NCBI RefSeq assembly: GCF_009760925.1 | Contig: NZ_VRLV01000005.1 | Location: 434,001-498,000, forward strand | Origin: Nonomuraea typhae | Lineage (GTDB): Bacteria > Actinomycetota > Actinomycetes > Streptosporangiales > Streptosporangiaceae | Direction: 5' to 3' | DNA length: 64,000 nucleotides | Shown: positions 1 through 64,000 of the stretch, one piece after another | Position numbering within the stretch: the first letter of the stretch is position 1 | Layout of the letters: each line of letters begins with the position of its first letter | The notes under the pieces: generated by a model | What the model saw: only the letters and a program-made list of their open reading frames with translations | What the model was told of the DNA's origin: nothing | Databases searched by the model: none | Made by a program: the position numbers and the translations under genes

Positions 1-2
1 AG

Positions 3-925
3 CTCCGGCTGCGCAAGCAGGTGCTCGAGGCCGTCGACCTCGCCCGGACCCAGTACCGCGCCCAGACCAAGGCGCTGGCCGGGATCACCGCCCAGTTAGG
101 ACGGACCGTCTCCCAGGTGCTCTCCCAGACCACCAGCGGCCTCAGCGCGTCGATGTCCTCCCTTCAGGCCGCCTCGCTGACCCAGGCGAAGGCCGCGGTG
201 AAGGTCGCCAAGGGCACCGTGGACGCGCTCACCATCAAGGCCCCGTTCTCCGGCGTGATCACCCTGGGCCGCGCCTCGGGCTCCGGCTCCGGCGGCTCCG
301 CGGCGCTCGGCGGTCTCCTGAGCCAGATCCCCGGCGGAGGCGGTGCCGCCCTTCCCGCCACGCCCTCCACCGGCGGCACCACGGTCGCGGCCGGCGTACC
401 CGTCTCCGCCGGGGACACCATCGTCACCGTCACCGACATCTCCGAGCTGACGCTCTCCGCCGACATCGACGAGACCGACATCCTGCTGGTGAAGCCCGGC
501 GCCAAGGCCGAGGTCGAACTGGACGCCGTCCCCGGAGCCACCTACACCGCCAAGGTCGCCGGCATCGGGGTCACGCCCCTGCAGTCCAGCACCGGCGGCG
601 TCAGCTACCCCGTCCGCCTGACCCTGGGGCCGGGAACCTTCGACGACTCGACCGCCGCCCCCGCCCCCAAACCCGGCATGAGCGCCGTCGCCCGCCTGAT
701 CGTCCGCGAATCGCCCGCCGCCGTGTCCGTCCCCGCCTCGGCCATCGTGACCAGCGGCCGCGAAAGCGTCGTCTGGGCCGCGACCGCGAACGGGGCCGCC
801 CAGCGGCGCGTGGTCAAGCTGGGCGCCCAGGGCGAGGCGGTGGTGGAGGTCCTCAGCGGCCTCACGGTCGGCGAGCGTGTGGTCGTCAAGGGCGCGGACT
901 CGGTACGGCAAGGCCAGCAGTTGTC

Positions 926-929
<4 letters not shown>
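3..929 (+). CDS. MacA/HlyD-type efflux adaptor subunit, 5' end outside window
   Basis: The frame is open from the first bases, so only the last 308 residues are visible and the true start lies upstream. The visible part begins in a Gln/Ala-rich helical (coiled-coil-like) segment, enters a barrel-sandwich strand (KAPFSGVI, about residue 80), carries a roughly 40-residue Gly/Ser/Pro-rich insert, and ends in beta-rich barrel and membrane-proximal segments. In this family the adaptor works outside the membrane and couples a MacB-like ABC pump to export. The stop codon overlaps the ATPase start by 4 bp and the permease follows directly, so the three genes form one tripartite transporter operon. 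The substrate cannot be read from sequence. Confidence 0.85.
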
Positions 930-1653
<724 letters not shown>

Positions 1654-1657
<4 letters not shown>

Positions 1658-2838
1658 GAGGGCGCGAGGCGTTCGGCATGGCCTTGGAGGCATTACGGGT
1701 CAACCGGATGCGGAGCCTGCTCACCATGCTGGGCGTGATCATCGGCGTCCTGTCGGTCGTGATCCTGGTCTCGGTGGGCACCGGGGCGAAGGACACCGTC
1801 GAGCGGGAGATCTCCGGCCTGGGCAGCAACATCATCCTGATCGTCCCCGGCCGGCTGAACATGGGCGCCGCCCCCACGCAGAGCCGCCTCGACCTCACCG
1901 ACGTCGCCTACGTGCGCCGGGTGGTCGGGGATCCGGGCAAGGTGACGGTGTCCCTGCAGTCGGGCGAAACCGTGCGGGTCGGCAGGGCCGAGACGTTCTC
2001 CACGATCATCGGCACCGACGAGAACCTCCCCAACATCTTCGCCCGCCCCCTGGCCAAGGGCCGCTATCTCAGCGAGACCGACGTGGACACCCGCCGCCGC
2101 GTCACCGTGCTGGGCTCGGAAGTCGCCGTGAAGCTCTTCGGCGACATCGACCCCCTGGGCCGCCAGGTGACGATCTCCGGCGCCCGCTTCCGCGTCGTCG
2201 GCGTGTACGGGCCGCTGGGCTCCGCCTTCGGCGTGGCCCGCGACCAGGAGATCCACATGCCGGTCACCACCGCCCAGCGCCTGCTCGGCATCCCGCGCAT
2301 CAACGGCATGGCCGTCGGCGCCTCCGGCCCGGACGAGATCGAACCCCTCCAGCACAAGGTGGTGGACGCCCTCGTGGACCGCTACCCCGGCGAGCACTTC
2401 TCCGCCGTCACCCAGACGCAGCTCCTCGGCACCATCGGCACCGTCATCAACATGCTGACCGGCGTCCTGGCGGCCATCGCCGGCATCTCCCTGCTGGTCG
2501 GCGGGGTGGGTGTGTCCAACATCATGCTGGTCAGCGTCCGCGAGCGCACCCGGGAGATCGGCCTGCGCAAGGCCCTGGGCGCCCGGCAAGGCGACATCCT
2601 CCGCCAGTTCCTCATCGAGGCCGTCCTGCTGACGACCATCGGCGGCGCCATCGGCATCCTCCTCGGCGTGGGCGGCTCCCTGGCCATCGACACCTTCACC
2701 CCGGTCCCCGCCTCCGTCACCCTGTGGTCGCTGGCCCTGGCCTTCGGCGTATCAGCGGGCGTGGGCGTCTTCTTCGGCGTCGCCCCCGCCCGCCGGGCCG
2801 GAAAGCTCGACCCCGTCACCGCGCTCCGCGCCGAATAG
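1654..2838 (+). CDS. MacB-type ABC transporter permease (FtsX-like)
   Basis: A 394-residue membrane protein with the MacB layout: one N-terminal membrane helix (about residues 20-42), a large extracytoplasmic MacB-type domain (about 45-245), then three C-terminal helices of the FtsX fold (roughly 265-290, 320-345 and 355-380). The cytoplasmic coupling sequence VRERTREIGLRKALGA lies between the first two C-terminal helices and is diagnostic. The GTG start overlaps the ATPase stop. Such permeases are thought to work by mechanotransmission with an adaptor rather than by moving substrate through the membrane core. A 55-bp gap separates it from the next gene, which has its own promoter-like hexamer. 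Confidence 0.92.
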
Positions 2839-2880
2839 CCTTGGTGGGGGCGTTGGTCGTGGGTCGTCGTTTCGGTCCGG

Positions 2881-2886
2881 CACAAT
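2881..2886 (+). promoter_or_regulatory. candidate leaderless -10 element of the BTAD regulator gene
   Basis: CACAAT lies 7 nt before the ATG at 2894 and no Shine-Dalgarno sequence is present. Transcription would start at or next to the start codon. This is inferred from spacing only; no clear -35 was found. Confidence 0.4.
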
Positions 2887-2893
2887 TGCCTGC

Positions 2894-5800
2894 ATGCGAG
2901 TCGGATTGCTCGGGCCGTTCGAGGTCCGGAACCTTGACGGGGATGTTGTGGAGGTTCCGGGGGGACGGCTGCGCGCGTTGCTGGCCGCGCTCGCCCTCGA
3001 ACCCGGCCGGATCGTCTCGCGGGCGCGGCTCGTGGACTGGATCTGGGGGGAGCAGCCGCCCGCCGACGAGGTCAACGCCGTGCAGGCGCTGGTGTCCAGG
3101 CTGCGCAGGGTGCTGCCGGACGGTGTGATCGAGGCGGACTCCGGCGGGTACCGCCTGGCCGTGGACCGCGACGCCGTGGACGTGAGCCGGTTCGAGCACC
3201 TGGTCGGTCAGGCCCGTGCCGCCGAGCCCGCGGAGAAGGCGGAACTGCTGCGCTCGGCGCTGGCGTTGTGGCGCGGCAAGGCCATGGCCGACATCGCCCT
3301 GCACGACAGTGAGGTGTTCGACGCCGCGGTGGCGCGGCTGGACGAGCTGCACGTCGCCGTGCTCGGAGACCGGGTGGCCGCGGACATCCGCCTGGGCCGC
3401 GGCTCGGAGCTGGTGTCCGAGCTGACCGAGCTGGTGGCCGCCTATCCGCTGCGCGAGGGGTTCGTGGCGGCCCTGATGCGGGCCCTGGCCGAGGCAGGGC
3501 GTGAGGCCGAGGCGCTGACGTTGTTCCAGCGGACGCGGGAGCGGCTCGCCGACGAACTGGGCGCCGACCCGTCGGCTGAGCTGTCGGCGCTGCACACCGC
3601 GTTGCTGCGCGGCGAACTGGGCGAACGGGCGGAGAATCGCAGGACGAACCTGCGCGCCGAGCTGACGAGCTTCGTCGGCAAGGACACCGACGTCGCCGCG
3701 GTCGCCGTTCTGGCCATCGGGCACCGGCTGGTCACCCTGACGGGACCGGGCGGCACCGGCAAGACGAGACTGGCCACGGAGACCGCGCGGACGATGCTGG
3801 CCGAGCTGCCGGACGGCGCGTGGCTGGTCGAACTGGCCTCGGTGCCGGTCGGCGGCGACCTGGCGCAGGCCGCCCTGACCGCGATCGGCCTGCGTGAGCA
3901 GGCACTGCTCGGTGACGCGCGGGCCGGAGAGCCGATGGACCAGCTGATCGCCGTGCTCAGGGAGCGCGCGATGTTGCTGATCCTGGACAACTGCGAGCAC
4001 GTGATCGAGGAGGCCGCGGCATTCGCGGATCGGCTGCTCGGGGAGTGCCGCAGGCTGCGGATCGTGGCCACGAGCAGGGAGCCGCTCGGCATCACCGGGG
4101 AGGTGCTGTGGCAGGTCGAGCCGCTCGCGCTGCCCGCGAACGCGGCGGACCCGGCCGAGATCGCTTCCTCGCCCGCGGTGCGGTTGCTGCGCGACCGCGC
4201 CGAGCTCGTGCGCAAGAACATCGGCTCCGATGCGCCCACGCTGGCGGCCATGGCGCGGATCTGCCGGGCGCTGGACGGGATGCCGCTGGCGATCGAGCTG
4301 GCCGCGGCACGGCTGCGCACGATGTCCGTCGATCAGCTGGCCCGCCGACTCGACGACCGGTTCCAGCTGCTGACCGGCGGCAGCCGTACGGCGCTCTCGC
4401 GCCACAAGACGCTGCGCGCGGTCGTGGACTGGAGCTGGGACCTGCTGTCCGAGGACGAGCGCAGGGTGCTGCGGCGGCTGTCGGTGTTCTCCGGCGGGGT
4501 GAGCCTGGAGGCGGCCGAGCGGGTGTGCGAGGACGCGGAGGCGGCGGGGGAGCCGGTGCTCGACCTGCTGACCGCGTTGATCGAGAAGTCGCTGCTGCTG
4601 GCCGACGGCGAGGGGCTGCCGCGGTACCGCATGCTCAACACCATCCGGGAGTACGCGGACGACCGGCTCGCCGAAGCCGGGGAGACCGAGTCGGCGCGCC
4701 GGGCCCACCTCGCCTACTTCACCGAGCTGGCCGAGACGGCTGATCCGTACCTGCGCACGGCCGAGCAGCTGACGTGGCTGGCCACGCTCGAGGCCGAGCA
4801 CGACAACATCGGTACGGCCCTGCGCGGGGCGATCGCCGCGGGCTGGGCGGCGGAGGCGATGCGGCTGCTCGGGGCCGTGGGCTGGTACTACTTCCTCAGC
4901 GGGCGCCGGGGCGAGGGCACGGAGCTGAGCATCGCGGCCTCCTCGCTGCCGGGCGAGGTGCCCGATGACGTGCGGGCGCTGGCCTACACCCAGGCGGCGG
5001 TGTTCGTGAGCTCCGGCGTCGGCGGCGATCAGTACCAGGCGCGGGAGTGGATCGAGGGAGCACACCGGTTCGCCCAGCGCAGCGGGTCGCGCAATCCGTT
5101 GCTCGGGTTCGTCGCGCCGCTGGCGGCGATGCTGAAGGGGCCGGAGGAGTTCCTGCCCGCGTTCGACGCGCTCGTCGTCGCCGACGATCCGTGGGTCCGC
5201 GCGCAGGCCAGGCTGGCCCGTGGCCGGTTGCGGCTCACGCTCGGCGGCGACGAGACCGACGTGGACACCGACGCCGAGACCGCCCTGGCCGAGAGCCGCA
5301 CGCTGGGTGACCGGTGGGGGATCTCGCTGGCGCTGGGCTTCCTGGCCGATCGGCTGGCCATGCGCGGGGAGTTCGCCCGTGCGGTTGAGTACTTCGATGA
5401 GGCGGTCGTCGCGCTGACCGAGCTGGGCTCGACCGAGGACGTGGCCATCACGCGGGCGCGGCAGGCTCAGCTGTACTGGCTGATGGGCGACCAGGCGGCC
5501 AGCGCGTCCGCCATGGCGGAGGCGGAGCGGTGGGCGGACGGGATCACCTGGCCGGACGCGCTGGCGGAGCTATCGCTGTCGAAGGCGAGGCTGGCGCGCT
5601 GGCGCGGCGAACCGGACCAGGCCCACCGGCACCTGGCCACCGTGCTGGCGATGCTGGACAACGGGGAACTGGGCGCGTTCGTCCACGCCGCCGCCAACGA
5701 CATGTACGGCTACCTCGCCGAGGATCTCGAGAAGGCCCGCGCCTATCGGAGCGAGGCGTTCCGCGCGGCCACGGAGAGCACGCATCCGCCGCTGATCGCC

Positions 5801-6037
5801 CAGGTGCTGATCGGCATCGCGGATCTCGCGCTCCGTCAGGGGCAGTATGAGCAGGCCGCGCGGCTGCTCGGGGCGAGCGACACCGTGCGCGGCACGCCGG
5901 ACCGTTCGCAGCTGGACGCCTCCAGGATCGCCGCGGACACGCGCGATCGCCTCGGTGAACCGGGGTTCACCGAGGCGATGCGGGAGGGCGGGCAGCGGGA
6001 TTGGCGGGAACTGGCCGAGGCCACGCTCGGGTCGTAG
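2894..6037 (+). CDS. AfsR/SARP-like transcriptional regulator (winged helix, BTAD, NB-ARC, TPR-like)
   Basis: A 1047-residue multidomain regulator. Residues 1-90 form an OmpR-type winged helix (start RVGLLGPFEV, later LVSRLRRVLP); about 95-240 is the bacterial transcriptional activation domain; about 255-520 is an NB-ARC/STAND ATPase with P-loop G284-T291 (GPGGTGKT), Walker B-like LLILDNCEH and GMPLAIELAA motifs; the remaining half is a helical repeat region resembling TPRs. The family activates secondary-metabolite or transport genes, with the ATPase acting as a ligand-gated switch. It follows the MacAB-like operon and converges on the DrrAB-type exporter, so either transporter is a plausible target, but no binding site was proved. 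Confidence 0.93.
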   Translation: MRVGLLGPFEVRNLDGDVVEVPGGRLRALLAALALEPGRIVSRARLVDWIWGEQPPADEVNAVQALVSRLRRVLPDGVIEADSGGYRLAVDRDAVDVSRFEHLVGQARAAEPAEKAELLRSALALWRGKAMADIALHDSEVFDAAVARLDELHVAVLGDRVAADIRLGRGSELVSELTELVAAYPLREGFVAALMRALAEAGREAEALTLFQRTRERLADELGADPSAELSALHTALLRGELGERAENRRTNLRAELTSFVGKDTDVAAVAVLAIGHRLVTLTGPGGTGKTRLATETARTMLAELPDGAWLVELASVPVGGDLAQAALTAIGLREQALLGDARAGEPMDQLIAVLRERAMLLILDNCEHVIEEAAAFADRLLGECRRLRIVATSREPLGITGEVLWQVEPLALPANAADPAEIASSPAVRLLRDRAELVRKNIGSDAPTLAAMARICRALDGMPLAIELAAARLRTMSVDQLARRLDDRFQLLTGGSRTALSRHKTLRAVVDWSWDLLSEDERRVLRRLSVFSGGVSLEAAERVCEDAEAAGEPVLDLLTALIEKSLLLADGEGLPRYRMLNTIREYADDRLAEAGETESARRAHLAYFTELAETADPYLRTAEQLTWLATLEAEHDNIGTALRGAIAAGWAAEAMRLLGAVGWYYFLSGRRGEGTELSIAASSLPGEVPDDVRALAYTQAAVFVSSGVGGDQYQAREWIEGAHRFAQRSGSRNPLLGFVAPLAAMLKGPEEFLPAFDALVVADDPWVRAQARLARGRLRLTLGGDETDVDTDAETALAESRTLGDRWGISLALGFLADRLAMRGEFARAVEYFDEAVVALTELGSTEDVAITRARQAQLYWLMGDQAASASAMAEAERWADGITWPDALAELSLSKARLARWRGEPDQAHRHLATVLAMLDNGELGAFVHAAANDMYGYLAEDLEKARAYRSEAFRAATESTHPPLIAQVLIGIADLALRQGQYEQAARLLGASDTVRGTPDRSQLDASRIAADTRDRLGEPGFTEAMREGGQRDWRELAEATLGS

Positions 6038-6075
6038 ATCGCGGTTGCCACGTGGCTCACCCTGAGCTTCGCTGA

Positions 6076-6837
6076 TCACGCCCGCTTCGCGAACGACGTG
6101 CGCGCCCACAGGTAGCCGACCAGGGCCAGCCCGACGCACCAGGCGATCGCCGTGATGGCCGAGCTCCACGAGGGCGTGCCGCTCAGCAGCCCGCGCAGGG
6201 TCTCGATGATCGGGGTGAACGGCTGGTATTCGGCGAACTGCCGCGCACCCGCGCCCATCTTGTCGGCCGGCACGAACGCGCTGCTCAGGAACGGCAGCAG
6301 CATCAGCGGGACGGCGGCGAAACCCGCGCTCTCCGGCGTCTTGGCCGCCAGGCCGAACGCGACGGTGAGCCAGCCGATCGCCAGGACCGCCAGGACGATG
6401 ATGCCGATCACGCCGAGCCACTGCGGAAGGTTCGCCGACGGCCGGAAGCCCATCAGGAACGAGACCCCGATGATGAACGCGATGGCCACCAGGCTGCGCA
6501 ACATGGTGGCGATCACGTGCGCGTTCAGCACCGCGGCCCGGGAGACGTGCATGACGCGCAGCCGGTTGATGAACCCGGTCGTCATGTCGGAGTTCACCGC
6601 GGTCGCGGTGGGGCCGACCCCGTAGCAGATGGTCGTCAGGATCAGCCCCGGCGTCACGTAGTCGGCGTAGTTGACGCCGACGCTGAACGCGTCACCGAAG
6701 ATGTAGATCATCAGGAACATCAGCACCAGCGGCATGATGATGCCGTTGAACAGGGCCAGCGGGTTGCGCATCGTGTGCCGGAAGTTGCGCCGCAGCATGG
6801 TCGCGGAGTCGGTCAGGGTGGCAGAGACGGCATTCAT
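6076..6837 (-). CDS. ABC-2 type permease, DrrB family
   Basis: A 253-residue membrane protein with about six hydrophobic segments and the ABC-2 motif region FINRLRVMHVSRAAVL between helices, the classic DrrB (daunorubicin exporter) coupling region. It begins with a short cytoplasmic N-terminus (TMLRRNFRHTMRNP). The ATG overlaps the stop of the DrrA-like gene by ATGA, so the pair is co-translated. Together they should form a drug or lipid exporter. No biosynthetic genes lie close by, so self-resistance is not supported by context; a general multidrug or envelope function is equally possible. Confidence 0.93.
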   Translation of the reverse strand: MNAVSATLTDSATMLRRNFRHTMRNPLALFNGIIMPLVLMFLMIYIFGDAFSVGVNYADYVTPGLILTTICYGVGPTATAVNSDMTTGFINRLRVMHVSRAAVLNAHVIATMLRSLVAIAFIIGVSFLMGFRPSANLPQWLGVIGIIVLAVLAIGWLTVAFGLAAKTPESAGFAAVPLMLLPFLSSAFVPADKMGAGARQFAEYQPFTPIIETLRGLLSGTPSWSSAITAIAWCVGLALVGYLWARTSFAKRA

Positions 6838-7778
6838 CGGGCGGTAACCTCCGTGCGTGCGTGACCGGTGAGGGCCAGGAAGACGTCATCCAGATCCGGT
6901 GTGTGCACCGACAGTTCCTCGGCTTCGATGAAGTGCGCGTCCAGCCGATCCAGCAGCGCGCGCAGCGACCGCACCCCGCCGTCGCCGGGAACCCGCAGGG
7001 TCAGCTCGTCGTCGTCCCTGGCGGACTCGGGCAGCACGCGGGCGGCGAGGTCGAGCGCGGGCCGATCGCTGAAGCGCAGCCGCACGTGGCTGCCGGGGAC
7101 CCGGCGCTTGAGCTCGGCGGCGCTGCCCTCGGCCACCAGCCGGCCCTGGTCGAGCACCGCGATGCGGTCGGCGAGCTGGTCGGCCTCTTCGAGGTACTGG
7201 GTGGTCAGGAAGATGGTCATCCCGTCGGCGACCAGCTCCCGGATGATCTCCCACATCGTGCGGCGGCTGCGCGGATCGAGTCCGGTCGTGGGCTCGTCCA
7301 GGAAGATGATCTGCGGCTTGCCGACCATGGTCATGGCGAGATCCAGCTTGCGGCGCATGCCGCCGGAGTAGGAGGCGGCCGGCTTGCCCGCCGCCTCCAC
7401 CAGCTCGAAGCGCTCGAGCAGCCGGCGGGCGATGGCCTTGCCCTGCGCCTTGGGCAGGTGCAGCAGATCGGCCATCAGCAGGAGGTTCTCCTCGCCGGTG
7501 AGCAGGTCGTCCACCGACGAGAACTGCCCGGTGACGCCGATCGCCGCGCGCACCGCCCTGGTCTGCGTGACCACGTCGTGCCCGGCCACGACCACCTTGC
7601 CCGCGTCGGGCGTCAGCAGCGTGGTCAGCACGTTCACCGTCGTCGTCTTGCCCGCGCCGTTGGGCCCGAGCAGCGCGAAGATCGTGCCGGTCCGGACGTT
7701 CAGGTCGACGCCGTCCAGCACGATCTTGTCTTTGTACGCCTTCCGCAGCCCCGTGGCCGCGATCGCTGAACCGTTCAT
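6834..7778 (-). CDS. ABC transporter ATP-binding protein, DrrA family
   Basis: A 314-residue ATPase with Walker A (GPNGAGKTT, residues 38-46), signature (YSGGMRRKL, about 136-144), Walker B (IIFLDEP, about 156-162) and a C-terminal extension ending near ELSVHTPDLDDVF, typical of DrrA proteins. The frame stays open upstream to 7982, but ATG at 7778 was chosen because GAAGG stands 7-9 nt before it and the conserved domain begins right there. A promoter-like pair lies at 7802-7830. It is the first gene of a two-gene operon with the DrrB-like permease. Confidence 0.93.
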   Translation of the reverse strand: MNGSAIAATGLRKAYKDKIVLDGVDLNVRTGTIFALLGPNGAGKTTTVNVLTTLLTPDAGKVVVAGHDVVTQTRAVRAAIGVTGQFSSVDDLLTGEENLLLMADLLHLPKAQGKAIARRLLERFELVEAAGKPAASYSGGMRRKLDLAMTMVGKPQIIFLDEPTTGLDPRSRRTMWEIIRELVADGMTIFLTTQYLEEADQLADRIAVLDQGRLVAEGSAAELKRRVPGSHVRLRFSDRPALDLAARVLPESARDDDELTLRVPGDGGVRSLRALLDRLDAHFIEAEELSVHTPDLDDVFLALTGHARTEVTAR

Positions 7779-7801
7779 GTCCGCTACCTTCGACGACCCC
7801 T

Positions 7802-7842
7802 CTGATACGGGGCCGTCGTGGTGCTGACACGGCGGCTGACAC
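7802..7842 (-). promoter_or_regulatory. candidate promoter of the DrrAB-like operon with 12-bp direct repeat
   Basis: On the minus strand GTGTCA (7830-7825) and TATCAG (7807-7802) are separated by 17 bp, a reasonable -35/-10 pair about 23 nt before the ATG. The octamer GTGTCAGC occurs twice (7842-7835 and 7830-7823) with a 12-bp period and overlaps the -35, which suggests a direct-repeat operator. A regulator cannot be named. Confidence 0.4.
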
Positions 7843-7866
7843 GCGAGCGCGGCACCGCCCGGTGGA

Positions 7867-8628
7867 TCAGGCGTCGCGGCGGCGCAGGAGCACGGAGCCG
7901 GCCAGCAGCGTGACGACCACCCAGGCGAGGTACGCCCCGAACCCGGCCCAGGGCTCCAGCCACTCCGGCCGGGGGTTGACATAGGTGACCTGGAGGCCGG
8001 CGTTGGAGGTGAAGAACTTGGCCACCGTCTCCCCCCACGCGCCGGGCAGGATGGTCGTGAGCTGGGGCAGGACGAGCGTCAGCGAGATGGCGGTGACGAT
8101 CGCGCCGGGCGTGTGCCGGATCACCGAGCCCAGGGCGAGGCCGAACATGCCGCTGGCCGCGAGGTACAGGCCGGTCCCGGTGACGGCCCGCAACACCCCC
8201 GGGTCGCCCAGCGAGGCGTCCAGGTCCTTCGTCGCCAGGATGATCTGGGCCACGAAGAAGGCCGTGTAGGCCGACAGCAGGCCGACCACCACCGCGGCCA
8301 CGGTGAACACGGCGGCCTTGCCGTACAGGAGGGTCAGGCGCTGGGGTACGGCCTGCAGCGAGGTCCGGATCATGCCGGTGCGGTATTCGCCGGAGATGAC
8401 CAGCACGCCCAGGGTCGCCATGGCGATGGCGGCGAAGGGGAGGGCGACGGTGGCCAGCTGCACGGCGCCGGCCGGGCCGGCCTGGGCGTCGGCGGAGGCG
8501 TTGGCGACCGTGACCGCGGTGACCAGGCCGCCGAGCCCGACCATCATGACGAAGGCGGAGGCGAGCGTCCACACCGTGGAGCGCAGGCTGCGGAGCTTGG
8601 TCCATTCGGACCGCATCACGTCGATCAT
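7867..8628 (-). CDS. ABC-2 family transporter permease
   Basis: A 253-residue protein beginning MIDVMRSEWTKLRSLRS, the usual N-terminus of actinobacterial ABC-2 permeases, followed by about six membrane helices and a basic tail (LLRRRDA). The frame continues upstream, but ATG at 8628 overlaps the stop of the ATPase gene (ATGA) and marks the start of the conserved region. With the upstream ATPase and two-component genes it looks like a four-gene operon (kinase, regulator, ATPase, permease). The substrate is unknown; such sets in actinomycetes often respond to envelope stress or peptide antibiotics, which here is inference. Confidence 0.88.
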   Translation of the reverse strand: MIDVMRSEWTKLRSLRSTVWTLASAFVMMVGLGGLVTAVTVANASADAQAGPAGAVQLATVALPFAAIAMATLGVLVISGEYRTGMIRTSLQAVPQRLTLLYGKAAVFTVAAVVVGLLSAYTAFFVAQIILATKDLDASLGDPGVLRAVTGTGLYLAASGMFGLALGSVIRHTPGAIVTAISLTLVLPQLTTILPGAWGETVAKFFTSNAGLQVTYVNPRPEWLEPWAGFGAYLAWVVVTLLAGSVLLRRRDA

Positions 8629-9515
8629 GAGGTGTACTCCAGACTGTCCTTGGTCAGCTCCATGTAGGCGGCCTCCAGCGTGGGCTGGACATAGGTGAGC
8701 TCCTCCAGCGGCAGGCCGGCGCGGGCCGTGAGCGTGCCGATCTCCAGCGGCTCCAGGCCGGTCACGCGCAGGTGGTCGTGGTGGAGCTCGCCGGTCTTGA
8801 GCAGCTGGGCCACCTCCGCGAGCCGGGGCGAGCGCACCCGCACGAAGCCCTGGGAGCTGCGGCCGATGAACTCCGACATGCTGGTGTCGGCGATGAGCTC
8901 GCCCTTGCCGATGACGATGAGGTGGTCGGCCGTCTGGGCCATCTCGCTCATCAGGTGGCTGGAGACGAAGACGGTGCGCCCTTCGGCGGCGAGTTTGCGC
9001 ATGAAGGTGCGGATCCACAGGATGCCGTCGGGGTCGAGGCCGTTGACCGGCTCGTCGAAGAGGAGGATCTCCGGGTCGCCGAGCAGCGCGGCGGCGATGC
9101 CGAGGCGCTGGGACATGCCGAGGGAGAAGCCGCCGATGCGGCGCCTGGCCACCTGGCTGAGGCCGACGGTCTCCAGGACCTGCTCGACCCGGGAGGCGGG
9201 CAGGCCGTTGCTCTGGGCGATGGCCAGCAAGTGGTTGCGCGCGCTGCGCCCGCCGTGCACGGCCTTGGCGTCGAGGAGCGCGCCGATCCTGCGCAGCGGG
9301 TGCTTGAGCTGGTGGTACGGCACGCCGTCCACGACCACGGAGCCTCCGCTGGGATGGTCAAGACCGAGGATCATGCGCATGGTGGTCGATTTTCCGGCGC
9401 CGTTGGGCCCGAGGAAGCCGGTCACCTGCCCGGGCTCCACGGTGAACGACAGACCGGCGACCGCGGTGGTCTGGCCGTAGCGTTTGGTGAGGTCCGTAGC
9501 CTTGATGGAGGTCAT
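8625..9515 (-). CDS. ABC transporter ATP-binding protein (bacitracin/BcrA-like subfamily)
   Basis: A 296-residue ATPase with Walker A (GPNGAGKST, residues 36-44), signature (FSLGMSQRLG, about 129-138), Walker B (ILLFDEP, about 149-155) and the BcrA-like switch region VFVSSHLMSEM. A C-terminal segment of about 80 residues follows the ATPase core. It is coupled to the permease by an ATGA overlap. It lies 80 bp downstream of the response-regulator gene on the same strand, which suggests control by that two-component system. GGAG just upstream of the ATG serves as ribosome binding site. Confidence 0.92.
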   Translation of the reverse strand: MTSIKATDLTKRYGQTTAVAGLSFTVEPGQVTGFLGPNGAGKSTTMRMILGLDHPSGGSVVVDGVPYHQLKHPLRRIGALLDAKAVHGGRSARNHLLAIAQSNGLPASRVEQVLETVGLSQVARRRIGGFSLGMSQRLGIAAALLGDPEILLFDEPVNGLDPDGILWIRTFMRKLAAEGRTVFVSSHLMSEMAQTADHLIVIGKGELIADTSMSEFIGRSSQGFVRVRSPRLAEVAQLLKTGELHHDHLRVTGLEPLEIGTLTARAGLPLEELTYVQPTLEAAYMELTKDSLEYTS

Positions 9516-9595
9516 GGTTCAAGGGTGTCGGGCGGATCGCGGCAGGGCGTCCTGCCCGAGAACTGTTTCCCGGCCGCCCGTCTGGGATCGTGCTC

Positions 9596-10249
9596 CTACT
9601 CCCCGGGGCTGACCAGGCCCGCTTCGTAGGCGAGGATCACCGCCTGGGCCCGGTCGCGTACCCCTGTCTTGCCGAACACGCTCGTGACGTGGTTCTTCAC
9701 GGTGGAGGGGGAGACGTCCAGCCGCTCGGCGATCTCCGGGTTGGAGCGGCCCTTGGCGATGTGGACCAGCACCTCGCGCTCCCGGTCGGTCAGCTCGGGC
9801 AGGACCGCCGGGGCGGGGCGGGTCCTGACGGCGCGCACGAACGTGCCGATGAGCCTGGTGAGCAGGCGCGGGGCGACGGCGGACTCGCCCCGGTGCACGA
9901 CCCTGACGCCTTCGACGAGCTCCTCGGGGGAGATGTCCTTGGGCAGGAAGCCGCCGGCCCCGGCCCGGAGCGCGGCGAGGACGTTCTCGTCCAGGTCGAA
10001 GGTGCTGAGCGCGAGGACCCGGGTGCCGGGCAGTTCGGCGGTGATCAGCTCGGTGGCGGCGACGCCGTCCAGGACGGGCATGTGGAGGTCCATGAGCACG
10101 ACGTCGGGGCGGAGCTCGCGGCTGCGCGCGACGGCCTCCTCGCCGTCGCCGGCCTCGCCCACGACCTCCATGTCCGGCTGGGCGTTGAGCATGAGCCGGA
10201 ACCCGGTGCGCACCAGCGCCTGGTCGTCGACCAGTAACACCCTGATCAT
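9596..10249 (-). CDS. NarL/FixJ-family response regulator
   Basis: A 217-residue regulator. Receiver domain 1-120 has the acidic pair D8/D9, phosphoacceptor D54 (VVLMDLHMP) and K104 (FLPKD). A LuxR-type HTH occupies about 148-212 (LTDREREVLVHIAKG, then STVKNHVTSVFGK). The frame extends far upstream through the kinase region, but the true ATG at 10249 overlaps the kinase stop (ATGA). It should be phosphorylated by the adjacent sensor kinase, and the ABC genes 80 bp downstream are its likeliest targets. Confidence 0.95.
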   Translation of the reverse strand: MIRVLLVDDQALVRTGFRLMLNAQPDMEVVGEAGDGEEAVARSRELRPDVVLMDLHMPVLDGVAATELITAELPGTRVLALSTFDLDENVLAALRAGAGGFLPKDISPEELVEGVRVVHRGESAVAPRLLTRLIGTFVRAVRTRPAPAVLPELTDREREVLVHIAKGRSNPEIAERLDVSPSTVKNHVTSVFGKTGVRDRAQAVILAYEAGLVSPGE

Positions 10250-11382
10250 GCCCTCTCCAACGGAAGCAGCGCGTACACCCGGAACCCGCCACGGGGGCGC
10301 GGCCCGGTCTCCAGACGACCGCCACACAGTGCCACACGCTCGGCCATGCCGCCCAGTCCGAACCCGGAACCGGCGGCCGCGCTCTTGACCGGCGAGCCGT
10401 CGTCCACGACCTCGACCTCGACGGCCTGGGACAGGTAGGCCAGCCGTACCCCGGCGCGCGAGCCAGGCGCGTGTTTGCGGGTGTTCGTGAGCGCCTCCTG
10501 GACGACTCGGTAGACGGCGTGGTCGATGGCGGTGGGCAGGTGCACCGGCTCGCCGTGCACGCGCAGCGAGGCGTTGCCGGACTTCTCGATGAGCTCGGGC
10601 AGGCGGGAGGCGCCGACGCCGGTGGCCGCGTCGGGCCCGTCGGCGGTGTCGGCGCGCAGGACCTGGAGGAGCTGACGCATCTCCGACAGCGCCTGCCTGG
10701 CGCTCTGCTCGGCGGCCTCCAGCGCCTCGCGGGCCTCGGCGGGCTCGGGCGGCAGCACCGTGCGGGCGCCGCCGACCAGCGCGTTGATCACGCTGAGGTG
10801 GTGGGCGACGACGTCGTGCAGCTCGCGGGCGATGCGCCGGCGCTCGCCGCGGATGGCCTCCTCGCGCATCTCCGCCTGCCTGCGCTGTTTCAGCTCGCCG
10901 CGCAGCCGTACGAACTGCCCGATCCCGAGGCTGAAGAACGGCATCAGCACGCTGAAGACGATGGCCGTGATGACCATCAAGGGCCGTGCGGGGTCGTAGT
11001 CCCTGATGGTGACGAGGGTCGCGTAGGCGAGCCCGGCGGCCAGCCCGGTGAACAGCACGGCCCGGCCCGCGCGGTACCGGCCGACCGAATAGAGCGCGAT
11101 CATCGCCTGAACGCCGAGGTAGATGCTGTCGGGCCCGGTGAGCAACGGACCGGTGACGTCGAGGGCGACGACGAGCGCGGCGACGGCGAGGGGATGACGC
11201 CGCCGCCACACCAGCGGCAGCGAGGTGATCAGCAGCAGCGCAGGGCTCAGCGGGCCCACGGGGCCCGGCCTGACGAGGGTGTAGGCCAGGGTGAAGCCAC
11301 CGGCGATCATGAAGGGGGCGACCAGCGCGATGTCCTGGACCCACGGGTTGCCCAGGAAGCGGGTCAGCCGGGGGAAGCGCAT
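10246..11382 (-). CDS. DesK/NarX-type sensor histidine kinase
   Basis: A 378-residue kinase. The first 155 residues contain four to five membrane helices with very short loops and no obvious extracytoplasmic sensor, so the signal is probably sensed in or at the membrane. A HisKA_3 dimerisation helix follows with the phosphoacceptor H189 (IARELHDVVAHH), and a HATPase domain (about 280-375) with GSGFGLGGMAERV. ATG at 11382 is preceded by TAAAGT six nt upstream and has no Shine-Dalgarno, which suggests leaderless expression. It is the first gene of the minus-strand kinase-regulator-transporter operon and diverges from the acuC-like gene. Confidence 0.94.
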   Translation of the reverse strand: MRFPRLTRFLGNPWVQDIALVAPFMIAGGFTLAYTLVRPGPVGPLSPALLLITSLPLVWRRRHPLAVAALVVALDVTGPLLTGPDSIYLGVQAMIALYSVGRYRAGRAVLFTGLAAGLAYATLVTIRDYDPARPLMVITAIVFSVLMPFFSLGIGQFVRLRGELKQRRQAEMREEAIRGERRRIARELHDVVAHHLSVINALVGGARTVLPPEPAEAREALEAAEQSARQALSEMRQLLQVLRADTADGPDAATGVGASRLPELIEKSGNASLRVHGEPVHLPTAIDHAVYRVVQEALTNTRKHAPGSRAGVRLAYLSQAVEVEVVDDGSPVKSAAAGSGFGLGGMAERVALCGGRLETGPRPRGGFRVYALLPLERA

Positions 11383-11388
11383 GCCTCG

Positions 11389-11394
11389 ACTTTA
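11389..11394 (-). promoter_or_regulatory. candidate leaderless -10 element of the sensor kinase gene
   Basis: TAAAGT (read on the minus strand) ends 6 nt before the ATG at 11382, and there is no Shine-Dalgarno. The predicted transcript would start at the start codon. Confidence 0.45.
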
Positions 11395-11490
11395 TGCGCC
11401 GCCGGAGGCTCCACGGGATTCGGCGATCATGGCCGTGGGCCGGTGGCGCCCGGCTGCGGTAACGTCGGCGCAAGGCGAAGAGGGAGACTC

Positions 11491-12654
11491 ATGTCTGGTG
11501 CGGCGAGGGTGATCTGGGACGACGCCCTGACCTCCTACGACTTCGGACCCGGGCATCCGCTTGCCCCCGTCAGGGTCGAACTGACGATGGCGCTGGCCCG
11601 CGAGCTGGGCGTGCTGGAGGCGGTGGAGCTGACCGGCTGCGCCCCCGCCACGGACGACGAGCTGGCGATGGTCCACAAGCGCGGCTACATCGACAAGGTC
11701 AGGCAGGTCTCGGCCGCGGGCGCCGCGGACCTGTCGGCGGGGCTGGGCACGCCGGACAACCCGGCCTTCGCGGGCGTTCACGAGGCATCCGCGCTGATCG
11801 CCGGCGCGACGCTGGCCGCCGCCCGCGCGGTCTTCGAGGGTACGGCGGAGCACGCCGTGAACGTCGCCGGCGGCCTGCACCACGCGATGGCGGCCATGGC
11901 CAGCGGCTTCTGCGTCTACAACGACCCGGCGGTGGCGATCGCCTGGTTGCTGTCCCAGGGCGTCTCCCGCGTCGCCTACGTGGACGTGGACGTGCACCAC
12001 GGCGACGGCGTGCAGGCGATCTTCTACGACGACCCGCGGGTGCTGACGATCAGCCTGCACGAGAGCCCGCGCACGCTCTTCCCCGGCACCGGCTGGCCGG
12101 AGGAGACGGGCGCCGAGGGCAGCGCGGTGAACGTGGCGCTGCCGGCCGGCTGCGGTGACGGCGGCTGGCTGCGCGCCTTCGACGCGGTGGTGCCGCCGCT
12201 GCTGCGCGAGTTCCGGCCGGAGATCCTGGTGACCCAGCACGGCTGCGACAGCCACGCGCTGGATCCGCTGGCCAACCTGATGCTCAGCCTGGACGGCCAG
12301 CGCACGGCCTACGCGATGCTGCACCGGCTGGCGCACGAGACGGCGGGCGGCAGGTGGCTGGCGACCGGTGGCGGCGGCTACGAGCTGGTCCAGGTCGTGC
12401 CGAGGGCGTGGACCCACCTGCTCGCGGAGGCGGCGGGCCGCCCGGTCGACCCGGCGACCCCGACGCCCGAGGCGTGGCAGCGCCTGGTCAGGGAACGAAC
12501 AGGGGAGACACCCCCGCTGACCATGACAGACGGCCGAATCCCGGAATTTCGGGACTTGTCCGGTGGTTATGACCCAGCGGACCCCATTGACCGTGCGATC
12601 ATGGCGACGCGAAACGCGGTGTTCCCTCTGCACGGCCTCGACCCGATGCCTTAG
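11491..12654 (+). CDS. acuC: acetoin utilization protein AcuC / class I-like histone deacetylase family
   Basis: A 387-residue zinc-dependent deacetylase of the arginase/HDAC fold. Visible active-site landmarks are H130-H131 (GGLHHAM), the metal and catalytic stretch with H169-H170 (DVDVHHGDGVQ), the downstream metal ligand region QHGCDSHALDP, and the ATGGGGYE loop near the C-terminus. Family members remove acetyl groups from lysines, for example on acetyl-CoA synthetase. The frame is open upstream for a kilobase, but ATG at 11491 is supported by AGGGAG 8 nt before it and by the start of homology. The next gene starts 8 bp after its stop, so the two are likely co-transcribed. Confidence 0.92.
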   Translation: MSGAARVIWDDALTSYDFGPGHPLAPVRVELTMALARELGVLEAVELTGCAPATDDELAMVHKRGYIDKVRQVSAAGAADLSAGLGTPDNPAFAGVHEASALIAGATLAAARAVFEGTAEHAVNVAGGLHHAMAAMASGFCVYNDPAVAIAWLLSQGVSRVAYVDVDVHHGDGVQAIFYDDPRVLTISLHESPRTLFPGTGWPEETGAEGSAVNVALPAGCGDGGWLRAFDAVVPPLLREFRPEILVTQHGCDSHALDPLANLMLSLDGQRTAYAMLHRLAHETAGGRWLATGGGGYELVQVVPRAWTHLLAEAAGRPVDPATPTPEAWQRLVRERTGETPPLTMTDGRIPEFRDLSGGYDPADPIDRAIMATRNAVFPLHGLDPMP

Positions 12655-12661
12655 GAGAGCT

Positions 12662-13444
12662 GTGCCGACCCGCGACGAACTCCGCGAGCACCTGGTTCGC
12701 ACGCGCATCTCCGGCGACGTCGCGACCCCCCGCGAGAACAACCTCGATCACTACAGCTCCCTGGCCAACCGCGACCCGCACTACATGCTGGGCCTGACCA
12801 CCTCGCAGCCGTGGTCCTACCGGGACATCCTGGAGCTCATGGCCAAGTCGGCCGGCGTGGACGCGGACCCCGGCCACCGGGCCGGCCAGGACACCATCGA
12901 CCCCGAGCGGACGATCGACGCCCTGGACGCCATGGCCGACCGGATCGCCGCCGCGCTGTCGTCGCCCTCTCCCCGCCTTCTGTTCGCCACCGGGCACCCC
13001 ACGGGGCTGCTGGCCGTACATCTGCCGCTGGCGCGGTTCGCGGCCGAGCGGGGCGCGCGGCTGCTGACGCCCGCCGAGGGCTGGACCTACTGGGGGCACG
13101 GCTTCGGCCGCAAGCGCAAGATCCGCTACCTGCAGGACGTCGCGATGCTGGACGACAAGGGCGGCTTCGTGCACACCCACGACCCGGCGCCCATGGTCGC
13201 CATGATCGCGGACATGGGCGAGGAGCTTCCCGACCTCGTCATCGCCGACCACGGGTGGGCCGGCGCGGCGGGGGAGGCGGGCATCCCGACGGTCGGGTTC
13301 GCCGACAGCAACGATCCGGCCTTGTTCGTGGGCGAGGCGGAGGGCAAGATCGAGGTGGTGGTCCCGCTCGATGACAACGTGCTTCCCCGCCATTACGGAC
13401 CGTTGACAGATCATCTGGTCACACGAGTCACACGAGCCCTTTGA
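12662..13444 (+). CDS. conserved actinobacterial phosphatase-like protein
   Basis: A 260-residue protein conserved in actinobacteria and usually labelled phosphatase, without a firmly known reaction. It contains FATGHPTGLL and TYWGHGFG segments, several conserved His/Asp residues (HTHDPAPM, IADHGWAGAA) and a GFADSNDPALF stretch, which together suggest a Rossmann-like metal-dependent fold. GTG at 12662 was chosen because GGAG overlaps the preceding stop at proper spacing. It sits in the conserved neighbourhood leading to the HTH protein and bS22. The specific substrate is unknown and the functional label rests on family naming only. Confidence 0.7.
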   Translation: MPTRDELREHLVRTRISGDVATPRENNLDHYSSLANRDPHYMLGLTTSQPWSYRDILELMAKSAGVDADPGHRAGQDTIDPERTIDALDAMADRIAAALSSPSPRLLFATGHPTGLLAVHLPLARFAAERGARLLTPAEGWTYWGHGFGRKRKIRYLQDVAMLDDKGGFVHTHDPAPMVAMIADMGEELPDLVIADHGWAGAAGEAGIPTVGFADSNDPALFVGEAEGKIEVVVPLDDNVLPRHYGPLTDHLVTRVTRAL

Positions 13445-13756
13445 GTCGAATTCGGTCATCCCCATACCGTCTTTTCGCGCCTGCATTCCAAGAGGCTCGT
13501 CGTCCCTTTGCCAACTTTTGAGGGAGCTGGGGCGACTCTTATGTGTACGAAGTTGGACAGTTCCAACGTCCAGGCGAGGTGCTCTGCCCGGCTGCTGGCC
13601 AGCGATTTTGCTGGTTTGGCTGACAGGTTGCTCCGCGAGCTGAGAAAATAGGGGGTTTGCGCTCTCGGAGTCGCGACTTACGCTGACGGCAGTACACGTG
13701 CGTGAGCAATGGCACCAGTGGGGATAACCCGGAAACACGTGCGGAAGAGGCGTCCG
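13445..13756 (+). other. 312-bp AT-richer interval upstream of the HTH gene
   Basis: This interval is clearly lower in GC than its surroundings. It holds a dyad GTTGGA-cagt-TCCAAC (13552-13567), a possible 36-codon reading frame (13541-13651) and the run ATAGGGGGTTTG near 13650. No terminator with a T-run was found. The interval probably contains the promoter for the HTH gene and bS22, but no convincing -35/-10 pair stands out. Confidence 0.5.
13541..13651 (+). CDS. candidate small ORF, 36 residues, uncertain
   Basis: An ATG-initiated frame of 36 codons ends in TAG. A GGGG stretch lies about 8 nt upstream as a weak ribosome binding site. The product is Arg/Leu-rich with two Cys residues and an amphipathic end (LADRLLRELRK). 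Third-position GC is about 70 percent, lower than neighbours but higher than expected for this AT-richer interval by chance alone. The dyad at 13552-13567 lies inside it. No family was recognised; it may be spurious. Confidence 0.25.
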   Translation: MCTKLDSSNVQARCSARLLASDFAGLADRLLRELRK

Positions 13757-13960
13757 ATGGGTGCAGGCGAAAGACCTCTCAGCGAGGTGAAGTTCCTGAC
13801 AGTGGCGGAAGTGGCCACGGTCATGCGAGTGTCCAAGATGACGGTGTACCGGCTGGTGCACTCGGGCGAACTGCCGGCCATCCGGGTCGGCCGCTCGTTC
13901 AGGGTGCCTGAGCAGGCCGTACACGACTATCTACGAGAGGCCTACATCGAGGCCGGATGA
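13757..13960 (+). CDS. excisionase-like helix-turn-helix protein of the bS22 neighbourhood
   Basis: A 67-residue protein that is almost entirely a MerR/excisionase-type HTH: FLTVAEVATVMRVSKMTVYRL, then the recognition wing HSGELPAIRVGRSFRVP. It matches the conserved actinobacterial protein encoded next to bS22 (Rv0500A in M. tuberculosis). ATG at 13757 was preferred over the in-frame ATG at 13709 because GGAAGAGG stands about 7 nt upstream and homology begins with MGAGERPL. No recombinase lies nearby, so excision is unlikely; it is probably a small DNA-binding regulator of unknown target. Confidence 0.88.
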   Translation: MGAGERPLSEVKFLTVAEVATVMRVSKMTVYRLVHSGELPAIRVGRSFRVPEQAVHDYLREAYIEAG

Positions 13961-14143
13961 GAATCGGAGTAGCGGCGCGGCCACACTCACGCCGTGAATA
14001 CGTCGTGGGACAGGGGCCCGGACGCCAGGCCGGCGGCCGGGCTCTCACCCCCGAGGGGCGATCCACCACCGATCGCCGGTAGTCTGTGACCCGGCGTGCG
14101 CTCGCACGTCGATTCAGACTTGCTATCAGTACCTGGGGGTCCC

Positions 14144-14242
14144 GTGGGCTCTGTGATCAAGAAGCGCCGCAAGCGGATGGCCAAGAAGAAGCACCGCAAG
14201 CTGCTCAAGAAGACGCGCATCCAGCGGCGTAACAAGAAGTAG
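14144..14242 (+). CDS. 30S ribosomal protein bS22 (AURKAIP1/COX24 domain), 32 residues
   Basis: A tiny gene of 33 codons starting at GTG with GGGGG seven nt upstream. The product is extremely basic: it starts [12 protein letters not shown], continues with [13 protein letters not shown] and ends in QRRNKK. This matches the actinobacterial bS22 protein (Rv0500B and its Streptomyces homologues), which binds the small ribosomal subunit near the decoding region and shares the AURKAIP1/COX24 motif of mitochondrial ribosomes. A perfect CGTGCG-ct-CGCACG hairpin (14095-14108) lies upstream in the leader region. Gene callers often miss it because of its length. Confidence 0.93.
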
Positions 14243-14266
14243 CACGTACGCAGCTGTGAGGCGCTG

Positions 14267-15253
14267 ATGACCCACACCGTGCTCGTCACCGGGGTCTCGC
14301 GCCACATCGGCGCCCGGGTGGCGAGTGTTCTGGCGCAAGACCCGGACATCAGCCGCGTCATCGGAGTGGACACCGTCCCGCCCCCCTCGCTCGCGCGAGA
14401 CGGCGGCGGTTCCCTCGGCCGGACGGAATTCGTCCGGGTGGATCTCCGCAGCCCCGACATCGCTCAGGTGATCGCGGCCGCGGACATCGACACGGTCGTC
14501 CACATGAGCCTGGTCAGCGCGCCCTCGCGGGGCACCGGCCGGGCGCTGATGAAAGAGCACAACGTCATCGGCACCATGCAACTGCTCGGCGCCTGTCAGC
14601 GGTCCTCGACCGTGCGCCGGGTGGTGGTGCGCTCCACCACCGCGGTCTACGGCTCCTCGCCCAAGGACCCGGCGGTGTTCGCCGAGGACGTGGAGCCGCA
14701 CGACGGCCCCGGCCACGGCTACGCCAAGGACGCGGCCGAGGTCGAGGGCTACGTCCGCGGCTTCGCCAGGCGGCGTCCCGACGTGAGCGTCTCCATGCTG
14801 CGCTTCGCCAACTTCATGGGACCGGGCGTCGACTCACCGCTGACCCGGTATTTCGCCCAGCCGGTCGCGCCGACGGTGTTCGGCTTCGACCCTCGGCTGC
14901 AGTTCGTCCACGAGGACGACGCGGTCGAGGTGCTGCGGCGGATGGCCACAGAAGACCACCCCGGCACGTTCAACGTGGCCGGGGCGGGCGTGCTTCTGCT
15001 CTCGCAGTGCGTGCGCAGGGCGGGCCGGTTCTCGCTGCCGCTGCTCTCACCCGCCTTCCGGGTGCTCGGCGAGGCGGCCAGGCGGGCCGGGCTGGTCGAC
15101 TTCTCGCCGGAACAGCTCAAGCTCATGTGCCACGGCCGCGCCGTCGACTCCGACCGGCTCGTCGCCGAGCTCGGCTGGAAGCCGAAGTTCACCACCGCCG
15201 CCGCCTTCGACGACTTCCTCCACTCACACGGGCTTGGAGCCGCGCGCACATGA
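14267..15253 (+). CDS. NAD-dependent epimerase/dehydratase family protein (extended SDR)
   Basis: A 328-residue extended short-chain dehydrogenase. The N-terminal dinucleotide motif is atypical (VTGVSRHIGARV replaces the usual TGxxGxxG glycine spacing). VVHMSLVSAP and the region GHGYAKDAAEVEGY carry the expected Tyr and Lys. It corresponds to the Rv0501 (GalE2-like) position in M. tuberculosis. The sugar substrate cannot be assigned. ATG at 14267 lies 24 bp after bS22, and its stop overlaps the acyltransferase start (ATGA), so the three genes probably form an operon. Confidence 0.87.
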   Translation: MTHTVLVTGVSRHIGARVASVLAQDPDISRVIGVDTVPPPSLARDGGGSLGRTEFVRVDLRSPDIAQVIAAADIDTVVHMSLVSAPSRGTGRALMKEHNVIGTMQLLGACQRSSTVRRVVVRSTTAVYGSSPKDPAVFAEDVEPHDGPGHGYAKDAAEVEGYVRGFARRRPDVSVSMLRFANFMGPGVDSPLTRYFAQPVAPTVFGFDPRLQFVHEDDAVEVLRRMATEDHPGTFNVAGAGVLLLSQCVRRAGRFSLPLLSPAFRVLGEAARRAGLVDFSPEQLKLMCHGRAVDSDRLVAELGWKPKFTTAAAFDDFLHSHGLGAART

Positions 15254-16083
15254 CCGAGCCCGATCGGCTGGCCGAGGGGCTGGCCTTCCTGCGCCGTCGC
15301 CTCACCGGCGAATACGAGGTCGACGAGTTCGGCTACGACGCCGAGCTGACCGACAAGGTGCTGCTCGAACTCGTCCGCCCGCTCTACCGCCACTGGTTCC
15401 GGGTGGAGACCTCCGGCGTCGGGAACGTGCCCGTGGACGGCGGCGCCCTCGTGGTCGCCAACCACTCCGGCACGCTGCCCGTCGACGCTCTCATGACCCA
15501 GGTCGCCCTGCACGACGAGGCCGGGCGGGCACTGCGGCTGCTCGGCGCGGACCTGGTCTACCAGCTTCCCGTGTTCGGCCACCTGTCCCGCAAGTCGGGC
15601 CACACCCTGGCCTGCCGCGAGGACGCCGACCGGCTGCTGCGCAAGGGCGAGCTCGTCGGGGTCTTCCCCGAGGGCTACAAGGGGCTCGGCAAGCCGTACT
15701 CCGAGCGCTACAAACTCCAGCGCTTCGGCAGGGGCGGCTTCGTCGCCTCCGCCATCCGCGCCGGGGTGCCGATCGTGCCCACCGCGATCGTGGGGGCCGA
15801 GGAGATCTATCCGAAGATCGGCGACATGAAGACGCTGGCCAGGCTCCTCGGCCTGCCGTACCTGCCGATCACGCCCCTCTTCCCCTGGCTGGGGCCGCTG
15901 GGGCTGGTGCCGCTGCCGTCCAAGTGGATGATCGAGTTCGGCGAGCCCATCCGGACCGACGAGCACGAGCCGGCCGCCGCCGACGACCCGATGGTCGTGT
16001 TCAACGTCACCGACCACGTGCGCGAGGTCATCCAGCAGATGCTCAACGCGCTCCGGCTGAAGCGCGGCCACGCGTTCGTCTGA
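15250..16083 (+). CDS. PlsC-like lysophospholipid acyltransferase family protein
   Basis: A 277-residue acyltransferase. The catalytic block is NHSGTLPVDAL, with six residues between His and Asp rather than the four of classic HX4D enzymes; this variant is seen in the Rv0502-like subgroup. The second block FPEGYKG matches the PlsC glycerol-phosphate-binding motif, and VPIVPTAIVGAEE follows. It likely transfers acyl groups to a lysolipid or glycolipid at the inner membrane face. The ATG overlaps the epimerase-like stop, which suggests a joint role in lipid or glycolipid modification, as in the mycobacterial gene pair. Confidence 0.87.
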   Translation: MTEPDRLAEGLAFLRRRLTGEYEVDEFGYDAELTDKVLLELVRPLYRHWFRVETSGVGNVPVDGGALVVANHSGTLPVDALMTQVALHDEAGRALRLLGADLVYQLPVFGHLSRKSGHTLACREDADRLLRKGELVGVFPEGYKGLGKPYSERYKLQRFGRGGFVASAIRAGVPIVPTAIVGAEEIYPKIGDMKTLARLLGLPYLPITPLFPWLGPLGLVPLPSKWMIEFGEPIRTDEHEPAAADDPMVVFNVTDHVREVIQQMLNALRLKRGHAFV

Positions 16084-16147
16084 AAGAAGCTGCAACCGGT
16101 ACGGCGGGCCAGGTGTTCACGAGGCGTACCCCAAGAAAGGAACCCTT

Positions 16148-16942
16148 GTGGACCTGCAGCTTTCCGGCCGCGTGGCCGTCGTGACCGGCGCGTCGAAGGG
16201 CATCGGCCTGGCCGTCGCCCGCACCCTGGCCGCGGAGGGCGCGCATGTCGTGGCCGCCTCCCGCACCAGGACCGCCGACCTTCCCGCCGAGGTGGTGCAC
16301 GTGCCTGTGGACCTCATGGACCCGCAGGCGCCCGCGCACGTCGTCGCCACCGCCGCCGAGCGCTTCGGCGGGCTGGACATCCTGGTCAACAACGCCGGTG
16401 GCCCGCCGCCCGGCGTCACCCTGCCGCGCTTCGGCTTCCTCACCCCCGGTGACGACGACTGGCGGGCGATGTTCGAGTTCAACCTCTACTCGGCGGTCCG
16501 GGCGATGCGCGCCGCCGTACCACTGATGCTGGAGCGCGGCGGCGGCTCGATCGTCAACGTCTCCTCCGGCGGCGCGCGGCAGCCCGCGCCGATGAACGTC
16601 GACTACAACGCGGCCAAGGCGGCGCTGAACTCCGTGGGCAAGGCCGTGTCCGAGGAGTACGGCCCGCGCGGCATCCGGGTCAACACGGTCTCGCCCGGCC
16701 CGACCCTGACCGCCTGGTGGACCAAGGAGGGGGGCGCCGCCGCGGTTCTGGCCGGGATGACCGGCGGGGACACCGCCACCGTCATCGAGCAGGCGGCGCC
16801 CGAGATGATGCGGCTGGCCACCGGGCGCCTGGTGGAGCCGCAGGAGATCGCCGACGCCGTCGCGCTGCTGGTCTCGCCCCGCTCCGGCAGCACGACCGGT
16901 GCCGACTTCGTGATCGACGGAGGCTTCCTGAAGGAGCTGTGA
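16148..16942 (+). CDS. classical short-chain dehydrogenase/reductase
   Basis: A 264-residue SDR with TGASKGIG (residues 13-20), NNAGG, the serine in NVSSGG (about 138-140), catalytic Y153 and K157 (YNAAK) and the C-terminal TGADFVIDGGF typical of FabG-like enzymes. The GTG start is preceded by AAAGGA at good spacing. It should catalyse NAD(P)H-dependent oxidoreduction of a small alcohol or ketone; the substrate is unknown. It lies 64 bp after the acyltransferase on the same strand and may belong to the same lipid-related unit. Confidence 0.93.
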   Translation: MDLQLSGRVAVVTGASKGIGLAVARTLAAEGAHVVAASRTRTADLPAEVVHVPVDLMDPQAPAHVVATAAERFGGLDILVNNAGGPPPGVTLPRFGFLTPGDDDWRAMFEFNLYSAVRAMRAAVPLMLERGGGSIVNVSSGGARQPAPMNVDYNAAKAALNSVGKAVSEEYGPRGIRVNTVSPGPTLTAWWTKEGGAAAVLAGMTGGDTATVIEQAAPEMMRLATGRLVEPQEIADAVALLVSPRSGSTTGADFVIDGGFLKEL

Positions 16943-17001
16943 ACCCATCTGGCGGGTTGCGGCAAGACATCGTTGACTGATTCCCCCACAGAAGGGCGGA
17001 G

Positions 17002-17583
17002 ATGATCACGCAACCCGCCACCAGGACCGCTGACGCGGCACTCGTCAGCGCGTCCTGGTCCGATCCGGAGGCGTTCGCGGAGCTGTTCGACCGCTACTCC
17101 GGCATGCTCTACAGGTACGTCGTGAAGCGGCTGGGCCCCGAGCCCGCCGAGGACCTGGTGGGCGAGACGTTCCTGGTGGCCTTCTCGCGCCGCGGTAGCT
17201 ACGACACGAGCTACGCCGACGCCCGGCCGTGGTTGTTCGGCATCCTCACCAAGCTCGTCTCCCGCCATCACCGCCGTGAGGCCGCCCGCTACCGCGCGAT
17301 GCGGCGGGCGCCGCTCGACGGCGACGTGGAGTCCCCGGCCGACCGCGTGGCGGCCGGGGTCAGCGCGCAGGCGCGGCGGCCGGAGCTGGCCGCCGCGCTG
17401 GCGAAGCTGCCGGCCAAGGACCGGGACGTGCTGCTGCTCATCGCGTGGGGCGACCTGACCTATGACGAGGTGGCACGGGCGCTGGACATCCCGATCGGCA
17501 CCGTGCGCTCCCGCCTCCACCGGGGCAGGCGGAAGGTGCGCGCCGCCCTCGGCGAGGCCAATCCCATGATCGAGGAGGAGTGA
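17002..17583 (+). CDS. ECF-type RNA polymerase sigma factor
   Basis: A 193-residue group IV sigma factor. Region 2 covers about 22-88 (FAELFDRYSGMLYRYV, then EDLVGETFLVAF), and region 4 about 128-182 (LPAKDRDVLLLIAWGDLTYDEVARAL, then GTVRSRLHRGR). GAAGGGCGG precedes the ATG. The gene for an LCP-domain membrane protein starts 2 bp after its stop, in the position normally held by an anti-sigma factor, so that partner may control it. The likely regulon is envelope stress or cell-wall polymer attachment, by inference. Confidence 0.93.
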   Translation: MITQPATRTADAALVSASWSDPEAFAELFDRYSGMLYRYVVKRLGPEPAEDLVGETFLVAFSRRGSYDTSYADARPWLFGILTKLVSRHHRREAARYRAMRRAPLDGDVESPADRVAAGVSAQARRPELAAALAKLPAKDRDVLLLIAWGDLTYDEVARALDIPIGTVRSRLHRGRRKVRAALGEANPMIEEE

Positions 17584-17585
17584 CG

Positions 17586-18542
17586 ATGGACGATCTGAAG
17601 TTGCTCCGCGACTTCGGCGGGGAGCTGGAGCAGGAGCCGCCTGCCACGCTGGTGCGCCAGCGCGCGCGCCTGATGGGCGGAGGGCCCGCGCCGCGGCGGC
17701 GATGGAATGGGATGGTGCTGGTCGCGGCGGCGGCGGCCACGGCGCTGGCGGTGGCGGTGCCGACGCTGCTGCTGGGCAACCGCGCCCGGGACGTGGCAGG
17801 AGGCAGCCCGAGCTCGCGCAGCATCCTGATGATCGGCTCCGACAACCGGCCGGGCAACGCGGGGATGCGGGCCGACACCATCGTGCTCGTGCACCTGCCC
17901 GCGGGCCGCGGCAATCCGAAGGTGGTGAACATTCCCCGGGACACCCTGGTCACGATCCCGAAGTGCGGCGGGCAGCCCTCCTGGAAGGCCGCGATCAACA
18001 CCGCCTACGACAAGGGCGGCGCGGACTGCCTGATCAGGACGCTGCAGAAGGAGGCCGGCCTGCGCATCGACCACACCGTGGAGGTGGACTTCGACGGGTT
18101 TAAGAGGATCGTCGACGCCCTCGGCGGAGTCGAGGTACGGATATCGGAGCCGATCAACGACAGCAAGGCGAAGCTGACGCTCTCCGCGGGCCGCCACAAG
18201 CTGGACGGTGAGAAGGCGCTGGGCTTCTTCCGGCTGCGGAACATAGGCGAAGGATCCGACCTGGAGCGCATCAAGCGCCAGCAGAAGATGCTGTCGGAGC
18301 TGCTGGCGAAGGCCAGGGAGACGGTGGTGAAGGATCCGGTACGGCTGCGCGAGTTCGTCAGCGTGGCCAGGCAGGCTGTCCGGACGGACCTGGATCTGGA
18401 GACGCTCTATCAGACCGCGGTGAACCTGGCCGGAAGCCAGCCGTCCTTCGCCACGGTTCCCACCGCCGTCGCGTCTGGCGACCCCAATCGGCTGACCTGG
18501 TCGCAGCCCGGGGCGAAGGAGGTATTCGACTCCCTCCGATAG
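17586..18542 (+). CDS. LytR-CpsA-Psr (LCP) family protein with ECF-linked N-terminus
   Basis: A 318-residue protein. Residues 1-43 are cytoplasmic and resemble the N-terminus of membrane proteins co-encoded with ECF sigma factors (LLRDFGGEL, then ATLVRQRARL); one membrane helix follows at about 44-66; the LCP domain starts near 80 with ILMIGSDNRP, RADTIVLVHL and NIPRDTLV and continues to a RLRNIGEGSDLERIKRQQ arginine region. LCP enzymes attach polymers such as teichoic acid or arabinogalactan to peptidoglycan. ATG at 17586 was chosen because AGGAGG stands 7 nt upstream; the overlapping GTG at 17580 lies too close to it. Confidence 0.88.
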   Translation: MDDLKLLRDFGGELEQEPPATLVRQRARLMGGGPAPRRRWNGMVLVAAAAATALAVAVPTLLLGNRARDVAGGSPSSRSILMIGSDNRPGNAGMRADTIVLVHLPAGRGNPKVVNIPRDTLVTIPKCGGQPSWKAAINTAYDKGGADCLIRTLQKEAGLRIDHTVEVDFDGFKRIVDALGGVEVRISEPINDSKAKLTLSAGRHKLDGEKALGFFRLRNIGEGSDLERIKRQQKMLSELLAKARETVVKDPVRLREFVSVARQAVRTDLDLETLYQTAVNLAGSQPSFATVPTAVASGDPNRLTWSQPGAKEVFDSLR

Positions 18543-18562
18543 CGTTATTGGATGTTGCGTCT

Positions 18563-18568
18563 TATAGT
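18563..18568 (+). promoter_or_regulatory. candidate leaderless -10 element of the alpha/beta hydrolase gene
   Basis: TATAGT lies 7 nt before ATG at 18576, with no Shine-Dalgarno. This favours 18576 over the upstream in-frame ATG at 18552 as the real start. Confidence 0.45.
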
Positions 18569-18575
18569 CACGGGC

Positions 18576-19550
18576 ATGCGGTACAAAGCGCTCGTGGCCG
18601 GGCTGTTGCTCGGCGCCGCCTTGGGCATCGCCGCCCGCAGAAGATCCGCCGAGCCGCTCGGCGGGCACCAGGGCCGGAGACTGCCGGTCGAGACCGACGA
18701 CGGCGCCGTCATCGACGTCGACATCAAGGAGCCGGACGGCCCGCCCGCCTACGCCGTGGTCTTCGCCCACGGCTGGGTGCTCACCCGGCACAGCTGGCAT
18801 TACCAACGGGAGGCGCTCCCCGCAGAGGCCATGCTGGTCAGCTACGACCAGCGCGGGCACGGCGCCTCCACGCCCGGCCCCGGCGGCCCGTGCTCGATCG
18901 AACGGCTGGCCGCCGACCTGGAGGCGGTCATCGAGGCGGCCGTCCCGCCCGGTCTGCCGATCGTGCTCGTCGGCCACTCGATGGGCGGCATGACCATCAT
19001 GGGACTGGCCGCCCGCCGTCCCGGCCTGTTCGGCGGCCGGGTCGCCGGGGTCGGCCTGATCAGCACGTCCTCGGGACGGCTGGCCGAGAGCTTCGCCGGC
19101 AGGACCGCGCCGGTGCTCCTGAACCGGCTGAAGGCCAGGGCGGCGCTCATCGACGCCAGCCCGCGGTTCCTGCGCGCCGGGACCAACTGGCCGGTCACCC
19201 GGCTGACGGCGTTCGGGGCCAAGCCCCGGCGCCGGCACGTGCGCTTCGTCAACAGGATGGTCGCCGGGACGCCGACCGAGGTGATGGTCGGCTACTTCCA
19301 CGCGATCATGGCGCATGACAAGGTCGCCGCGCTCGAGGCGTTGAGCCGGGTCGAGACGCTGGTGATGGTGGGGGAGCGCGACCGGCTCACCCCACCCGCG
19401 CACGCCCGCCGGATCGCCGCCGCGCTCCCCGGCAGCACGCTCGTGGTCGCGCCCGGCGCCGGTCACATGCTCGGCCTGGAGCGTCCGGAACTGGTCAACG
19501 CGGCGCTGAAGGGGCTGATCCGCAGGTCGCTCGCGCGCGGGGAATGCTGA
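18576..19550 (+). CDS. alpha/beta hydrolase with N-terminal membrane anchor
   Basis: A 324-residue serine hydrolase. A hydrophobic N-terminus (ALVAGLLLGAALGIAA) looks like a membrane anchor or signal; the catalytic triad is S135 in GHSMGG, an Asp in ERDRLTPP and a His in GAGHMLG (about 296). The oxyanion region is FAHGWVLTRHSW. The frame is open from ATG 18552, but TATAGT 7 nt before ATG 18576 suggests a leaderless start there. The last 12 codons and the TGA stop lie in a 32-bp tandem repeat, so the C-terminal tail (IRRSLARGEC) seems to be made by repeat duplication. The substrate is unknown. Confidence 0.88.
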   Translation: MRYKALVAGLLLGAALGIAARRRSAEPLGGHQGRRLPVETDDGAVIDVDIKEPDGPPAYAVVFAHGWVLTRHSWHYQREALPAEAMLVSYDQRGHGASTPGPGGPCSIERLAADLEAVIEAAVPPGLPIVLVGHSMGGMTIMGLAARRPGLFGGRVAGVGLISTSSGRLAESFAGRTAPVLLNRLKARAALIDASPRFLRAGTNWPVTRLTAFGAKPRRRHVRFVNRMVAGTPTEVMVGYFHAIMAHDKVAALEALSRVETLVMVGERDRLTPPAHARRIAAALPGSTLVVAPGAGHMLGLERPELVNAALKGLIRRSLARGEC

Positions 19551-19609
19551 TCCGCAGGTCGCTCGAGCGTGGAGGAGGCTGATCCGCAGGTCGCTCTTGC
19601 GCTGAGGGG
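19514..19609. repeat. three tandem copies of a 32-bp repeat
   Basis: A 19-bp core, GCTGATCCGCAGGTCGCTC, recurs at 19514, 19546 and 19578, exactly 32 bp apart, each followed by a diverged 13-bp G-rich tail. The first copy is coding for the hydrolase; the second supplies its TGA stop; the third lies between the convergent hydrolase and HAD genes. The perfect cores and diverged tails point to recent duplication or selection on the core. Confidence 0.93.
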
Positions 19610-19613
19610 GCCT

Positions 19614-20486
19614 CTACTTGCCGCGGTAGTGGCGGCGCAGGGCGATCCCGGCCGCTATGCCGCCCGCGACCGCGCCGACCCCGGCCGCGATCGGCAAGGC
19701 GGCCAGCGTGGCCTTGCGGCCGGTGCGGAAGTCCTTGACCGGCCAGTCGTGCTTCCTGGCGTGCTCACGCAGTTCGGAGTCGGGATTGATGGCCACCGCC
19801 TGCCCGACCAGCGACAACAGCGGCAGGTCGTTGGCCGAGTCGCTGTAGGCGGTGCAGCGGGTGAGGTCCAGCCCCTCCCGCCTGGCCAGCGCGCGCACCG
19901 CCTCGGCCTTGGCCGGGCCGTGCAACAGGTCGCCCACCAGGCGGCCGGTGTACACGCCGTCGCTGGACTCGGCGACCGTGCCGAGCGCGCCGGTCAGCCC
20001 GAGGCGCTGGGCGATCACCCGGGCCAGCTCGACCGGCGTGGCCGTCACCAGCCACACCCGCTGGCCGGCGTCCAGGTGCGACTGTGCCAGCGCCCTGGTG
20101 CCCGCCCAGATGCGGTCGGCCATGACCTCGTCGTAGATCTCCTCGCCGAGCCGTACCACGTCGTCGACCTTGCTGCCGGCCACGAAGGCCAGCGCGGTCT
20201 CGCGGGCCACGGCGATGTGCTCGGGGTTCTCGTTGCCGCGCAGCCGGAAGGCGGCCTGCCCGAGGGCGAACCTCAGCAGGTCGGAGGTGGTGAACATGCC
20301 GCGCGTGGCCAGCCCTCTGGCGAAGTGGTAGATCGAGGCGCCGCGCATCATCGTGTTGTCCACGTCGAAGAACGCGGCCGCCTCGAGGTCGGGCGCGACG
20401 GGTTCGGCCGACACCGCGGCCGCGGCGGCGACCTCGCCGGCGACTTGGGCTTCCGTCTCGTGTCGTCGTCGCAGGAGCCGCCTCAT
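19614..20486 (-). CDS. HAD-IB family phosphatase (SerB1-like), membrane-tailed
   Basis: A 290-residue HAD-superfamily hydrolase of subfamily IB. The nucleophile motif is FFDVDNT (D41, general acid D43), motif II LVTATP lies mid-protein, and motif III is [11 protein letters not shown]. The C-terminus is a hydrophobic stretch with an RRHYRGK basic end, suggesting a membrane tail. Related proteins in the same neighbourhood (SerB1, Rv0505c) are annotated as phosphoserine phosphatase, but the substrate is not proven. TAAGCT 8 nt upstream of the ATG suggests leaderless expression. It converges on the alpha/beta hydrolase gene, with the tandem repeat between them. Confidence 0.88.
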
Positions 20487-20494
20487 GGACAGCT

Positions 20495-20500
20495 AGCTTA
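20495..20500 (-). promoter_or_regulatory. candidate leaderless -10 element of the HAD gene
   Basis: TAAGCT on the minus strand ends 8 nt before the ATG at 20486. No Shine-Dalgarno is present in the short leader. Confidence 0.35.
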
Positions 20501-20648
20501 CCCAGACGAGAAGGGCAAAGCCGGGCAGTCCATCGTTGCCCTCTGTCCGTTGGAGGAACGTTCATGCGACGCCCCGCCGCGCCGTCTCGCGCAGCCGTCC
20601 GGACTCCTTCTCGTCCCCGGTGCCGGCGGCCTCGCGCTCAGCGGGGCG

Positions 20649-21359
20649 TCACTGGGGTCCCGCCAGGCCCTCGATGTAGTGCAGGTACGTGCTCGCCTGG
20701 TCCATTTCGGGGCCCTTGAGCTGGTCCAGCATCGGCTCGATCCGGTCGCGCTGCTCCTCGGCGAAGCTGCCCAGGCGGGGCGAGCGCGGCTCCACTCGTT
20801 CCAGGCGGCTGATCGCCGAGCGCGTGGCCTCCGCCATGTCACTCAGCGTAGCCGCGACAAGGGGGCCGTCCTCGCCGGCGCCGCCGAGCAGGGCGGCCAC
20901 CTCGGCGGCGCGTTCCCTGGCCGAGACCATCTCGCGCTCGGCCCGCTCCTTGTCGTCGGTGCTCAGCCTGACCAGGGTGTGCTCGGCCGCCCTTTTGAGC
21001 GGGTAGAGCGTGTCTCCCGGCACCGCCCGGTAGGTGGCGAACGCCGAGATCATCATGCCCACGGCCAGGCTGAGCGTGGCGAGCTGGGTGGGCCACGACA
21101 GCCGGACCCGCGCCCGCCTGACCGGCTTGGCGTGCCGGGCCGTACCGGTGCGCGGGCGCGCGGGCGGCTCCGCGGCCGTGTCGTCGGCGACGATGAGGAG
21201 GTCGGCCGAGGTCAGCTGAGCGCGCAGGCGCTCGCGGAACTCACCGTCGGGCCCGCCGCCGCGCGGAACCCGGCTCAGCTCGTCCAACTGGCCGAGAACC
21301 CGCTCCTGCGACCTGCGTGTGGCTCCGAACGGCCATCGGCGAGGTCGCGCCCTACCCAT
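20649..21359 (-). CDS. DUF5667-type membrane protein, candidate anti-sigma factor of the BldN-like sigma
   Basis: A 236-residue protein with a cytoplasmic N-terminus of about 88 residues, one membrane helix (about 90-110) and an extracytoplasmic DUF5667 region that opens with PGDTLYPLK and continues as charged amphipathic helices. In Streptomyces the gene next to bldN encodes RsbN, a single-pass anti-sigma factor that binds BldN. Topology, gene order and a 62-bp spacing suggest the same role here, although no zinc anti-sigma motif is present and the pairing is inferred. ATG at 21359 has AGGGAG upstream; the longer frame to 21563 overlaps the sigma gene and was rejected. Confidence 0.75.
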   Translation of the reverse strand: MGRARPRRWPFGATRRSQERVLGQLDELSRVPRGGGPDGEFRERLRAQLTSADLLIVADDTAAEPPARPRTGTARHAKPVRRARVRLSWPTQLATLSLAVGMMISAFATYRAVPGDTLYPLKRAAEHTLVRLSTDDKERAEREMVSARERAAEVAALLGGAGEDGPLVAATLSDMAEATRSAISRLERVEPRSPRLGSFAEEQRDRIEPMLDQLKGPEMDQASTYLHYIEGLAGPQ

Positions 21360-21421
21360 GACTGCTCCCTGAGGCCCCCGTGCGTGGTGACACCTGCCTA
21401 ACGAGGCGCCGCGTGCGGAGG

Positions 21422-22060
21422 TTACGCCAGGTCGTGCTTGAGAGCCCTGGCCAGGGCCCGGATCGCACGGAACTGCAGCGCTTTGATCGCTCCACTCTTC
21501 TTCCCCATGATCAACGCGGTCTCCGCGAGAGACAGGCCGTGCAGGAAGCGAAGGACGACGCATTCCTGCTGCTCGGGATTGAGGTCTCGGACGGCGCGCA
21601 GCACGCGGTCGTTGATGATGGCCGTGACCACCGCGTTCTCCGGGATGTAGGAGCCGTCCATCGGGACGTCGAGCACCTCACCCGTGGTGATCTCCAGCCG
21701 GTAGCGCCCGGACTTGTAGTGGTCGGTGACGAGGTTGCGGGCGATCGTCACGAGCCAGGCGCCGAAGTCGCGGCCTTGCCAGGTGAAGTCGGCGACGCGG
21801 CGGAGGGCACGTAAGAATGTCTCGCTGGTGAGGTCCTCGGCGAGCGGATGAGAGCCCACCCGGAAGTAGATGTAGCGGTAGACAAGATCGACGTAGCGGT
21901 CGTAGAGCGTGCCAAAGGCGTCCGTGTCTCCGGTCTTGGCACGCAACACCAGCGTGCGCACGTCATCTGGAATCTCTTCGCGCACGGCAAGCTCGCTCGT
22001 CCGGGCGTTGCCAGCGACCGCTGGCGGCAGGAGCCCGGCGAACGGCCACGAGTCAGGCAT
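21422..22060 (-). CDS. bldN: BldN-like ECF sigma factor
   Basis: A 212-residue sigma factor. After a 30-residue N-terminal extension, region 2 (about 45-115) reads LYDRYVDLVYRYIYFRVG and DFTWQGRDFGAWLVTIARNLV, and region 4 (about 150-208) reads LNPEQQECVVLRFLHGLSLAE and GAIKALQFRAIRALARAL. These blocks match Streptomyces BldN closely, much more than generic ECF factors. BldN directs expression of chaplins, rodlins and bldM during aerial hyphae formation. The Streptomyces protein has a long processed N-terminal pro-sequence; here the extension is much shorter. A promoter candidate lies at 22100-22128 and the probable anti-sigma gene follows. Confidence 0.82.
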   Translation of the reverse strand: MPDSWPFAGLLPPAVAGNARTSELAVREEIPDDVRTLVLRAKTGDTDAFGTLYDRYVDLVYRYIYFRVGSHPLAEDLTSETFLRALRRVADFTWQGRDFGAWLVTIARNLVTDHYKSGRYRLEITTGEVLDVPMDGSYIPENAVVTAIINDRVLRAVRDLNPEQQECVVLRFLHGLSLAETALIMGKKSGAIKALQFRAIRALARALKHDLA

Positions 22061-22099
22061 CCGGTATCCCTGGGGGTAAGGGGTGCGGCGTGCTCGAAC

Positions 22100-22128
22100 A
22101 CTCTAGAAATCAACCGGAAATTCCACAA
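22100..22128 (-). promoter_or_regulatory. candidate promoter of the bldN-like gene
   Basis: On the minus strand TTGTGG (22128-22123) and TAGAGT (22105-22100) are separated by 17 bp. The predicted start would leave a leader of about 30 nt before ATG 22060. The region is AT-richer than its surroundings, as expected for a divergent promoter zone. Confidence 0.4.
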
Positions 22129-22238
22129 TCCGCTTCGGGGTGGCGTGACTAGCCGTAATCGGCGGATACGGTGTGGACCGACCCGTTCCCTCTTCGGCTA
22201 CCGGCTGGGAGGCATCGTCCGGCAGCATTGGAGTCACC

Positions 22239-23666
22239 ATGGAGATCCTCGTTGCTGTCCTGGCCTTCGCCGGCGCACTACTCGCCGCGATCGCCACCGG
22301 TGCCTTGATCCGCAACCTCCGTGAGGAGCGCGAAGGGTGGCTCATCGCCTGGACCGTCGCCGCCGCGATGCTCTGCGTCGCCCTCGGCGCGGTCGGCACG
22401 GGTTATCTCGTCGGCTTCGGCGAGACCACCTTCCGGATCTATCAGCTGGCCGGATCCCTGATCGCGCCGCTCTGGATGGCCATCGGGCTCATCCAGCTAC
22501 TGACCGAGAAGACGCCACCGAAGTTCCTCGCCTGGTTGTTCGGGATCGCGTTCACGATCGTGACCGCCGTGGTGATCGTATTCGATCCGGTGCTCAAGGG
22601 CAGCGAGATGGTCAAGGTGCTGCCGTCCGGCTCCGCCCATTGGGGGCTCATCGCCGGCTACACCCTGGTCGGCGCGCACGTGATCGACGGGCTCATCCTG
22701 CTGGGCTGCGTGGTGCTGGCCGCGCTGCGCTGGCGTGGCGGGGACGACTACGACACCGACAACCTGCACGCCACGCTGGTCATCGCGCCCTCGGCGCTCG
22801 CGCTGATCGGCGCGCTGCGCTTCTCGGTGCCGGGGATCTTCACCACCGCGCTGCTCGTCGTGGCCGCCGCCGCGATCTGGTACTCCGTGCTGCGCCCGCT
22901 CGCGCCATACGAGGATGAGGACGAGGAGGCCGACATCAAGAGCGACGCCTGGGACCGCCCCTCGACCGGCCGCAGGGCCATGGCCGAGCAGACGCCCGCC
23001 CGCATGGAGGCGCAGGCCCCGATCGAACCCGTGCGGCCCAGGAGCCCCGGTCTGGGCGACCTCGTGGCCGAATACCGCGCCGGAGACCCCGCCCCCGTCC
23101 CCGGGTACGCCGCGCCGATGGATGCGGGCCCTTCGACCGGCTACGTCATGAACGGCCAGGAGCAAGCCTTCGGCCAGGAACCGGCCTTCCCGCAGGAGCA
23201 GGCGTTCGGCCGCCACAGCGCGAGCCCCCAGCAGCCGCCCCAGGACGGCTACAACATGCCGAACACCGGCGTCGTCTACCCGGGCGCCGAACTGTTCACG
23301 CCGAGCGCTCCCCAGCCCGTTCAGGGCGGGCGTCCCTCGCCCAACATCTACGGCCTGCTGACCGTCTTCACGCTCATGGACGGCTCGGGCGAGATGTTCG
23401 ACCGCCTGGCCGAGCAGACCGTCGAGGCGGTACGGCGCGGCGAGCCCGACACGCTCGTCTACGCCTGCCACGCGGTCAAGTCGGCCCCCCTGCAGCGCAT
23501 CGTCTACGAGCTCTACCGCGACGAGGTCGCTTTCCAGGACCACCAGCGCCAGCCGCACGTCGAGCGCTTCGTGGCCGAACGGCAGGCGATGGTCCTGGCC
23601 ACGAACATCATCGAGCTGACCGTCAACGCCGCGAAGGTCGTCCCCCTGCCCACGGCCCTGTTCTAG
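22239..23666 (+). CDS. multi-pass membrane protein fused to an ABM (quinol monooxygenase-like) domain
   Basis: A 475-residue protein in three parts. Residues 1-225 contain about seven membrane helices; 226-375 form a Pro/Gln/Ala-rich, probably disordered cytoplasmic linker that opens with an acidic run (YEDEDEEAD); about 378-475 match the antibiotic-biosynthesis monooxygenase (ABM) ferredoxin-like fold (LLTVFTLMDG, YELYRDEVAFQDHQ, PHVERFVAER). ABM domains act in quinone or polyketide oxidation, heme degradation or as small sensors. ATG at 22239 was chosen for the GGAG 5-8 nt upstream. It diverges from the bldN-like gene. The biochemical role is not known. Confidence 0.8.
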   Translation: MEILVAVLAFAGALLAAIATGALIRNLREEREGWLIAWTVAAAMLCVALGAVGTGYLVGFGETTFRIYQLAGSLIAPLWMAIGLIQLLTEKTPPKFLAWLFGIAFTIVTAVVIVFDPVLKGSEMVKVLPSGSAHWGLIAGYTLVGAHVIDGLILLGCVVLAALRWRGGDDYDTDNLHATLVIAPSALALIGALRFSVPGIFTTALLVVAAAAIWYSVLRPLAPYEDEDEEADIKSDAWDRPSTGRRAMAEQTPARMEAQAPIEPVRPRSPGLGDLVAEYRAGDPAPVPGYAAPMDAGPSTGYVMNGQEQAFGQEPAFPQEQAFGRHSASPQQPPQDGYNMPNTGVVYPGAELFTPSAPQPVQGGRPSPNIYGLLTVFTLMDGSGEMFDRLAEQTVEAVRRGEPDTLVYACHAVKSAPLQRIVYELYRDEVAFQDHQRQPHVERFVAERQAMVLATNIIELTVNAAKVVPLPTALF

Positions 23667-23670
23667 CCCG

Positions 23671-23904
23671 CTAGCCAAGGGCCGCCCGCAGCCGTTCCTC
23701 CGACACGCGCCAGAAGTCGTGCTGGACGCCGTCCACCAGCGTGACGGGAATCATGTCGTTGTACTTTTCCCGCAGCTCATCGGAGGTGTCGATGTCGATC
23801 TCGGTCCACGTGACGCCCAGCTCGGCGGCGACTTTGGCGATGACGGAGCGGGCCTCGTCACACAGGTGGCAGCCCTTCCGGCCGTACAGAGTGATCTCGT
23901 GCAT
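23671..23904 (-). CDS. glutaredoxin-like protein
   Basis: A 77-residue thioredoxin-fold protein with a CHLC active site (C12, C15 in GRKGCHLCDEA) and the cis-proline region IPVTLVDG. It is the short glutaredoxin/NrdH-like type found upstream of hem genes in actinobacteria (Rv0508 position). In actinomycetes it would be reduced by mycothiol or thioredoxin reductase, which is not visible here. ATG at 23904 was chosen because TACCGT lies 7 nt upstream (leaderless); the in-frame GTG at 23913 adds three residues. It diverges from rex and its promoter region is covered by the Rex operator. Confidence 0.85.
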   Translation of the reverse strand: MHEITLYGRKGCHLCDEARSVIAKVAAELGVTWTEIDIDTSDELREKYNDMIPVTLVDGVQHDFWRVSEERLRAALG

Positions 23905-23911
23905 GCCGTCC

Positions 23912-23917
23912 ACGGTA
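23912..23917 (-). promoter_or_regulatory. candidate leaderless -10 element of the glutaredoxin-like gene
   Basis: TACCGT on the minus strand ends 7 nt before ATG 23904. The Rex operator at 23927-23944 begins 9 bp upstream and would cover the -35 region. Confidence 0.45.
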
Positions 23918-23926
23918 GTGCTGACT

Positions 23927-23944
23927 TTGTGCGTCGGTTCACAA
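23927..23944. promoter_or_regulatory. Rex operator (ROP) between glutaredoxin-like gene and rex
   Basis: TTGTG-CGTCGGTT-CACAA matches the consensus TTGTGAANNNNTTCACAA at 12 of 14 specified positions. The outer palindrome extends to TTTGTG/CACAAA. It lies where both divergent promoters should start, so Rex probably represses its own operon and the glutaredoxin-like gene when NADH/NAD+ is low. Confidence 0.85.
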
Positions 23945-23950
23945 AGGGAT

Positions 23951-23956
23951 TAACCT
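23951..23956 (+). promoter_or_regulatory. candidate -10 element of the rex-hem operon
   Basis: TAACCT follows the Rex operator by 6 bp, so the operator would overlap the -35 and spacer. The leader to GTG 24020 would be about 57 nt. Confidence 0.4.
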
Positions 23957-23980
23957 GAAAGACGGTTCGATTCCGATGAC

Positions 23981-23996
23981 GCGGCCGAGAGGCCGC
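23981..23996 (+). promoter_or_regulatory. GNRA-capped hairpin in the rex leader
   Basis: GCGGCC-GAGA-GGCCGC forms a perfect 6-bp stem with a GNRA-type tetraloop. It ends 10 nt before the GGAG ribosome binding site of rex, so it could stabilise the message or tune translation. No T-run follows, so it is not a classic terminator. Confidence 0.5.
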
Positions 23997-24019
23997 CCGT
24001 TCCCCTGGAGCTCCCGCAC

Positions 24020-24697
24020 GTGAAGAGCCCGTCCCAGCCCCGTGACCGTGGCATCCCCGAAGCGACGGTCGCACGGCTCCCGCTGTACCTGCGGGCGCTG
24101 CACGGGATGGCCGAGCGTGGCATCGCCACCGTCTCGTCCGAGGATCTGGCGACCGCCGCGGGCGTGAACTCGGCCAAGCTCCGCAAGGACCTATCGCATT
24201 TGGGGTCGTATGGCACTCGGGGCGTGGGGTACGACGTTGAATACCTTGTGTACCAGATCTCCCGGGAGCTGGGCCTGACCCAGGACTGGGCCGTGGCCAT
24301 CGTCGGCGTCGGCAACCTCGGCCGCGCCCTCGCCAACTACGGCGGCTTCGTCTCCCGCGGATTCCGGATCGCCGCCCTGCTCGACGCCGACCCCGAAATC
24401 GTGGGCGACGACATCGCAGGGTTGAATGTGGAGCACATCGACGAGCTGGAAGCCGTGATCGGGCGGCGGGGCGTCTCGATCGTGGTTCTGGCGACACCGG
24501 CGGCGGCGGCTCAGGAAGTGTGCGACCGTGTGGTTGCCGCGGGAGTGACGAGCATCCTGAACTTTGCTCCTGTCGTACTTTCCGTGCCTCAAACCGTCGA
24601 TGTCCGTAAAGTTGACCTATCAATTGAATTGCAGATCCTTGCGTTCCATGAGCAACGCAAAGCTGGGGGGCCACTCATGGCCGTGGACAGTCAATGA
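24020..24697 (+). CDS. rex: redox-sensing transcriptional repressor Rex
   Basis: A 225-residue Rex protein. The winged-helix DNA-binding domain covers about 12-85, with the recognition helix in AAGVNSAKLRKDLSHLGSYG; the NAD(H)-binding Rossmann domain begins with VGVGNLGRALANY (G96-G101) and ends with a swapped C-terminal helix. Rex binds its operator when the NADH/NAD+ ratio is low and releases when NADH rises. In Streptomyces it controls cydABCD, rex-hemACD and nuo genes. GTG at 24020 has GGAG 9 nt upstream. The stop overlaps the hemA start by ATGA, giving the rex-hemA-hemC-hemD operon known from Streptomyces. Confidence 0.97.
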   Translation: MKSPSQPRDRGIPEATVARLPLYLRALHGMAERGIATVSSEDLATAAGVNSAKLRKDLSHLGSYGTRGVGYDVEYLVYQISRELGLTQDWAVAIVGVGNLGRALANYGGFVSRGFRIAALLDADPEIVGDDIAGLNVEHIDELEAVIGRRGVSIVVLATPAAAAQEVCDRVVAAGVTSILNFAPVVLSVPQTVDVRKVDLSIELQILAFHEQRKAGGPLMAVDSQ

Positions 24698-25950
24698 GTG
24701 TTTTGACGATCGGACTCAGCCACCGGACAGCGCCGGTGGCCATGCTCGAGCGCGTGTCTGTGTCGGGGGACACTCTGGCCAAACTTCTCTTCGACGTCCA
24801 GAAGGACGTCTGCGTCGCCGAAGCGATGGTGGTCTCGACCTGTAACCGAGTCGAGGTCTACGCCGCCGTGGACCGTTTCCACGCGGCCGTGACGGCGATC
24901 ACCAGGCTGCTGAGCGTCCATTCCGGCGTGCCGGTCGACGAGCTGACGCCGCATCTGTACGTGCATTACGAGGACCGCGCCGTCGAGCACCTCTTCTCGG
25001 TGGTGTGCGGCCTCGACTCGATGGTGGTCGGCGAGGGCCAGATCCTCGGCCAGGTCCGCCAGGCGCTCAAGCTCGGCCAGAAGGTCGGCACCGTCGGCGC
25101 CACGCTGAACGAACTCGTCCAGCAGGCGCTGCGGGTGGGCAAGCGGGCCCACACCGACACCGGCATCGACCAGGCCGGCGCCTCGCTCGTCACCGCCGGC
25201 CTCGCCTTCTTCGGCCCCCTGCAGGGCAAGCGGGCGCTCGTCGTCGGCGCCGGCTCGATGAGCGCGCTCGCCGCCGCCACCCTCGCCCGCGCGGGCGCCG
25301 GCGAGATCGTGGTGGCCAACCGCACCTTCGAACGCGGCGCACGGCTGGCCCAGGCGGTCGGCGGCCGGGCCGTCGGGCTGCGCGACGTTCCCCAGGAGCT
25401 CGCCACGGCCGACCTTGTGATCACGTGCACCGGCGGAGGGTCGCACGTCATCACCCCGGACATGGTCACCGGCGAGGTCTTCCTCCTCGACCTGGCGCTT
25501 CCCCACGACGTCGACCCGGCCGTGCGCGAGCTGCCCGGCGTCACGCTGGTCGACCTGGAGACGATCCAGGAGTCGGGCATCGGCTCGCGCGAGGGCGACG
25601 CCGTACAGACGGTGCGTGAGCTCGTGGCGCAGGAGCTGACGGCCTTCCTGGACGCCGAGCGCGCGGCCAAGGTCACCCCGACCGTGGTGGCGCTGCGCAG
25701 CAAGGCGGCCGACGTCGTCGAGGCCGAACTCGGCCGGCTGCTCATGCGCCTGCCGGAACTCGACGAGCGGGCCCGCGGCGAGGTCACGCAGACCGTGCAG
25801 CGCGTGGTCGACAAACTCCTTCACGAGCCCACTGTGCGTGTCAAACAGCTCGCCACCTCGCCCGGAGGCGATCATTATGCGGAAGCGCTGCGCGAGTTGT
25901 TCGACCTGGATCCGAAGATGCCCGAAGCCGTAAGGGAGGTGGAACTGTGA
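24694..25950 (+). CDS. hemA: glutamyl-tRNA reductase
   Basis: A 418-residue enzyme that reduces glutamyl-tRNA(Glu) to glutamate-1-semialdehyde with NADPH, the first committed step of C5-pathway heme synthesis. Catalytic C50 is in STCNRVEVY; the signature GLDSMVVGEGQILGQV follows; the NADPH domain carries VVGAGSMSALAA; a C-terminal helical dimerisation domain ends the protein. ATG overlaps the rex stop, and its own stop overlaps the hemC GTG. Location behind rex implies that heme precursor supply follows the cellular NADH/NAD+ ratio. Confidence 0.98.
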   Translation: MSVLTIGLSHRTAPVAMLERVSVSGDTLAKLLFDVQKDVCVAEAMVVSTCNRVEVYAAVDRFHAAVTAITRLLSVHSGVPVDELTPHLYVHYEDRAVEHLFSVVCGLDSMVVGEGQILGQVRQALKLGQKVGTVGATLNELVQQALRVGKRAHTDTGIDQAGASLVTAGLAFFGPLQGKRALVVGAGSMSALAAATLARAGAGEIVVANRTFERGARLAQAVGGRAVGLRDVPQELATADLVITCTGGGSHVITPDMVTGEVFLLDLALPHDVDPAVRELPGVTLVDLETIQESGIGSREGDAVQTVRELVAQELTAFLDAERAAKVTPTVVALRSKAADVVEAELGRLLMRLPELDERARGEVTQTVQRVVDKLLHEPTVRVKQLATSPGGDHYAEALRELFDLDPKMPEAVREVEL

Positions 25951-26852
25951 CGTTGCGGCTCGGGACTCGGCGGAGCCTGATGGCGACCACGCAGTCACAG
26001 ATGGTCGCCGACAGCTACACCCAGGCCACCGGCCGGGAGATCGAGCTGGTCGGCATCACGACCTTCGGCGACGTGACCAAGGCACACCTGGCGCAGCTCG
26101 GCGGCACCGGCGTCTTCGTCAGCGCGCTGCGCGACAAGCTGGTCGAGGGCGAGATCGACTTCGCCGTCCACTCGCTCAAGGACCTGCCGACCAAGTACGA
26201 CGAGCGCTTCACGCTGGCCGCCATCCCCGCCCGGCACGACCACCGCGACGCCCTGGTCGGCCCGCGCAAGCTGGCCGACCTGCCCCCCGGGGCCAAGGTC
26301 GGCACGGGCTCGCCCCGCCGCATCGCGATGCTGCGGGCGCTGCGGCCCGACGTTGAGTACGTCCCGATCCGCGGCAACGCCGACACCCGGATCGGCAAGG
26401 TCGTCTCCGGCCAGCTCGACGCGGTCGTGCTCGCCTCCGCCGGCCTGACCAGGATCGGCCGCGACGCGGAGATCTCGCAGATCTTCGAGGTCGAGGAGAT
26501 GCTGCCCGCGCCGGGACAGGGCGCGCTGGCGGTCGAGTGCCTGGCCGACCGGGCCGACCTGATCGAATTTCTCGGCGTGCTCGACGACCCGCGGACCCGC
26601 TCCGCGGTCGCGGCCGAGCGCGCCGTGCTGTCCGCTTTGGAGGCAGGCTGCTCCGCTCCGGTGGGTGCCTTCGCCGCCGATGACGGGCAGACTTTGAACC
26701 TGACCGCCGCCGTCGTCTCGCTCGACGGCCAGGCTGCGGTCCGCAAGTCCGCCGCCGGCCCCTCCTCGGAGGCCGATCGCCTGGGTCGCCTGCTGGCGGC
26801 CGAGATGCTCGCCGAGGGGGCCGACAGATTGATGGGGGAGCATTCCCATTGA
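25947..26852 (+). CDS. hemC: hydroxymethylbilane synthase (porphobilinogen deaminase)
   Basis: A 301-residue enzyme that joins four porphobilinogens into hydroxymethylbilane. Visible features are the N-terminal LRLGTRRSLMATTQSQ substrate-binding arginines, HSLKDLPT, and C235 in EAGCSAPVG, which carries the dipyrromethane cofactor. The length is normal. GTG at 25947 overlaps the hemA stop, and the stop overlaps the TTG start of the next gene, so translation is coupled along the operon. Confidence 0.98.
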   Translation: MTLRLGTRRSLMATTQSQMVADSYTQATGREIELVGITTFGDVTKAHLAQLGGTGVFVSALRDKLVEGEIDFAVHSLKDLPTKYDERFTLAAIPARHDHRDALVGPRKLADLPPGAKVGTGSPRRIAMLRALRPDVEYVPIRGNADTRIGKVVSGQLDAVVLASAGLTRIGRDAEISQIFEVEEMLPAPGQGALAVECLADRADLIEFLGVLDDPRTRSAVAAERAVLSALEAGCSAPVGAFAADDGQTLNLTAAVVSLDGQAAVRKSAAGPSSEADRLGRLLAAEMLAEGADRLMGEHSH

Positions 26853-28390
26853 GCGCCGATAGTCCTACCTCCGGTTTCGTGGCGTTCGTGGGCGCGGGTC
26901 CCGGTGACCCGAACCTGCTGACGCTGCGTGGCGCCGAACTGCTCGGCAAGGCCGACGCCGTGGTCCTTGACGAGGAACACTTCGGGGCGCTGCTCAAGCA
27001 CTGCCGCGAGGATGTCGAAGTGGTTGAGGGCGACTACCTTCAGCGTGCCCAGCAGGGCAGGCTGGTGGTCCGCCTGTGCGAGGGCGACCCGATGCTGTTC
27101 TCCTCGATCACCGAGGAGGTCGCCGCCTGCACCGCCGCCGAGGTGGACTTCGAGATCGTGCCAGGGGTGCCGCCCGCGACCGCGGTGCTCACCTACGCGG
27201 GCATCCCGCCGGCGGACGACGTGCCGGAGTTCCGCATCGTCGACGCGGCGCAGGAGCAGGACTGGTCCGTCCACGCCGCCTGCCCGGGCACGCTGGTGAT
27301 CTACAACGGCATCGGCGACGCGGTGGCGATCGGCAAGGCCCTCATCGCCGGCGGCAAGCCCGACACCACGCCGGTCGCGGTCAGCGGCAGCGGCACCACG
27401 ACCGAGCAGTTCACCGTGGCCACCACGCTGGGCAGGCTGCAGCCCGACCTCAAGCACGCGGGCTTCACCGAGCCCGCCCTGATCGTGGTGGGCGAGGCCG
27501 TCGGGCTGCGCGAGAAGCTGTCGTGGTTCGAGACCAAGCCGCTGTTCGGCTGGCGGGTGCTGGTGCCGCGGACCAAGGAGCAGTCCAAGGCGCTGTCGGA
27601 GCAGCTCATCTCCTACGGCGCGGTGCCGGACGAGGTGCCGACCATCTCGGTCGAGCCGCCGCGCACGCCGCAGCAGATGGACCGCGCGATCAAGGGCCTG
27701 GTCACCGGCCGCTACGAATGGGTCGCCTTCACCAGCGCCAACGCCGTCAAGGCGGTGCGGGAGAAGTTCGAGGAGTACGGCCTGGACGCGCGGGCCTTCG
27801 CCGGGCTCAAGGTGGCCGCCGTGGGCGAGGCCACCGCGCGGGCCCTGGTGGAGTTCGGCGTCAAGCCCGACCTGCTGCCCTCCGGCGAGCAGTCGTCCGA
27901 GGGCCTGGTCGCCGAGTGGCCGCCCTACGACTCGATGCTCGACCCGATCAACCGGGTGCTGCTGCCGCGGGCCGACATCTCCACCGACACGCTCGTGGCC
28001 GGGCTGACCGAGCTGGGCTGGGAGTGCGACGACGTGACCGCCTACCGGACCGTGCGCGCGGCGCCCCCGCCGCAGCCGATCCGCGAGGCGATCAAGGGCG
28101 GCGGGTTCGACGCGGTGCTGTTCACCTCGTCCTCGACCGTGCGCAACCTCGTCGGCATCGCCGGCAAGCCGCACAACGTCACCGTCATCGCGGTCATCGG
28201 CCCGCAGACGGCCAAGACGGCCGAGGAGTTCGGCCTGCGCGTGGATGTCATGGCGGACAAGCCGTCGGCCTCCGCGCTGGCCGCCGCCCTGGCCGAGTAC
28301 GGTGCTAAGCAGAGGCAGGCGGCGCTCGCCGCGGGGGACACCCCGCGCAAGCCCTCGCAGAACCGCCGCGGGGCTCGCCGCCGCAAATAG
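26849..28390 (+). CDS. hemD: CobA-like methyltransferase / uroporphyrinogen-III synthase fusion
   Basis: A 513-residue two-domain protein. Residues about 8-235 resemble uroporphyrinogen-III C-methyltransferase ([15 protein letters not shown], then [10 protein letters not shown] and [10 protein letters not shown]), and about 240-495 are HemD, which closes hydroxymethylbilane to uroporphyrinogen III ([32 protein letters not shown]). The first domain is shortened after its N-terminal loop and has YAGIPPADD where active enzymes read AYAGIPLTHR, so its methyltransferase activity is doubtful. The C-terminal tail is Lys/Arg-rich (RRGARRRK). The TTG start is supported by the overlap with hemC and a GGGGGAG ribosome binding site. 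Confidence 0.93.
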
Positions 28391-28404
28391 GAGATGTGCC
28401 TGTC

Positions 28405-29388
28405 ATGAGTGCTGAATTCCCCGCGGCACGCCCGCGGCGGCTTCGCCGTACCCCTGTCCTGAGACGGATGGTCGCGGGCACGCGGCTGCACCCGTCCGAG
28501 CTGATCCTTCCGGCCTTCGTGAAGGAAGGGCTCGCCGAGCCGGTCCCGGTGGCCTCGATGCCCGGGGTGTACCAGCACACCCGCGAGTCGCTGCGTAAGG
28601 CCGCCCACGAGGCCGCCGAGGCGGGCGTGGGCGGGCTGATCCTGTTCGGCATCCCGGCGGTCAAGGACGCCATCGGTTCGGCCGCCGACGACCCCGACGG
28701 GATCCTGCAGCAGGCGCTGCGCGAGGTGAACGCCGAGGTCGGCGACGCCATCGTGGTGATGGCCGACACATGCCTGGACGAGTTCACCGACCACGGCCAC
28801 TGCGGGCTGCTGACGGCCGACGGCGAGGTGGACAACGACGCCACGCTGGAGCGCTACGCCTCGATGGCGGTGGCGCAGGCCGAGGCGGGCTCCCAGATGG
28901 TCGCCCCGAGCGGGATGATGGACGGCCAGGTGGCCGCCATCCGGGCCGCGCTCGACGCCGCCGGGCACCAGAACGTCCCGATCATGGCCTACACGGCCAA
29001 GTACGCCTCGGCGTTCTACGGGCCCTTCCGCGACGCCGCCGAGTGCGCGCCGCAGTTCGGCGACCGCGCCTCCCACCAGCAGGACCCCGCGGGCTCGCTG
29101 GAGGAGGCCCTGCGCGAGGCACGGCTGGACCTCGCCGAGGGCGCCGACATCGTCATGGTGAAGCCGGCGATGTCCTACCTCGACGTCATCCGGCGCTTCC
29201 GCGACACCGTGGACGTGCCCGTGGCCGCCTACCAGGTCAGCGGCGAGTACGCGATGATCGAGGCGGCGGCGGCCAACGGCTGGATCGACCGCGAGCGGAT
29301 GATCATGGAGTCCCTGATCGGCATCCGCCGCGCCGGGGCCGACCTGATCCTCACCTACTGGGCCACCGAGGTGGCGCGGCGTCTCTAG
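28405..29388 (+). CDS. hemB: delta-aminolevulinic acid dehydratase (porphobilinogen synthase)
   Basis: A 327-residue enzyme condensing two 5-aminolevulinates to porphobilinogen. Schiff-base lysines are K199 (YTAKYASAF) and K253 (MVKPAMSY). The metal loop reads [14 protein letters not shown]: two cysteines of the zinc type remain but the middle one is Asp, so metal use may be mixed. ATG at 28405 was preferred to the in-frame GTG at 28396 because GGAG (28390-28393) is 11 nt away from the former and 2 nt from the latter. It follows hemD by 14 bp in the same operon. A hairpin just after the stop may end the transcript. Confidence 0.97.
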
Positions 29389-29403
29389 GCGGGGGTTTCC
29401 CGC
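29389..29403 (+). terminator. short hairpin after hemB, weak terminator candidate
   Basis: GCGGG-ggttt-CCCGC begins directly after the hemB stop codon. The stem is only 5 bp and no T-run follows, so termination is possible but unproven. Confidence 0.35.
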
Positions 29404-29523
29404 TCGCCCCTGCGACCTGTGCGTTAGAGTGCGATAACAAGTGCTGGTGTGTCCCAGGTGGTGCGTTAGGGCCCCGGGGTCAGGGACCTCCTCAGGCGCG
29501 CGGGATTTCGAACGGGAGACACC

Positions 29524-30165
29524 ATGGTCGGGGTACCACTCGCTCGGCGTACGCGGAAGCGGGCCGCCAAACTCGCGCGGCCGACCAGGATCGACGCGGT
29601 GCTGGGTTATGCCGCTCTCGGCTGGCCCAGCGTGCCGGGGGCCCACCCGCTGCGGCACGGGCCCCGCGCCTGTTCCTGTGACCGCATCGGCTGTCCCGAC
29701 CCGGGCGCGCATCCGCTCTCCCCGGCCTGGCACCTGCAGGCCACGACGGACGCCACCCAGCTCACCCGCTGGTGGCAACGCGAGCCGGACGCGAATGTGA
29801 TTCTGCCCACCGGTCGCGTGTTCGACGTCTTCGACGTACCCCTGGCCGCCGGCCTGTCCGCCCTCACGCGGATCGACGCCGCCGGCTCCCACTCAGGCCC
29901 GGTCGCCGCCAACGGCGACCGGGTTCTGTTTTATGTGGGCACGCGCGGCAACCCGGACGACGAGGACGAGTGGTGGTCCTGCCACCTGGACTGCGACCCG
30001 GCGACCATAGACGACACGCCCGGCCTGCGCTGGCACTGCCGCGACAGCTACGTCCTGGCCCCGCCCTCCACCCTGCCCACCGGCCAGCCGGTCTCCTGGC
30101 TCCGCCCGCCCGACGGCCGCCCCCTCCCCGACCCGCTCCGCCTCCTGGAGTGGCTGGCGGACTAG
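29524..30165 (+). CDS. degenerate prim-pol (DNA primase/polymerase N-terminal-like) protein
   Basis: A 213-residue protein similar to the bifunctional DNA primase/polymerase N-terminal domain family conserved near actinobacterial hem genes. Recognisable segments are AALGWPSVPGAHPLR, the PDPGAHPLSPAWHLQAT stretch, WWQREPDANVILPTG and YVLAPPSTLPTG. The metal motif, DxD in active archaeo-eukaryotic primases, reads FDVFDVP here, and the following sxH motif is not evident, so catalysis is doubtful. A CSCDRIGC cluster could bind metal. GGGAG precedes the ATG by 8 nt. The link with heme synthesis is positional only. Confidence 0.78.
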   Translation: MVGVPLARRTRKRAAKLARPTRIDAVLGYAALGWPSVPGAHPLRHGPRACSCDRIGCPDPGAHPLSPAWHLQATTDATQLTRWWQREPDANVILPTGRVFDVFDVPLAAGLSALTRIDAAGSHSGPVAANGDRVLFYVGTRGNPDDEDEWWSCHLDCDPATIDDTPGLRWHCRDSYVLAPPSTLPTGQPVSWLRPPDGRPLPDPLRLLEWLAD

Positions 30166-30173
30166 GCCCCGCA

Positions 30174-30179
30174 TAGGCT
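30174..30179 (+). promoter_or_regulatory. candidate leaderless -10 element of hemL
   Basis: TAGGCT lies 6 nt before GTG 30186 and no Shine-Dalgarno is present. The same hexamer at the same spacing precedes menG. Confidence 0.5.
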
Positions 30180-30185
30180 TGCGGC

Positions 30186-31478
30186 GTGAGCCGTACTGAC
30201 AACTCCGAGAGCCTGTTCGCCCGAGCCAAGACCATCGTGCCGGGGGGTGTGAACTCGCCCGTGCGGGCCTTCGGGGCCGTGGGGGGCACGCCGCGTTTCA
30301 TGGCCGCGGGGCAGGGGCCGTACATCACCGACGTCGACGGCAACCGTTACGTCGACCTGGTCTGCTCGTGGGGCCCGATGATCCTGGGTCACCGTCATCC
30401 GGCCGTGGTCGAGGCCGTGTCCGGGGCGCTGGCGCACGGGCTGTCGTACGGCACGGCCACGCCGGGCGAGGTCGAGCTGGCCGAGGAACTGGTCTCCCGG
30501 GTGGCGCCGGTGGAGAAGGTCCGGCTGGTGAGCTCCGGCACCGAGGCCACAATGAGCGCGGTACGGCTGGCCCGTGGCTTCACCGGGCGCTCGAAGGTGG
30601 TCAAGTTCGCCGGGTGCTATCACGGGCACGTGGACGCGCTGCTGGCGGCGGCCGGTTCCGGGGTGGTGACGTTCGGGCTGCCGGACACGCCGGGTGTCAC
30701 GGGGGCGTCGGCGGCGGACACGATCGTGCTGCCGTACAACTCGCGTGAGGCCGTGGAGCAGGCGTTCGCCGCCAACGAGATCGCGTGCGTGATCACCGAG
30801 GCGTGCCCGGCGAACATGGGCGTGGTGCCGCCCGCGCCGGGGTTCAATACGTTCCTGCGGGAGATCTGCAGCCGCAACGGCGCCCTGCTCATCGTGGACG
30901 AGGTGCTGACCGGCTTCCGGGTGTCGCGGGCCGGCTGGTACGGCCTGGATCCGGTGGACGCCGACCTGATGACGTTCGGCAAGGTCATGGGCGGCGGGTT
31001 GCCGGCGGCGGCGTTCGGCGGGCGGGCCGAGGTCATGGCGAACCTGGCGCCTGAGGGGCCGGTGTACCAAGCGGGCACGTTGTCGGGCAATCCGCTGGCC
31101 ACGGCCGCGGGGCTGGCGACGCTCAGGGCGCTCGACGACGACGCCTACGCGAAGGTGGACGCCGCCGCCGGGGCGGTCGCTCAGGCGGCGACTCAGGCGC
31201 TGGCGGCGGCGGGTGTGCCGCATCGGCTGCAGACCGCGGGCAGCCTGTTCTCGATCTTCTTCACCGAGCGCGAGGTGACGAACTTCGACGAGGCCAAGGG
31301 CCAGAACACCGCGGCCTTCACCGCGTTCTTCCACGCCATGCTGGACCAGGGCGTCTACCTGCCGCCGTCGGCCTACGAGGCGTGGTTCCTCTCGGCCTCC
31401 CACGACGAGGAGGCGCTGAGCCGGGTCGCGGACGCGCTGCCGGTCGCCGCCAAGGCCGCGGCCGCCGTGGCGGCCTGA
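30186..31478 (+). CDS. hemL: glutamate-1-semialdehyde 2,1-aminomutase
   Basis: A 430-residue PLP enzyme that converts glutamate-1-semialdehyde into 5-aminolevulinate. K266 in TFGKVMGGG binds [15 protein letters not shown] near the N-terminus, [10 protein letters not shown] and [10 protein letters not shown] are diagnostic. It completes the C5 set with hemA, hemC, hemD and hemB in this window. GTG at 30186 has TAGGCT 6 nt upstream and no Shine-Dalgarno, so hemL seems to be transcribed separately as a leaderless message. The last 106 bp overlap, antisense, the end of an EamA transporter gene. Confidence 0.97.
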
Positions 31479-32314
31479 CGGGGGCGCAGGCCCGCGTAGA
31501 GGACGCCGCAGACGATGAGCACGGCCGCGCCCGCCTTCACCCAGGTGATGGGCTCACCGACGAACAGCGCGGCCGTGGACATCCCGAAGACGGGGATGAG
31601 CAGGGTGTAGGGGGCCACGACGGAGGCGTCGTAGCGGCGCAGCAGCCAGCCCCACACGCCGAAGCCGCCGAGCGTGGAGATGAAGGCCACGTAGCCCAGC
31701 GAGATCCAGCCTTCCAGGGGCGCGGCCAGCGAGGGCGCGCCTTCGACGAGGAAGGACAGCAGGAAGAGGGGCGGCGCCGACAGGGCGCTCACCCACACCA
31801 TGAAGCGCAGCGAGTCGGGCGGCGCGGCCTTGCGCTGCAGGATCGTGCCGACGCTCCATGAGGCGGCGGCCGCGACGCTCAGCGCGAAGGCGCCGAACGG
31901 GCCGGACATGCCGAAGTCGACGGCGACGAGGATGAGGCCGCCGAGCGCGACGGTGAGTCCCGTGATGCGGCGGCCGGTGAGCCGTTCGCCCAGCAGGGTC
32001 ACTGCGAAGACGACGGTGAAGAGCGACTGGGCCTGCAGCACCAGTGAGGCGAGGCCGGGCGGCATCCCCGCCCGCATGCCGATGAGAAGGAAGCCGAACT
32101 GACCCACTCCAACCGCGGCGGCGACGCCTGCCACCCAGCGCCACGGTACGCCTGGCCGTCCCACGAGCAGAAGCGCGGGGAAGGCGGCCAGGGCGAACCG
32201 GAGCGCCGCGTACAGCAGGGGCGGGAAGTGGCGCAGGCCCACTTCCATGACCACGAAGTTGAAGCCCCACACGGCCGCGAGGCCGACGACGAGGGCCAGA
32301 TGGCGCGGCCTCAC
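31373..32314 (-). CDS. EamA/DMT superfamily transporter (RhaT-like)
   Basis: A 313-residue protein with ten predicted membrane helices in two EamA repeats ([14 protein letters not shown] opens the first, [15 protein letters not shown] the second), typical of drug/metabolite exporters. The core ends near LYAGLRPR; about 36 further residues, Ala/Ser-rich, are encoded opposite the 3' end of hemL, a 106-bp antisense overlap. GTG at 32314 overlaps the TGA of the upstream 34-codon gene, so the two are translationally coupled. A divergent LysR gene suggests regulation from the shared 109-bp interval. Confidence 0.9.
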
Positions 32315-32415
32315 TTGGAGGCGGACTGCCGAGCGCGGATGCGCTGCTCGCGAGCCTGCTCAGCCAGCTTCTTGAGGTAGGAGATCTCGGTCTTCGGAGC
32401 CTTGTTGTTTCTCAT
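32311..32415 (-). CDS. small basic protein of 34 residues upstream of EamA transporter
   Basis: A short gene of 35 codons whose TGA overlaps the GTG start of the EamA transporter (GTGA), the same coupling seen between other genes here. The product is charged and probably helical: it starts MRNNKAPKTEISYLKKL and ends RARQSASK, with 11 Lys/Arg. A weak GAGAG lies upstream in an AT-rich leader. No family was recognised. The codon pattern and coupling support a real gene; it could be a small regulatory peptide of the transporter. Confidence 0.6.
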   Translation of the reverse strand: MRNNKAPKTEISYLKKLAEQAREQRIRARQSASK

Positions 32416-32427
32416 GCATATATTTTC

Positions 32428-32456
32428 TCTCGCTACACAATCAACCACAAGCGAGA
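32428..32456. promoter_or_regulatory. inverted repeat in the LysR/EamA divergent interval
   Basis: TCTCGC and GCGAGA form perfect 6-bp arms separated by 17 bp in an AT-rich tract between the LysR gene and the 34-codon gene. The site lies just upstream of the small gene start, a typical position for a LysR operator, although the centre lacks an obvious T-N11-A match. Confidence 0.4.
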
Positions 32457-32524
32457 CTTTCTACGCTAAACCCTTTAGAGTGGCTTACGAGACTCCGGTC
32501 ACAGTGCCAAGGAGGGCTACCGAG

Positions 32525-33439
32525 ATGTTGGATCTTAACCGGCTCAAAGCGCTGCACGCCGTCCACGTGTACGGCTCGGTCGGCGCGGCCGCCGAAGCCC
32601 TCATGGTCACGCCTTCGGCCGTCTCGCAGCAGATCGCCAAGCTGGAGCGCGAGACCGGCTCCCGCCTCATGGAACGCAACGGGCGCGGCGTGCGCCTCAC
32701 CGACGCCGCCGGGCTCCTGGCCGAGCACGCAGAGCGCATCCTGGCCCTCGTCGAGACCGCGGAGGCCGACTTCGAGGCGCTGCGCGGCGCCGTCGTCGGC
32801 CGCCTTCACGTCGGCTCCTTCCCGACAGCGGCCCGGGGCCTCATGCCGCCCGCGCTCAAGCGCCTGCGCGAGCATCATCCCGACCTGCAGATCCAGCTCA
32901 TCGAGCGAGAGCCGGAGCGCGTCGTGCGCGAGGTGGCCAGAGGCGAGCTCGACCTCGGCGTGATCCAGGACTGGCTCAACCGCCCCATGGCCATCCCCGA
33001 GGGACTGTCGAAGGCGATCCTGCTCGACGACATCGCCGACGTGATCGTGCCCGCCGACCATCAGCTCGCCGACCGCAAGGAGATCGGGCTGGCCGAGCTG
33101 AGCGGCGAGCGCTGGATCAGCTCCTCGCCGGGCACCATCTGCCACGACTGGCTGGTCTACACGCTGCGCGCCGCCGAGCTCGAACCGGAGATCACCACGA
33201 TGGCCGACGAGTACCCCACCCAGCTCGCGCTGGTCGCGGGCGGCGCCGGCTGCGCCATCGTGCCCAGGCTGGGCCGCGACTGCATGCCGGCAGGCGTGCG
33301 CGCGATCCCGATCCTGCCCCGCCAGACCCGGCGCATCTACGCCATCTGGCGCACCGACGCCGCCCGCCGTCCGGCCATCAGGGCGGCGGTCGAGGCGCTG
33401 AAGGACGCCGGCGCGGACATCAGCTCAATGCGATCGTGA
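32525..33439 (+). CDS. LysR-family transcriptional regulator
   Basis: A 304-residue LysR protein. The N-terminal HTH (about 1-62) reads LNRLKALHAVHVYGSVGAA and PSAVSQQIAKLERETGS; the effector-binding domain (about 88-300) has the two-lobed periplasmic-binding-protein pattern (GRLHVGSFPTAARGLMP). ATG at 32525 was chosen over an open frame from 32402 because GGAGGG stands 8 nt upstream and the domain begins there. It diverges from the small gene and EamA transporter, which are its likely targets, and its end overlaps a second EamA gene by 20 bp. Confidence 0.94.
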   Translation: MLDLNRLKALHAVHVYGSVGAAAEALMVTPSAVSQQIAKLERETGSRLMERNGRGVRLTDAAGLLAEHAERILALVETAEADFEALRGAVVGRLHVGSFPTAARGLMPPALKRLREHHPDLQIQLIEREPERVVREVARGELDLGVIQDWLNRPMAIPEGLSKAILLDDIADVIVPADHQLADRKEIGLAELSGERWISSSPGTICHDWLVYTLRAAELEPEITTMADEYPTQLALVAGGAGCAIVPRLGRDCMPAGVRAIPILPRQTRRIYAIWRTDAARRPAIRAAVEALKDAGADISSMRS

Positions 33440-34277
33440 CCACGCCGCCGAGGATGACCGCGGCCGCCAGCAACCGGCGGCGCAGGTCGCCCTCGGCCAG
33501 CAGCTTGCCGCCGAGCAGCACCGCGATCAGCACGCTGACCTCCCGCGTCGGCGCCACCACGCTGACCGGCGCCATCGTGAACGCGAACAGCACCAGCAGG
33601 TACGACAGCGGAATGAGCACCGCGGCGCCCAGCACGTGCCATCGGTGCGCCCGCCAGATCTGCCCGACCAGGCGCCGCCGCCCGCCCGCCAGCACCACCG
33701 GCGCCAGCGCCAGCGCCCGCCCCGCCTCACCCAGGTAGTTCAGCACCAGCGGCGCCACCGCGAACGCGCTGACCAGTTGCGCGTCCCAGATTGTGTAGCC
33801 GGCGATGAACACCCCGGTGGCCAGGCCGTACCCCAGTCCGCGCAGATCGCGGGCGGCGCCCCCGCTCATCATGAACACCCCGACCCCGACCAGGGCGATC
33901 CCCGCCACGCCCGCGGGACCCGGGTGCTCGCCGAGGAACAACACCGCCACCAGGCTCGCCAGCATCGGCCCCGTGCCCCGCGCCACCGGATAGACCGCCG
34001 ACAGATCGCCGTAGCGGTAGCCGCGCTGCAGAAGGACGAAGTACCCGAGGTGCAGCGCCGTGCTCACCGACACCAGCGCCACGTCCCGCCACCCCACGCC
34101 CGTGCCGGTGACCAGCAGGAAACCGGCGAACAAAGGGGTCCACACGGCGGTCGAGGCCAGCGCGACCAGCCAGAGAAAGGTCAGGGAGTCGGTCTTGGCG
34201 GCCTGCTTGCTCAGCAGGTTCCAGGCGGCGTGCGCGCAGGCGGCGACGAGGACGAGAACGAGGGCCAGGGGGTTCAA
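33420..34277 (-). CDS. EamA/DMT superfamily transporter
   Basis: A 285-residue membrane protein with about ten helices. The first half begins LALVLVLVAACAHAAWNLLSK, and the second EamA repeat begins near GYGLATGVFIAGYTIWD. The TTG start at 34277 is supported by GGAAGGAG 8 nt upstream; the frame remains open further upstream but shows no homology there. It is a probable exporter of small metabolites, with unknown substrate. It converges on the LysR gene with a 20-bp overlap. Confidence 0.85.
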   Translation of the reverse strand: MNPLALVLVLVAACAHAAWNLLSKQAAKTDSLTFLWLVALASTAVWTPLFAGFLLVTGTGVGWRDVALVSVSTALHLGYFVLLQRGYRYGDLSAVYPVARGTGPMLASLVAVLFLGEHPGPAGVAGIALVGVGVFMMSGGAARDLRGLGYGLATGVFIAGYTIWDAQLVSAFAVAPLVLNYLGEAGRALALAPVVLAGGRRRLVGQIWRAHRWHVLGAAVLIPLSYLLVLFAFTMAPVSVVAPTREVSVLIAVLLGGKLLAEGDLRRRLLAAAVILGGVVTIALS

Positions 34278-34499
34278 CCGCCGAGCTCCTTCCGGGTGTG
34301 CGGATAGGAGCCTCCAGGCTTTTGTCCCGTCAGCTGTGCGGCCCAGGGCCGGTGGCGCCGCTCGGACCTGTCTCCCGGCCCTGATTGTGATTCGGCAGGA
34401 CGGACCGGACATCGGAACCCTAGGCGCAGTCAAGCCGACCCTACCGCCGCCCGGTGTTTCGGACGAGGCCGGGTCGGCTATGCGGGTCATCGAAACGAT

Positions 34500-34505
34500 T
34501 AGGCT
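34500..34505 (+). promoter_or_regulatory. candidate -10 element of the histidine phosphatase gene
   Basis: TAGGCT lies 10 nt before ATG 34516; the predicted leader is only a few nt and has no Shine-Dalgarno. The hexamer is identical to those before hemL and menG. Confidence 0.4.
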
Positions 34506-34515
34506 GTGCCCCATC

Positions 34516-35154
34516 ATGGCTGAGACCACCGTCGTTCATCTGCTGCGCCACGGTGAGGTGCACAATCCGGAAGGCATCCTGTACGGCAGGCTGCCCGGCT
34601 ACCACTTGTCCGAGACGGGCCGTCAGATGGCCGACATGGTCGCCAAGACCGTGGCCGGCCGCGACGTCGTCGCCCTCTACTCCTCGCCCCTGGAACGTGC
34701 TCAGGAGACCGCGGCCCCGCTGGCCGCCGCGTTCGGGCTCGTCGTGGAGGCCGACGACCGGCTCGTGGAGGCGGGCAACCTCCTGGAGGGCTCGACGTCG
34801 GGCGAAGGGCTGGAGCTTCTGCGCCGGCCGCGGAACTACCGCTACTTCTACAACCCGTGGAAGCCGTCCTGGGGCGAGCCGTACCTGCTGATCAGGGAGC
34901 GGATGCGCTCGATCGTCGAGGACGCGCGCGCGGCGGCCCGCGGGCACGAGGCGGTGCTCGTCAGCCACCAGCTGCCCATCTGGACCATTCGCATGGCCGC
35001 GGAAGGGCGCAGGCTGTGGCACGACCCGCGGCGCCGCCAGTGCGCGCTGGCCAGCCTCACGAGCTTCACCTTCGACGGCGGCCGGCTCATCAGCATCGGC
35101 TACAGCGAACCCGCCGGTTCACTGGACAGAAGACGGCGGACACGGGGAGCCTGA
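34516..35154 (+). CDS. histidine phosphatase family protein (phosphoglycerate mutase-like)
   Basis: A 212-residue member of the RHG phosphatase superfamily: catalytic H12 in LLRHGEV, SSPLERAQETAAPLA with a conserved Arg, and the second His in VLVSHQLPIW. It occupies the Rv0525 position between hemL and the cytochrome c maturation genes in M. tuberculosis. The family hydrolyses diverse phosphates and its substrate is unknown; a cofactor-dependent mutase is unlikely given the YFYNPWKPSWGEPY insert of this subgroup. ATG 34516 was chosen for homology and the -10-like TAGGCT; the frame is open from 34060. Confidence 0.9.
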   Translation: MAETTVVHLLRHGEVHNPEGILYGRLPGYHLSETGRQMADMVAKTVAGRDVVALYSSPLERAQETAAPLAAAFGLVVEADDRLVEAGNLLEGSTSGEGLELLRRPRNYRYFYNPWKPSWGEPYLLIRERMRSIVEDARAAARGHEAVLVSHQLPIWTIRMAAEGRRLWHDPRRRQCALASLTSFTFDGGRLISIGYSEPAGSLDRRRRTRGA

Positions 35155-35172
35155 GCCCTGGTGTTCGGGGCA

Positions 35173-35215
35173 GGCGGTACCGCCGGTAGAGTTTGAAGCT
35201 CTACCGGTTGTAGTA
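35173..35215. promoter_or_regulatory. cluster of palindromes upstream of the cytochrome c maturation operon
   Basis: Three dyads overlap within 43 bp: GGCGGTACCGCC (35173-35184), CCGGTAGAG-N7-CTCTACCGG (35183-35207) and CTAC-N5-GTAG (35201-35213). They end just before the AAGGAG of the TlpA-like gene. The 9-bp-arm hairpin has no T-run, so an operator is likelier than a terminator. The CTAC-N5-GTAG core resembles BlaI/CopY-type sites, but this is only a resemblance. Confidence 0.5.
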
Positions 35216-35233
35216 CAAGGAGATCATCCTCCC

Positions 35234-35800
35234 GTGCGCGCGACGTCTGCCTCCCTCGCCCTGCTGGCCCTTCTGGTCGCGGGCTGCGCGGGCAACCAGA
35301 GCGGCCAGCCGGCGGCCGGTGACACCCGCTTCATCGCCGGCGACGGGAAGATGCAGATCTTCGCCGCCGCGGACCGCAAGCCCGCCCCCGCGGTCGAAGG
35401 CCCGACGCTCGAGGGCCCGCCCGTCTCGCTGGCCCAGCACAAGGGCAAGGTCGTGGTGCTCAACTTCTGGGCCTCCTGGTGCGGGCCGTGCCGGGCGGAG
35501 GCGCCGGTGCTCAAGGACGTCGCCGCCAAGACCAAGGCGAGCGGCGTGGAGTTCGTCGGCGTCGACTTCAAGGACCGCAAGGCCGACGCCATCGCCTTCG
35601 AACGCACCGAGCAGACCGGTTACCCGAGCATCTTCGACCAGCCGGGCAAGGTCGCGCTGGCCTTCCAGGGCACCGTGCCGCCCGCCGCCATCCCGTCCAC
35701 GCTGATCATCGACAAGCAGGGCAGGGTCGCGGCCAGGGCGCTCGGCGCGGTCAAGTACAACGACCTGATGAGCGCCGTCACCAAGGTCCGCGATGAATGA
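35234..35800 (+). CDS. TlpA/ResA-like thiol-disulfide oxidoreductase, lipoprotein
   Basis: A 188-residue exported protein. The N-terminus has a lipobox (LLVAGC, lipidated C18); the thioredoxin domain carries WCGPC with C83 and C86, and ends with the cis-Pro region [11 protein letters not shown]. It should keep apocytochrome c haem-binding cysteines reduced outside the membrane, taking electrons from CcdA. GTG at 35234 is about 12 nt after AAGGAG. It overlaps ccdA by 8 bp and begins the four-gene system II cytochrome c maturation operon (Rv0526-Rv0529 arrangement). Confidence 0.92.
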
Positions 35801-36518
35801 GGTCGTCGCCTCCGGCTCGCTGCTGCTGGCCGTGCCCATCGCCGTGCTCGCCGGCGTCGTGTCGTTCCTGTCGCCGTGCGTGCTGCCGCTGGTGCCGGGC
35901 TACCTGTCGTACGTCACCGGGATGAGCGGGGGCGACCCCAAGCGCGGGCGGCTGGTGCTGGGCACCGTGTTGTTCGTGGCCGGGTTCGCGGTGGTCTTCG
36001 TGCTCAGCGGGGCGCTGTTCGGCGGGCTCGGCTCGCTGCTGCTCGGCAACGCCGAGGTCATCACGCGGGTGCTCGGCGTGCTGACGATCGTGCTCGGGCT
36101 GGTCTTCCTGGGCCTGGTGCCCGGGTTCATGCGCGACGTGCGCATCCACAGGACGCCGGCGGCGGGCCTGGCGGGGGCGCCGCTGCTCGGCGTGGTGTTC
36201 GGGCTCGGCTGGACGCCGTGCATCGGGCCGACGCTGGCCGTCGTGCTCGCGCTCGGGCTCAACGAGGGCAGCGCCTCGCGGGGCGCGCTGCTGGCCGTCT
36301 TCTACGCGTTGGGGCTCGGGCTGCCGTTCATCGGCGCCGCTCTTGCCTATAGCCGGGCGCTGCGGACCTTCACCGCGATCCGCAAGCATTCCCGCCTCAT
36401 CACGCGGATCGGCGGCGGCATGATGGTCGCCGTCGGCATCCTTCTCGTCAGCGGGCTGTGGGGACAGATGATCGCGAGTTTGCAGGGCCTCATCGGCGGA
36501 TTCCAGCCGGTGATCTGA
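35793..36518 (+). CDS. ccdA: cytochrome c biogenesis protein CcdA
   Basis: A 241-residue membrane protein with six helices. The two redox cysteines that shuttle electrons across the membrane are C29 ([12 protein letters not shown]) and C143 (GWTPCIGPT). It passes reducing power from cytoplasmic thioredoxin to the TlpA-like lipoprotein encoded upstream, which it overlaps by 8 bp. The stop shares bases with the resB start (TGATG). Length and topology are normal for the short CcdA type. Confidence 0.95.
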
Positions 36519-38089
36519 TGGCCGTCCAGGAGCTTGAGAAGCAGGCGCCCAAGCCGCCGGGATTCGGCCCGGTCGAGTGGCTGCGCTGGGGCTGGCGCAC
36601 GCTCACCTCGATGAAGACCGCGCTGATCCTGCTGTTTCTGTTCGCGCTGGGCTCGATCCCCGGCTCGCTGATCCCGCAGCGCGGCGTCGAGCCGGACAAG
36701 GTCGCGCGGATCTACCTCAACGACCCGGTCAGGGCCGAGTGGTACGAACGCTTCCAGCTCTTCGACGTCTTCGGCTCGTACTGGTTCGCCGCGATCTACC
36801 TGCTGCTGTTCACCTCGCTGGTCGGCTGCATCATTCCGCGCACGATCACCTACTTCAAAGAGCTGCGCCGCAGGCCGCCGGCCGCGCCCCGCCACCTGTC
36901 CCGCCTGTCGCACCACGCCGAGCTCGACACCGACGAGCTCACGGTCGAGCTGGCCGCGGCCCGCCTGCGCAAGCTGCGCTTCCGCGTCGAGACCGGCGAC
37001 GGCTGGGTCTCGGCGGAGAAGGGCTTCCTGCGCGAGACCGGCAACCTGCTCTTCCACATCTCCCTGCTCGGCGTCCTGGCCGCCGTCGGCGTCGGCGCGC
37101 TGTTCGGCTATCGGGGCAACGTCCTGGTCGCCGAGAACGAGGGCTTCGCCAACACCGTCGCCGCCTACGACCGCTTCATGCCCGGCACCCAGGTCTCGGC
37201 CGAGTCGCTGGAGCCCTTCGCCTTCACGCTCACCGACTTCCAGGCCGACTACCAGGTGGGCGGCGACCCGAAGAAGATCGGCCAGCCGCTCGACTTCACC
37301 GCCCGCCTCAAGGTCGTCGACGCGCCCGGGGCGCCGGAACGCGACTACGACCTCAAGGTCAACCTGCCGCTGGAGATCAACGGCACCCAGACCTTCCTCA
37401 TCGGCAACGGCTACGCGCCGGTCTTCCGGGTCACCGACGGCAAGGGGCAGGTCGCCTTCGAGGGACCGGTGCCGTGCCTGATCGAGTTCCCGCTCACCCG
37501 GGTCTCCGGCTGTGTGCTCAAGGCGCCCGACGCCCAGCCGGGGCAGCTTGGCTTCCTCATGCGCTTCCTGCCGACCGTCGCGCCGGCCCAGAGCGGCGGC
37601 TTCACCTCCAGCTTCCCGGCCGCGCTCATGCCGCGGGTGCAGATCCTCGGCGCCTTCACGGGCGACTTCGGCACCCGCTCCGGCATGCCGCAGTCGGTGT
37701 ACGAGCTGGCGCCGCCGGAGATCATGAAGAAGCTCAAGCCGCTGGCCATGGGCTCCACGGCGCCCAAGCCGCTGGCCCCCGGCCAGTCCTTCGACCTGCC
37801 CGACAAGCTGGGCAAGATCGAGTTCGTCGAGGTCAGGGAGTGGATGACGCTCCAGATCGCCTACGACCCCGGCCGCGTGCCCGCCCTGATCTCCGCGGCG
37901 CTGGCCACCGTCTCCATCGCGCTCTCGCTGATGATCCGCCGCCGCCGTGTGTTCGTCCGGGTCAAGGACGGCGCCGCCGAGGTGGGCGGCCTCACCCGCA
38001 CCGAGGGCTCCGCCGCGGGCTTCGCCGAGGAGTTCGCCGACATCGTCAAGGTCCTATCCGCTTCCGCTGGAGTCAAGGATGTCCGCTGA
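36518..38089 (+). CDS. resB: cytochrome c biogenesis protein ResB (Ccs1)
   Basis: A 523-residue protein of the ResB family. Three helices lie in the N-terminal 230 residues (LTSMKTALILLFLFALGSIPG, YWFAAIYLLLFTSLVGCI, LLFHISLLGVLAAVGVGAL); a large extracytoplasmic domain follows (about 235-455), and a last helix precedes a basic cytoplasmic tail (RRRRVFVRVKDG). With ResC it forms the haem export and ligation complex. ATG at 36518 overlaps the ccdA stop; the longer frame from 36458 was rejected. It overlaps resC by 11 bp. Confidence 0.95.
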   Translation: MAVQELEKQAPKPPGFGPVEWLRWGWRTLTSMKTALILLFLFALGSIPGSLIPQRGVEPDKVARIYLNDPVRAEWYERFQLFDVFGSYWFAAIYLLLFTSLVGCIIPRTITYFKELRRRPPAAPRHLSRLSHHAELDTDELTVELAAARLRKLRFRVETGDGWVSAEKGFLRETGNLLFHISLLGVLAAVGVGALFGYRGNVLVAENEGFANTVAAYDRFMPGTQVSAESLEPFAFTLTDFQADYQVGGDPKKIGQPLDFTARLKVVDAPGAPERDYDLKVNLPLEINGTQTFLIGNGYAPVFRVTDGKGQVAFEGPVPCLIEFPLTRVSGCVLKAPDAQPGQLGFLMRFLPTVAPAQSGGFTSSFPAALMPRVQILGAFTGDFGTRSGMPQSVYELAPPEIMKKLKPLAMGSTAPKPLAPGQSFDLPDKLGKIEFVEVREWMTLQIAYDPGRVPALISAALATVSIALSLMIRRRRVFVRVKDGAAEVGGLTRTEGSAAGFAEEFADIVKVLSASAGVKDVR

Positions 38090-39029
38090 AACACTCGCCG
38101 AGCTGAGCGACCAGCTCGTCCTCGGCTCCGTCCTGCTCTACCTCGCCGCCATGATCGGCTTCGCGCTGGAGCTGGCGTACGGCAGGGCCAGCGCCGACGC
38201 CCCGGCCAAGCGCAAGGTCAAGCAGCCGGTCGCCGCCGGCGCCGTGGGCGGCGAGCCCCCGAGTGAGCCCGAGTCGCCTCCCACCGAGGTCCCGCCGGCG
38301 CGGTGGGCGCTGACGGCGGGCAAGGTCGCCCTGGCGCTGGCCTGGGTCGGCTGGGCGGCCAACCTGGGCGCCATCTTCACCCGCGGGCTGGCGGTCGGGC
38401 GCTGGCCGTGGGGCAACATGTACGAGTTCGTGGTGGCCATCTGCTTCGCCGCCGTGACCGCGTTCCTGGCCACGCAACTCCGGGCGAACGTCCGTTTCGT
38501 CGGCCCGTTCGTCATGCTCGTGGTGGTGCTGGGCCTCGGCGCCGCCGTGCGCTTCCTCTACACCTCGGCCGGGCCGGTGGTGCCCGCGCTGAACTCCTAC
38601 TGGATCGCCATCCACGTCTCCGCCGCGATCCTGGCCAGTGGCCTGTTCATCCTGGCGGGCACCGCGGGCGTGCTCTACCTCATCCGCGGCGACGGCCTGT
38701 CCCGCCTGCCGGCGAAGGCCGATCTGGAGCGCGTCGCCCACCGGGCGATCGTGCTGGCCTTCCCGCTCTGGACCTTCGCCGTCATCGCCGGCGCGCTGTG
38801 GGCCGACAAGGCGTGGGGCCGCTACTGGGGCTGGGACCCCAAGGAGGTCTGGTCGTTCATCACGTGGGTGGCCTACGCCGCCTACCTGCACGCCCGGGTC
38901 ACCGCCGGCTGGCGCGGCAAGGCCGCCACCATCGTGCAGCTCGTGGCCCTCGGCTGCCTGCTGTTCAACCTGGTCGGCGTCAACATCTTCCTCGGCGGCC
39001 TGCACAGCTACGCCGACGTCAGCAACTAG
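38079..39029 (+). CDS. resC: c-type cytochrome biogenesis protein CcsB/ResC
   Basis: A 316-residue haem-handling membrane protein with eight helices. The WGWDPKEVW tryptophan-rich motif (about 249-257) contacts haem at the outer face, with conserved histidines in flanking helices (IHVSAAILASG, LGGLHSYADV). An Ala/Pro-rich cytoplasmic insert at about 40-70 is actinobacterial. It partners with ResB in attaching haem to c-type cytochromes, for example those of the bcc complex. ATG at 38079 was chosen because homology begins at MSAETLAEL and it overlaps resB by 11 bp. Confidence 0.95.
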   Translation: MSAETLAELSDQLVLGSVLLYLAAMIGFALELAYGRASADAPAKRKVKQPVAAGAVGGEPPSEPESPPTEVPPARWALTAGKVALALAWVGWAANLGAIFTRGLAVGRWPWGNMYEFVVAICFAAVTAFLATQLRANVRFVGPFVMLVVVLGLGAAVRFLYTSAGPVVPALNSYWIAIHVSAAILASGLFILAGTAGVLYLIRGDGLSRLPAKADLERVAHRAIVLAFPLWTFAVIAGALWADKAWGRYWGWDPKEVWSFITWVAYAAYLHARVTAGWRGKAATIVQLVALGCLLFNLVGVNIFLGGLHSYADVSN

Positions 39030-39033
39030 CCCT

Positions 39034-39342
39034 TTACTCCTCGTCGCGCATGCGCCGGTCGAGGTTGCGCAGGAACTCCGGATCGTCCTCCGGGCCCTTG
39101 GGCGGCGCCGGGCGCGGCTGAAACGGCCGCTGCGGGCCGCCCATGGGCTCGCCCGCGCCGCCGCGGGCCGGCCGCCCGAGCAGGAACCACAGGAGTCCGC
39201 CCACGACGGGGACGAGGATGATGACGAGGACCCAGAGCGTCTTTGGCACGTTCCGTACCTCGTCCTCCGGCGTTGTGATGACGTCGAAGAGGGAGTAGAG
39301 CCAGAAAGCCAGCACCGCCAGGGTGAACAGGACACCTGCCAT
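39034..39342 (-). CDS. PLDc_N domain membrane protein
   Basis: A 102-residue protein with two N-terminal helices (LFTLAVLAFWLYSLFDVI, then LWVLVIILVPVVGGLLWFLLG), the phospholipase D nuclease N-terminal (PLDc_N) pattern without any catalytic domain. The C-terminus is Pro/Arg/Glu-rich and cytoplasmic (PEFLRNLDRRMRDEE). Such proteins are common in actinobacteria with unknown role. ATG at 39342 was chosen over 39360 because TACAGT lies 6 nt before it. Its end is only 4 bp from the convergent resC gene. Confidence 0.85.
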   Translation of the reverse strand: MAGVLFTLAVLAFWLYSLFDVITTPEDEVRNVPKTLWVLVIILVPVVGGLLWFLLGRPARGGAGEPMGGPQRPFQPRPAPPKGPEDDPEFLRNLDRRMRDEE

Positions 39343-39348
39343 GCCCGA

Positions 39349-39354
39349 ACTGTA
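39349..39354 (-). promoter_or_regulatory. candidate leaderless -10 element of the PLDc_N gene
   Basis: TACAGT on the minus strand ends 6 nt before ATG 39342, which settles the start in favour of the shorter product. Confidence 0.45.
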
Positions 39355-39483
39355 AGCCATCCGCAGCGTGATCGTGCTTTACCTGCGTCCCATTTCGGAT
39401 GACTCGGGAAGATCGGCCGCGTACGGTGGTAGTCGGGTCAGGTGGCGGATGGTTCTTCCACCCTGGGTGCGGCTAGGGGAGAA

Positions 39484-40392
39484 ATGGCCTTTTCCAGTGA
39501 CAAGGGCCGGCACCGGCGTGGGCAATGGTGGCGGCGGGGGTCCTATCTCTCCTCACGCCAGACGGACGCGCCGGCGGAGGCCGATCGGTCGTTCTGGGCC
39601 AGGGACACGCCGAACGAGGACCTGGTGGGCGCCGAGCGCAGGAACGCTCCCGACCGGAACGTGGAGCAGCGCGGGTGGTGGGAACGCCTGCCCGCGGCGG
39701 TGATGGACCGCCCCCAGTACACCTGGCAGGACTTCGAACTCGCCGACGAGCGGCCGCGCGCCCAGCCCAACCGGCCCGACGCGCCCGACCAGGGTGACGG
39801 GTTACGGCACTGCGGAGAGCTGGAAGGCGTCCTGCACCGCCAATGGGACGCCCGCCTCGGCCCACCCTCGCCCGAGGTCGTGCGGGCCGTGGAGAGCCTC
39901 GCCAGGCTCCCCGAGCGGCTGCGCAGAAAGCTGGCCATCGGCCTCGACGGCATCTACGTCGGCGAGGGCGGCGTGCCGGACCTCGACGACATGGGCTACC
40001 TGCGCGGCGCGCCGCTTCCTTCGGGCCGGGCGACCTGGGACATCTGCGCCGGAGCCTACGGCGACCGCAAGATCGTGGTCGGTGACCGGCCCTCGCCCAC
40101 CCCCGACGTGATGATGCACGAAGTCGGGCACGCGCTCGACGACATCGACTCCGCACCCGGCGATTGGGTCTCCGACTCGCCCGAGTTCGTGGCACTCTAC
40201 GAGAAGGCCGCTCCCGTACTGGCCTCCGCTTTCCACCGGCAGGGCGGAGGGCTCGGCCGTAAGGAGTTCTTCGCCGACGCCTTCGCCGCGATCGCCTCGC
40301 GCCAGCGACCCGCGCTGGTGGACATGCTGGGTGGCGACACGCGGATGGCCCTCGACGTCATGTTGTTCTTCAACCGGCGCTTCGGAATCTAG
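39484..40392 (+). CDS. anthrax-lethal-factor-like (ATLF/M34) metalloendopeptidase
   Basis: A 302-residue protein with an Arg/Trp-rich N-terminal half, probably disordered (RHRRGQWWRRGSY, ENLVG-like region NEDLVGAERR), and a C-terminal zinc protease domain: HEVGH (H212, H216), then KEFFADAFAAIA with E261 as probable third ligand, and a tyrosine-containing EFVALYEKAAP stretch, as in lethal-factor-like proteases. No signal peptide is visible. ATG at 39484 was chosen because the codon pattern becomes coding only there; the frame opens at GTG 39442. An 80-residue acidic protein follows 10 bp later and may be a partner or inhibitor. Confidence 0.82.
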   Translation: MAFSSDKGRHRRGQWWRRGSYLSSRQTDAPAEADRSFWARDTPNEDLVGAERRNAPDRNVEQRGWWERLPAAVMDRPQYTWQDFELADERPRAQPNRPDAPDQGDGLRHCGELEGVLHRQWDARLGPPSPEVVRAVESLARLPERLRRKLAIGLDGIYVGEGGVPDLDDMGYLRGAPLPSGRATWDICAGAYGDRKIVVGDRPSPTPDVMMHEVGHALDDIDSAPGDWVSDSPEFVALYEKAAPVLASAFHRQGGGLGRKEFFADAFAAIASRQRPALVDMLGGDTRMALDVMLFFNRRFGI

Positions 40393-40402
40393 GTGGTGAG
40401 CG

Positions 40403-40645
40403 ATGTACGTCATCCGGCTCGCGGACGGGACGCTACGCGTGCCGCAGAGCCTGACCAGTGAAGACGGGCGTCTCATCGGCAACGCGTATGTGGAGCTGGA
40501 ACCCGGGGATCCCGACTACGAGCGCTGGTTGCCGGAGTCGCTCACGGAAGAGGAACTGGCCGAGCGCAAGGAACGCTGGGCCGCGGAGAACGACGAGCTG
40601 GAACGCGAGTTCCTGGCTTTCAAGGCGCAACAAGAGGGCGCCTGA
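40403..40645 (+). CDS. small acidic protein of unknown function, partner of the metalloprotease gene
   Basis: An 80-residue acidic protein with a beta-rich first half (MYVIRLADGTLRVP, AYVELEPGDPDYERW) and a highly charged helical second half (EEELAERKERWAAENDE). No family was recognised. The gene starts 10 bp after the metalloprotease gene with GGTGG before the ATG, so they are co-transcribed. A hairpin with a short T tail (40684-40719) follows. It could be a protease inhibitor, adaptor or immunity protein, but nothing in the sequence proves this. Confidence 0.75.
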   Translation: MYVIRLADGTLRVPQSLTSEDGRLIGNAYVELEPGDPDYERWLPESLTEEELAERKERWAAENDELEREFLAFKAQQEGA

Positions 40646-40683
40646 CATCTGGGGACAACCCTTGACCTAGGGGGGTGGGGGTC

Positions 40684-40719
40684 ACCACGCCGGCTGGGGG
40701 GTGGGAGCCGGGGTGGTTT
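40684..40719 (+). terminator. hairpin terminator after the metalloprotease operon
   Basis: ACCACGCCGGCT (40684-40695) pairs with AGCCGGGGTGGT (40706-40717) with one mismatch across a G-rich 10-nt loop, and TTT follows. It lies 39 bp after the last stop codon and is a good candidate intrinsic terminator. Confidence 0.6.
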
Positions 40720-40838
40720 CGGGTCGTCCGGTGATGTGGGTGATGGACTGAGCACGCGTGCCGGGACTTCGGCGCGGGGTAGGGCGCCGGCGGGGCTCCG
40801 CCGTACCGGCCAGAGCGCGTGCCCGGGGGCTCCCGGAC

Positions 40839-40863
40839 GGTGATCCTGCGGCGCAGGATCACC
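40839..40863 (-). terminator. perfect 11-bp hairpin downstream of the bldC-like gene
   Basis: GGTGATCCTGC and GCAGGATCACC form a perfect 11-bp stem around a 3-nt loop, 15 bp beyond the stop of the minus-strand bldC-like gene. No T-run follows on either strand, which is common for actinobacterial terminators; it could also be an operator-like palindrome. Confidence 0.6.
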
Positions 40864-40877
40864 GACCTGACGGAACG

Positions 40878-41099
40878 TCAGACGCGCGGGGACTCACCTG
40901 CCGGCCGTTCGGCCGTAAGAACATCCTCGCCTCTAAGAAGGGCGTGCACTTCCGACTCTCGGAAACGCCGGTGCCCTCCGGGGGTGCGGATACTGCTGAT
41001 GCGGCCTGCCGCAGCCCAGCGCGTAACCGTCTTTGGGTCTACCCGGAAGAGGGCGGCAACCTCTCCTGGGGTCAGCAGACGCTCGCTGCTACTCTCCAC
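40878..41099 (-). CDS. bldC: BldC-like MerR-type HTH developmental regulator
   Basis: A 73-residue protein consisting of one winged HTH: LLTPGEVAALFRVDPKTVTRWA, then the wing region IRTPGGHRRFRESEV. This matches Streptomyces BldC, which binds DNA cooperatively as head-to-tail oligomers and delays development. The C-terminal tail (DVLTAERPAGESPRV) is variable. GTG at 41099 was chosen over TTG 41102 for the GGGGGAGAG upstream. The gene stands alone between the protease operon and a DUF4229 gene, with AT-rich intergenic DNA upstream. Identity is likely, though small BldC paralogues exist. Confidence 0.85.
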   Translation of the reverse strand: MESSSERLLTPGEVAALFRVDPKTVTRWAAAGRISSIRTPGGHRRFRESEVHALLRGEDVLTAERPAGESPRV

Positions 41100-41202
41100 C
41101 AATCTCTCCCCCTCGCATCCCGCTTCCTGCCAGCGGGCGGACAGGTAACCAGTGTGTCGAGCGAAGCCTGATTTATCCGTGGTTTTCTACAAAGATCACG
41201 GG

Positions 41203-41255
41203 TTGTTATCAGCTGACTGCCCGATTGTTATATGATAGAGCCTCTTTGGGGCTCT
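41203..41255 (+). promoter_or_regulatory. AT-rich regulatory island between bldC-like and DUF4229 genes
   Basis: TTGTTAT occurs at 41203-41209 and 41225-41231, exactly 22 bp apart (two helical turns), directly followed by a -10-like TATGAT (41231-41236). A hairpin AGAGCC-N7-GGCTCT (41237-41255) then follows. No well-spaced -35 was found. The block is strikingly AT-rich for this genome. Confidence 0.4.
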
Positions 41256-41363
41256 CGTGGGTGTTTCTTTACGAAACTCCCTGACTGGGAACAGTAGCAG
41301 TGCTCGCGCCCGGTGCGAAGAGCGGCCGGCGGTGCGGCCCGAGGGGGCACGACCTGGGGCGAG

Positions 41364-41369
41364 TACCCT
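41364..41369 (+). promoter_or_regulatory. candidate leaderless -10 element of the DUF4229 gene
   Basis: TACCCT lies 7 nt before GTG 41377 and no Shine-Dalgarno is present. Confidence 0.4.
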
Positions 41370-41376
41370 CTGAGCT

Positions 41377-41595
41377 GTGCATCCCGTTCTCGTTTACACC
41401 GCGTCGCGGATCGGCCTGTTCGTCGTGACCCTCGGTGTCCTGTATCTGCTCGGACTGCAAAACCCGCTGCTGCTGTTCGTGGTGTCTTTCCTGATCAGCG
41501 GTGTGGCCAGCTACGTCCTGCTGTCCAAGCAGCGTGACGCCGTGAGCGCACGCATCAGCGACAAGGTCGACCGACCGAAGCCGCAGGACGACTAG
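41377..41595 (+). CDS. DUF4229 family small membrane protein
   Basis: A 72-residue protein with two membrane helices (IGLFVVTLGVLYLLGL and LLLFVVSFLISGVASYVLL) and a charged cytoplasmic tail (KQRDAVSARISDKVDRP). This is the standard DUF4229 layout found near menaquinone and nuo genes in actinobacteria; its function is unknown. The GTG start has a TACCCT hexamer 7 nt upstream. The stop overlaps the convergent beta-propeller gene by 4 bp. Confidence 0.85.
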   Translation: MHPVLVYTASRIGLFVVTLGVLYLLGLQNPLLLFVVSFLISGVASYVLLSKQRDAVSARISDKVDRPKPQDD

Positions 41596-42809
41596 GGCAG
41601 GGGGAACATGCCAATTCGGGCATGGTACTCCCGTCCGAGTCGTGTTGTGTCGCTACCAACGAGTAGCCCAGTCTGGTGTGCCAGGAATGCCTTCACGCCG
41701 ATGCCGCGTTCGCGGCCCGGATTCCACGGCAGCACCTTTCCGGTGCGCGGGTTGAGCGCCGCGATGCCCTCCCGCGGCACCGCACCCGGCCCCACCGAGT
41801 CGCGCCCCCGCGGATTGTCCATCCAGCGCTGGTGCCCGCCGACGTACACGGCCGCGCCGGTCGCCGCGACCGAGTAGAGCGAATCGCCGCCGGTGTAGTT
41901 CACCCAGGTCGGCGTGACCCGCTGGCTGGTCTTGTACGTCTCGAACCTGGCCGCGCTGTCGCACAGCCGCAGCCGCGAGCTGACCGGCCCACCCGTGGTG
42001 ACGACCACGAAATAGCTGCCGTCGGGGGAGAGGTCGAGCCCCCGCACGTACGACGGGAAGACGTCGGCCATGCACTCCGGCTCGTAGGCGCCGGTGCGCC
42101 AGTTGGCCACCGACGGCGTGGGCGTGCCGATGTCGATGACGCCGAGCTGGGGCCGCGGCTGGCCGTCGAGCGTGGTGAAGCTGCCGTCCACGACCAGCCG
42201 GTCGGCGCTCGCGGCCAGCGCGTACACCTTCGCCTTGGGCGTGCGGGGCAGGCCGGGCTCGATGGTGAAGCGCGGGTCGGCCGCCCCGGTGACCGCGTCG
42301 AGCCTGGCCAGTGCCGTACGCGGGCTGGTGAAGTCGCCCCCGGCGTACAGATGACGGCCGCGGCCGGCCAGCGTGCTCACCATGCCCCCGCCGACGCGCG
42401 GCGTGAAGCCGCGCACGAGCGAGCCGTCGGCCAGGTTCAGGCGGGCCAGCGCGCGCGCCCGCGACCGGTTGACGGCGGGAAAGTCGCCGCCCACGTAGAC
42501 GGTGCTGCCCGCGCCCGCGGCCAGCGCGTGCACCGGCCCGTCGACGACCGGCGCGAACCCGGGCAGAACCCGCCCGGTGGCCAGTTCGAAGGCGAAGACG
42601 TTGGCGCGGGGATAGGTGGTGGTACGGCCGGCGTCGGCGACCTCGCTGAACGATCCGCCCACCACCACCGTGCCGCCCACCAGGGCGATGGCGTTGACGA
42701 TGCCGTCGAGGACATGGGGCGTGGTGTCGGCGGGGTTGGCCGAGACCACGCGGGTGTGCGTGAAGGGGGTCATCGCGATGACCGCCGCAAGGGTGACACG
42801 CGTGAACAT
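41592..42809 (-). CDS. secreted beta-propeller protein
   Basis: A 405-residue protein with a signal peptide (TLAAVIAMTPFTHTRVVSA) and repeated propeller-like blades: VGGTVVVGGSF, GSTVYVGGDF, RHLYAGGDF, DRLVVDGSF and AAVYVGGHQRW each end a strand pair, followed by LARLN or ALNPRTG segments as in delta-60/Kelch-like repeats. Two Cys (PECMADVF, LRLCDSA) could form a disulfide. The likely role is binding or scaffolding outside the cell; no enzyme motif was seen. It diverges from menG. Confidence 0.82.
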   Translation of the reverse strand: MFTRVTLAAVIAMTPFTHTRVVSANPADTTPHVLDGIVNAIALVGGTVVVGGSFSEVADAGRTTTYPRANVFAFELATGRVLPGFAPVVDGPVHALAAGAGSTVYVGGDFPAVNRSRARALARLNLADGSLVRGFTPRVGGGMVSTLAGRGRHLYAGGDFTSPRTALARLDAVTGAADPRFTIEPGLPRTPKAKVYALAASADRLVVDGSFTTLDGQPRPQLGVIDIGTPTPSVANWRTGAYEPECMADVFPSYVRGLDLSPDGSYFVVVTTGGPVSSRLRLCDSAARFETYKTSQRVTPTWVNYTGGDSLYSVAATGAAVYVGGHQRWMDNPRGRDSVGPGAVPREGIAALNPRTGKVLPWNPGRERGIGVKAFLAHQTGLLVGSDTTRLGREYHARIGMFPLP

Positions 42810-42906
42810 TCGCCAAGTTCTAGCAGACGACCTGTAAGGGTGCCGCTACTTTCCGTTGATTGTCGGGATAAGGCGCAGGCTGTGAGGGCCTTAAGGTCAG
42901 GGGCAA

Positions 42907-42912
42907 TAGGCT
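42907..42912 (+). promoter_or_regulatory. candidate leaderless -10 element of menG
   Basis: TAGGCT lies 6 nt before ATG 42919, with no Shine-Dalgarno, the same arrangement as hemL. Confidence 0.5.
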
Positions 42913-42918
42913 TGCCGT

Positions 42919-43635
42919 ATGACCCGCGCTCAGTTGGACAAGCAGCCGCACGAGGTCGCCGCGATGTTCGATCGCACGGCCCGGCGTTACGACCTCGTCA
43001 ACGATGTGATCTCGTTCGGCCAGGTGCGCTACTGGCGCAGGGCGGTCGCCGCCGCGGTCGACGCGGGACCCGGCGAGGTGGTTCTCGACCTGGGCGCGGG
43101 CACGGGCACCTCGACCGACTCCTTCACCACCCTGGGCGCCCGTGCGATCGCCTCCGACTTCTCCCTGGGCATGCTCCAGACCGGTGTGCGCCGCCACGGC
43201 GGCAACGCGCTGTCGGGACCCGGCATCCCGTTCGTGGCCGGTGACGCGATGCGGCTGCCCTTCGCCGACGACAGCTTCGACGCGGTGACGATCTCGGTGG
43301 CGCTGCGCAATGTCCACGACACCGGCATGGCGCTGCGCGAGATGGCGCGCGTGACCAAGCCGGGCGGGCGGCTGGTCATCCTGGAGTTCTCCCACGTCAC
43401 CTTCGCGCCGGCCGATCTGGTCTATCGCGAGTACCTCATGCGGCTGCTGCCCAAGGTGGCCAAGGTGTTCGGCTCCAACGACGACTCCTATGAGTACCTC
43501 GCCGAGTCGATCCGCGACTGGCCCGACCAGGCGTCCCTGGCCCGTACCATCCAGGAGGCCGGCTGGGAGCGCGTCGCCTGGCGCAACCTCACCTGGGGCG
43601 TCGTCGCGATGCACCGCGGATTCAAGCCGGCATGA
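42919..43635 (+). CDS. menG: demethylmenaquinone methyltransferase
   Basis: A 238-residue UbiE/MenG methyltransferase. It starts with [18 protein letters not shown] (FDxxAxxYDxxN signature), has SAM motif [11 protein letters not shown] (about 57-67), and the second signature [12 protein letters not shown]. It performs the last step of menaquinone synthesis by C-methylating demethylmenaquinone. ATG at 42919 is preceded by a leaderless-type TAGGCT. The prenyl-chain reductase and the complex I genes that reduce menaquinone follow, but a Rex operator separates it from them. Confidence 0.96.
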
Positions 43636-43690
43636 GGGGCCCCGGCTGCCACTTTGCCCCGTAAAAGCGTTAGACTGCGGGCCGACAAGT

Positions 43691-43708
43691 TTGTGAAGGG
43701 GTTCACAA
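43691..43708. promoter_or_regulatory. perfect Rex operator upstream of the reductase/nuo block
   Basis: TTGTGAA-GGGG-TTCACAA is a perfect match to the 18-bp Rex operator consensus, and flanking T/A extend the dyad to 20 bp. It lies 56-73 bp upstream of the reductase start, just after a -10-like TAGACT (43671-43676). Rex encoded at 24020 should repress the reductase and probably the nuo operon when NADH is scarce. Confidence 0.92.
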
Positions 43709-43763
43709 AGGAACGAAGGCCCCGCACCCCACGGCCTTCGAGCGTGTAGGACAGGACAGTCCA

Positions 43764-45092
43764 GTGACCGTGCCAACAGCCAATCGCCAAGCGCAGGAGC
43801 TCGCGACGAGAGAGCGAGGCACGATGCCAACGAGTGGTGAGCGGGCGCGACCATTGAACACAGTTGACGCCGACGTCATCGTCGTCGGCGCCGGTCCCGC
43901 AGGTTCCGCAACCGCCTTTTATCTCGCCCGCTCCGGGCTCGACGTGCTGCTCCTGGAGAAGACCCGATTCCCCCGGGAGAAGGTCTGCGGCGACGGGTTG
44001 ACGCCGCGGGCCGTGAAGCAGTTGCAGAACATGGGCGTCGACATCGACGCCCCCGGCTGGATCAGGAACAAGGGCCTGCGGGTCGTCGGCGGCGGGCTCC
44101 GCTTCGAGCTCGACTGGCCGAAGCTCGAGCGCTTCCCCGACTTCAGCCTGGTCCGCACCCGCCAGGACTTCGACCAGATCATGGCCGCCCACGCCGTCAA
44201 GGCCGGGGTGCGCCTCCTGGAGGGCGTCAACGTCACCGGCCCGGTGCTCGACGACCGCAGCGGCCACGTGACCGGCGTGACGACCAAGGACGGCGTCACC
44301 TACCGCGCCCGCCTCGTGGTCGCGGCCGACGGCAACAGCACGCGCATGGCGCTGGGCATGGGGCTGCACAAGCGCGAGGACCGCCCGATGGGCGTCGCCG
44401 TACGCACCTATTTCACCAGCCCCCGCCACGACGACGACTACCTCGAGACGTGGCTGGAACTGTGGGACGACGAGACGCTGCTGCCCGGGTACGGGTGGAT
44501 CTTCCCCGTCGGTGACGGCACCGCCAACGTCGGCCTTGGGCTGCTGAACACCAGCGACGCCTTCGGCAAGATCGACTATCGGGAGCTGCTCAAGCGCTGG
44601 TGCCGGAACATGCCGGCCGAGTGGGAGTTCACCGAGGCCAACATGACGGGGCCGATCCGCGGCGCCGCGCTGCCCATGGCCTTCAACCGGCAGCCCCACT
44701 ACACGCGCGGGCTCGTGCTCGTCGGCGACTCCGGCGGCGCGATCAACCCGTTCAACGGCGAAGGCATCGCCTACGCGATGGAGAGCGGCGAGATCGCCGC
44801 CGAGGTGATCGCCAAGGCGCTGCGCGGCACCACGCCCGCCCAGCGTGAGCGCATCCTGCGCACCTATCCGCAGGTCCTTAAGGATGCTTATGGCGGATAT
44901 TTCACCTTGGGCAGGTTGTTCGTCGAAGCGATCGGGAAGCCCGGTGTGATGAGCTTCGGTACGAGGCACGGCCTGCCTCACCCGAGGCTGATGCGCTTCG
45001 CGCTCAAACTCCTTGGTAATCTCACCGACCGGCGAGGCGATGCGTCGGACAAGATCATCAACGCACTGTCAAAGGTCGCCCCACCAGCATGA
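43764..45092 (+). CDS. geranylgeranyl reductase family flavoprotein (MenJ-like)
   Basis: A 442-residue FAD protein. The dinucleotide motif VGAGPAGSAT (G42-G47) is followed by EKTRFPREKVCGDGLTPRAV and the LVGDSGGAINPFNGEGIAYAM block near the C-terminal third, all typical of geranylgeranyl reductases. In M. tuberculosis the equivalent next to menG (MenJ, Rv0561c) saturates one isoprene of menaquinone, which fits the partially hydrogenated menaquinones of actinomycetes. The GTG start at 43764 is uncertain; ATG 43824 would remove 20 weakly conserved residues. A perfect Rex operator lies upstream, and nuoA starts 76 bp downstream. Confidence 0.9.
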   Translation: MTVPTANRQAQELATRERGTMPTSGERARPLNTVDADVIVVGAGPAGSATAFYLARSGLDVLLLEKTRFPREKVCGDGLTPRAVKQLQNMGVDIDAPGWIRNKGLRVVGGGLRFELDWPKLERFPDFSLVRTRQDFDQIMAAHAVKAGVRLLEGVNVTGPVLDDRSGHVTGVTTKDGVTYRARLVVAADGNSTRMALGMGLHKREDRPMGVAVRTYFTSPRHDDDYLETWLELWDDETLLPGYGWIFPVGDGTANVGLGLLNTSDAFGKIDYRELLKRWCRNMPAEWEFTEANMTGPIRGAALPMAFNRQPHYTRGLVLVGDSGGAINPFNGEGIAYAMESGEIAAEVIAKALRGTTPAQRERILRTYPQVLKDAYGGYFTLGRLFVEAIGKPGVMSFGTRHGLPHPRLMRFALKLLGNLTDRRGDASDKIINALSKVAPPA

Positions 45093-45168
45093 ACCTCAGA
45101 CCCAAACGGCAAACCCATAGGTCAGACTGCGCGCCCGCGCGCTTTGAGACAGAAGAGGAGGCGTAGCG

Positions 45169-45564
45169 ATGGACCTCTATGTGCCCATCCTGGTGCTCGC
45201 CATTCTCGCGGGAGGCTTCGCGATCTTCTCGGTCTCCATCGCTCCCTTCACCGGTCCGAAGCGTTGGAACCGCGCCAAGCTCGACGCCTACGAATGCGGC
45301 ATCCAGCCAACCCCCCAGCCGGTCGGCGGCGGCCGCTTCCCGCTGAAATACATGATCACCGCGATGCTCTTCATCGTGTTCGACATCGAGATCATCTTTC
45401 TCTACCCGTGGGCGGTCTCCTTCGCCCCGCTGAAGGGCCCCGACGGCCAGGTGATCGCCTCGGGTCTCGGGGTGTTCGCCCTGGTGGAGATGGTGCTGTT
45501 CATCGTCACCGTGCTTGTGGCCTACGCCTACGTGTGGCGCCGCAAGGGTCTGGACTGGGACTGA
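45169..45564 (+). CDS. nuoA: NADH-quinone oxidoreductase subunit A
   Basis: A 131-residue membrane subunit of complex I with three helices. The conserved cytoplasmic loop includes [10 protein letters not shown] with the Cys that participates in the active/deactive region of related enzymes. AGAGGAGG stands 8 nt before the ATG, the strongest ribosome binding site in the operon. It heads fourteen complex I genes in canonical order; the 76-bp gap after the reductase gene contains no clear promoter, so transcription likely enters from upstream. Confidence 0.97.
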
Positions 45565-45566
45565 TT

Positions 45567-46118
45567 ATGGGACTTGAAGAGAAACTCCCCAGCGGATTCG
45601 TCCTCACCACGGTCGAGCAGGCCGCCGGTTGGGCGCGTAAGAACTCGGTGTGGCCGGCCACCTTCGGCCTCGCATGTTGCGCCATCGAGCTGATGGCCAC
45701 CGGTGGCCCCCACTTCGACCTGGCGCGCTTCGGCATGGAGCGCGCTTCGGCGTCTCCCCGCCAGGCCGACCTGATGATCGTCGCCGGCCGCGTGTCGCAG
45801 AAGATGGCGCCCGTCCTGCGCCAGATCTACGACCAGATGGCCGAGCCCAAGTGGGTCATCTCCATGGGCGTGTGCGCCTCCAGCGGCGGCATGTTCAACA
45901 ACTACGCCATCGTGCAGGGCGTGGACCACATCGTCCCGGTCGACGTCTACCTGCCCGGCTGCCCGCCGCGGCCCGAGATGCTGATCGACTCGATCGTCAA
46001 GCTGCACGACAAGATCCAGAACATGAAGTTCGGCGCCCACAGGAAGAAGCAGATCGACGAGCTCGAACTGCAGGCTCTGCGCGCCCTTCCGCTGATCGAC
46101 CAGGGGGCGGGCCAGTGA
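45567..46118 (+). CDS. nuoB: NADH-quinone oxidoreductase subunit B
   Basis: A 183-residue subunit that holds the terminal N2 [4Fe-4S] cluster next to the quinone site. Ligands are the tandem C37-C38 (GLACCAIE), C103 (GVCASSGG) and C132 (PGCPPRPE). It starts 2 bp after nuoA; the longer open frame upstream overlaps nuoA and was rejected. The C-terminal extension after the core is actinobacterial ([12 protein letters not shown]). Its stop overlaps nuoC by GTGA. Confidence 0.97.
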
Positions 46119-46795
46119 GCGACAACCTTCCCGAGGAGCAGAAGGACAACCTGCCCGAGGTACCCGAGACCCCGGTCGCCCGGCACGGCATGTTCGGCGC
46201 CCACGGCACGGGTGACACCTCCGGCTACGGCGGTCTCGTCGTACGGCGGGCGCCCCAGCTGTCCACGCCCCGCCCCTACGGCGGCTACTTCGACGCCCTG
46301 GTCGACACCCTCGACCTGGACGACGCCATCGAGCGCGTGGTCGTGGACCGGGGCGAGCTGACCCTGCACGTCAAGCGCGAGCGCCTGGTCGAGGTGCTGC
46401 AGAAGCTGCGCGACGACCCCGCCCTGCGCTTCGAGCTCTCCCTCGGGGTGACCGGCGTGCACTACCCGCATCTGACGGGCGAAGAGCTCCACTCCGTCGT
46501 ACACCTGTGCTCGATCACACACAACAAGCGCGTGCGCGTCGAGACCAGCGCTCCCGACGAGGACCCGCACATTCCCTCGACCGTCGGCGTCTACCCGACG
46601 CACGACTGGCACGAGCGCGAGTCCTACGACTTCTTCGGGATCGTCTACGACGGCCACCCCGCCCTGACCCGGATCATGATGCCGGACGACTGGGACGGCC
46701 ACCCCCAGCGCAAGGACTACCCGCTGGGCGGCATCCCGGTCGAGTACCGCGGCGCCACCATCCCCGCGCCGGACGAGAGGAGGTCCTACTCGTGA
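46115..46795 (+). CDS. nuoC: NADH-quinone oxidoreductase subunit C
   Basis: A 226-residue peripheral-arm subunit, separate from NuoD rather than fused. The family signature [14 protein letters not shown] and the ending QRKDYPLGG are visible. It has a hydrophilic N-terminal extension of about 60 residues rich in Pro and Glu. It supports the quinone-binding NuoB/NuoD interface. GTG at 46115 and the stop both overlap neighbouring genes by 4 bp. Confidence 0.96.
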
Positions 46796-48117
46796 GCACA
46801 GGCTACGAGGAGGCGACCGAGGGCAAGGTCTACTCGGTCAACGGCGGCGACTGGGACGAGGTCGTCACCAGCGCGCGCGACTCTGAGGAAGAGCGCCTGG
46901 TCGTCAACATGGGACCGCAGCACCCGTCCACCCACGGCGTGCTCCGGCTGGTGCTGACCCTCGACGGTGAGACGGTCACCGAGGCGCGCGGCGTCATCGG
47001 CTACCTGCACACCGGCATCGAGAAGAACATGGAGTACCGGACGTGGACCCAGGGGACCACGTTCGTGACGCGCATGGACTACCTGACGCCGATGTTCAAC
47101 GAGACCGCCTACTGCATGGGCGTGGAGAAGCTGCTCGGCATCACCGACCAGATCCCCGAGCGGGCCCAGGCCATCCGCGTCATGATGATGGAGCTCAACC
47201 GGATCGCCTCGCACCTGGTCGCCATGGGCACCTTCGGCATGGAGCTGGGCGCGACCACGCCGTTCCTGTTCGGCTACCGTGACCGCGAGCTGGTCATGGA
47301 CCTGTTCGAGTACATCACCGGCCTGCGGATGAACAACGCCTACATCCGCCCCGGCGGCGTCAGCGTGGACCTTCCGGCCGGCGCCGTGGACAAGGTCGGC
47401 GAGTTCCTCAAGGAGATGCCGAAGCGGATCAAGGACATCCGCAAGCTCCTCGACGAGAACCCGGTCTACGTCCGCCGCACCAAGGACGTCGGTTACCTGG
47501 ACCTCACCGGCTGCATGGCGCTCGGCGTCACCGGCCCGATCCTGCGTGCCGCCGGCCTGCCCTGGGACCTGCGCAAGTCGCAGCCCTACTGCGGCTACGA
47601 GACCTACGACTTCCGGGTCCCGACCGAGCGCGGCTGCGACGTCTACTCGCGCTACCTGGTGCGCATGGCGGAGATGGAAGAGTCCCTCAAGATCATCGAG
47701 CAGGCTCTGGACCGCATCGCCGGCCCGCTCAAGGGCCAGCCGGTGATGATCGAGGACAAGAAGATCGGCTGGCCGGCGCAGCTCGCGCTCGGCCCCGACG
47801 GCTTCGGCAACTCGCCCGACCACATCGCGCACATCATGAGCAGCTCCATGGAAGCCCTCATCCACCACTTCAAGCTGGTGACCGAAGGCTTCCGGGTACC
47901 GGCCGGCCAGGCTTACGCCGCGATCGAGTCGGCCAAGGGTGAGCTGGGCGCCCACGTCGTCAGCGACGGCGGCACCCGGCCCTACCGCGTGCACTTCCGC
48001 GAGCCCTCCTTCACGAACCTGCAAGCCTTCCCCGCGATGACGGAGGGGGGCCAGGTCGCCGACGTGATCGCCGCGGTGGCATCTATCGACCCGGTTATGG
48101 GAGGTGTTGACCGGTGA
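46792..48117 (+). CDS. nuoD: NADH-quinone oxidoreductase subunit D
   Basis: A 441-residue subunit that forms most of the menaquinone pocket with NuoB. The [15 protein letters not shown] loop contains the quinone-headgroup His; [11 protein letters not shown] and the C-terminal DPVMGGVDR are also diagnostic. The frame is open in the nuoC region, but GTG 46792 overlaps the nuoC stop and has AGGAGG upstream. Its stop overlaps nuoE by 4 bp. Confidence 0.97.
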
Positions 48118-48770
48118 GTTATTCACCGGAGATCCGCGAGCGTCTCGAGCGGGACGCGAAGGAGATCATCGGGCGGTACCCGAAGGCGCGATCGGCGCTG
48201 CTGCCGCTGCTGCACCTGGTGCAGTCCGAGGAGGGCTACGTCTCCGACGACGGTCACCAGTTCTGCGCGGAGATGCTGGGGCTGAGCAAGGCCGAGGTCG
48301 TGGGCGTCTCGACGTTCTACACGATGTACAAGCGCAAGCCGGCCGGCGACTTCCACGTCGGCGTCTGCATCAACTCGCTGTGCGCCGTCATGGGCGGCGA
48401 CCAGATCTGGGACGAGCTGTCGGAGCACGTCGGCGTCGGTCACGACGAGACGACGGGCGACGGCAGGGTGTCGCTGGAGCGCATCGAGTGCAACGCGGCC
48501 TGCGACTTCGCCCCGGTCATGATGGTCAACTGGGAGTTCTTCGACAACCAGACCCCCGAGTCGGCCAAGCAGCTCGTCGACGACCTGCGTGACGGCAAGA
48601 GCGTCTCGCCGACCCGCGGTCCGAAGAAGCTGTGCACCTTCAAGGAAGCCTCGCGCGTCCTGGCCGGCCTGCCCGACGAGCTCGCGGGCGACGGCCCTTC
48701 GGCCGCCGGCGCCTCGCTGGAGGGCCTCAAGGTCGCCAAGGCCAACGGATGGAAGGCTCCCGAGGCATGA
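48114..48770 (+). CDS. nuoE: NADH-quinone oxidoreductase subunit E
   Basis: A 218-residue thioredoxin-like subunit with the N1a [2Fe-2S] cluster bound by C85, C90, C126 and C130 (VGVCINSLC, then [10 protein letters not shown]). It is longer than the E. coli protein because of a C-terminal extension of about 50 residues that is Ala/Gly/Lys-rich. It works with NuoF and NuoG in the NADH-oxidising module. Overlaps with nuoD and nuoF are 4 bp each. Confidence 0.96.
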
Positions 48771-50056
48771 GCACTACGTTGACGCCGGTCCTGACCGCCA
48801 ACTGGGATCAGCCGAACTCCTTCACCCTCGAGGGTTACGGGGAGTATTCCGCTGCTCGCACGGCACTGGCGATGGACCCCGACGCCGTCATCCAGGCGGT
48901 CAAGGACTCCGGCCTGCGCGGCCGAGGCGGAGCCGGGTTCCCCACCGGCATGAAGTGGGGCTTCATCCCGCAGGGCGACGGCAAGCCGCACTACCTCGTC
49001 GTCAACGCCGACGAGTCGGAGCCGGGCACCTGCAAGGACATCCCGCTGATGATGGCCAACCCGCACTCGCTGGTCGAGGGCATCATCATCACCTCCTACG
49101 CCATCCGCGCCAAGCACGCCTTCATCTACGTGCGCGGCGAGGTGCTGCACGTCATCCGCCGCCTGCACGCGGCCGTGCGCGAAGCCTACGAGAAGGGCTA
49201 CCTCGGCACGGACATCTTCGGCAGCGGCTACGACCTCGAACTGGTCGTGCACGCCGGCGCCGGGGCGTACATCTGCGGTGAGGAGACGGCGCTGCTCGAC
49301 TCGCTCGAAGGGCGTCGCGGTCAACCTCGGCTCAAGCCCCCGTTCCCGGCCGTGGCGGGCCTGTACGCCTCGCCTACTGTCGTGAACAACGTGGAGTCGA
49401 TCGCCAGTGTTCCCTCGATCGTCACCAACGGCGCCGAGTGGTTCGCCGGGATGGGCACCGAGAAGTCCAAGGGCTTCGGCATCTTCTCGCTGAGCGGCCA
49501 CGTCACCCGGCCCGGCCAGTACGAGGCCCCGCTGGGCATCACGCTGCGCGAGCTGCTCGACATGGCCGGCGGCATCCGCCAGGGTCACGAGCTCAAGTTC
49601 TGGACCCCGGGCGGCTCATCCACGCCGATCTTCACCGCCGAGCACCTGGACGTGCCGCTCGACTTCGAGCAGGTCGGCCTCAAGGGCTCCATGCTCGGCA
49701 CCCGCGCGCTGCAGATCTTCGACGAGACCACCTGCGTGGTCCGCACCGTGCTGCGCTGGACCGAGTTCTACGCCCACGAGTCCTGTGGCAAGTGCACTCC
49801 CTGCCGCGAAGGCACCTACTGGCTCAAGCAGGTGCTCAAGCGCCTGGAGGCCGGACAGGGCACCGAGGAGGACCTGTCCACGATCACCGACATCGCGGAC
49901 AACATCCTCGGCCGGTCCTTCTGCGCTCTGGGCGACGGCGCCGCCAGCCCGATCCACTCGTCGGTGAAGTACTTCCGCGACGAGTACCTCAAGCACTTCG
50001 AGGTCGGCGGCTGCCCGTTCGACGCGAAGAAGTCCACTGTCTGGGGTGACCAGTGA
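48767..50056 (+). CDS. nuoF: NADH-quinone oxidoreductase subunit F
   Basis: A 429-residue NADH-binding subunit. The NADH/FMN glycine motif is [11 protein letters not shown] (residues 51-61), FMN contacts lie in [11 protein letters not shown], and the N3 [4Fe-4S] cluster is held by C340, C343, C346 and C386 ([19 protein letters not shown]). It accepts hydride from NADH, the same signal read by Rex. ATG at 48767 overlaps nuoE by ATGA. Confidence 0.97.
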
Positions 50057-52428
50057 CGAGCACCGCTGTAGAAACCTCCCTGGTGACCCTGAGCATCGAC
50101 GGCTTCCAGGTCAGCGTCCCCAAGGGCACTCTGATCATCCGCGCCGCCGAGCTCCTGGGCATCCAGATCCCCCGGTTCTGCGACCACCCGCTGCTCGACC
50201 CGGCGGCCAACTGCCGCCAGTGCCTGGTCGAGATCCCCGACGCGGGCAACGGCCGCGGTTTCCCCAAGCCGCAGCCGTCGTGCGCGATCGAGGTCGCCGA
50301 GGGCATGGTCGTGCAGACCCAGCTCACCTCGCCGGTGGCCGAGAAGGCACAGCGGGCGGCGATGGAGTTCCTGCTCCTGAACCACCCGCTCGACTGCCCG
50401 GTCTGCGACAAGGGCGGCGAGTGCCCCCTGCAGAACCAGGCCATGTCCAACGGCCAGGGCGAGTCCCGCTTCCACGAGCACAAGCGCACCTTCCCCAAGC
50501 CGCTGGCGCTGTCGACGCAGGTCCTGCTCGACCGCGAGCGTTGCGTGCAGTGCGCGCGCTGCATCCGCTTCTCCGAGCAGATCGCCGGCGACCCGTTCAT
50601 CGAGTTCTTCGAGCGCGGCTACAAGGAGCAGGTCCGGGTCGCCGACGGCGAGCCGTTCCAGTCCTACTTCTCCGGCAACACCGTGCAGATCTGCCCGGTG
50701 GGCGCGCTGACCGGCGCCGCCTACCGCTTCCGCGCCCGGCCGTTCGACCTCGTCTCGACGCCGAGCGTCTGCGAGCACTGCTCGGGTGGCTGCGCCCTGC
50801 GCACCGACCACCGCCGCGGCCGCGTCACCCGCCGCCTGGCCGGGGACGACCCGCTGGTGAACGAGGAGTGGAACTGCGACAAGGGCCGCTGGGCGTTCAG
50901 CTACGCCACGCAGCCCGACCGCCTGAAGACGCCGCTCGTCCGCAACGAGGACGGCGTGCTCGTGCCGGCCTCCTGGCCGGAGGCGCTGGCCGTCGCGGCA
51001 GAGGGCCTGGCCAACGCCCGAGGCAAGGCCGGCGTGCTGCTCGGCGGCCGGCTGACCCTCGAGGACGCCTACGCCTACTCCAAGTTCGCCCGCCTCGCGC
51101 TCGGCACCAACGACATCGACTTCCGCGCCAGGCCGCTGTCGGCCGAGGAGACCCAGTTCCTCGCCCACGCGGTCGCCGGCAAGGGTATCGACGTCTCCTA
51201 CACCGACCTGGAGAAGGCCCCGGCCGTCGTCCTGGTCGGCCTCGAGCCCGAGGAGGAGGCGGCGATCGTCTTCCTGCGCCTGCGCAAGGCGTGGAAGAAG
51301 AACGGCCTCAAGGTCAGCTCGATCGCACCCTTCGCCTCCAGGGGCCTGGCCAAGATGGGCGGCACGCTCATCCGCACCGCCCCCGGCGCCGAGGCCGAGG
51401 CCATCGGCGACCTGGTCGGCAACCTCGCCGAGGGCACGATCGTGCTCGCCGGCGAGCGCCTGGCCACCGTCCCGGGCGCTCTCTCCGCTCTGGTACGGCT
51501 GGCCGCCGCCTCCGGCGTGAAGATCGCCTGGATCCCGCGCCGGGCAGGTGAGCGCGGCGCCCTCGAGGCCGGCGCGCTGCCGAACCTGCTGCCGATCGGC
51601 CGTCCCGTCGACGACGAGAGCGCCAGGGCCGAGGTCGCCCGCGCCTGGAACGTCGCCTCGCTGCCCGGCACCCCGGGCCGCGACACCGACGCCATCCTGG
51701 CCGCCGCCGCCAACGAGGAGCTCGACGCGCTGGTCGTCGCCGGCCTCGACCCCCACGACCTGGCCGACCCGGCCGCCGCGCTCGCGGCGCTGGAGAACAC
51801 CCCGTTCATCGTCAGCCTGGAGATCCGCGCCAGCGCCGTCACCGACCGCGCCGACGTGGTGCTTCCCGTCGCGGCCGTGCAGGAGAAGTCCGGCACGTTC
51901 GTCAACTGGGAAGGCCGCGGACGCTCCTTCGAGGCGCCCATCAAGGTGCCCGGCCTGCAGAGCGACCTCCACGTGATCGGCAACCTCGCCGACCGCATGG
52001 ACGTGCATCTGGGCCTGCCCGACGTCAAGGCCGCCCGCCGCGAGCTCGGCGCCATCGGCGCCTGGCGCGGCACCCACGTGGCCGCCCCCAACGTCAGCGG
52101 CGCCGCCGCGGGCGCGCCGGGGGCCGGCCAGGCGCTGCTGTCGACCTGGCACCTGCTGCTCGACAACGGCCGCCTGCAGGACGGCGAGCCCTACCTCGCG
52201 GGCACCGCCCGCGCGGCCGAGGCCCTGGTCTCCGAGGCCACCGCGGCCGAGATCGGCGTCGGCGACGGCGACACGCTCGTCATCGGCGACGCGATCACGC
52301 TGCCGGTGCGCATCGCCGAGCTGCCCGACCGCGTGGTCTGGGTGCCGGCGAACTCCGGCGGCAGCTCGGTCACCCGCGACCTGCGCGCGGTGTCCGGCGA
52401 CATCGTCTCGATCGGGAGCGCCTCATGA
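50053..52428 (+). CDS. nuoG: NADH-quinone oxidoreductase subunit G
   Basis: A 791-residue iron-sulfur subunit. N-terminal ferredoxin domain with C43, C54, C57 and C77 ([2Fe-2S] N1b); N5 ligands H111, C115, C118 and C124 ([14 protein letters not shown]); N4 ligands C164, C167, C170 and a later CPVGAL Cys. CEHCSGGC near residue 242-249 suggests the extra N7 cluster found in many bacteria. The C-terminal half is a molybdopterin-oxidoreductase-like fold without cofactor function. GTG overlaps the nuoF stop. Confidence 0.97.
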
Positions 52429-53771
52429 TCCTCGCTGTAGAACCGACCCTTGCCGACTTCGGCAAGGACCCGCTCTGGATCACCATCGTCAAGGCCCTGA
52501 TGCTGTTCGTGTTCCTCCTGCTGGGGGTCATGTTCTTCGTCTGGTACGAGCGCAAGCTCATCTCCTGGATGCAGAACCGCATCGGTCCCGACCGGGCGGG
52601 CAAGTTCGGCCTCCTGCAGTCGATCGCCGACGCGATCAAGATGGGCCTGAAGGAGGACCTGTTCCCGAACACCGTGGACAAGGTGCTCTACCTGCTGGCC
52701 CCGGTGATCATGGTGGTTCCGGCTTTCCTGGCCTTCTCCATCACGCCGTTCGCGGGCATGGTCAACCTGTTCGGAGTCCAGACGCCGCTGCAGCTGGTGG
52801 ACCTGCCGGTCGCGGTGCTGTTCATGCTGGCCATGGGCGCGATCTCCGTGTACGGCGTCGTGCTGGCCGGCTGGTCGAGCCGCTCGCCGTACGCGCTGCT
52901 GGGCGGTCTGAGGTCGGCGGCGCAGGTGGTCTCCTACGAGATCGCGATGGGACTGTCGTTCGTCGGCGTCTTCCTGTTCGCGGGGACGCTGTCCACGTCG
53001 GAGATCGTGAAGGCGCAGGCGGCCGGCGGCGAGTTCCTCGGGATTCCGATGCCGTCGTGGTACGTCGTGCTCCTGCTGCCGTCGTTCCTGATCTTCGTGA
53101 TCTGCGGCTTCGGCGAGGCCGCCCGTATCCCGTTCGACCTGCCCGAGGGCGAGGGCGAGCTGGTCGGCGGTTTCCAGACCGAGTACTCGTCGTCGCTGAA
53201 GTTCGCTCTGATCATGATGGGCGAGTACCTGCACACGTTCACCGCTTCCGCGATGGCGGTCACGCTCTTCCTGGGCGGCTGGCGAGCTCCCTGGCCCATC
53301 TCCCTCTGGGACGGCGCCAACGAGGGCTGGTGGGGTCTGCTCTGGTTCTTCATCAAGTTCGTCCTGGTCTTCTCGTTCGTGGTCTGGGTGCGCGCCTCGC
53401 TGCCGCGGGTCCGCTACGACCAGCTGATGTCGCTGGGCTGGAAGGTCCTCATCCCGCTGAACCTGGCGTGGATCATGCTCGTGGCCACGGTCAGGGCGAT
53501 CATGTACGTCCGCGACCCCAGCTCCGGCTTCGAGGGCAGCATGGCGGTCGTCCTGACGATCGCCGCCGTCGTGGTCGTCGGCGCGCTCGCCATCTGGGCC
53601 CGGTTCGACACGGTCAACCAGCGGCGGAAGGAGGCCGAGAGGGCCGAGGTCGCCGCTGAGTTCGAAGAGCTGGACCGCGAGCCGACCGCCGGTGGCTTCC
53701 CTGTGCCGCCGCTCGATCTGCCGCACTACCACGGGGTGCAGCACAAGGAGGTTCCCAGTGGGACTAACTGA
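52425..53771 (+). CDS. nuoH: NADH-quinone oxidoreductase subunit H
   Basis: A 448-residue membrane subunit with about eight helices that connects the quinone chamber to the proton pumps. The signatures [20 protein letters not shown] and [20 protein letters not shown] are complete. It is more than 100 residues longer than E. coli NuoH because of a ninth hydrophobic segment and a charged, Pro-rich C-terminus. It overlaps nuoI by 14 bp, the longest overlap in the operon. Confidence 0.97.
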
Positions 53772-54273
53772 TTGGCTGAACCCCGTCAAGGGCTTCGGCG
53801 TCACCTTCCACACGATGTTCAAGAAGCCCGTCACCGTGCGGTACCCGGAGGAGAAGCGGCCGACGGCCCCTCGCTTCCACGGTCGCCACCAGCTCAACCG
53901 CTGGCCCGACGGGCTGGAGAAGTGCGTCGGCTGTGAGCTGTGCGCATGGGCGTGTCCGGCCGACGCGATCTACGTCGAGGGCGCGGACAACACCGAAGAG
54001 GGCCGCTTCTCGCCGGGCGAGCGCTACGGGCGCACCTACCAGATCAACTATCTGCGGTGCATCCTGTGCGGCCTCTGCATCGAGGCTTGCCCGACTCGCG
54101 CGCTGACCATGACCAACGAGTACGAGTTGGCCGACACCAACCGTGAGAGCCTCATCTACACCAAGGAGATGCTGCTCGCGCCGTTGACTCCGGGCATGGA
54201 GCAGCCGCCGCACCCGATGCGGCTCGGTGAGACCGAAGAGGACTACTACCGCCTGGGACGGACCAATGGGTGA
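53758..54273 (+). CDS. nuoI: NADH-quinone oxidoreductase subunit I
   Basis: A 171-residue ferredoxin-type subunit with clusters N6a and N6b: ligands C56, C59, C62, C66 ([12 protein letters not shown]) and C101, C104, C107, C111 ([12 protein letters not shown]). It wires NuoG to NuoB. GTG at 53758 is supported by AAGGAGG five nt upstream, inside the nuoH coding end. The next gene overlaps its stop by 8 bp. Confidence 0.97.
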
Positions 54274-55042
54274 GCAAGTCACTTTCTGGGTCCTGGCCGT
54301 TATCTCGGTGCTGGCCGCGCTCGGCGTGGTGTTCAGCCGCAGGGCCGTCTACTCGGCGCTGATGCTCGGCGGCGTCATGCTCTGCCTCGCGGTGCTGTAC
54401 GCGGCGCAGGACGCGCCGTTCCTGGCCGCGGTGCAGATCATCGTCTACACCGGCGCGGTCATGATGCTCTTCCTGTTCGTGCTCATGCTCGTGGGCGTGG
54501 ACTCCTCGGACTCCTTCGTGGAGACGCTGAAGGGCCAGCGCTTCTGGGCCGTGATCGCGGGCGTCGGCTTCGCGTCGCTGATCATCCTGGCCGTCGGCAA
54601 CGCGGTGTTCTCCAACGCCAAGGGGCTGGCCGCGGCGACCGGGCAGGGCGGCTACATCCGCTCGCTGGCCGGGCAGATCTTCACCCGCCACGTGTTCGCC
54701 TTCGAGGTGACCTCGGCGCTGCTGATCACCGCCGCGCTCGGCGCGATGGTCCTGGCCCACCGCGAGCGGCTCACCGCCAAGCTCACGCAGAAGGATCTCT
54801 CACGCGCCCGCTTCCAGGGCGACCAGCCCTCGCCGCTCCCCGGCCCCGGCACCTACGCCCGGAGCAACGCGGTCGACATGCCGGCGCTGCTGCCCGACGG
54901 ATCGGTCTCCGAGAAGTCGGTCAACCGCTACATCGCGCGCTATGACGTCGAACACGACCACCTGCCCGCCGATCCGAAGCTCGCCGAGGCGATCAGGCAC
55001 TCGGTCGAGGTCGAGGTCGAGGTCGAGGAGGAGTCGAAGTGA
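54266..55042 (+). CDS. nuoJ: NADH-quinone oxidoreductase subunit J
   Basis: A 258-residue membrane subunit with five helices, including the broken helix region [17 protein letters not shown] that contains the pi-bulge implicated in coupling. It has a long cytoplasmic C-terminal extension of about 85 residues that ends in an alternating Glu-Val run (EVEVEVEEE), not present in E. coli. ATG at 54266 overlaps nuoI. Its stop overlaps the nuoK GTG. Confidence 0.96.
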
Positions 55043-55335
55043 CGACGCAGTACCTCATCCTCTCCGGGCTGCTTTTCGCCATCGGCGCGCTCGGGGTGCT
55101 GATCCGGCGCAACGCGATCGTGGTGTTCATGTGCGTGGAGCTCATGCTCAACGCCGCGAACCTCGCGTTCGTCACCTTCGCCAGGCAGAACGGCAACCTC
55201 GAAGGCCAGATCATCGCGTTCTTCGTGATGGTGGTGGCCGCGGCCGAGGTCGTGGTCGGTCTGGCCATCATCGTGACGATCTTCCGAACCCGCAGGTCGG
55301 CGTCCGTGGACGACGCCAACCTGCTGAAGTACTGA
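55039..55335 (+). CDS. nuoK: NADH-quinone oxidoreductase subunit K
   Basis: A 98-residue antiporter-like subunit with three helices. Conserved glutamates in [14 protein letters not shown] and [13 protein letters not shown] take part in proton translocation. GTG overlaps the nuoJ stop. A 10-bp gap to nuoL is one of the few non-overlapping junctions in the operon. Confidence 0.97.
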
Positions 55336-55345
55336 GGGGTGACTG

Positions 55346-57256
55346 GTGGATCCCGTTAAGATCGCCGATTACGCCGGCAGCGGCGTGATCGGCGTGTCAT
55401 GGCTGATGATCGCCCTGCCACTCCTCGGCGCCGCGATTCTGCTGGTCCTCGGCCGGATCACGAACAAGTGGGGACACCTGCTGGGCGTGGCCATGTCGCT
55501 GGCCTCGTTCGTGGTGGCGGTATTGGCCTTCTTCGAGATCCTCGGGCTGCCCGAGGACGCGCGACGCCAGGCCGTACAGCTCTATGAGTTCATCCCCGGC
55601 ATGGTCAACATGGGGCTGCTCGTCGACCCGCTGTCGATCAGCTTCGCGCTGCTGATCACGGGTGTCGGATCGCTGATCCACATCTACTCGATCGGCTACA
55701 TGTCGCACGACACCGACCGGCGGCGCTTCTTCGCCTACCTGAACCTGTTCGTCGCGGCGATGCTGCTGCTGGTGCTGTCCGACAACTACGTCGGGCTGTT
55801 CATCGGCTGGGAGGGCGTGGGTCTCGCGTCCTACCTGCTGATCGGGTTCTGGCAGTTCAAGCCGTCGGCGGCCGTCGCGGCCAAGAAGGCGTTCATCGTC
55901 AACCGCGTCGGCGACTTCGGCCTGCTGGTCGGCATGTTCGTCATCTGGACGACGTTCGGCACGCTGACGTTCTCCCAACTGGGCACGGCGCAGGTCGGGG
56001 AGGCGTCCAACGGGACGCTGACCGCGATCGGGCTCCTGCTGCTGCTGGGCGCGTGCGGCAAGTCGGCCCAGCTGCCGCTGCAGTCCTGGTTGCTCGACGC
56101 CATGGAGGGCCCGACCCCGGTCTCGGCCCTCATCCACGCCGCGACCATGGTCACCGCCGGCGTCTACCTGGTGGTCCGCTCCGGCGCGTTCTTCCAGGCG
56201 TCGGCCACGGCCTCGCTGGTCGTCGCGATCGTCGGCGTAGCCACACTGCTCGCCGGTGCGATCATCGGTTGCGCGAAGGACGACATCAAGAAGGGCCTGG
56301 CCGGCTCGACGATGTCGCAGATCGGCTACATGATGCTCGGCGCGGCCCTCGGGCCGGCGGGCTACGCCTTCGCCATCGCGCACCTCATCGCGCACGGCTT
56401 CTTCAAGGCCGACATGTTCCTCGGCGCCGGTTCGGTCATGCACGCCATGAACGACGAAGTGGACATGAGGAAGTACGGCGCGCTGCGCAAGGTCATGCCG
56501 ATCACCTTCCTCACCTTCATGGTCGGGTACCTGGCGATCATCGGCTTCCCGTTCCTGTCCGGTTTCTACACCAAGGACGGGATCATGGAGACGGCCATGG
56601 AGCACGGGCAGTGGATGGGCTGGCTGGCCGTCCTCGGCGCGGGCATCACCGGCTTCTACATGTCGCGCATGGTCTTCATGACCTTCTTCGGCGAGAAGCG
56701 CTGGGACAAGGACGCGCACCCCCACGAGTCGCCCGCGGTGATGACCTGGCCGCTGATCCTGCTCTCGATCGGCTCGATCGGCCTGGGCTACTACCTGATC
56801 AGCGACAACCGGTTCATGAAGTTCCTGTCCCCGGCGGTCGGCCTCCCCGAGCACCTGCCGGAATTCCACCTGTTCAGCACCACCACGGTCGGCCTGAGCT
56901 CCCTCGCCCTCGTCGCCCTGGGCGCCGCGTTCGCGTGGTTCAAGTACGGCAGGTCCGAGGTCCCGGTCCTCCAGCCGCGTGGCAACCTCCTGGTGAACTT
57001 CGCCCGGCGTGACCTGTACGGCGACGCCCTCAACGAGTCGCTGTTCATGCGCCCCGGCCAGTGGCTGACCAGGATCGCCGTCTTCTTCGACAACCGCGGC
57101 GTCGACGGCCTGGTCAACGGGCTGGCGGCGGCGATCGGCGGAACCTCGGGCCGCGTCCGGCGGCTGCAGACGGGCTTCGCCAGAACGTACGCGCTGTCCA
57201 TCCTGTTCGGTGCGGCCCTCCTGGCCGGCGCCCTGCTCCTCGTTGGGAACATGTGA
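55346..57256 (+). CDS. nuoL: NADH-quinone oxidoreductase subunit L
   Basis: A 636-residue proton-pumping subunit with about 16 helices. The antiporter motifs [23 protein letters not shown]-type [14 protein letters not shown] and the [15 protein letters not shown] region with conserved His and Lys are present. The C-terminal lateral helix precedes a final anchoring helix. GTG 55346 follows a GAGGGGTG ribosome binding site. The stop shares bases with nuoM (TGATG). Confidence 0.97.
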
Positions 57257-58815
57257 TGTCACCCTGGCTCCCGATCCTCATGGCGGTGCCCGTGCTGGGC
57301 GCCATCGTGGTGGCCCTGCTCCCCAAGGGCAGTGACAAGCTGGCCAAGCAGGTCACGCTGCTGGTCTCGCTGGCCGTGATGGTGCTGACGCTCGTCATGG
57401 CGGTGCAGTTCAAGCCGGGCGGCGACCGGTTCCAGTTCGTGGCCGAGTACAACTGGATCCCGAGCTTCGGGGTCAAGTTCGGCGTCGGCGTGGACGGCAT
57501 CGCGCTGGTGCTGATCGCGCTGTCGGCGGTGCTGGTGCCGATCGTGGTGCTGGCCTCGTGGAACGACGCCGACGGTGTGAAGACGGCCGACGGCACGGTC
57601 ATCGCGCCGAAGCGGTCGGTCAAGACCTACTTCTCGCTGCTCCTGGTGCTGGAGACGATGATGATCGGCGTCTTCGCGGCGACCGACATCTTCCTGTTCT
57701 ACATCTTCTTCGAAGCCATGCTGATCCCGATGTACTTCATGATCGGGTCGTACGGCGGCGCCCAGCGGTCCTACGCGGCCGTCAAGTTCCTGCTGTACTC
57801 GCTGTTCGGCGGCCTGCTCATGCTGGTCGCGGTCATCGGGCTCTACTTCGCCGCCGGCAAGGGCACGTTCATGTTCCCCGAGCTGATCGGCGCCATCCAG
57901 GACCCGAACACGCAGAAGTGGCTGTTCGCCGGCTTCTTCATCGCCTTCGCGATCAAGGCGCCGCTGGTGCCGGTGCACACCTGGCTGCCCGACGCGGCGG
58001 CTCAGGCTCCGGCGGGCGCGGCCGTACTCCTGGTGGGTGTGCTCGACAAGGTGGGCACCTTCGGGATGCTCCGCTTCTGCCTGGAGTTGTTCCCCGAGGC
58101 GGCCAAGACGTTCACGATGCCGATCGTCGTGCTCGCGGTGATCAGCATCATCTACGGCGCGATCGTGGCCATCGGGCAGACGGACATGAAGCGCCTGATC
58201 GCCTACACCTCGATCTCGCACTTCGGCTTCATCGTCATGGGCGTGTTCGCCATGGACCAGATCGCCCAGTCCGGGGCGACGCTCTACATGGTCAACCACG
58301 GCTTCGCCACCGGCGCGCTGTTCCTGGTCGCCGGGTTCCTGATCGCGCGGCGCGGCTCGCCGTACATCTCCGACTACGGCGGCGTGCAGAAGGTGGCGCC
58401 GCTGCTGGCCGGGTTCTTCCTGGTCGCCGGTCTGGCCGGGTTGTCGCTGCCGGGGCTGTCGTCGTTCGTCAGCGAGTTCATGGTGATGATCGGCACGTAC
58501 TCCAGCGTCGCGTTCGGCTCCGGCGCGCTGGCGGTGGCGGCGATCGTCTCCGCGGTCGCGGTCATCCTCGCGGCCGTCTACATCCTGTGGGTGGTCCAGC
58601 GGACCCTGAACGGCCCGACGGCCGAGTCCGTGAAGGGCTTCAAGGATCTGAACGTGCGTGAGGTCGTGGTGCTCGCGCCGCTCGTCGCGCTGATCATCGG
58701 ATTCGGCTTCTACCCGAAGCCGCTGCTCGACGTGATCAACCCGTCGGTCAAGCAGACGATCCAGAACGTGAAAGTAGAAACCCCCGCCATCGCTGAGAAG
58801 GGAGCCGGGAATTGA
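57256..58815 (+). CDS. nuoM: NADH-quinone oxidoreductase subunit M
   Basis: A 519-residue proton-pumping subunit with about 14 helices. Functional signatures are IFFEAMLIPMYFMIGSYGG with the key Glu, HTWLPDAAAQAPAGAAVLL, and TDMKRLIAYTSISHFGFI with conserved Lys and His. ATG at 57256 overlaps the nuoL stop; the open frame upstream was rejected. It overlaps nuoN by 4 bp. Confidence 0.97.
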   Translation: MSPWLPILMAVPVLGAIVVALLPKGSDKLAKQVTLLVSLAVMVLTLVMAVQFKPGGDRFQFVAEYNWIPSFGVKFGVGVDGIALVLIALSAVLVPIVVLASWNDADGVKTADGTVIAPKRSVKTYFSLLLVLETMMIGVFAATDIFLFYIFFEAMLIPMYFMIGSYGGAQRSYAAVKFLLYSLFGGLLMLVAVIGLYFAAGKGTFMFPELIGAIQDPNTQKWLFAGFFIAFAIKAPLVPVHTWLPDAAAQAPAGAAVLLVGVLDKVGTFGMLRFCLELFPEAAKTFTMPIVVLAVISIIYGAIVAIGQTDMKRLIAYTSISHFGFIVMGVFAMDQIAQSGATLYMVNHGFATGALFLVAGFLIARRGSPYISDYGGVQKVAPLLAGFFLVAGLAGLSLPGLSSFVSEFMVMIGTYSSVAFGSGALAVAAIVSAVAVILAAVYILWVVQRTLNGPTAESVKGFKDLNVREVVVLAPLVALIIGFGFYPKPLLDVINPSVKQTIQNVKVETPAIAEKGAGN

Positions 58816-60395
58816 ACGGCTTCGAGGCGCCGACCATCGAGTACGGGCAGCTCGCGCCGCTGCTGCTCGTCTTCGGCGCGGCCTGCATCGGCGTCCTGGT
58901 GGAGGCGTTCGCGCCGCGCTACCTGCGCAAGTCCATCCACGTCCCGCTCACGCTGCTGAGCATGGTGGGCGCGTTCGCGCTGGTCATCGTGCAGGTGGCC
59001 AGGGGCGGCGTGCCGGCGACGGCCTCGGCCATGGGCGCGGTGGCGGTGGACGGCCCGGCGCTGTTCATCTGGGGCGTCATCCTGGTGCTCTCGCTGGGCG
59101 CCGTACTCATGATCAACGACGACGGCCACTTCGTCGCCTCGGCGGCAGCCGTACCCGGGAGTGCGGAAGAGGAGGAGGCGGAGTCGAGCGGCGGCGCGCA
59201 CACCGAGGTCTACCCGCTGGTGCTCTTCGCGGTCGGCGGCATGCTGCTGTTCGCCGCCTCGCACGACCTGCTGATCATGTTCGTGGCCCTCGAGGTCATG
59301 TCGCTGCCGCTGTACCTGCTGTGCGGGCTGGCGCGCAGGCGTCGCCTGCTGTCGCAGGAAGCGTCGCTGAAGTACTTCCTGCTGGGCGCGTTCTCCTCGG
59401 CGTTCTTCCTGTACGGCATGGCGATGGTGTACGGCTACGCCGGCACGGTGAGCCTGCCCGGGATCAGCCAGGCGATGGCGACCGGCGCGCTGATGGACCC
59501 GCTGCTGCTGCTCGGCTTCGCCCTGCTGGGCGTGGGCCTGCTGTTCAAGATCGGTGCGGCGCCCTTCCACGCGTGGAAGCCGGACGTCTACCAGGGCGCG
59601 CCGACGCCGGTGACCGCGCTGATGGCCTCCGGCACGCTGGTGGCGGCCATGGGCGCGGTGCTGCGGGTGTTCTGGGTGGCGCTGGGCAACCTGGACTGGG
59701 ACTGGCGCCCGGTCATGTGGGTGGTCGCGGCGCTGACGATGATCGTGGGCGCGATCCTGGCGATCACGCAGACGGACATCAAGCGCATGCTGGCGTACTC
59801 GTCGATCGCGCACGCGGGCTTCCTGCTCATCGGCGTGATGGCGACGTTCGAGGCGGCCGAGAAGAACGCGGGCTCGCTGTCGGCGATCCTGTTCTACCTG
59901 CTGGTCTACGGCTTCACCACCGTGGGCGCGTTCGCCGTGGTCACCATGGTGCGCGACCCCGGAGGCGAGGCGGGGCATCTGTCGCGCTGGGCGGGTCTGG
60001 GTAAGCGATCTCCGCTACTTGCCGGTGTGTTCGCTTTCTTCTTGCTGGCGTTCGCTGGTATCCCTCTGACCAGTGGTTTCTTCGGGAAGTACGCCGTGTT
60101 CGCGGCGGCCGTGGACAGCGGCGCACAGACCGGAGACTCGATGGGCGCGTGGATGACCGGCCTGGTCGTCGTGGGTGTCATCGCCTCGGCGATCGCGGCG
60201 TTCTTCTACGTCCGCGTCATCGTGCTGATGTTCTTCAGCGAGCCCGCCGCCGACGGCCCCACCGTGGTCGCTCCCAGCATGGGCACCGCGGTGGTCATCG
60301 GCGTCGCGCTGCTGGTTACGGTAGGAGTCGGGCTTTTCCCGCAGCCCGCGCTCGACATCGCAAACCAGGCTGCGTCCGGCCTGTTCATTAGATAA
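58812..60395 (+). CDS. nuoN: NADH-quinone oxidoreductase subunit N
   Basis: A 527-residue proton-pumping subunit with about 14 helices. Signatures are FVALEVMSLPLYLLCGL, FHAWKPDVYQGAPTPV and TDIKRMLAYSSIAHAGFLL. An insert after the third helix (residues about 110-135) is acidic and Ser-rich. The TTG start overlaps the nuoM stop and has GGGAG upstream. It completes the full 14-subunit set. The prenyl synthase follows 11 bp later. Confidence 0.97.
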   Translation: MNGFEAPTIEYGQLAPLLLVFGAACIGVLVEAFAPRYLRKSIHVPLTLLSMVGAFALVIVQVARGGVPATASAMGAVAVDGPALFIWGVILVLSLGAVLMINDDGHFVASAAAVPGSAEEEEAESSGGAHTEVYPLVLFAVGGMLLFAASHDLLIMFVALEVMSLPLYLLCGLARRRRLLSQEASLKYFLLGAFSSAFFLYGMAMVYGYAGTVSLPGISQAMATGALMDPLLLLGFALLGVGLLFKIGAAPFHAWKPDVYQGAPTPVTALMASGTLVAAMGAVLRVFWVALGNLDWDWRPVMWVVAALTMIVGAILAITQTDIKRMLAYSSIAHAGFLLIGVMATFEAAEKNAGSLSAILFYLLVYGFTTVGAFAVVTMVRDPGGEAGHLSRWAGLGKRSPLLAGVFAFFLLAFAGIPLTSGFFGKYAVFAAAVDSGAQTGDSMGAWMTGLVVVGVIASAIAAFFYVRVIVLMFFSEPAADGPTVVAPSMGTAVVIGVALLVTVGVGLFPQPALDIANQAASGLFIR

Positions 60396-60406
60396 GGGGT
60401 CCACCT

Positions 60407-61399
60407 ATGTCCGCGCCTCCGGTTGTTGATCTGCCCATTGAGGACGAGCGGTTGGCGCAGGACATAGCCAGCGGGCTGAGCGCAGTTGAGAAGCTCCTGC
60501 GCGCGTCGGTGGAGAGCGAGGACGCCTTCGTCACGGAGGCGTCCAAGCACCTCATCGAGGCTGGTGGCAAGCGGTTCCGCACGCTGATGGTGCTGCTGGC
60601 CGCCCAGTTCGGCGATCCGTCCGCGCCCGGTGTCGTCCCGGGCGCGGTGGTGATCGAGCTCACCCATCTTGGATCGCTCTATCACGACGACGTCATGGAC
60701 GAGGCCCCGGTACGGCGGGGCTCCGCGTCGGCCAACGCCCGCTGGGACAACACCGTGGCGATCCTGACCGGCGACTACCTGTTCGCGCAGGCGTCCGACC
60801 TCCTGGCCGATCTGGGTCCCGAGCTGATCAGGATCCAGGCGCAGACGTTCTCCCGGCTCGTGCAGGGGCAGATCAGGGAGACGATCGGGCCGCGTGAGGG
60901 GGAGGACCCGGTGGCCCACTACATCAAGGTGCTGGCCGACAAGACCGGCTCGCTCATCGCCGCCTCGGGGCGGTTCGGGGCGCTGCTGTCCGGGGCGCCG
61001 GCGGACGTCGAGGAACGGCTGAGCCGCGCCTGCGAGGCGATCGGGGTGGCGTGGCAGCTCGGGGACGACCTTCTCGACGTGGCTTCCACCTCGACGGAGT
61101 CGGGCAAGACGCCGGGGACGGACCTGCGGGAGGGCATCAGGACGCTGCCGGTGCTCTACGTGCTGGGCTCGCCGGACGAGTCGCGGCTCAGGGCGCTGCT
61201 GGCGGCCGGGCCGGTGGCGGAGGAGGACGTCGAGGAGACGTTGTCGCTGCTGCGGGGGCATTCGGCGATGGTTCAGGCTCGGGCGGAGCTGGATGCGTGG
61301 GTGAACCGGGCGCGTGCCGACATCTCTGGCTTGCCGGACATTCCGGCTAAGCGTGCCTTTTTGGCCTTGTGTGACTATGTCGTGGAACGTTCAGGCTGA
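60407..61399 (+). CDS. polyprenyl diphosphate synthase (menaquinone side chain)
   Basis: A 330-residue trans-prenyltransferase. The first aspartate-rich motif is LYHDDVMDEA (D94, D95, D98) and the second QLGDDLLDVAS (D220, D221, D224); GGKRFRTLMVLLAA precedes the first, and small residues before it suggest a long product. Context, directly behind nuoN and near menG, supports synthesis of the C40-C50 side chain of menaquinone. AAGGGG precedes the ATG. Its end overlaps a convergent gene by 9 bp. Confidence 0.93.
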   Translation: MSAPPVVDLPIEDERLAQDIASGLSAVEKLLRASVESEDAFVTEASKHLIEAGGKRFRTLMVLLAAQFGDPSAPGVVPGAVVIELTHLGSLYHDDVMDEAPVRRGSASANARWDNTVAILTGDYLFAQASDLLADLGPELIRIQAQTFSRLVQGQIRETIGPREGEDPVAHYIKVLADKTGSLIAASGRFGALLSGAPADVEERLSRACEAIGVAWQLGDDLLDVASTSTESGKTPGTDLREGIRTLPVLYVLGSPDESRLRALLAAGPVAEEDVEETLSLLRGHSAMVQARAELDAWVNRARADISGLPDIPAKRAFLALCDYVVERSG

Positions 61400-61735
61400 T
61401 TTTTCGGGATATATCCGGACGAACCGTAGGTCGCTCTGGAGGCGGCCGCCGTCGCGGCGGTCGACCAGGAGATGGTCCCTGCGCTTGGTCACCTGGACGA
61501 TGACGGGCTCGTCCCTCAGGTGGCCGCGGGTCTCGAAGGTGTAGACGCCGCCGGCCAGGGTGTAGCGGGCCGGGTGGACGCCTTGGGGCGGCGCCTCGCG
61601 GCGCAGCCATGTGGCGATCAGGGGCCCCTGCTCGGGGCCCGGCGCCGGCCGTACCAGGACGTCCAGTGCCAGGCCGTCCGGGTAGAAGCGGAAGACCTGG
61701 AGGTCGCAGGCGTAGATGCCGCTCAGCACGGTCAC
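61391..61735 (-). CDS. hypothetical protein coupled to rarD
   Basis: A 114-residue protein of unknown family. It is predicted to be mostly beta strands (IYACDLQVFRFYPDGLALDV, ARYTLAGGVYTFET, PVIVQVTKRRDHLLVDR) and has no membrane helix or signal. GTG at 61735 overlaps the rarD stop (GTGA), so it is translated with rarD. The longer open frame on this strand runs through rarD and was rejected. It might bind a ligand, but no motif supports a specific role. Confidence 0.75.
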   Translation of the reverse strand: MTVLSGIYACDLQVFRFYPDGLALDVLVRPAPGPEQGPLIATWLRREAPPQGVHPARYTLAGGVYTFETRGHLRDEPVIVQVTKRRDHLLVDRRDGGRLQSDLRFVRIYPEKSA

Positions 61736-62646
61736 ACCTTGACCAGTTCGGCGGCCTTCCGGCTGGCGCGCGCCGCGCGGATGCTGTCGTAGGTGAAGAT
61801 CGACAGGGCCAGCCAGACGATCGAGAACCCGATCCAGCGGCTCGGCGGCATGGTCTCCTTGGCGATCAGCACGCCGCACAGGAACTGCAGGATCGGGGCG
61901 ATGTACTGCAGGACGCCGATCGTGCTCAGCGGCACCCGGATGGCCGAGGCGGTGAAGAACAGCAGCGGCACTGCGGTGATCACCCCGGCGCCGGCCAGGA
62001 GGAGCGCGTGACCGGGGTTGGTGTGCCCGAACGTCGCCTGCCCTGACATTTCCAGATATACGAGGTATGCGAGCGCGGGCGTCAGCAGCACCAGCGTCTC
62101 CACGGTCAGGCTCTCGGCCGCGCCCACGTTGGCCTGCTTCTTGACCAGCCCGTACACCCCGAAGCTGACGGCCAGCGTGAGCGCGATCCACGGCAGCCGG
62201 CCGTAGTCGATGGTGAGCACGATCACCGCCAGCGCGCCGGCCCCAACCGCCGCCCACTGCAACGGCCGCAGCCGCTCCCGCAGCAACACGACCCCGAACA
62301 CCACGCTCACCAGCGGATTGATGAAGTACCCGAGCGCACTCTCCACCACGTGCCCGGTGTTGACGGCGTAGATGTAGGTGCCCCAGTTGACCGTGATGAC
62401 CACCGCGGCCAGGGCCAGCAGCGCGAGCTTCCTGGGCTGCTTGAGCAACTCCCGGAACCACGACCAGTGCCGCCGCACCGCCAGGATGGCCACCACGGCC
62501 ACGAGAGACCACGCCATGCGGTGCGCGAGGATCTCAAGCGCCCCCGAGGGCTTGAGGAGCGGCCAGTAGAGTGGGAACAGTCCCCACATGGCGTAGGCCG
62601 CGACCCCGAACAACACACCACGCTTCTCGTCAGGCATGTAACCCAT
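61732..62646 (-). CDS. rarD: EamA family transporter RarD
   Basis: A 304-residue membrane protein with ten helices. RarD-specific segments include GVAAYAMWGLFPLYWPLLKPSGALEIL near the N-terminus, WGTYIYAVNTGHVVESALGYFINPL and LQFLCGVLIAKETMPPSRWIGF. RarD is linked to chloramphenicol sensitivity, but its natural substrate is unclear. TAATGT lies 6 nt before ATG 62646, which suggests a leaderless message; ATG 62637 is an alternative start. It diverges from msrA across a 105-bp AT-rich interval. Confidence 0.93.
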   Translation of the reverse strand: MGYMPDEKRGVLFGVAAYAMWGLFPLYWPLLKPSGALEILAHRMAWSLVAVVAILAVRRHWSWFRELLKQPRKLALLALAAVVITVNWGTYIYAVNTGHVVESALGYFINPLVSVVFGVVLLRERLRPLQWAAVGAGALAVIVLTIDYGRLPWIALTLAVSFGVYGLVKKQANVGAAESLTVETLVLLTPALAYLVYLEMSGQATFGHTNPGHALLLAGAGVITAVPLLFFTASAIRVPLSTIGVLQYIAPILQFLCGVLIAKETMPPSRWIGFSIVWLALSIFTYDSIRAARASRKAAELVKV

Positions 62647-62652
62647 TTTCGG

Positions 62653-62658
62653 ACATTA
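62653..62658 (-). promoter_or_regulatory. candidate leaderless -10 element of rarD
   Basis: TAATGT on the minus strand ends 6 nt before ATG 62646, without a Shine-Dalgarno. The interval is unusually AT-rich for this genome. Confidence 0.45.
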
Positions 62659-62751
62659 CATGCTTAAACACAAACGCGTTCTACTATGTGGGACTATTTA
62701 GGCATCCTTAATGGTTTGCACCTCTGTATCGTGGAGACCAGGAGGTGCACC

Positions 62752-63411
62752 ATGGGTTGGCTGTTCGGCAAGAAGACATCGATGGTCCATCCGGAGGACG
62801 CCCTGTCAGGGCGCTCGACCCGCATGAAGATCCCCGCCCGCCACGCGGTCCTGGACGCCCCGCTGGCCCCGCCGTACCCCTCGGGGCTGGAGATCGCTGA
62901 CTTCGGCCTAGGCTGTTTCTGGGGCGCCGAGCGCAAGTTCTGGCAGACAGAAGGGGTGTACACCACCGCCGTCGGCTACCAGGGCGGCTACACCCCCAAC
63001 CCGACCTACGAAGAGGTCTGCACCGGCGCCACCGGCCACACGGAGGCCGTCCGCGTCGTGTACGACCCGGCAAAGGTGTCCTACGAGGAACTCCTCAAGC
63101 TCTTCTGGGAGGCCCACGACCCCACGCAGGGCATGCGCCAGGGCAACGACGTCGGCACCCAGTACCGCTCCGCCATCTACTACCACACGCCGGAGCAGGA
63201 AAAGTCCGCCCTGGCCTCCCGCGACGCCTACCAGAAGGTCCTGAAGACCTCCGGCTACGGCGACATCACCACAGAGATCGCCCCGGCCCCGGAGTTCTTC
63301 TACGCCGAGGACTACCACCAGCAGTACCTTCACCGCAACAAAAACGGCTACTGCGGAATCGGCGGCACTGGAGTCGCCTGCCCGATCGGCCTGACCTCGG
63401 GCGAGGCGTAG
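62752..63411 (+). CDS. msrA: peptide-methionine (S)-S-oxide reductase MsrA
   Basis: A 219-residue methionine sulfoxide reductase. Catalytic C55 lies in [10 protein letters not shown]; the signature [18 protein letters not shown] and [11 protein letters not shown] follow. C-terminal cysteines in [14 protein letters not shown] are candidates for recycling via disulfides. An N-terminal extension of about 45 residues is typical of actinobacterial and enteric forms. AGGAGG stands 6 nt before ATG 62752, in contrast with the leaderless genes nearby. It repairs oxidised methionine in proteins. Confidence 0.96.
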
Positions 63412-63558
63412 ACCTGCGTAGATAGCTAGATCCTGGCCCTGGATCGCCCGGCGCAACCCGGTGTCGATCATGGGCCAGAGCCGTTCTCGGCGACAAGTTT
63501 CTCTACAGGGTCAAGGGCTCGCTTCGCTCGCCGCGCCGCCGCCCGCTCCGGGCGGCCA

Positions 63559-63598
63559 GCGCGCCGGGCATGCGGCCTGGGGGCCGGTCCCGGCGCGC
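63559..63598 (+). repeat. large GC hairpin downstream of msrA
   Basis: GCGCGCCGGG (63559-63568) and CCCGGCGCGC (63589-63598) form a perfect 10-bp stem; an inner CGGCC-TGGG-GGCCG stem-loop sits at its tip. It starts about 150 bp after msrA. No T-run follows, so a terminator role is uncertain. Confidence 0.7.
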
Positions 63599-63762
63599 GC
63601 CGCCCACCGCTCCAAGGCGGCGCGACAACCCTTCAGCCATCTCCTGGAGCATCAAGGCCGTTCCGTCACCGGCCTCCACCGCTACGCGGCCCCTGCGGGG
63701 TGCTGCGCATGGACGCCGGCCACTGCACTCCCCGATCGATCACCCACGGGCCGAGGTCCGTA

Positions 63763-63926
63763 CCCCCGCCCCCGATACCGCAGTGTTCGTGTCCCTCGGT
63801 CGGCGTCAACTCCGTCTGTGCGGCGAAAGGGGTGGGCCGCGTGGAACCTCACAGGGCTGAGGTCCGGGAAGACGGAGTTGACACCTCGGTCGGGCCACAC
63901 AGTCCGGCAGCTATCGGGGGCGGGGG
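63763..63926 (+). repeat. nested inverted-repeat element with a predicted three-way-junction core
   Basis: Outer arms CCCCCGCCCCCGATA (63763-63777) and its exact complement (63912-63926) enclose inner arms GTCAACTCCGTCT (63805-63817) and its complement (63870-63882). Inside lie two further stems: 63818-63824 with 63836-63842 (7 pairs, two G-U) and 63843-63851 with 63858-63865 (8 pairs, one bulged A). The inner three stems form a three-way junction with only a GGGA linker. CCTCGGTCGG flanks the inner element directly on both sides (63794-63803, 63884-63893), like a target duplication. Confidence 0.75.
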
Positions 63927-64000
63927 AATGTGGGCCGTGCCAAGCCCCTGAAGGGCTACCGGACATACCCGGCCAGCAGCGCGCCCCAGATCTCCCGTGT

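Follow-up and report, generated by a model that had tools for sequence, protein, structure and literature searches.

A folding palindromic site tied to pSAM2-type integrative elements of Nonomuraea and related genera: a candidate single-strand origin

The genome of Nonomuraea typhae contains, about 350 bp past the gene msrA, a 164-bp nested palindrome that is not overlapped by any convincing gene among the open reading frames of the window. We refer to the palindrome as E, and to the whole 64,000-nucleotide stretch of DNA that was analysed (G000:C44:434001-498000) as the window. The locus raises the question of whether E is a transposable palindrome, the template of a structured RNA, or a site that acts as folded DNA. 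The features of the locus are, by position in the window:

62686..63411, plus strand: open reading frame, which we take from its protein sequence to be msrA (methionine sulfoxide reductase A)
63312..63411, plus strand: 3' end of msrA, probable attachment site; copies recur downstream of msrA in the genus
63509..63531, plus strand: conserved 23-base motif GGTCAAGGGCTCGCTTCGCTCGC left of E, recognised by its recurrence
63763..63926, minus strand: E, candidate single-strand origin, a cis-acting folding site; minus is the probable folding strand
63763..63777, no strand: left arm of the outer stem, a 15-bp perfect inverted repeat with 63912-63926
63794..63803, no strand: direct repeat 1, CCTCGGTCGG, which in the consensus fold contributes to one side of a symmetric internal loop
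63802..63817, no strand: left arm of the central stem (GTCAA...), covarying
63818..63869, no strand: apical region, two short predicted stems in the window copy; differs among relatives
63870..63885, no strand: right arm of the central stem (...TTGAC), covarying
63884..63893, no strand: direct repeat 2, second copy of the 10-bp repeat CCTCGGTCGG
63912..63926, no strand: right arm of the outer stem, pairs with 63763-63777
63956..64000, minus strand: 3' end of a small open reading frame of a recurring family without a Pfam match; extends past the window to 64255

The palindrome and the decayed element at msrA

The palindromes and the 10-bp direct repeats of E are real and not a product of chance. 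The window contains four groups of 13-mer inverted-repeat pairs, two of which are inside E, and Markov controls (n = 10) produced 0-3 such pairs per 64 kb. As the original prediction had described, a perfect outer repeat of 15 bp encloses a perfect inner repeat of 13 bp, and CCTCGGTCGG is located on both sides of the 80-bp core. The 13-bp perfect part (63805-63817 / 63870-63882) belongs to an inner inverted repeat of 16 bp with a match of 94% (63802-63817 / 63870-63885). The 80-nt core folds better than its shuffled versions on either strand (z -4.2 plus, -6.6 minus; 0 of 200 shuffles as good), and the 148-nt stretch around the core is unremarkable (z -0.1 on plus and -1.6 on minus, matched by 87 and 11 of 200 shuffles, respectively). 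Two further 13-bp perfect inverted-repeat pairs are present elsewhere in the window, at 5498/5553 and 31002/31159. A 13-base direct repeat, GGGCYGAGGTCCG, found at 63748-63760 and 63854-63866, joins the left flank to the tip of the window copy.

The last 70-100 bp of msrA are repeated on the same contig and strand, up to about 22 kb downstream, in 26 of the 54 genomes of the genus (counted by eye). Because of this recurrence, the 3' end of msrA is a probable attachment site, and the sequences suggest serial integration of elements at msrA. A tRNA was also considered as the attachment site of the window copy; none was found nearby, and the msrA 3' end fits instead. In genome G075, up to five copies of the msrA 3' end, msrA itself counted, lie within about 11 kb. 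One contig (G071:C2) starts with a copy of the msrA 3' end (1-99), which is followed by E at 447 and, beyond it, by rep and a serine integrase gene. Three more genomes, G141, G155 and G157, carry E in the same msrA neighbourhood. The motif GGTCAAGGGCTCGCTTCGCTCGC is located 208-254 bp left of E, with at most three mismatches, in six element-bearing stretches (the window, the second copy of the same genome, G071, G009 and two copies of G012), lies farther left of E in two more, and may be another part of an origin or attachment site.

The window copy of E sits in a decayed element, the int, rep and tra genes of which are not intact. A fragment of repSA (C44:500033-500782, profile positions 179-435) lies 2.1 kb from E, and no integrase or Tra was detected within 9.7 kb with the queries used.

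Copies, subfamilies and a shared fold

The genome of N. typhae contains a second copy of E on contig C12, 96% identical to the first, and more copies are distributed across the family. BLAST identified E in 12 of the 54 genomes of the genus and in 39 of 341 genomes, or 12 of 68 genera, of the family. An exact 19-base pattern retrieved 14 stretches, seven from Nonomuraea, three from Thermoactinospora and one each from Microtetraspora, Streptosporangium, Herbidospora and Myxococcota; the last is a chance match of 22 bases (L031) and was dropped. A covariance model built from 32 full copies of E (R1) matched 71 of 345 genomes and 23 of 70 genera of the order, all coded as the host family, which says little of other families since nearly all genomes of this sample belong to the host family (341 were in the family search alone). 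Within the genus, R1 matched 16 of 54 genomes, to which a core model spanning all three subfamilies described below (R3), run on part of the genus, adds at least G010 and G035. R3 matched 15 of 394 genomes of the class, all of them in the host family, to which at least 35 of the 394 belong. It detected up to ten cores per genome, and recovered 28 of 30 genomes preselected by an R1 match; the two misses, G022 and G026, have copies without the core. A further model, R2, gave two weak matches in another family (E-values 7e-5 and 1e-4). The plasmid and phage collections contained no DNA match to E, and in three records of the plasmid collection that have RepSA no E was seen above an E-value of 0.6. 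Titles and abstracts of the literature yielded no description of the site; subscription papers, including those on pSAM2 replication, were largely outside the reach of this search.

The copies form three subfamilies. Subfamily 1 (32 aligned copies) keeps the 10-bp repeat in both positions, mostly with at most one or two bases changed. Subfamily 2 (25 aligned copies), which was defined by weaker R1 matches, differs in its stem arms, and most of its copies have GAACC in both direct-repeat positions. Subfamily 3 was defined by core-only matches and has different outer arms.

One fold is common to the three subfamilies and is backed by compensatory base changes. In subfamily 1, 96.6% of the cells are paired, compared with 93.4% in shuffled alignments, and 27 cells are changed on both sides, compared with 11.4. 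In subfamily 2, the paired cells amount to 95.5% versus 86.5%, and 15 of 41 pairs are compensated, which 1 of 500 shuffles equalled. The joint core of the three subfamilies (43 copies) has 96.9% paired cells versus 76.7%, with 10 of 14 pairs compensated, a value attained by 0 of 500 shuffles. Shuffles and slid controls were thus beaten on pairing and on both-side changes in all three alignments; the paired-cell count is favoured by the derivation of the structures from the same alignments, which makes the both-side changes the fairer measure, and all cell and site counts come from related copies and are non-independent events. In subfamily 1 alone, four pairs changed on both sides compare with 2.8 in shuffles, 92 of 500 of which reach four, and the number of further pair types was matched by 97 of 500. 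The two adjacent inner stems of the original prediction are predicted for the window copy, but their branching is not alike across the eight copies that were folded.

The wobble pairs point to the minus strand as the probable folding strand of E. When read on this strand, subfamily 2 has 107 G-T cells, spread over 24 column pairs, compared with 8 A-C cells in 7 column pairs. The strand preference of subfamily 1 is weak (46 against 14 cells, 15 against 13 column pairs). The R3 score of the window copy is 60.1 bits on the minus strand and 28.8 on the plus strand. The fold had been proposed to form only as a plus-strand RNA; both strands fold, and the comparative evidence favours minus. A plus-strand RNA is disfavoured by the wobble counts, for which subfamily 1 alone is not decisive. 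A tip string near CTTCGCGTGT occurs in many copies of all three subfamilies and is absent from the window copy.

The same alignments bear on the proposal of a MITE-like transposable element in which an insertion, flanked by a target duplication, is nested. E has terminal inverted repeats and occurs in several copies per genome, and the copies of G022 and G026 are without exactly the core and one repeat. However, the core-bearing form is the usual one, the stems are upheld by compensatory changes, and the orientation of E relative to rep is fixed (see below). The repeats do not differ between insertions, as a duplicated target would: subfamily 1 retains a near-identical 10-bp repeat from genus to genus, and most of subfamily 2 has its repeats replaced pairwise. 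Therefore, the reading as a MITE with target duplication is rejected as very improbable. The core-less forms look instead like later precise deletions, judged from sequence: the G022 copy has a flank similar to that of the core-bearing L043 copy, and the case for G026 is weaker. Of the proposed choice between a MITE-like element and a structured RNA, what stands is that E is palindromic, present in repeated copies and conserved in its structure.

Orientation of E in elements with RepSA

E is tied to pSAM2-type integrative elements. Its neighbours include RepSA (PF20199), serine or tyrosine integrases and GntR regulators and, next to subfamily 2, FtsK-type Tra. The order of the genes recurs in two layouts: integrase-rep-GntR-cargo-E-small ORFs (layout 1) and cargo-E-small ORFs-GntR-rep-integrase (layout 2). 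RepSA is located within 10 kb of 26 of the 51 copies in subfamily-1 loci. In 15 genomes, 29 of 85 E sites have RepSA within 15 kb, with 1.8 expected at random, and the 56 sites without it may include contig ends and remnants. In the first set of the genus position table, 30 of 45 E sites have no RepSA within 15 kb among the RepSA matches listed. All 54 genomes of the genus have RepSA and R1 finds E in 16, so that RepSA elements do not need E.

Where RepSA is near, its direction is constant. The nearest RepSA within 15 kb lies on the folding strand of E at 58 of 58 sites, 29 of 29 in each of two position tables; 28 of these sites were new to scrutiny, a number from which G154:C1:988394 and G000:C12 are excluded since their Tra direction had already been seen, and the weaker opposite-strand rows of five palindromic sites were left out of the 15-genome test. 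In the fetched loci, the RepSA-type gene is always on the minus strand of E (26 subfamily-1 copies, 6 of subfamily 2, 4 others and 4 core-defined loci); these loci overlap the position tables and their counts must not be summed. Tra is likewise on the folding strand, in 10 of 10 loci having it and in 5 of 5 core-defined loci. The direction of the integrase is not strict: the serine integrase of L212 is on the opposite strand, and G071 has a second integrase. The position of E is free: among the 29 sites of the 15-genome table, rep is on the 3' side of E in 20 cases and on the 5' side in 9, and the gap to the nearest rep ranges from 0.4 to 13 kb. In these elements the main genes mostly share one direction, and therefore part of the orientation pattern could be a legacy of common descent. 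A repSA gene containing one in-frame TAG is located at G000:C12:916591-918018, on the expected strand and 11 kb away from the second E copy of that genome.

According to the main rival reading, which we consider unlikely, the integrative elements would transcribe E in the direction of rep into a structured non-coding RNA, which might for instance regulate copy number or entry exclusion. The covariation of E matches that of RNA families in strength, the strand bearing G-U pairs is the rep-sense strand, and the tip string is shared by the subfamilies. On the other hand, no sigma-70-like promoter, the only type searched for, was found in 63300-64000. On the 5' side of the folding strand, 22 of 39 copies have a hairpin of 8 bp or more within 90 nt, which is thus common and not universal and leaves little room for a promoter; in the window copy this hairpin has 5 bp, no more than in shuffles. 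E has no constant neighbour gene, and an RNA gene located on either side of rep would not need to share the direction of rep. Rfam contains no family that matches the window at gathering score or four E-bearing loci at E-values up to 1, in agreement with the earlier statement that no known family fits. The TPP riboswitch, which had been called a poor fit, likewise has no match in the window at gathering score, and motifs like E could be misfiled as riboswitch-like RNAs.

An extremely improbable reading is that E separates cargo genes from backbone genes as an insulator or bidirectional terminator. E is intergenic and often located between convergent genes, but 63300-64000 contains no T-tract terminator, the directions of the genes on the left side vary, and the conservation of the loop and repeats probably exceeds the needs of a terminator.

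A clt site for double-strand DNA transfer by TraB/TraSA, with small elements using a helper, is quite improbable as well. The many E loci without Tra nearby would need mobilisation, and Tra, where found, faces the same way as E. However, subfamily 1 has Tra within the fetched stretch of 2 of its 51 copies, compared with RepSA at 26, and clt is described in the part of PMC4170104 available to us as 8-bp TRS repeats, not as a covarying hairpin.

In the layout-2 loci of genus g51, the right flanks of E are alike over 0.9-4.5 kb, whereas similarity between the left flanks ends abruptly at the outer-stem base. The lepA-hemW region of this genus (L063, L066 and L067) is a second integration hotspot with variable low-GC cargo beside E. 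At 8000-10356 of L067, two copies of E 2.2 kb apart enclose two low-GC genes in an arrangement that resembles an E-bounded cargo module.

Such breaks could be taken to indicate that RepSA recognises E as a double-strand origin or as the terminus of the rolling circle, where slips join new cargo at the left edge, and HUH initiators, which cut at hairpins, would suit this role. We regard it as improbable. The gap to rep varies, and 38 of the 54 genomes of the genus have RepSA and no E by R1 (at least two of the 38 have an R3 core). Moreover, the divergence of E tracks the host genus more than the element type. Among 20 loci with a long RepSA match, pairs from the same genus with different element types have mean distances of 0.148 for E and 0.408 for Rep, and pairs from different genera with the same element type 0.223 and 0.247, respectively. 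The distance of E correlates with genus at r 0.67 and with element type at r 0.24 (p 0.016), and that of Rep with element type at r 0.87 and with genus at r 0.54; E and Rep distances are still correlated with each other (Mantel r 0.51). That E follows genus more than type indirectly favours a host-recognised site over a Rep-specific origin, which is the less likely of the two (n = 20).

A proposed role in replication, and known systems

We propose, with a probability of about 0.55, that E is a single-strand (minus) origin of pSAM2-type integrative elements, which folds on the displaced strand and is primed by a host factor. The rep-sense fold, fixed orientation, free place, host tracking and presence on several element types are what is expected of a single-strand origin. 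Such origins have a fixed orientation relative to rep, and in pSAM2-type elements the leading strand would run in the direction of rep. Like them, E is a non-coding, extensively base-paired site, faces one way relative to rep at 58 of 58 sites while its position is free, and is located on a rolling-circle replicon, though over half of the 85 sites lack a near rep. PMC4170104 describes, in the part accessible to us, that single-strand origins are served by host factors and that their loss leads to a build-up of single-stranded DNA, and the accessible part of PMC3218068 that RepSA binds and nicks the double-strand origin of pSAM2.

In the proposed mechanism, a pSAM2-type element would, once excised, replicate as a rolling circle, with RepSA nicking the element and one strand being displaced. 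The minus strand of E, of the same sense as repSA, would fold on the displaced strand into a long imperfect hairpin, in which the outer stem is followed by a symmetric internal loop, built from two similar direct-repeat motifs, and then by the central GTCAA/TTGAC stem and a tip that is conserved in part. The fold would be recognised by RNA polymerase or primase as the host factor, which would prime the complementary strand. The folded molecule would thus be single-stranded DNA, and we infer that E primes second-strand synthesis. We further speculate, as a doubtful extension, that new cargo is always joined at the base of this host-recognised hairpin, which would unite replication and gene capture at a single site. 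If this were true, E would represent a new class of structured nucleic acid that marks and enables the exchange of cargo.

E is a widespread folding site absent from the libraries searched. That E and the rolling-circle initiator gene point in one direction is a rule to be tested, and the priming of the lagging strand in actinomycete integrative elements becomes directly testable. E could also help to recognise elements that have decayed and to construct vectors for these hosts.

Several known systems share properties with E. The attC sites of integrons act as a folded single strand at the end of small-gene modules, where E is likewise found, but E shows no attC core boxes by eye, and we know of no link of E to IntI. 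With pSAM2-type AICEs, E shares the neighbours RepSA (PF20199), integrase, GntR and sometimes FtsK-type Tra, whereas Tra is near E in only 2 of 51 subfamily-1 stretches and the window copy is a remnant; the portion of PMC3218068 seen by us that covers the pSAM2 element mentions no E-like site. The closest likeness, based on features and not on sequence, is to sti of pIJ101 and similar minus origins of rolling-circle plasmids, which are also large, folding, non-coding sites of free position. Unlike these, E resides on integrated pSAM2-type elements and comprises three subfamilies with swapped arms and an internal loop of paired direct repeats.
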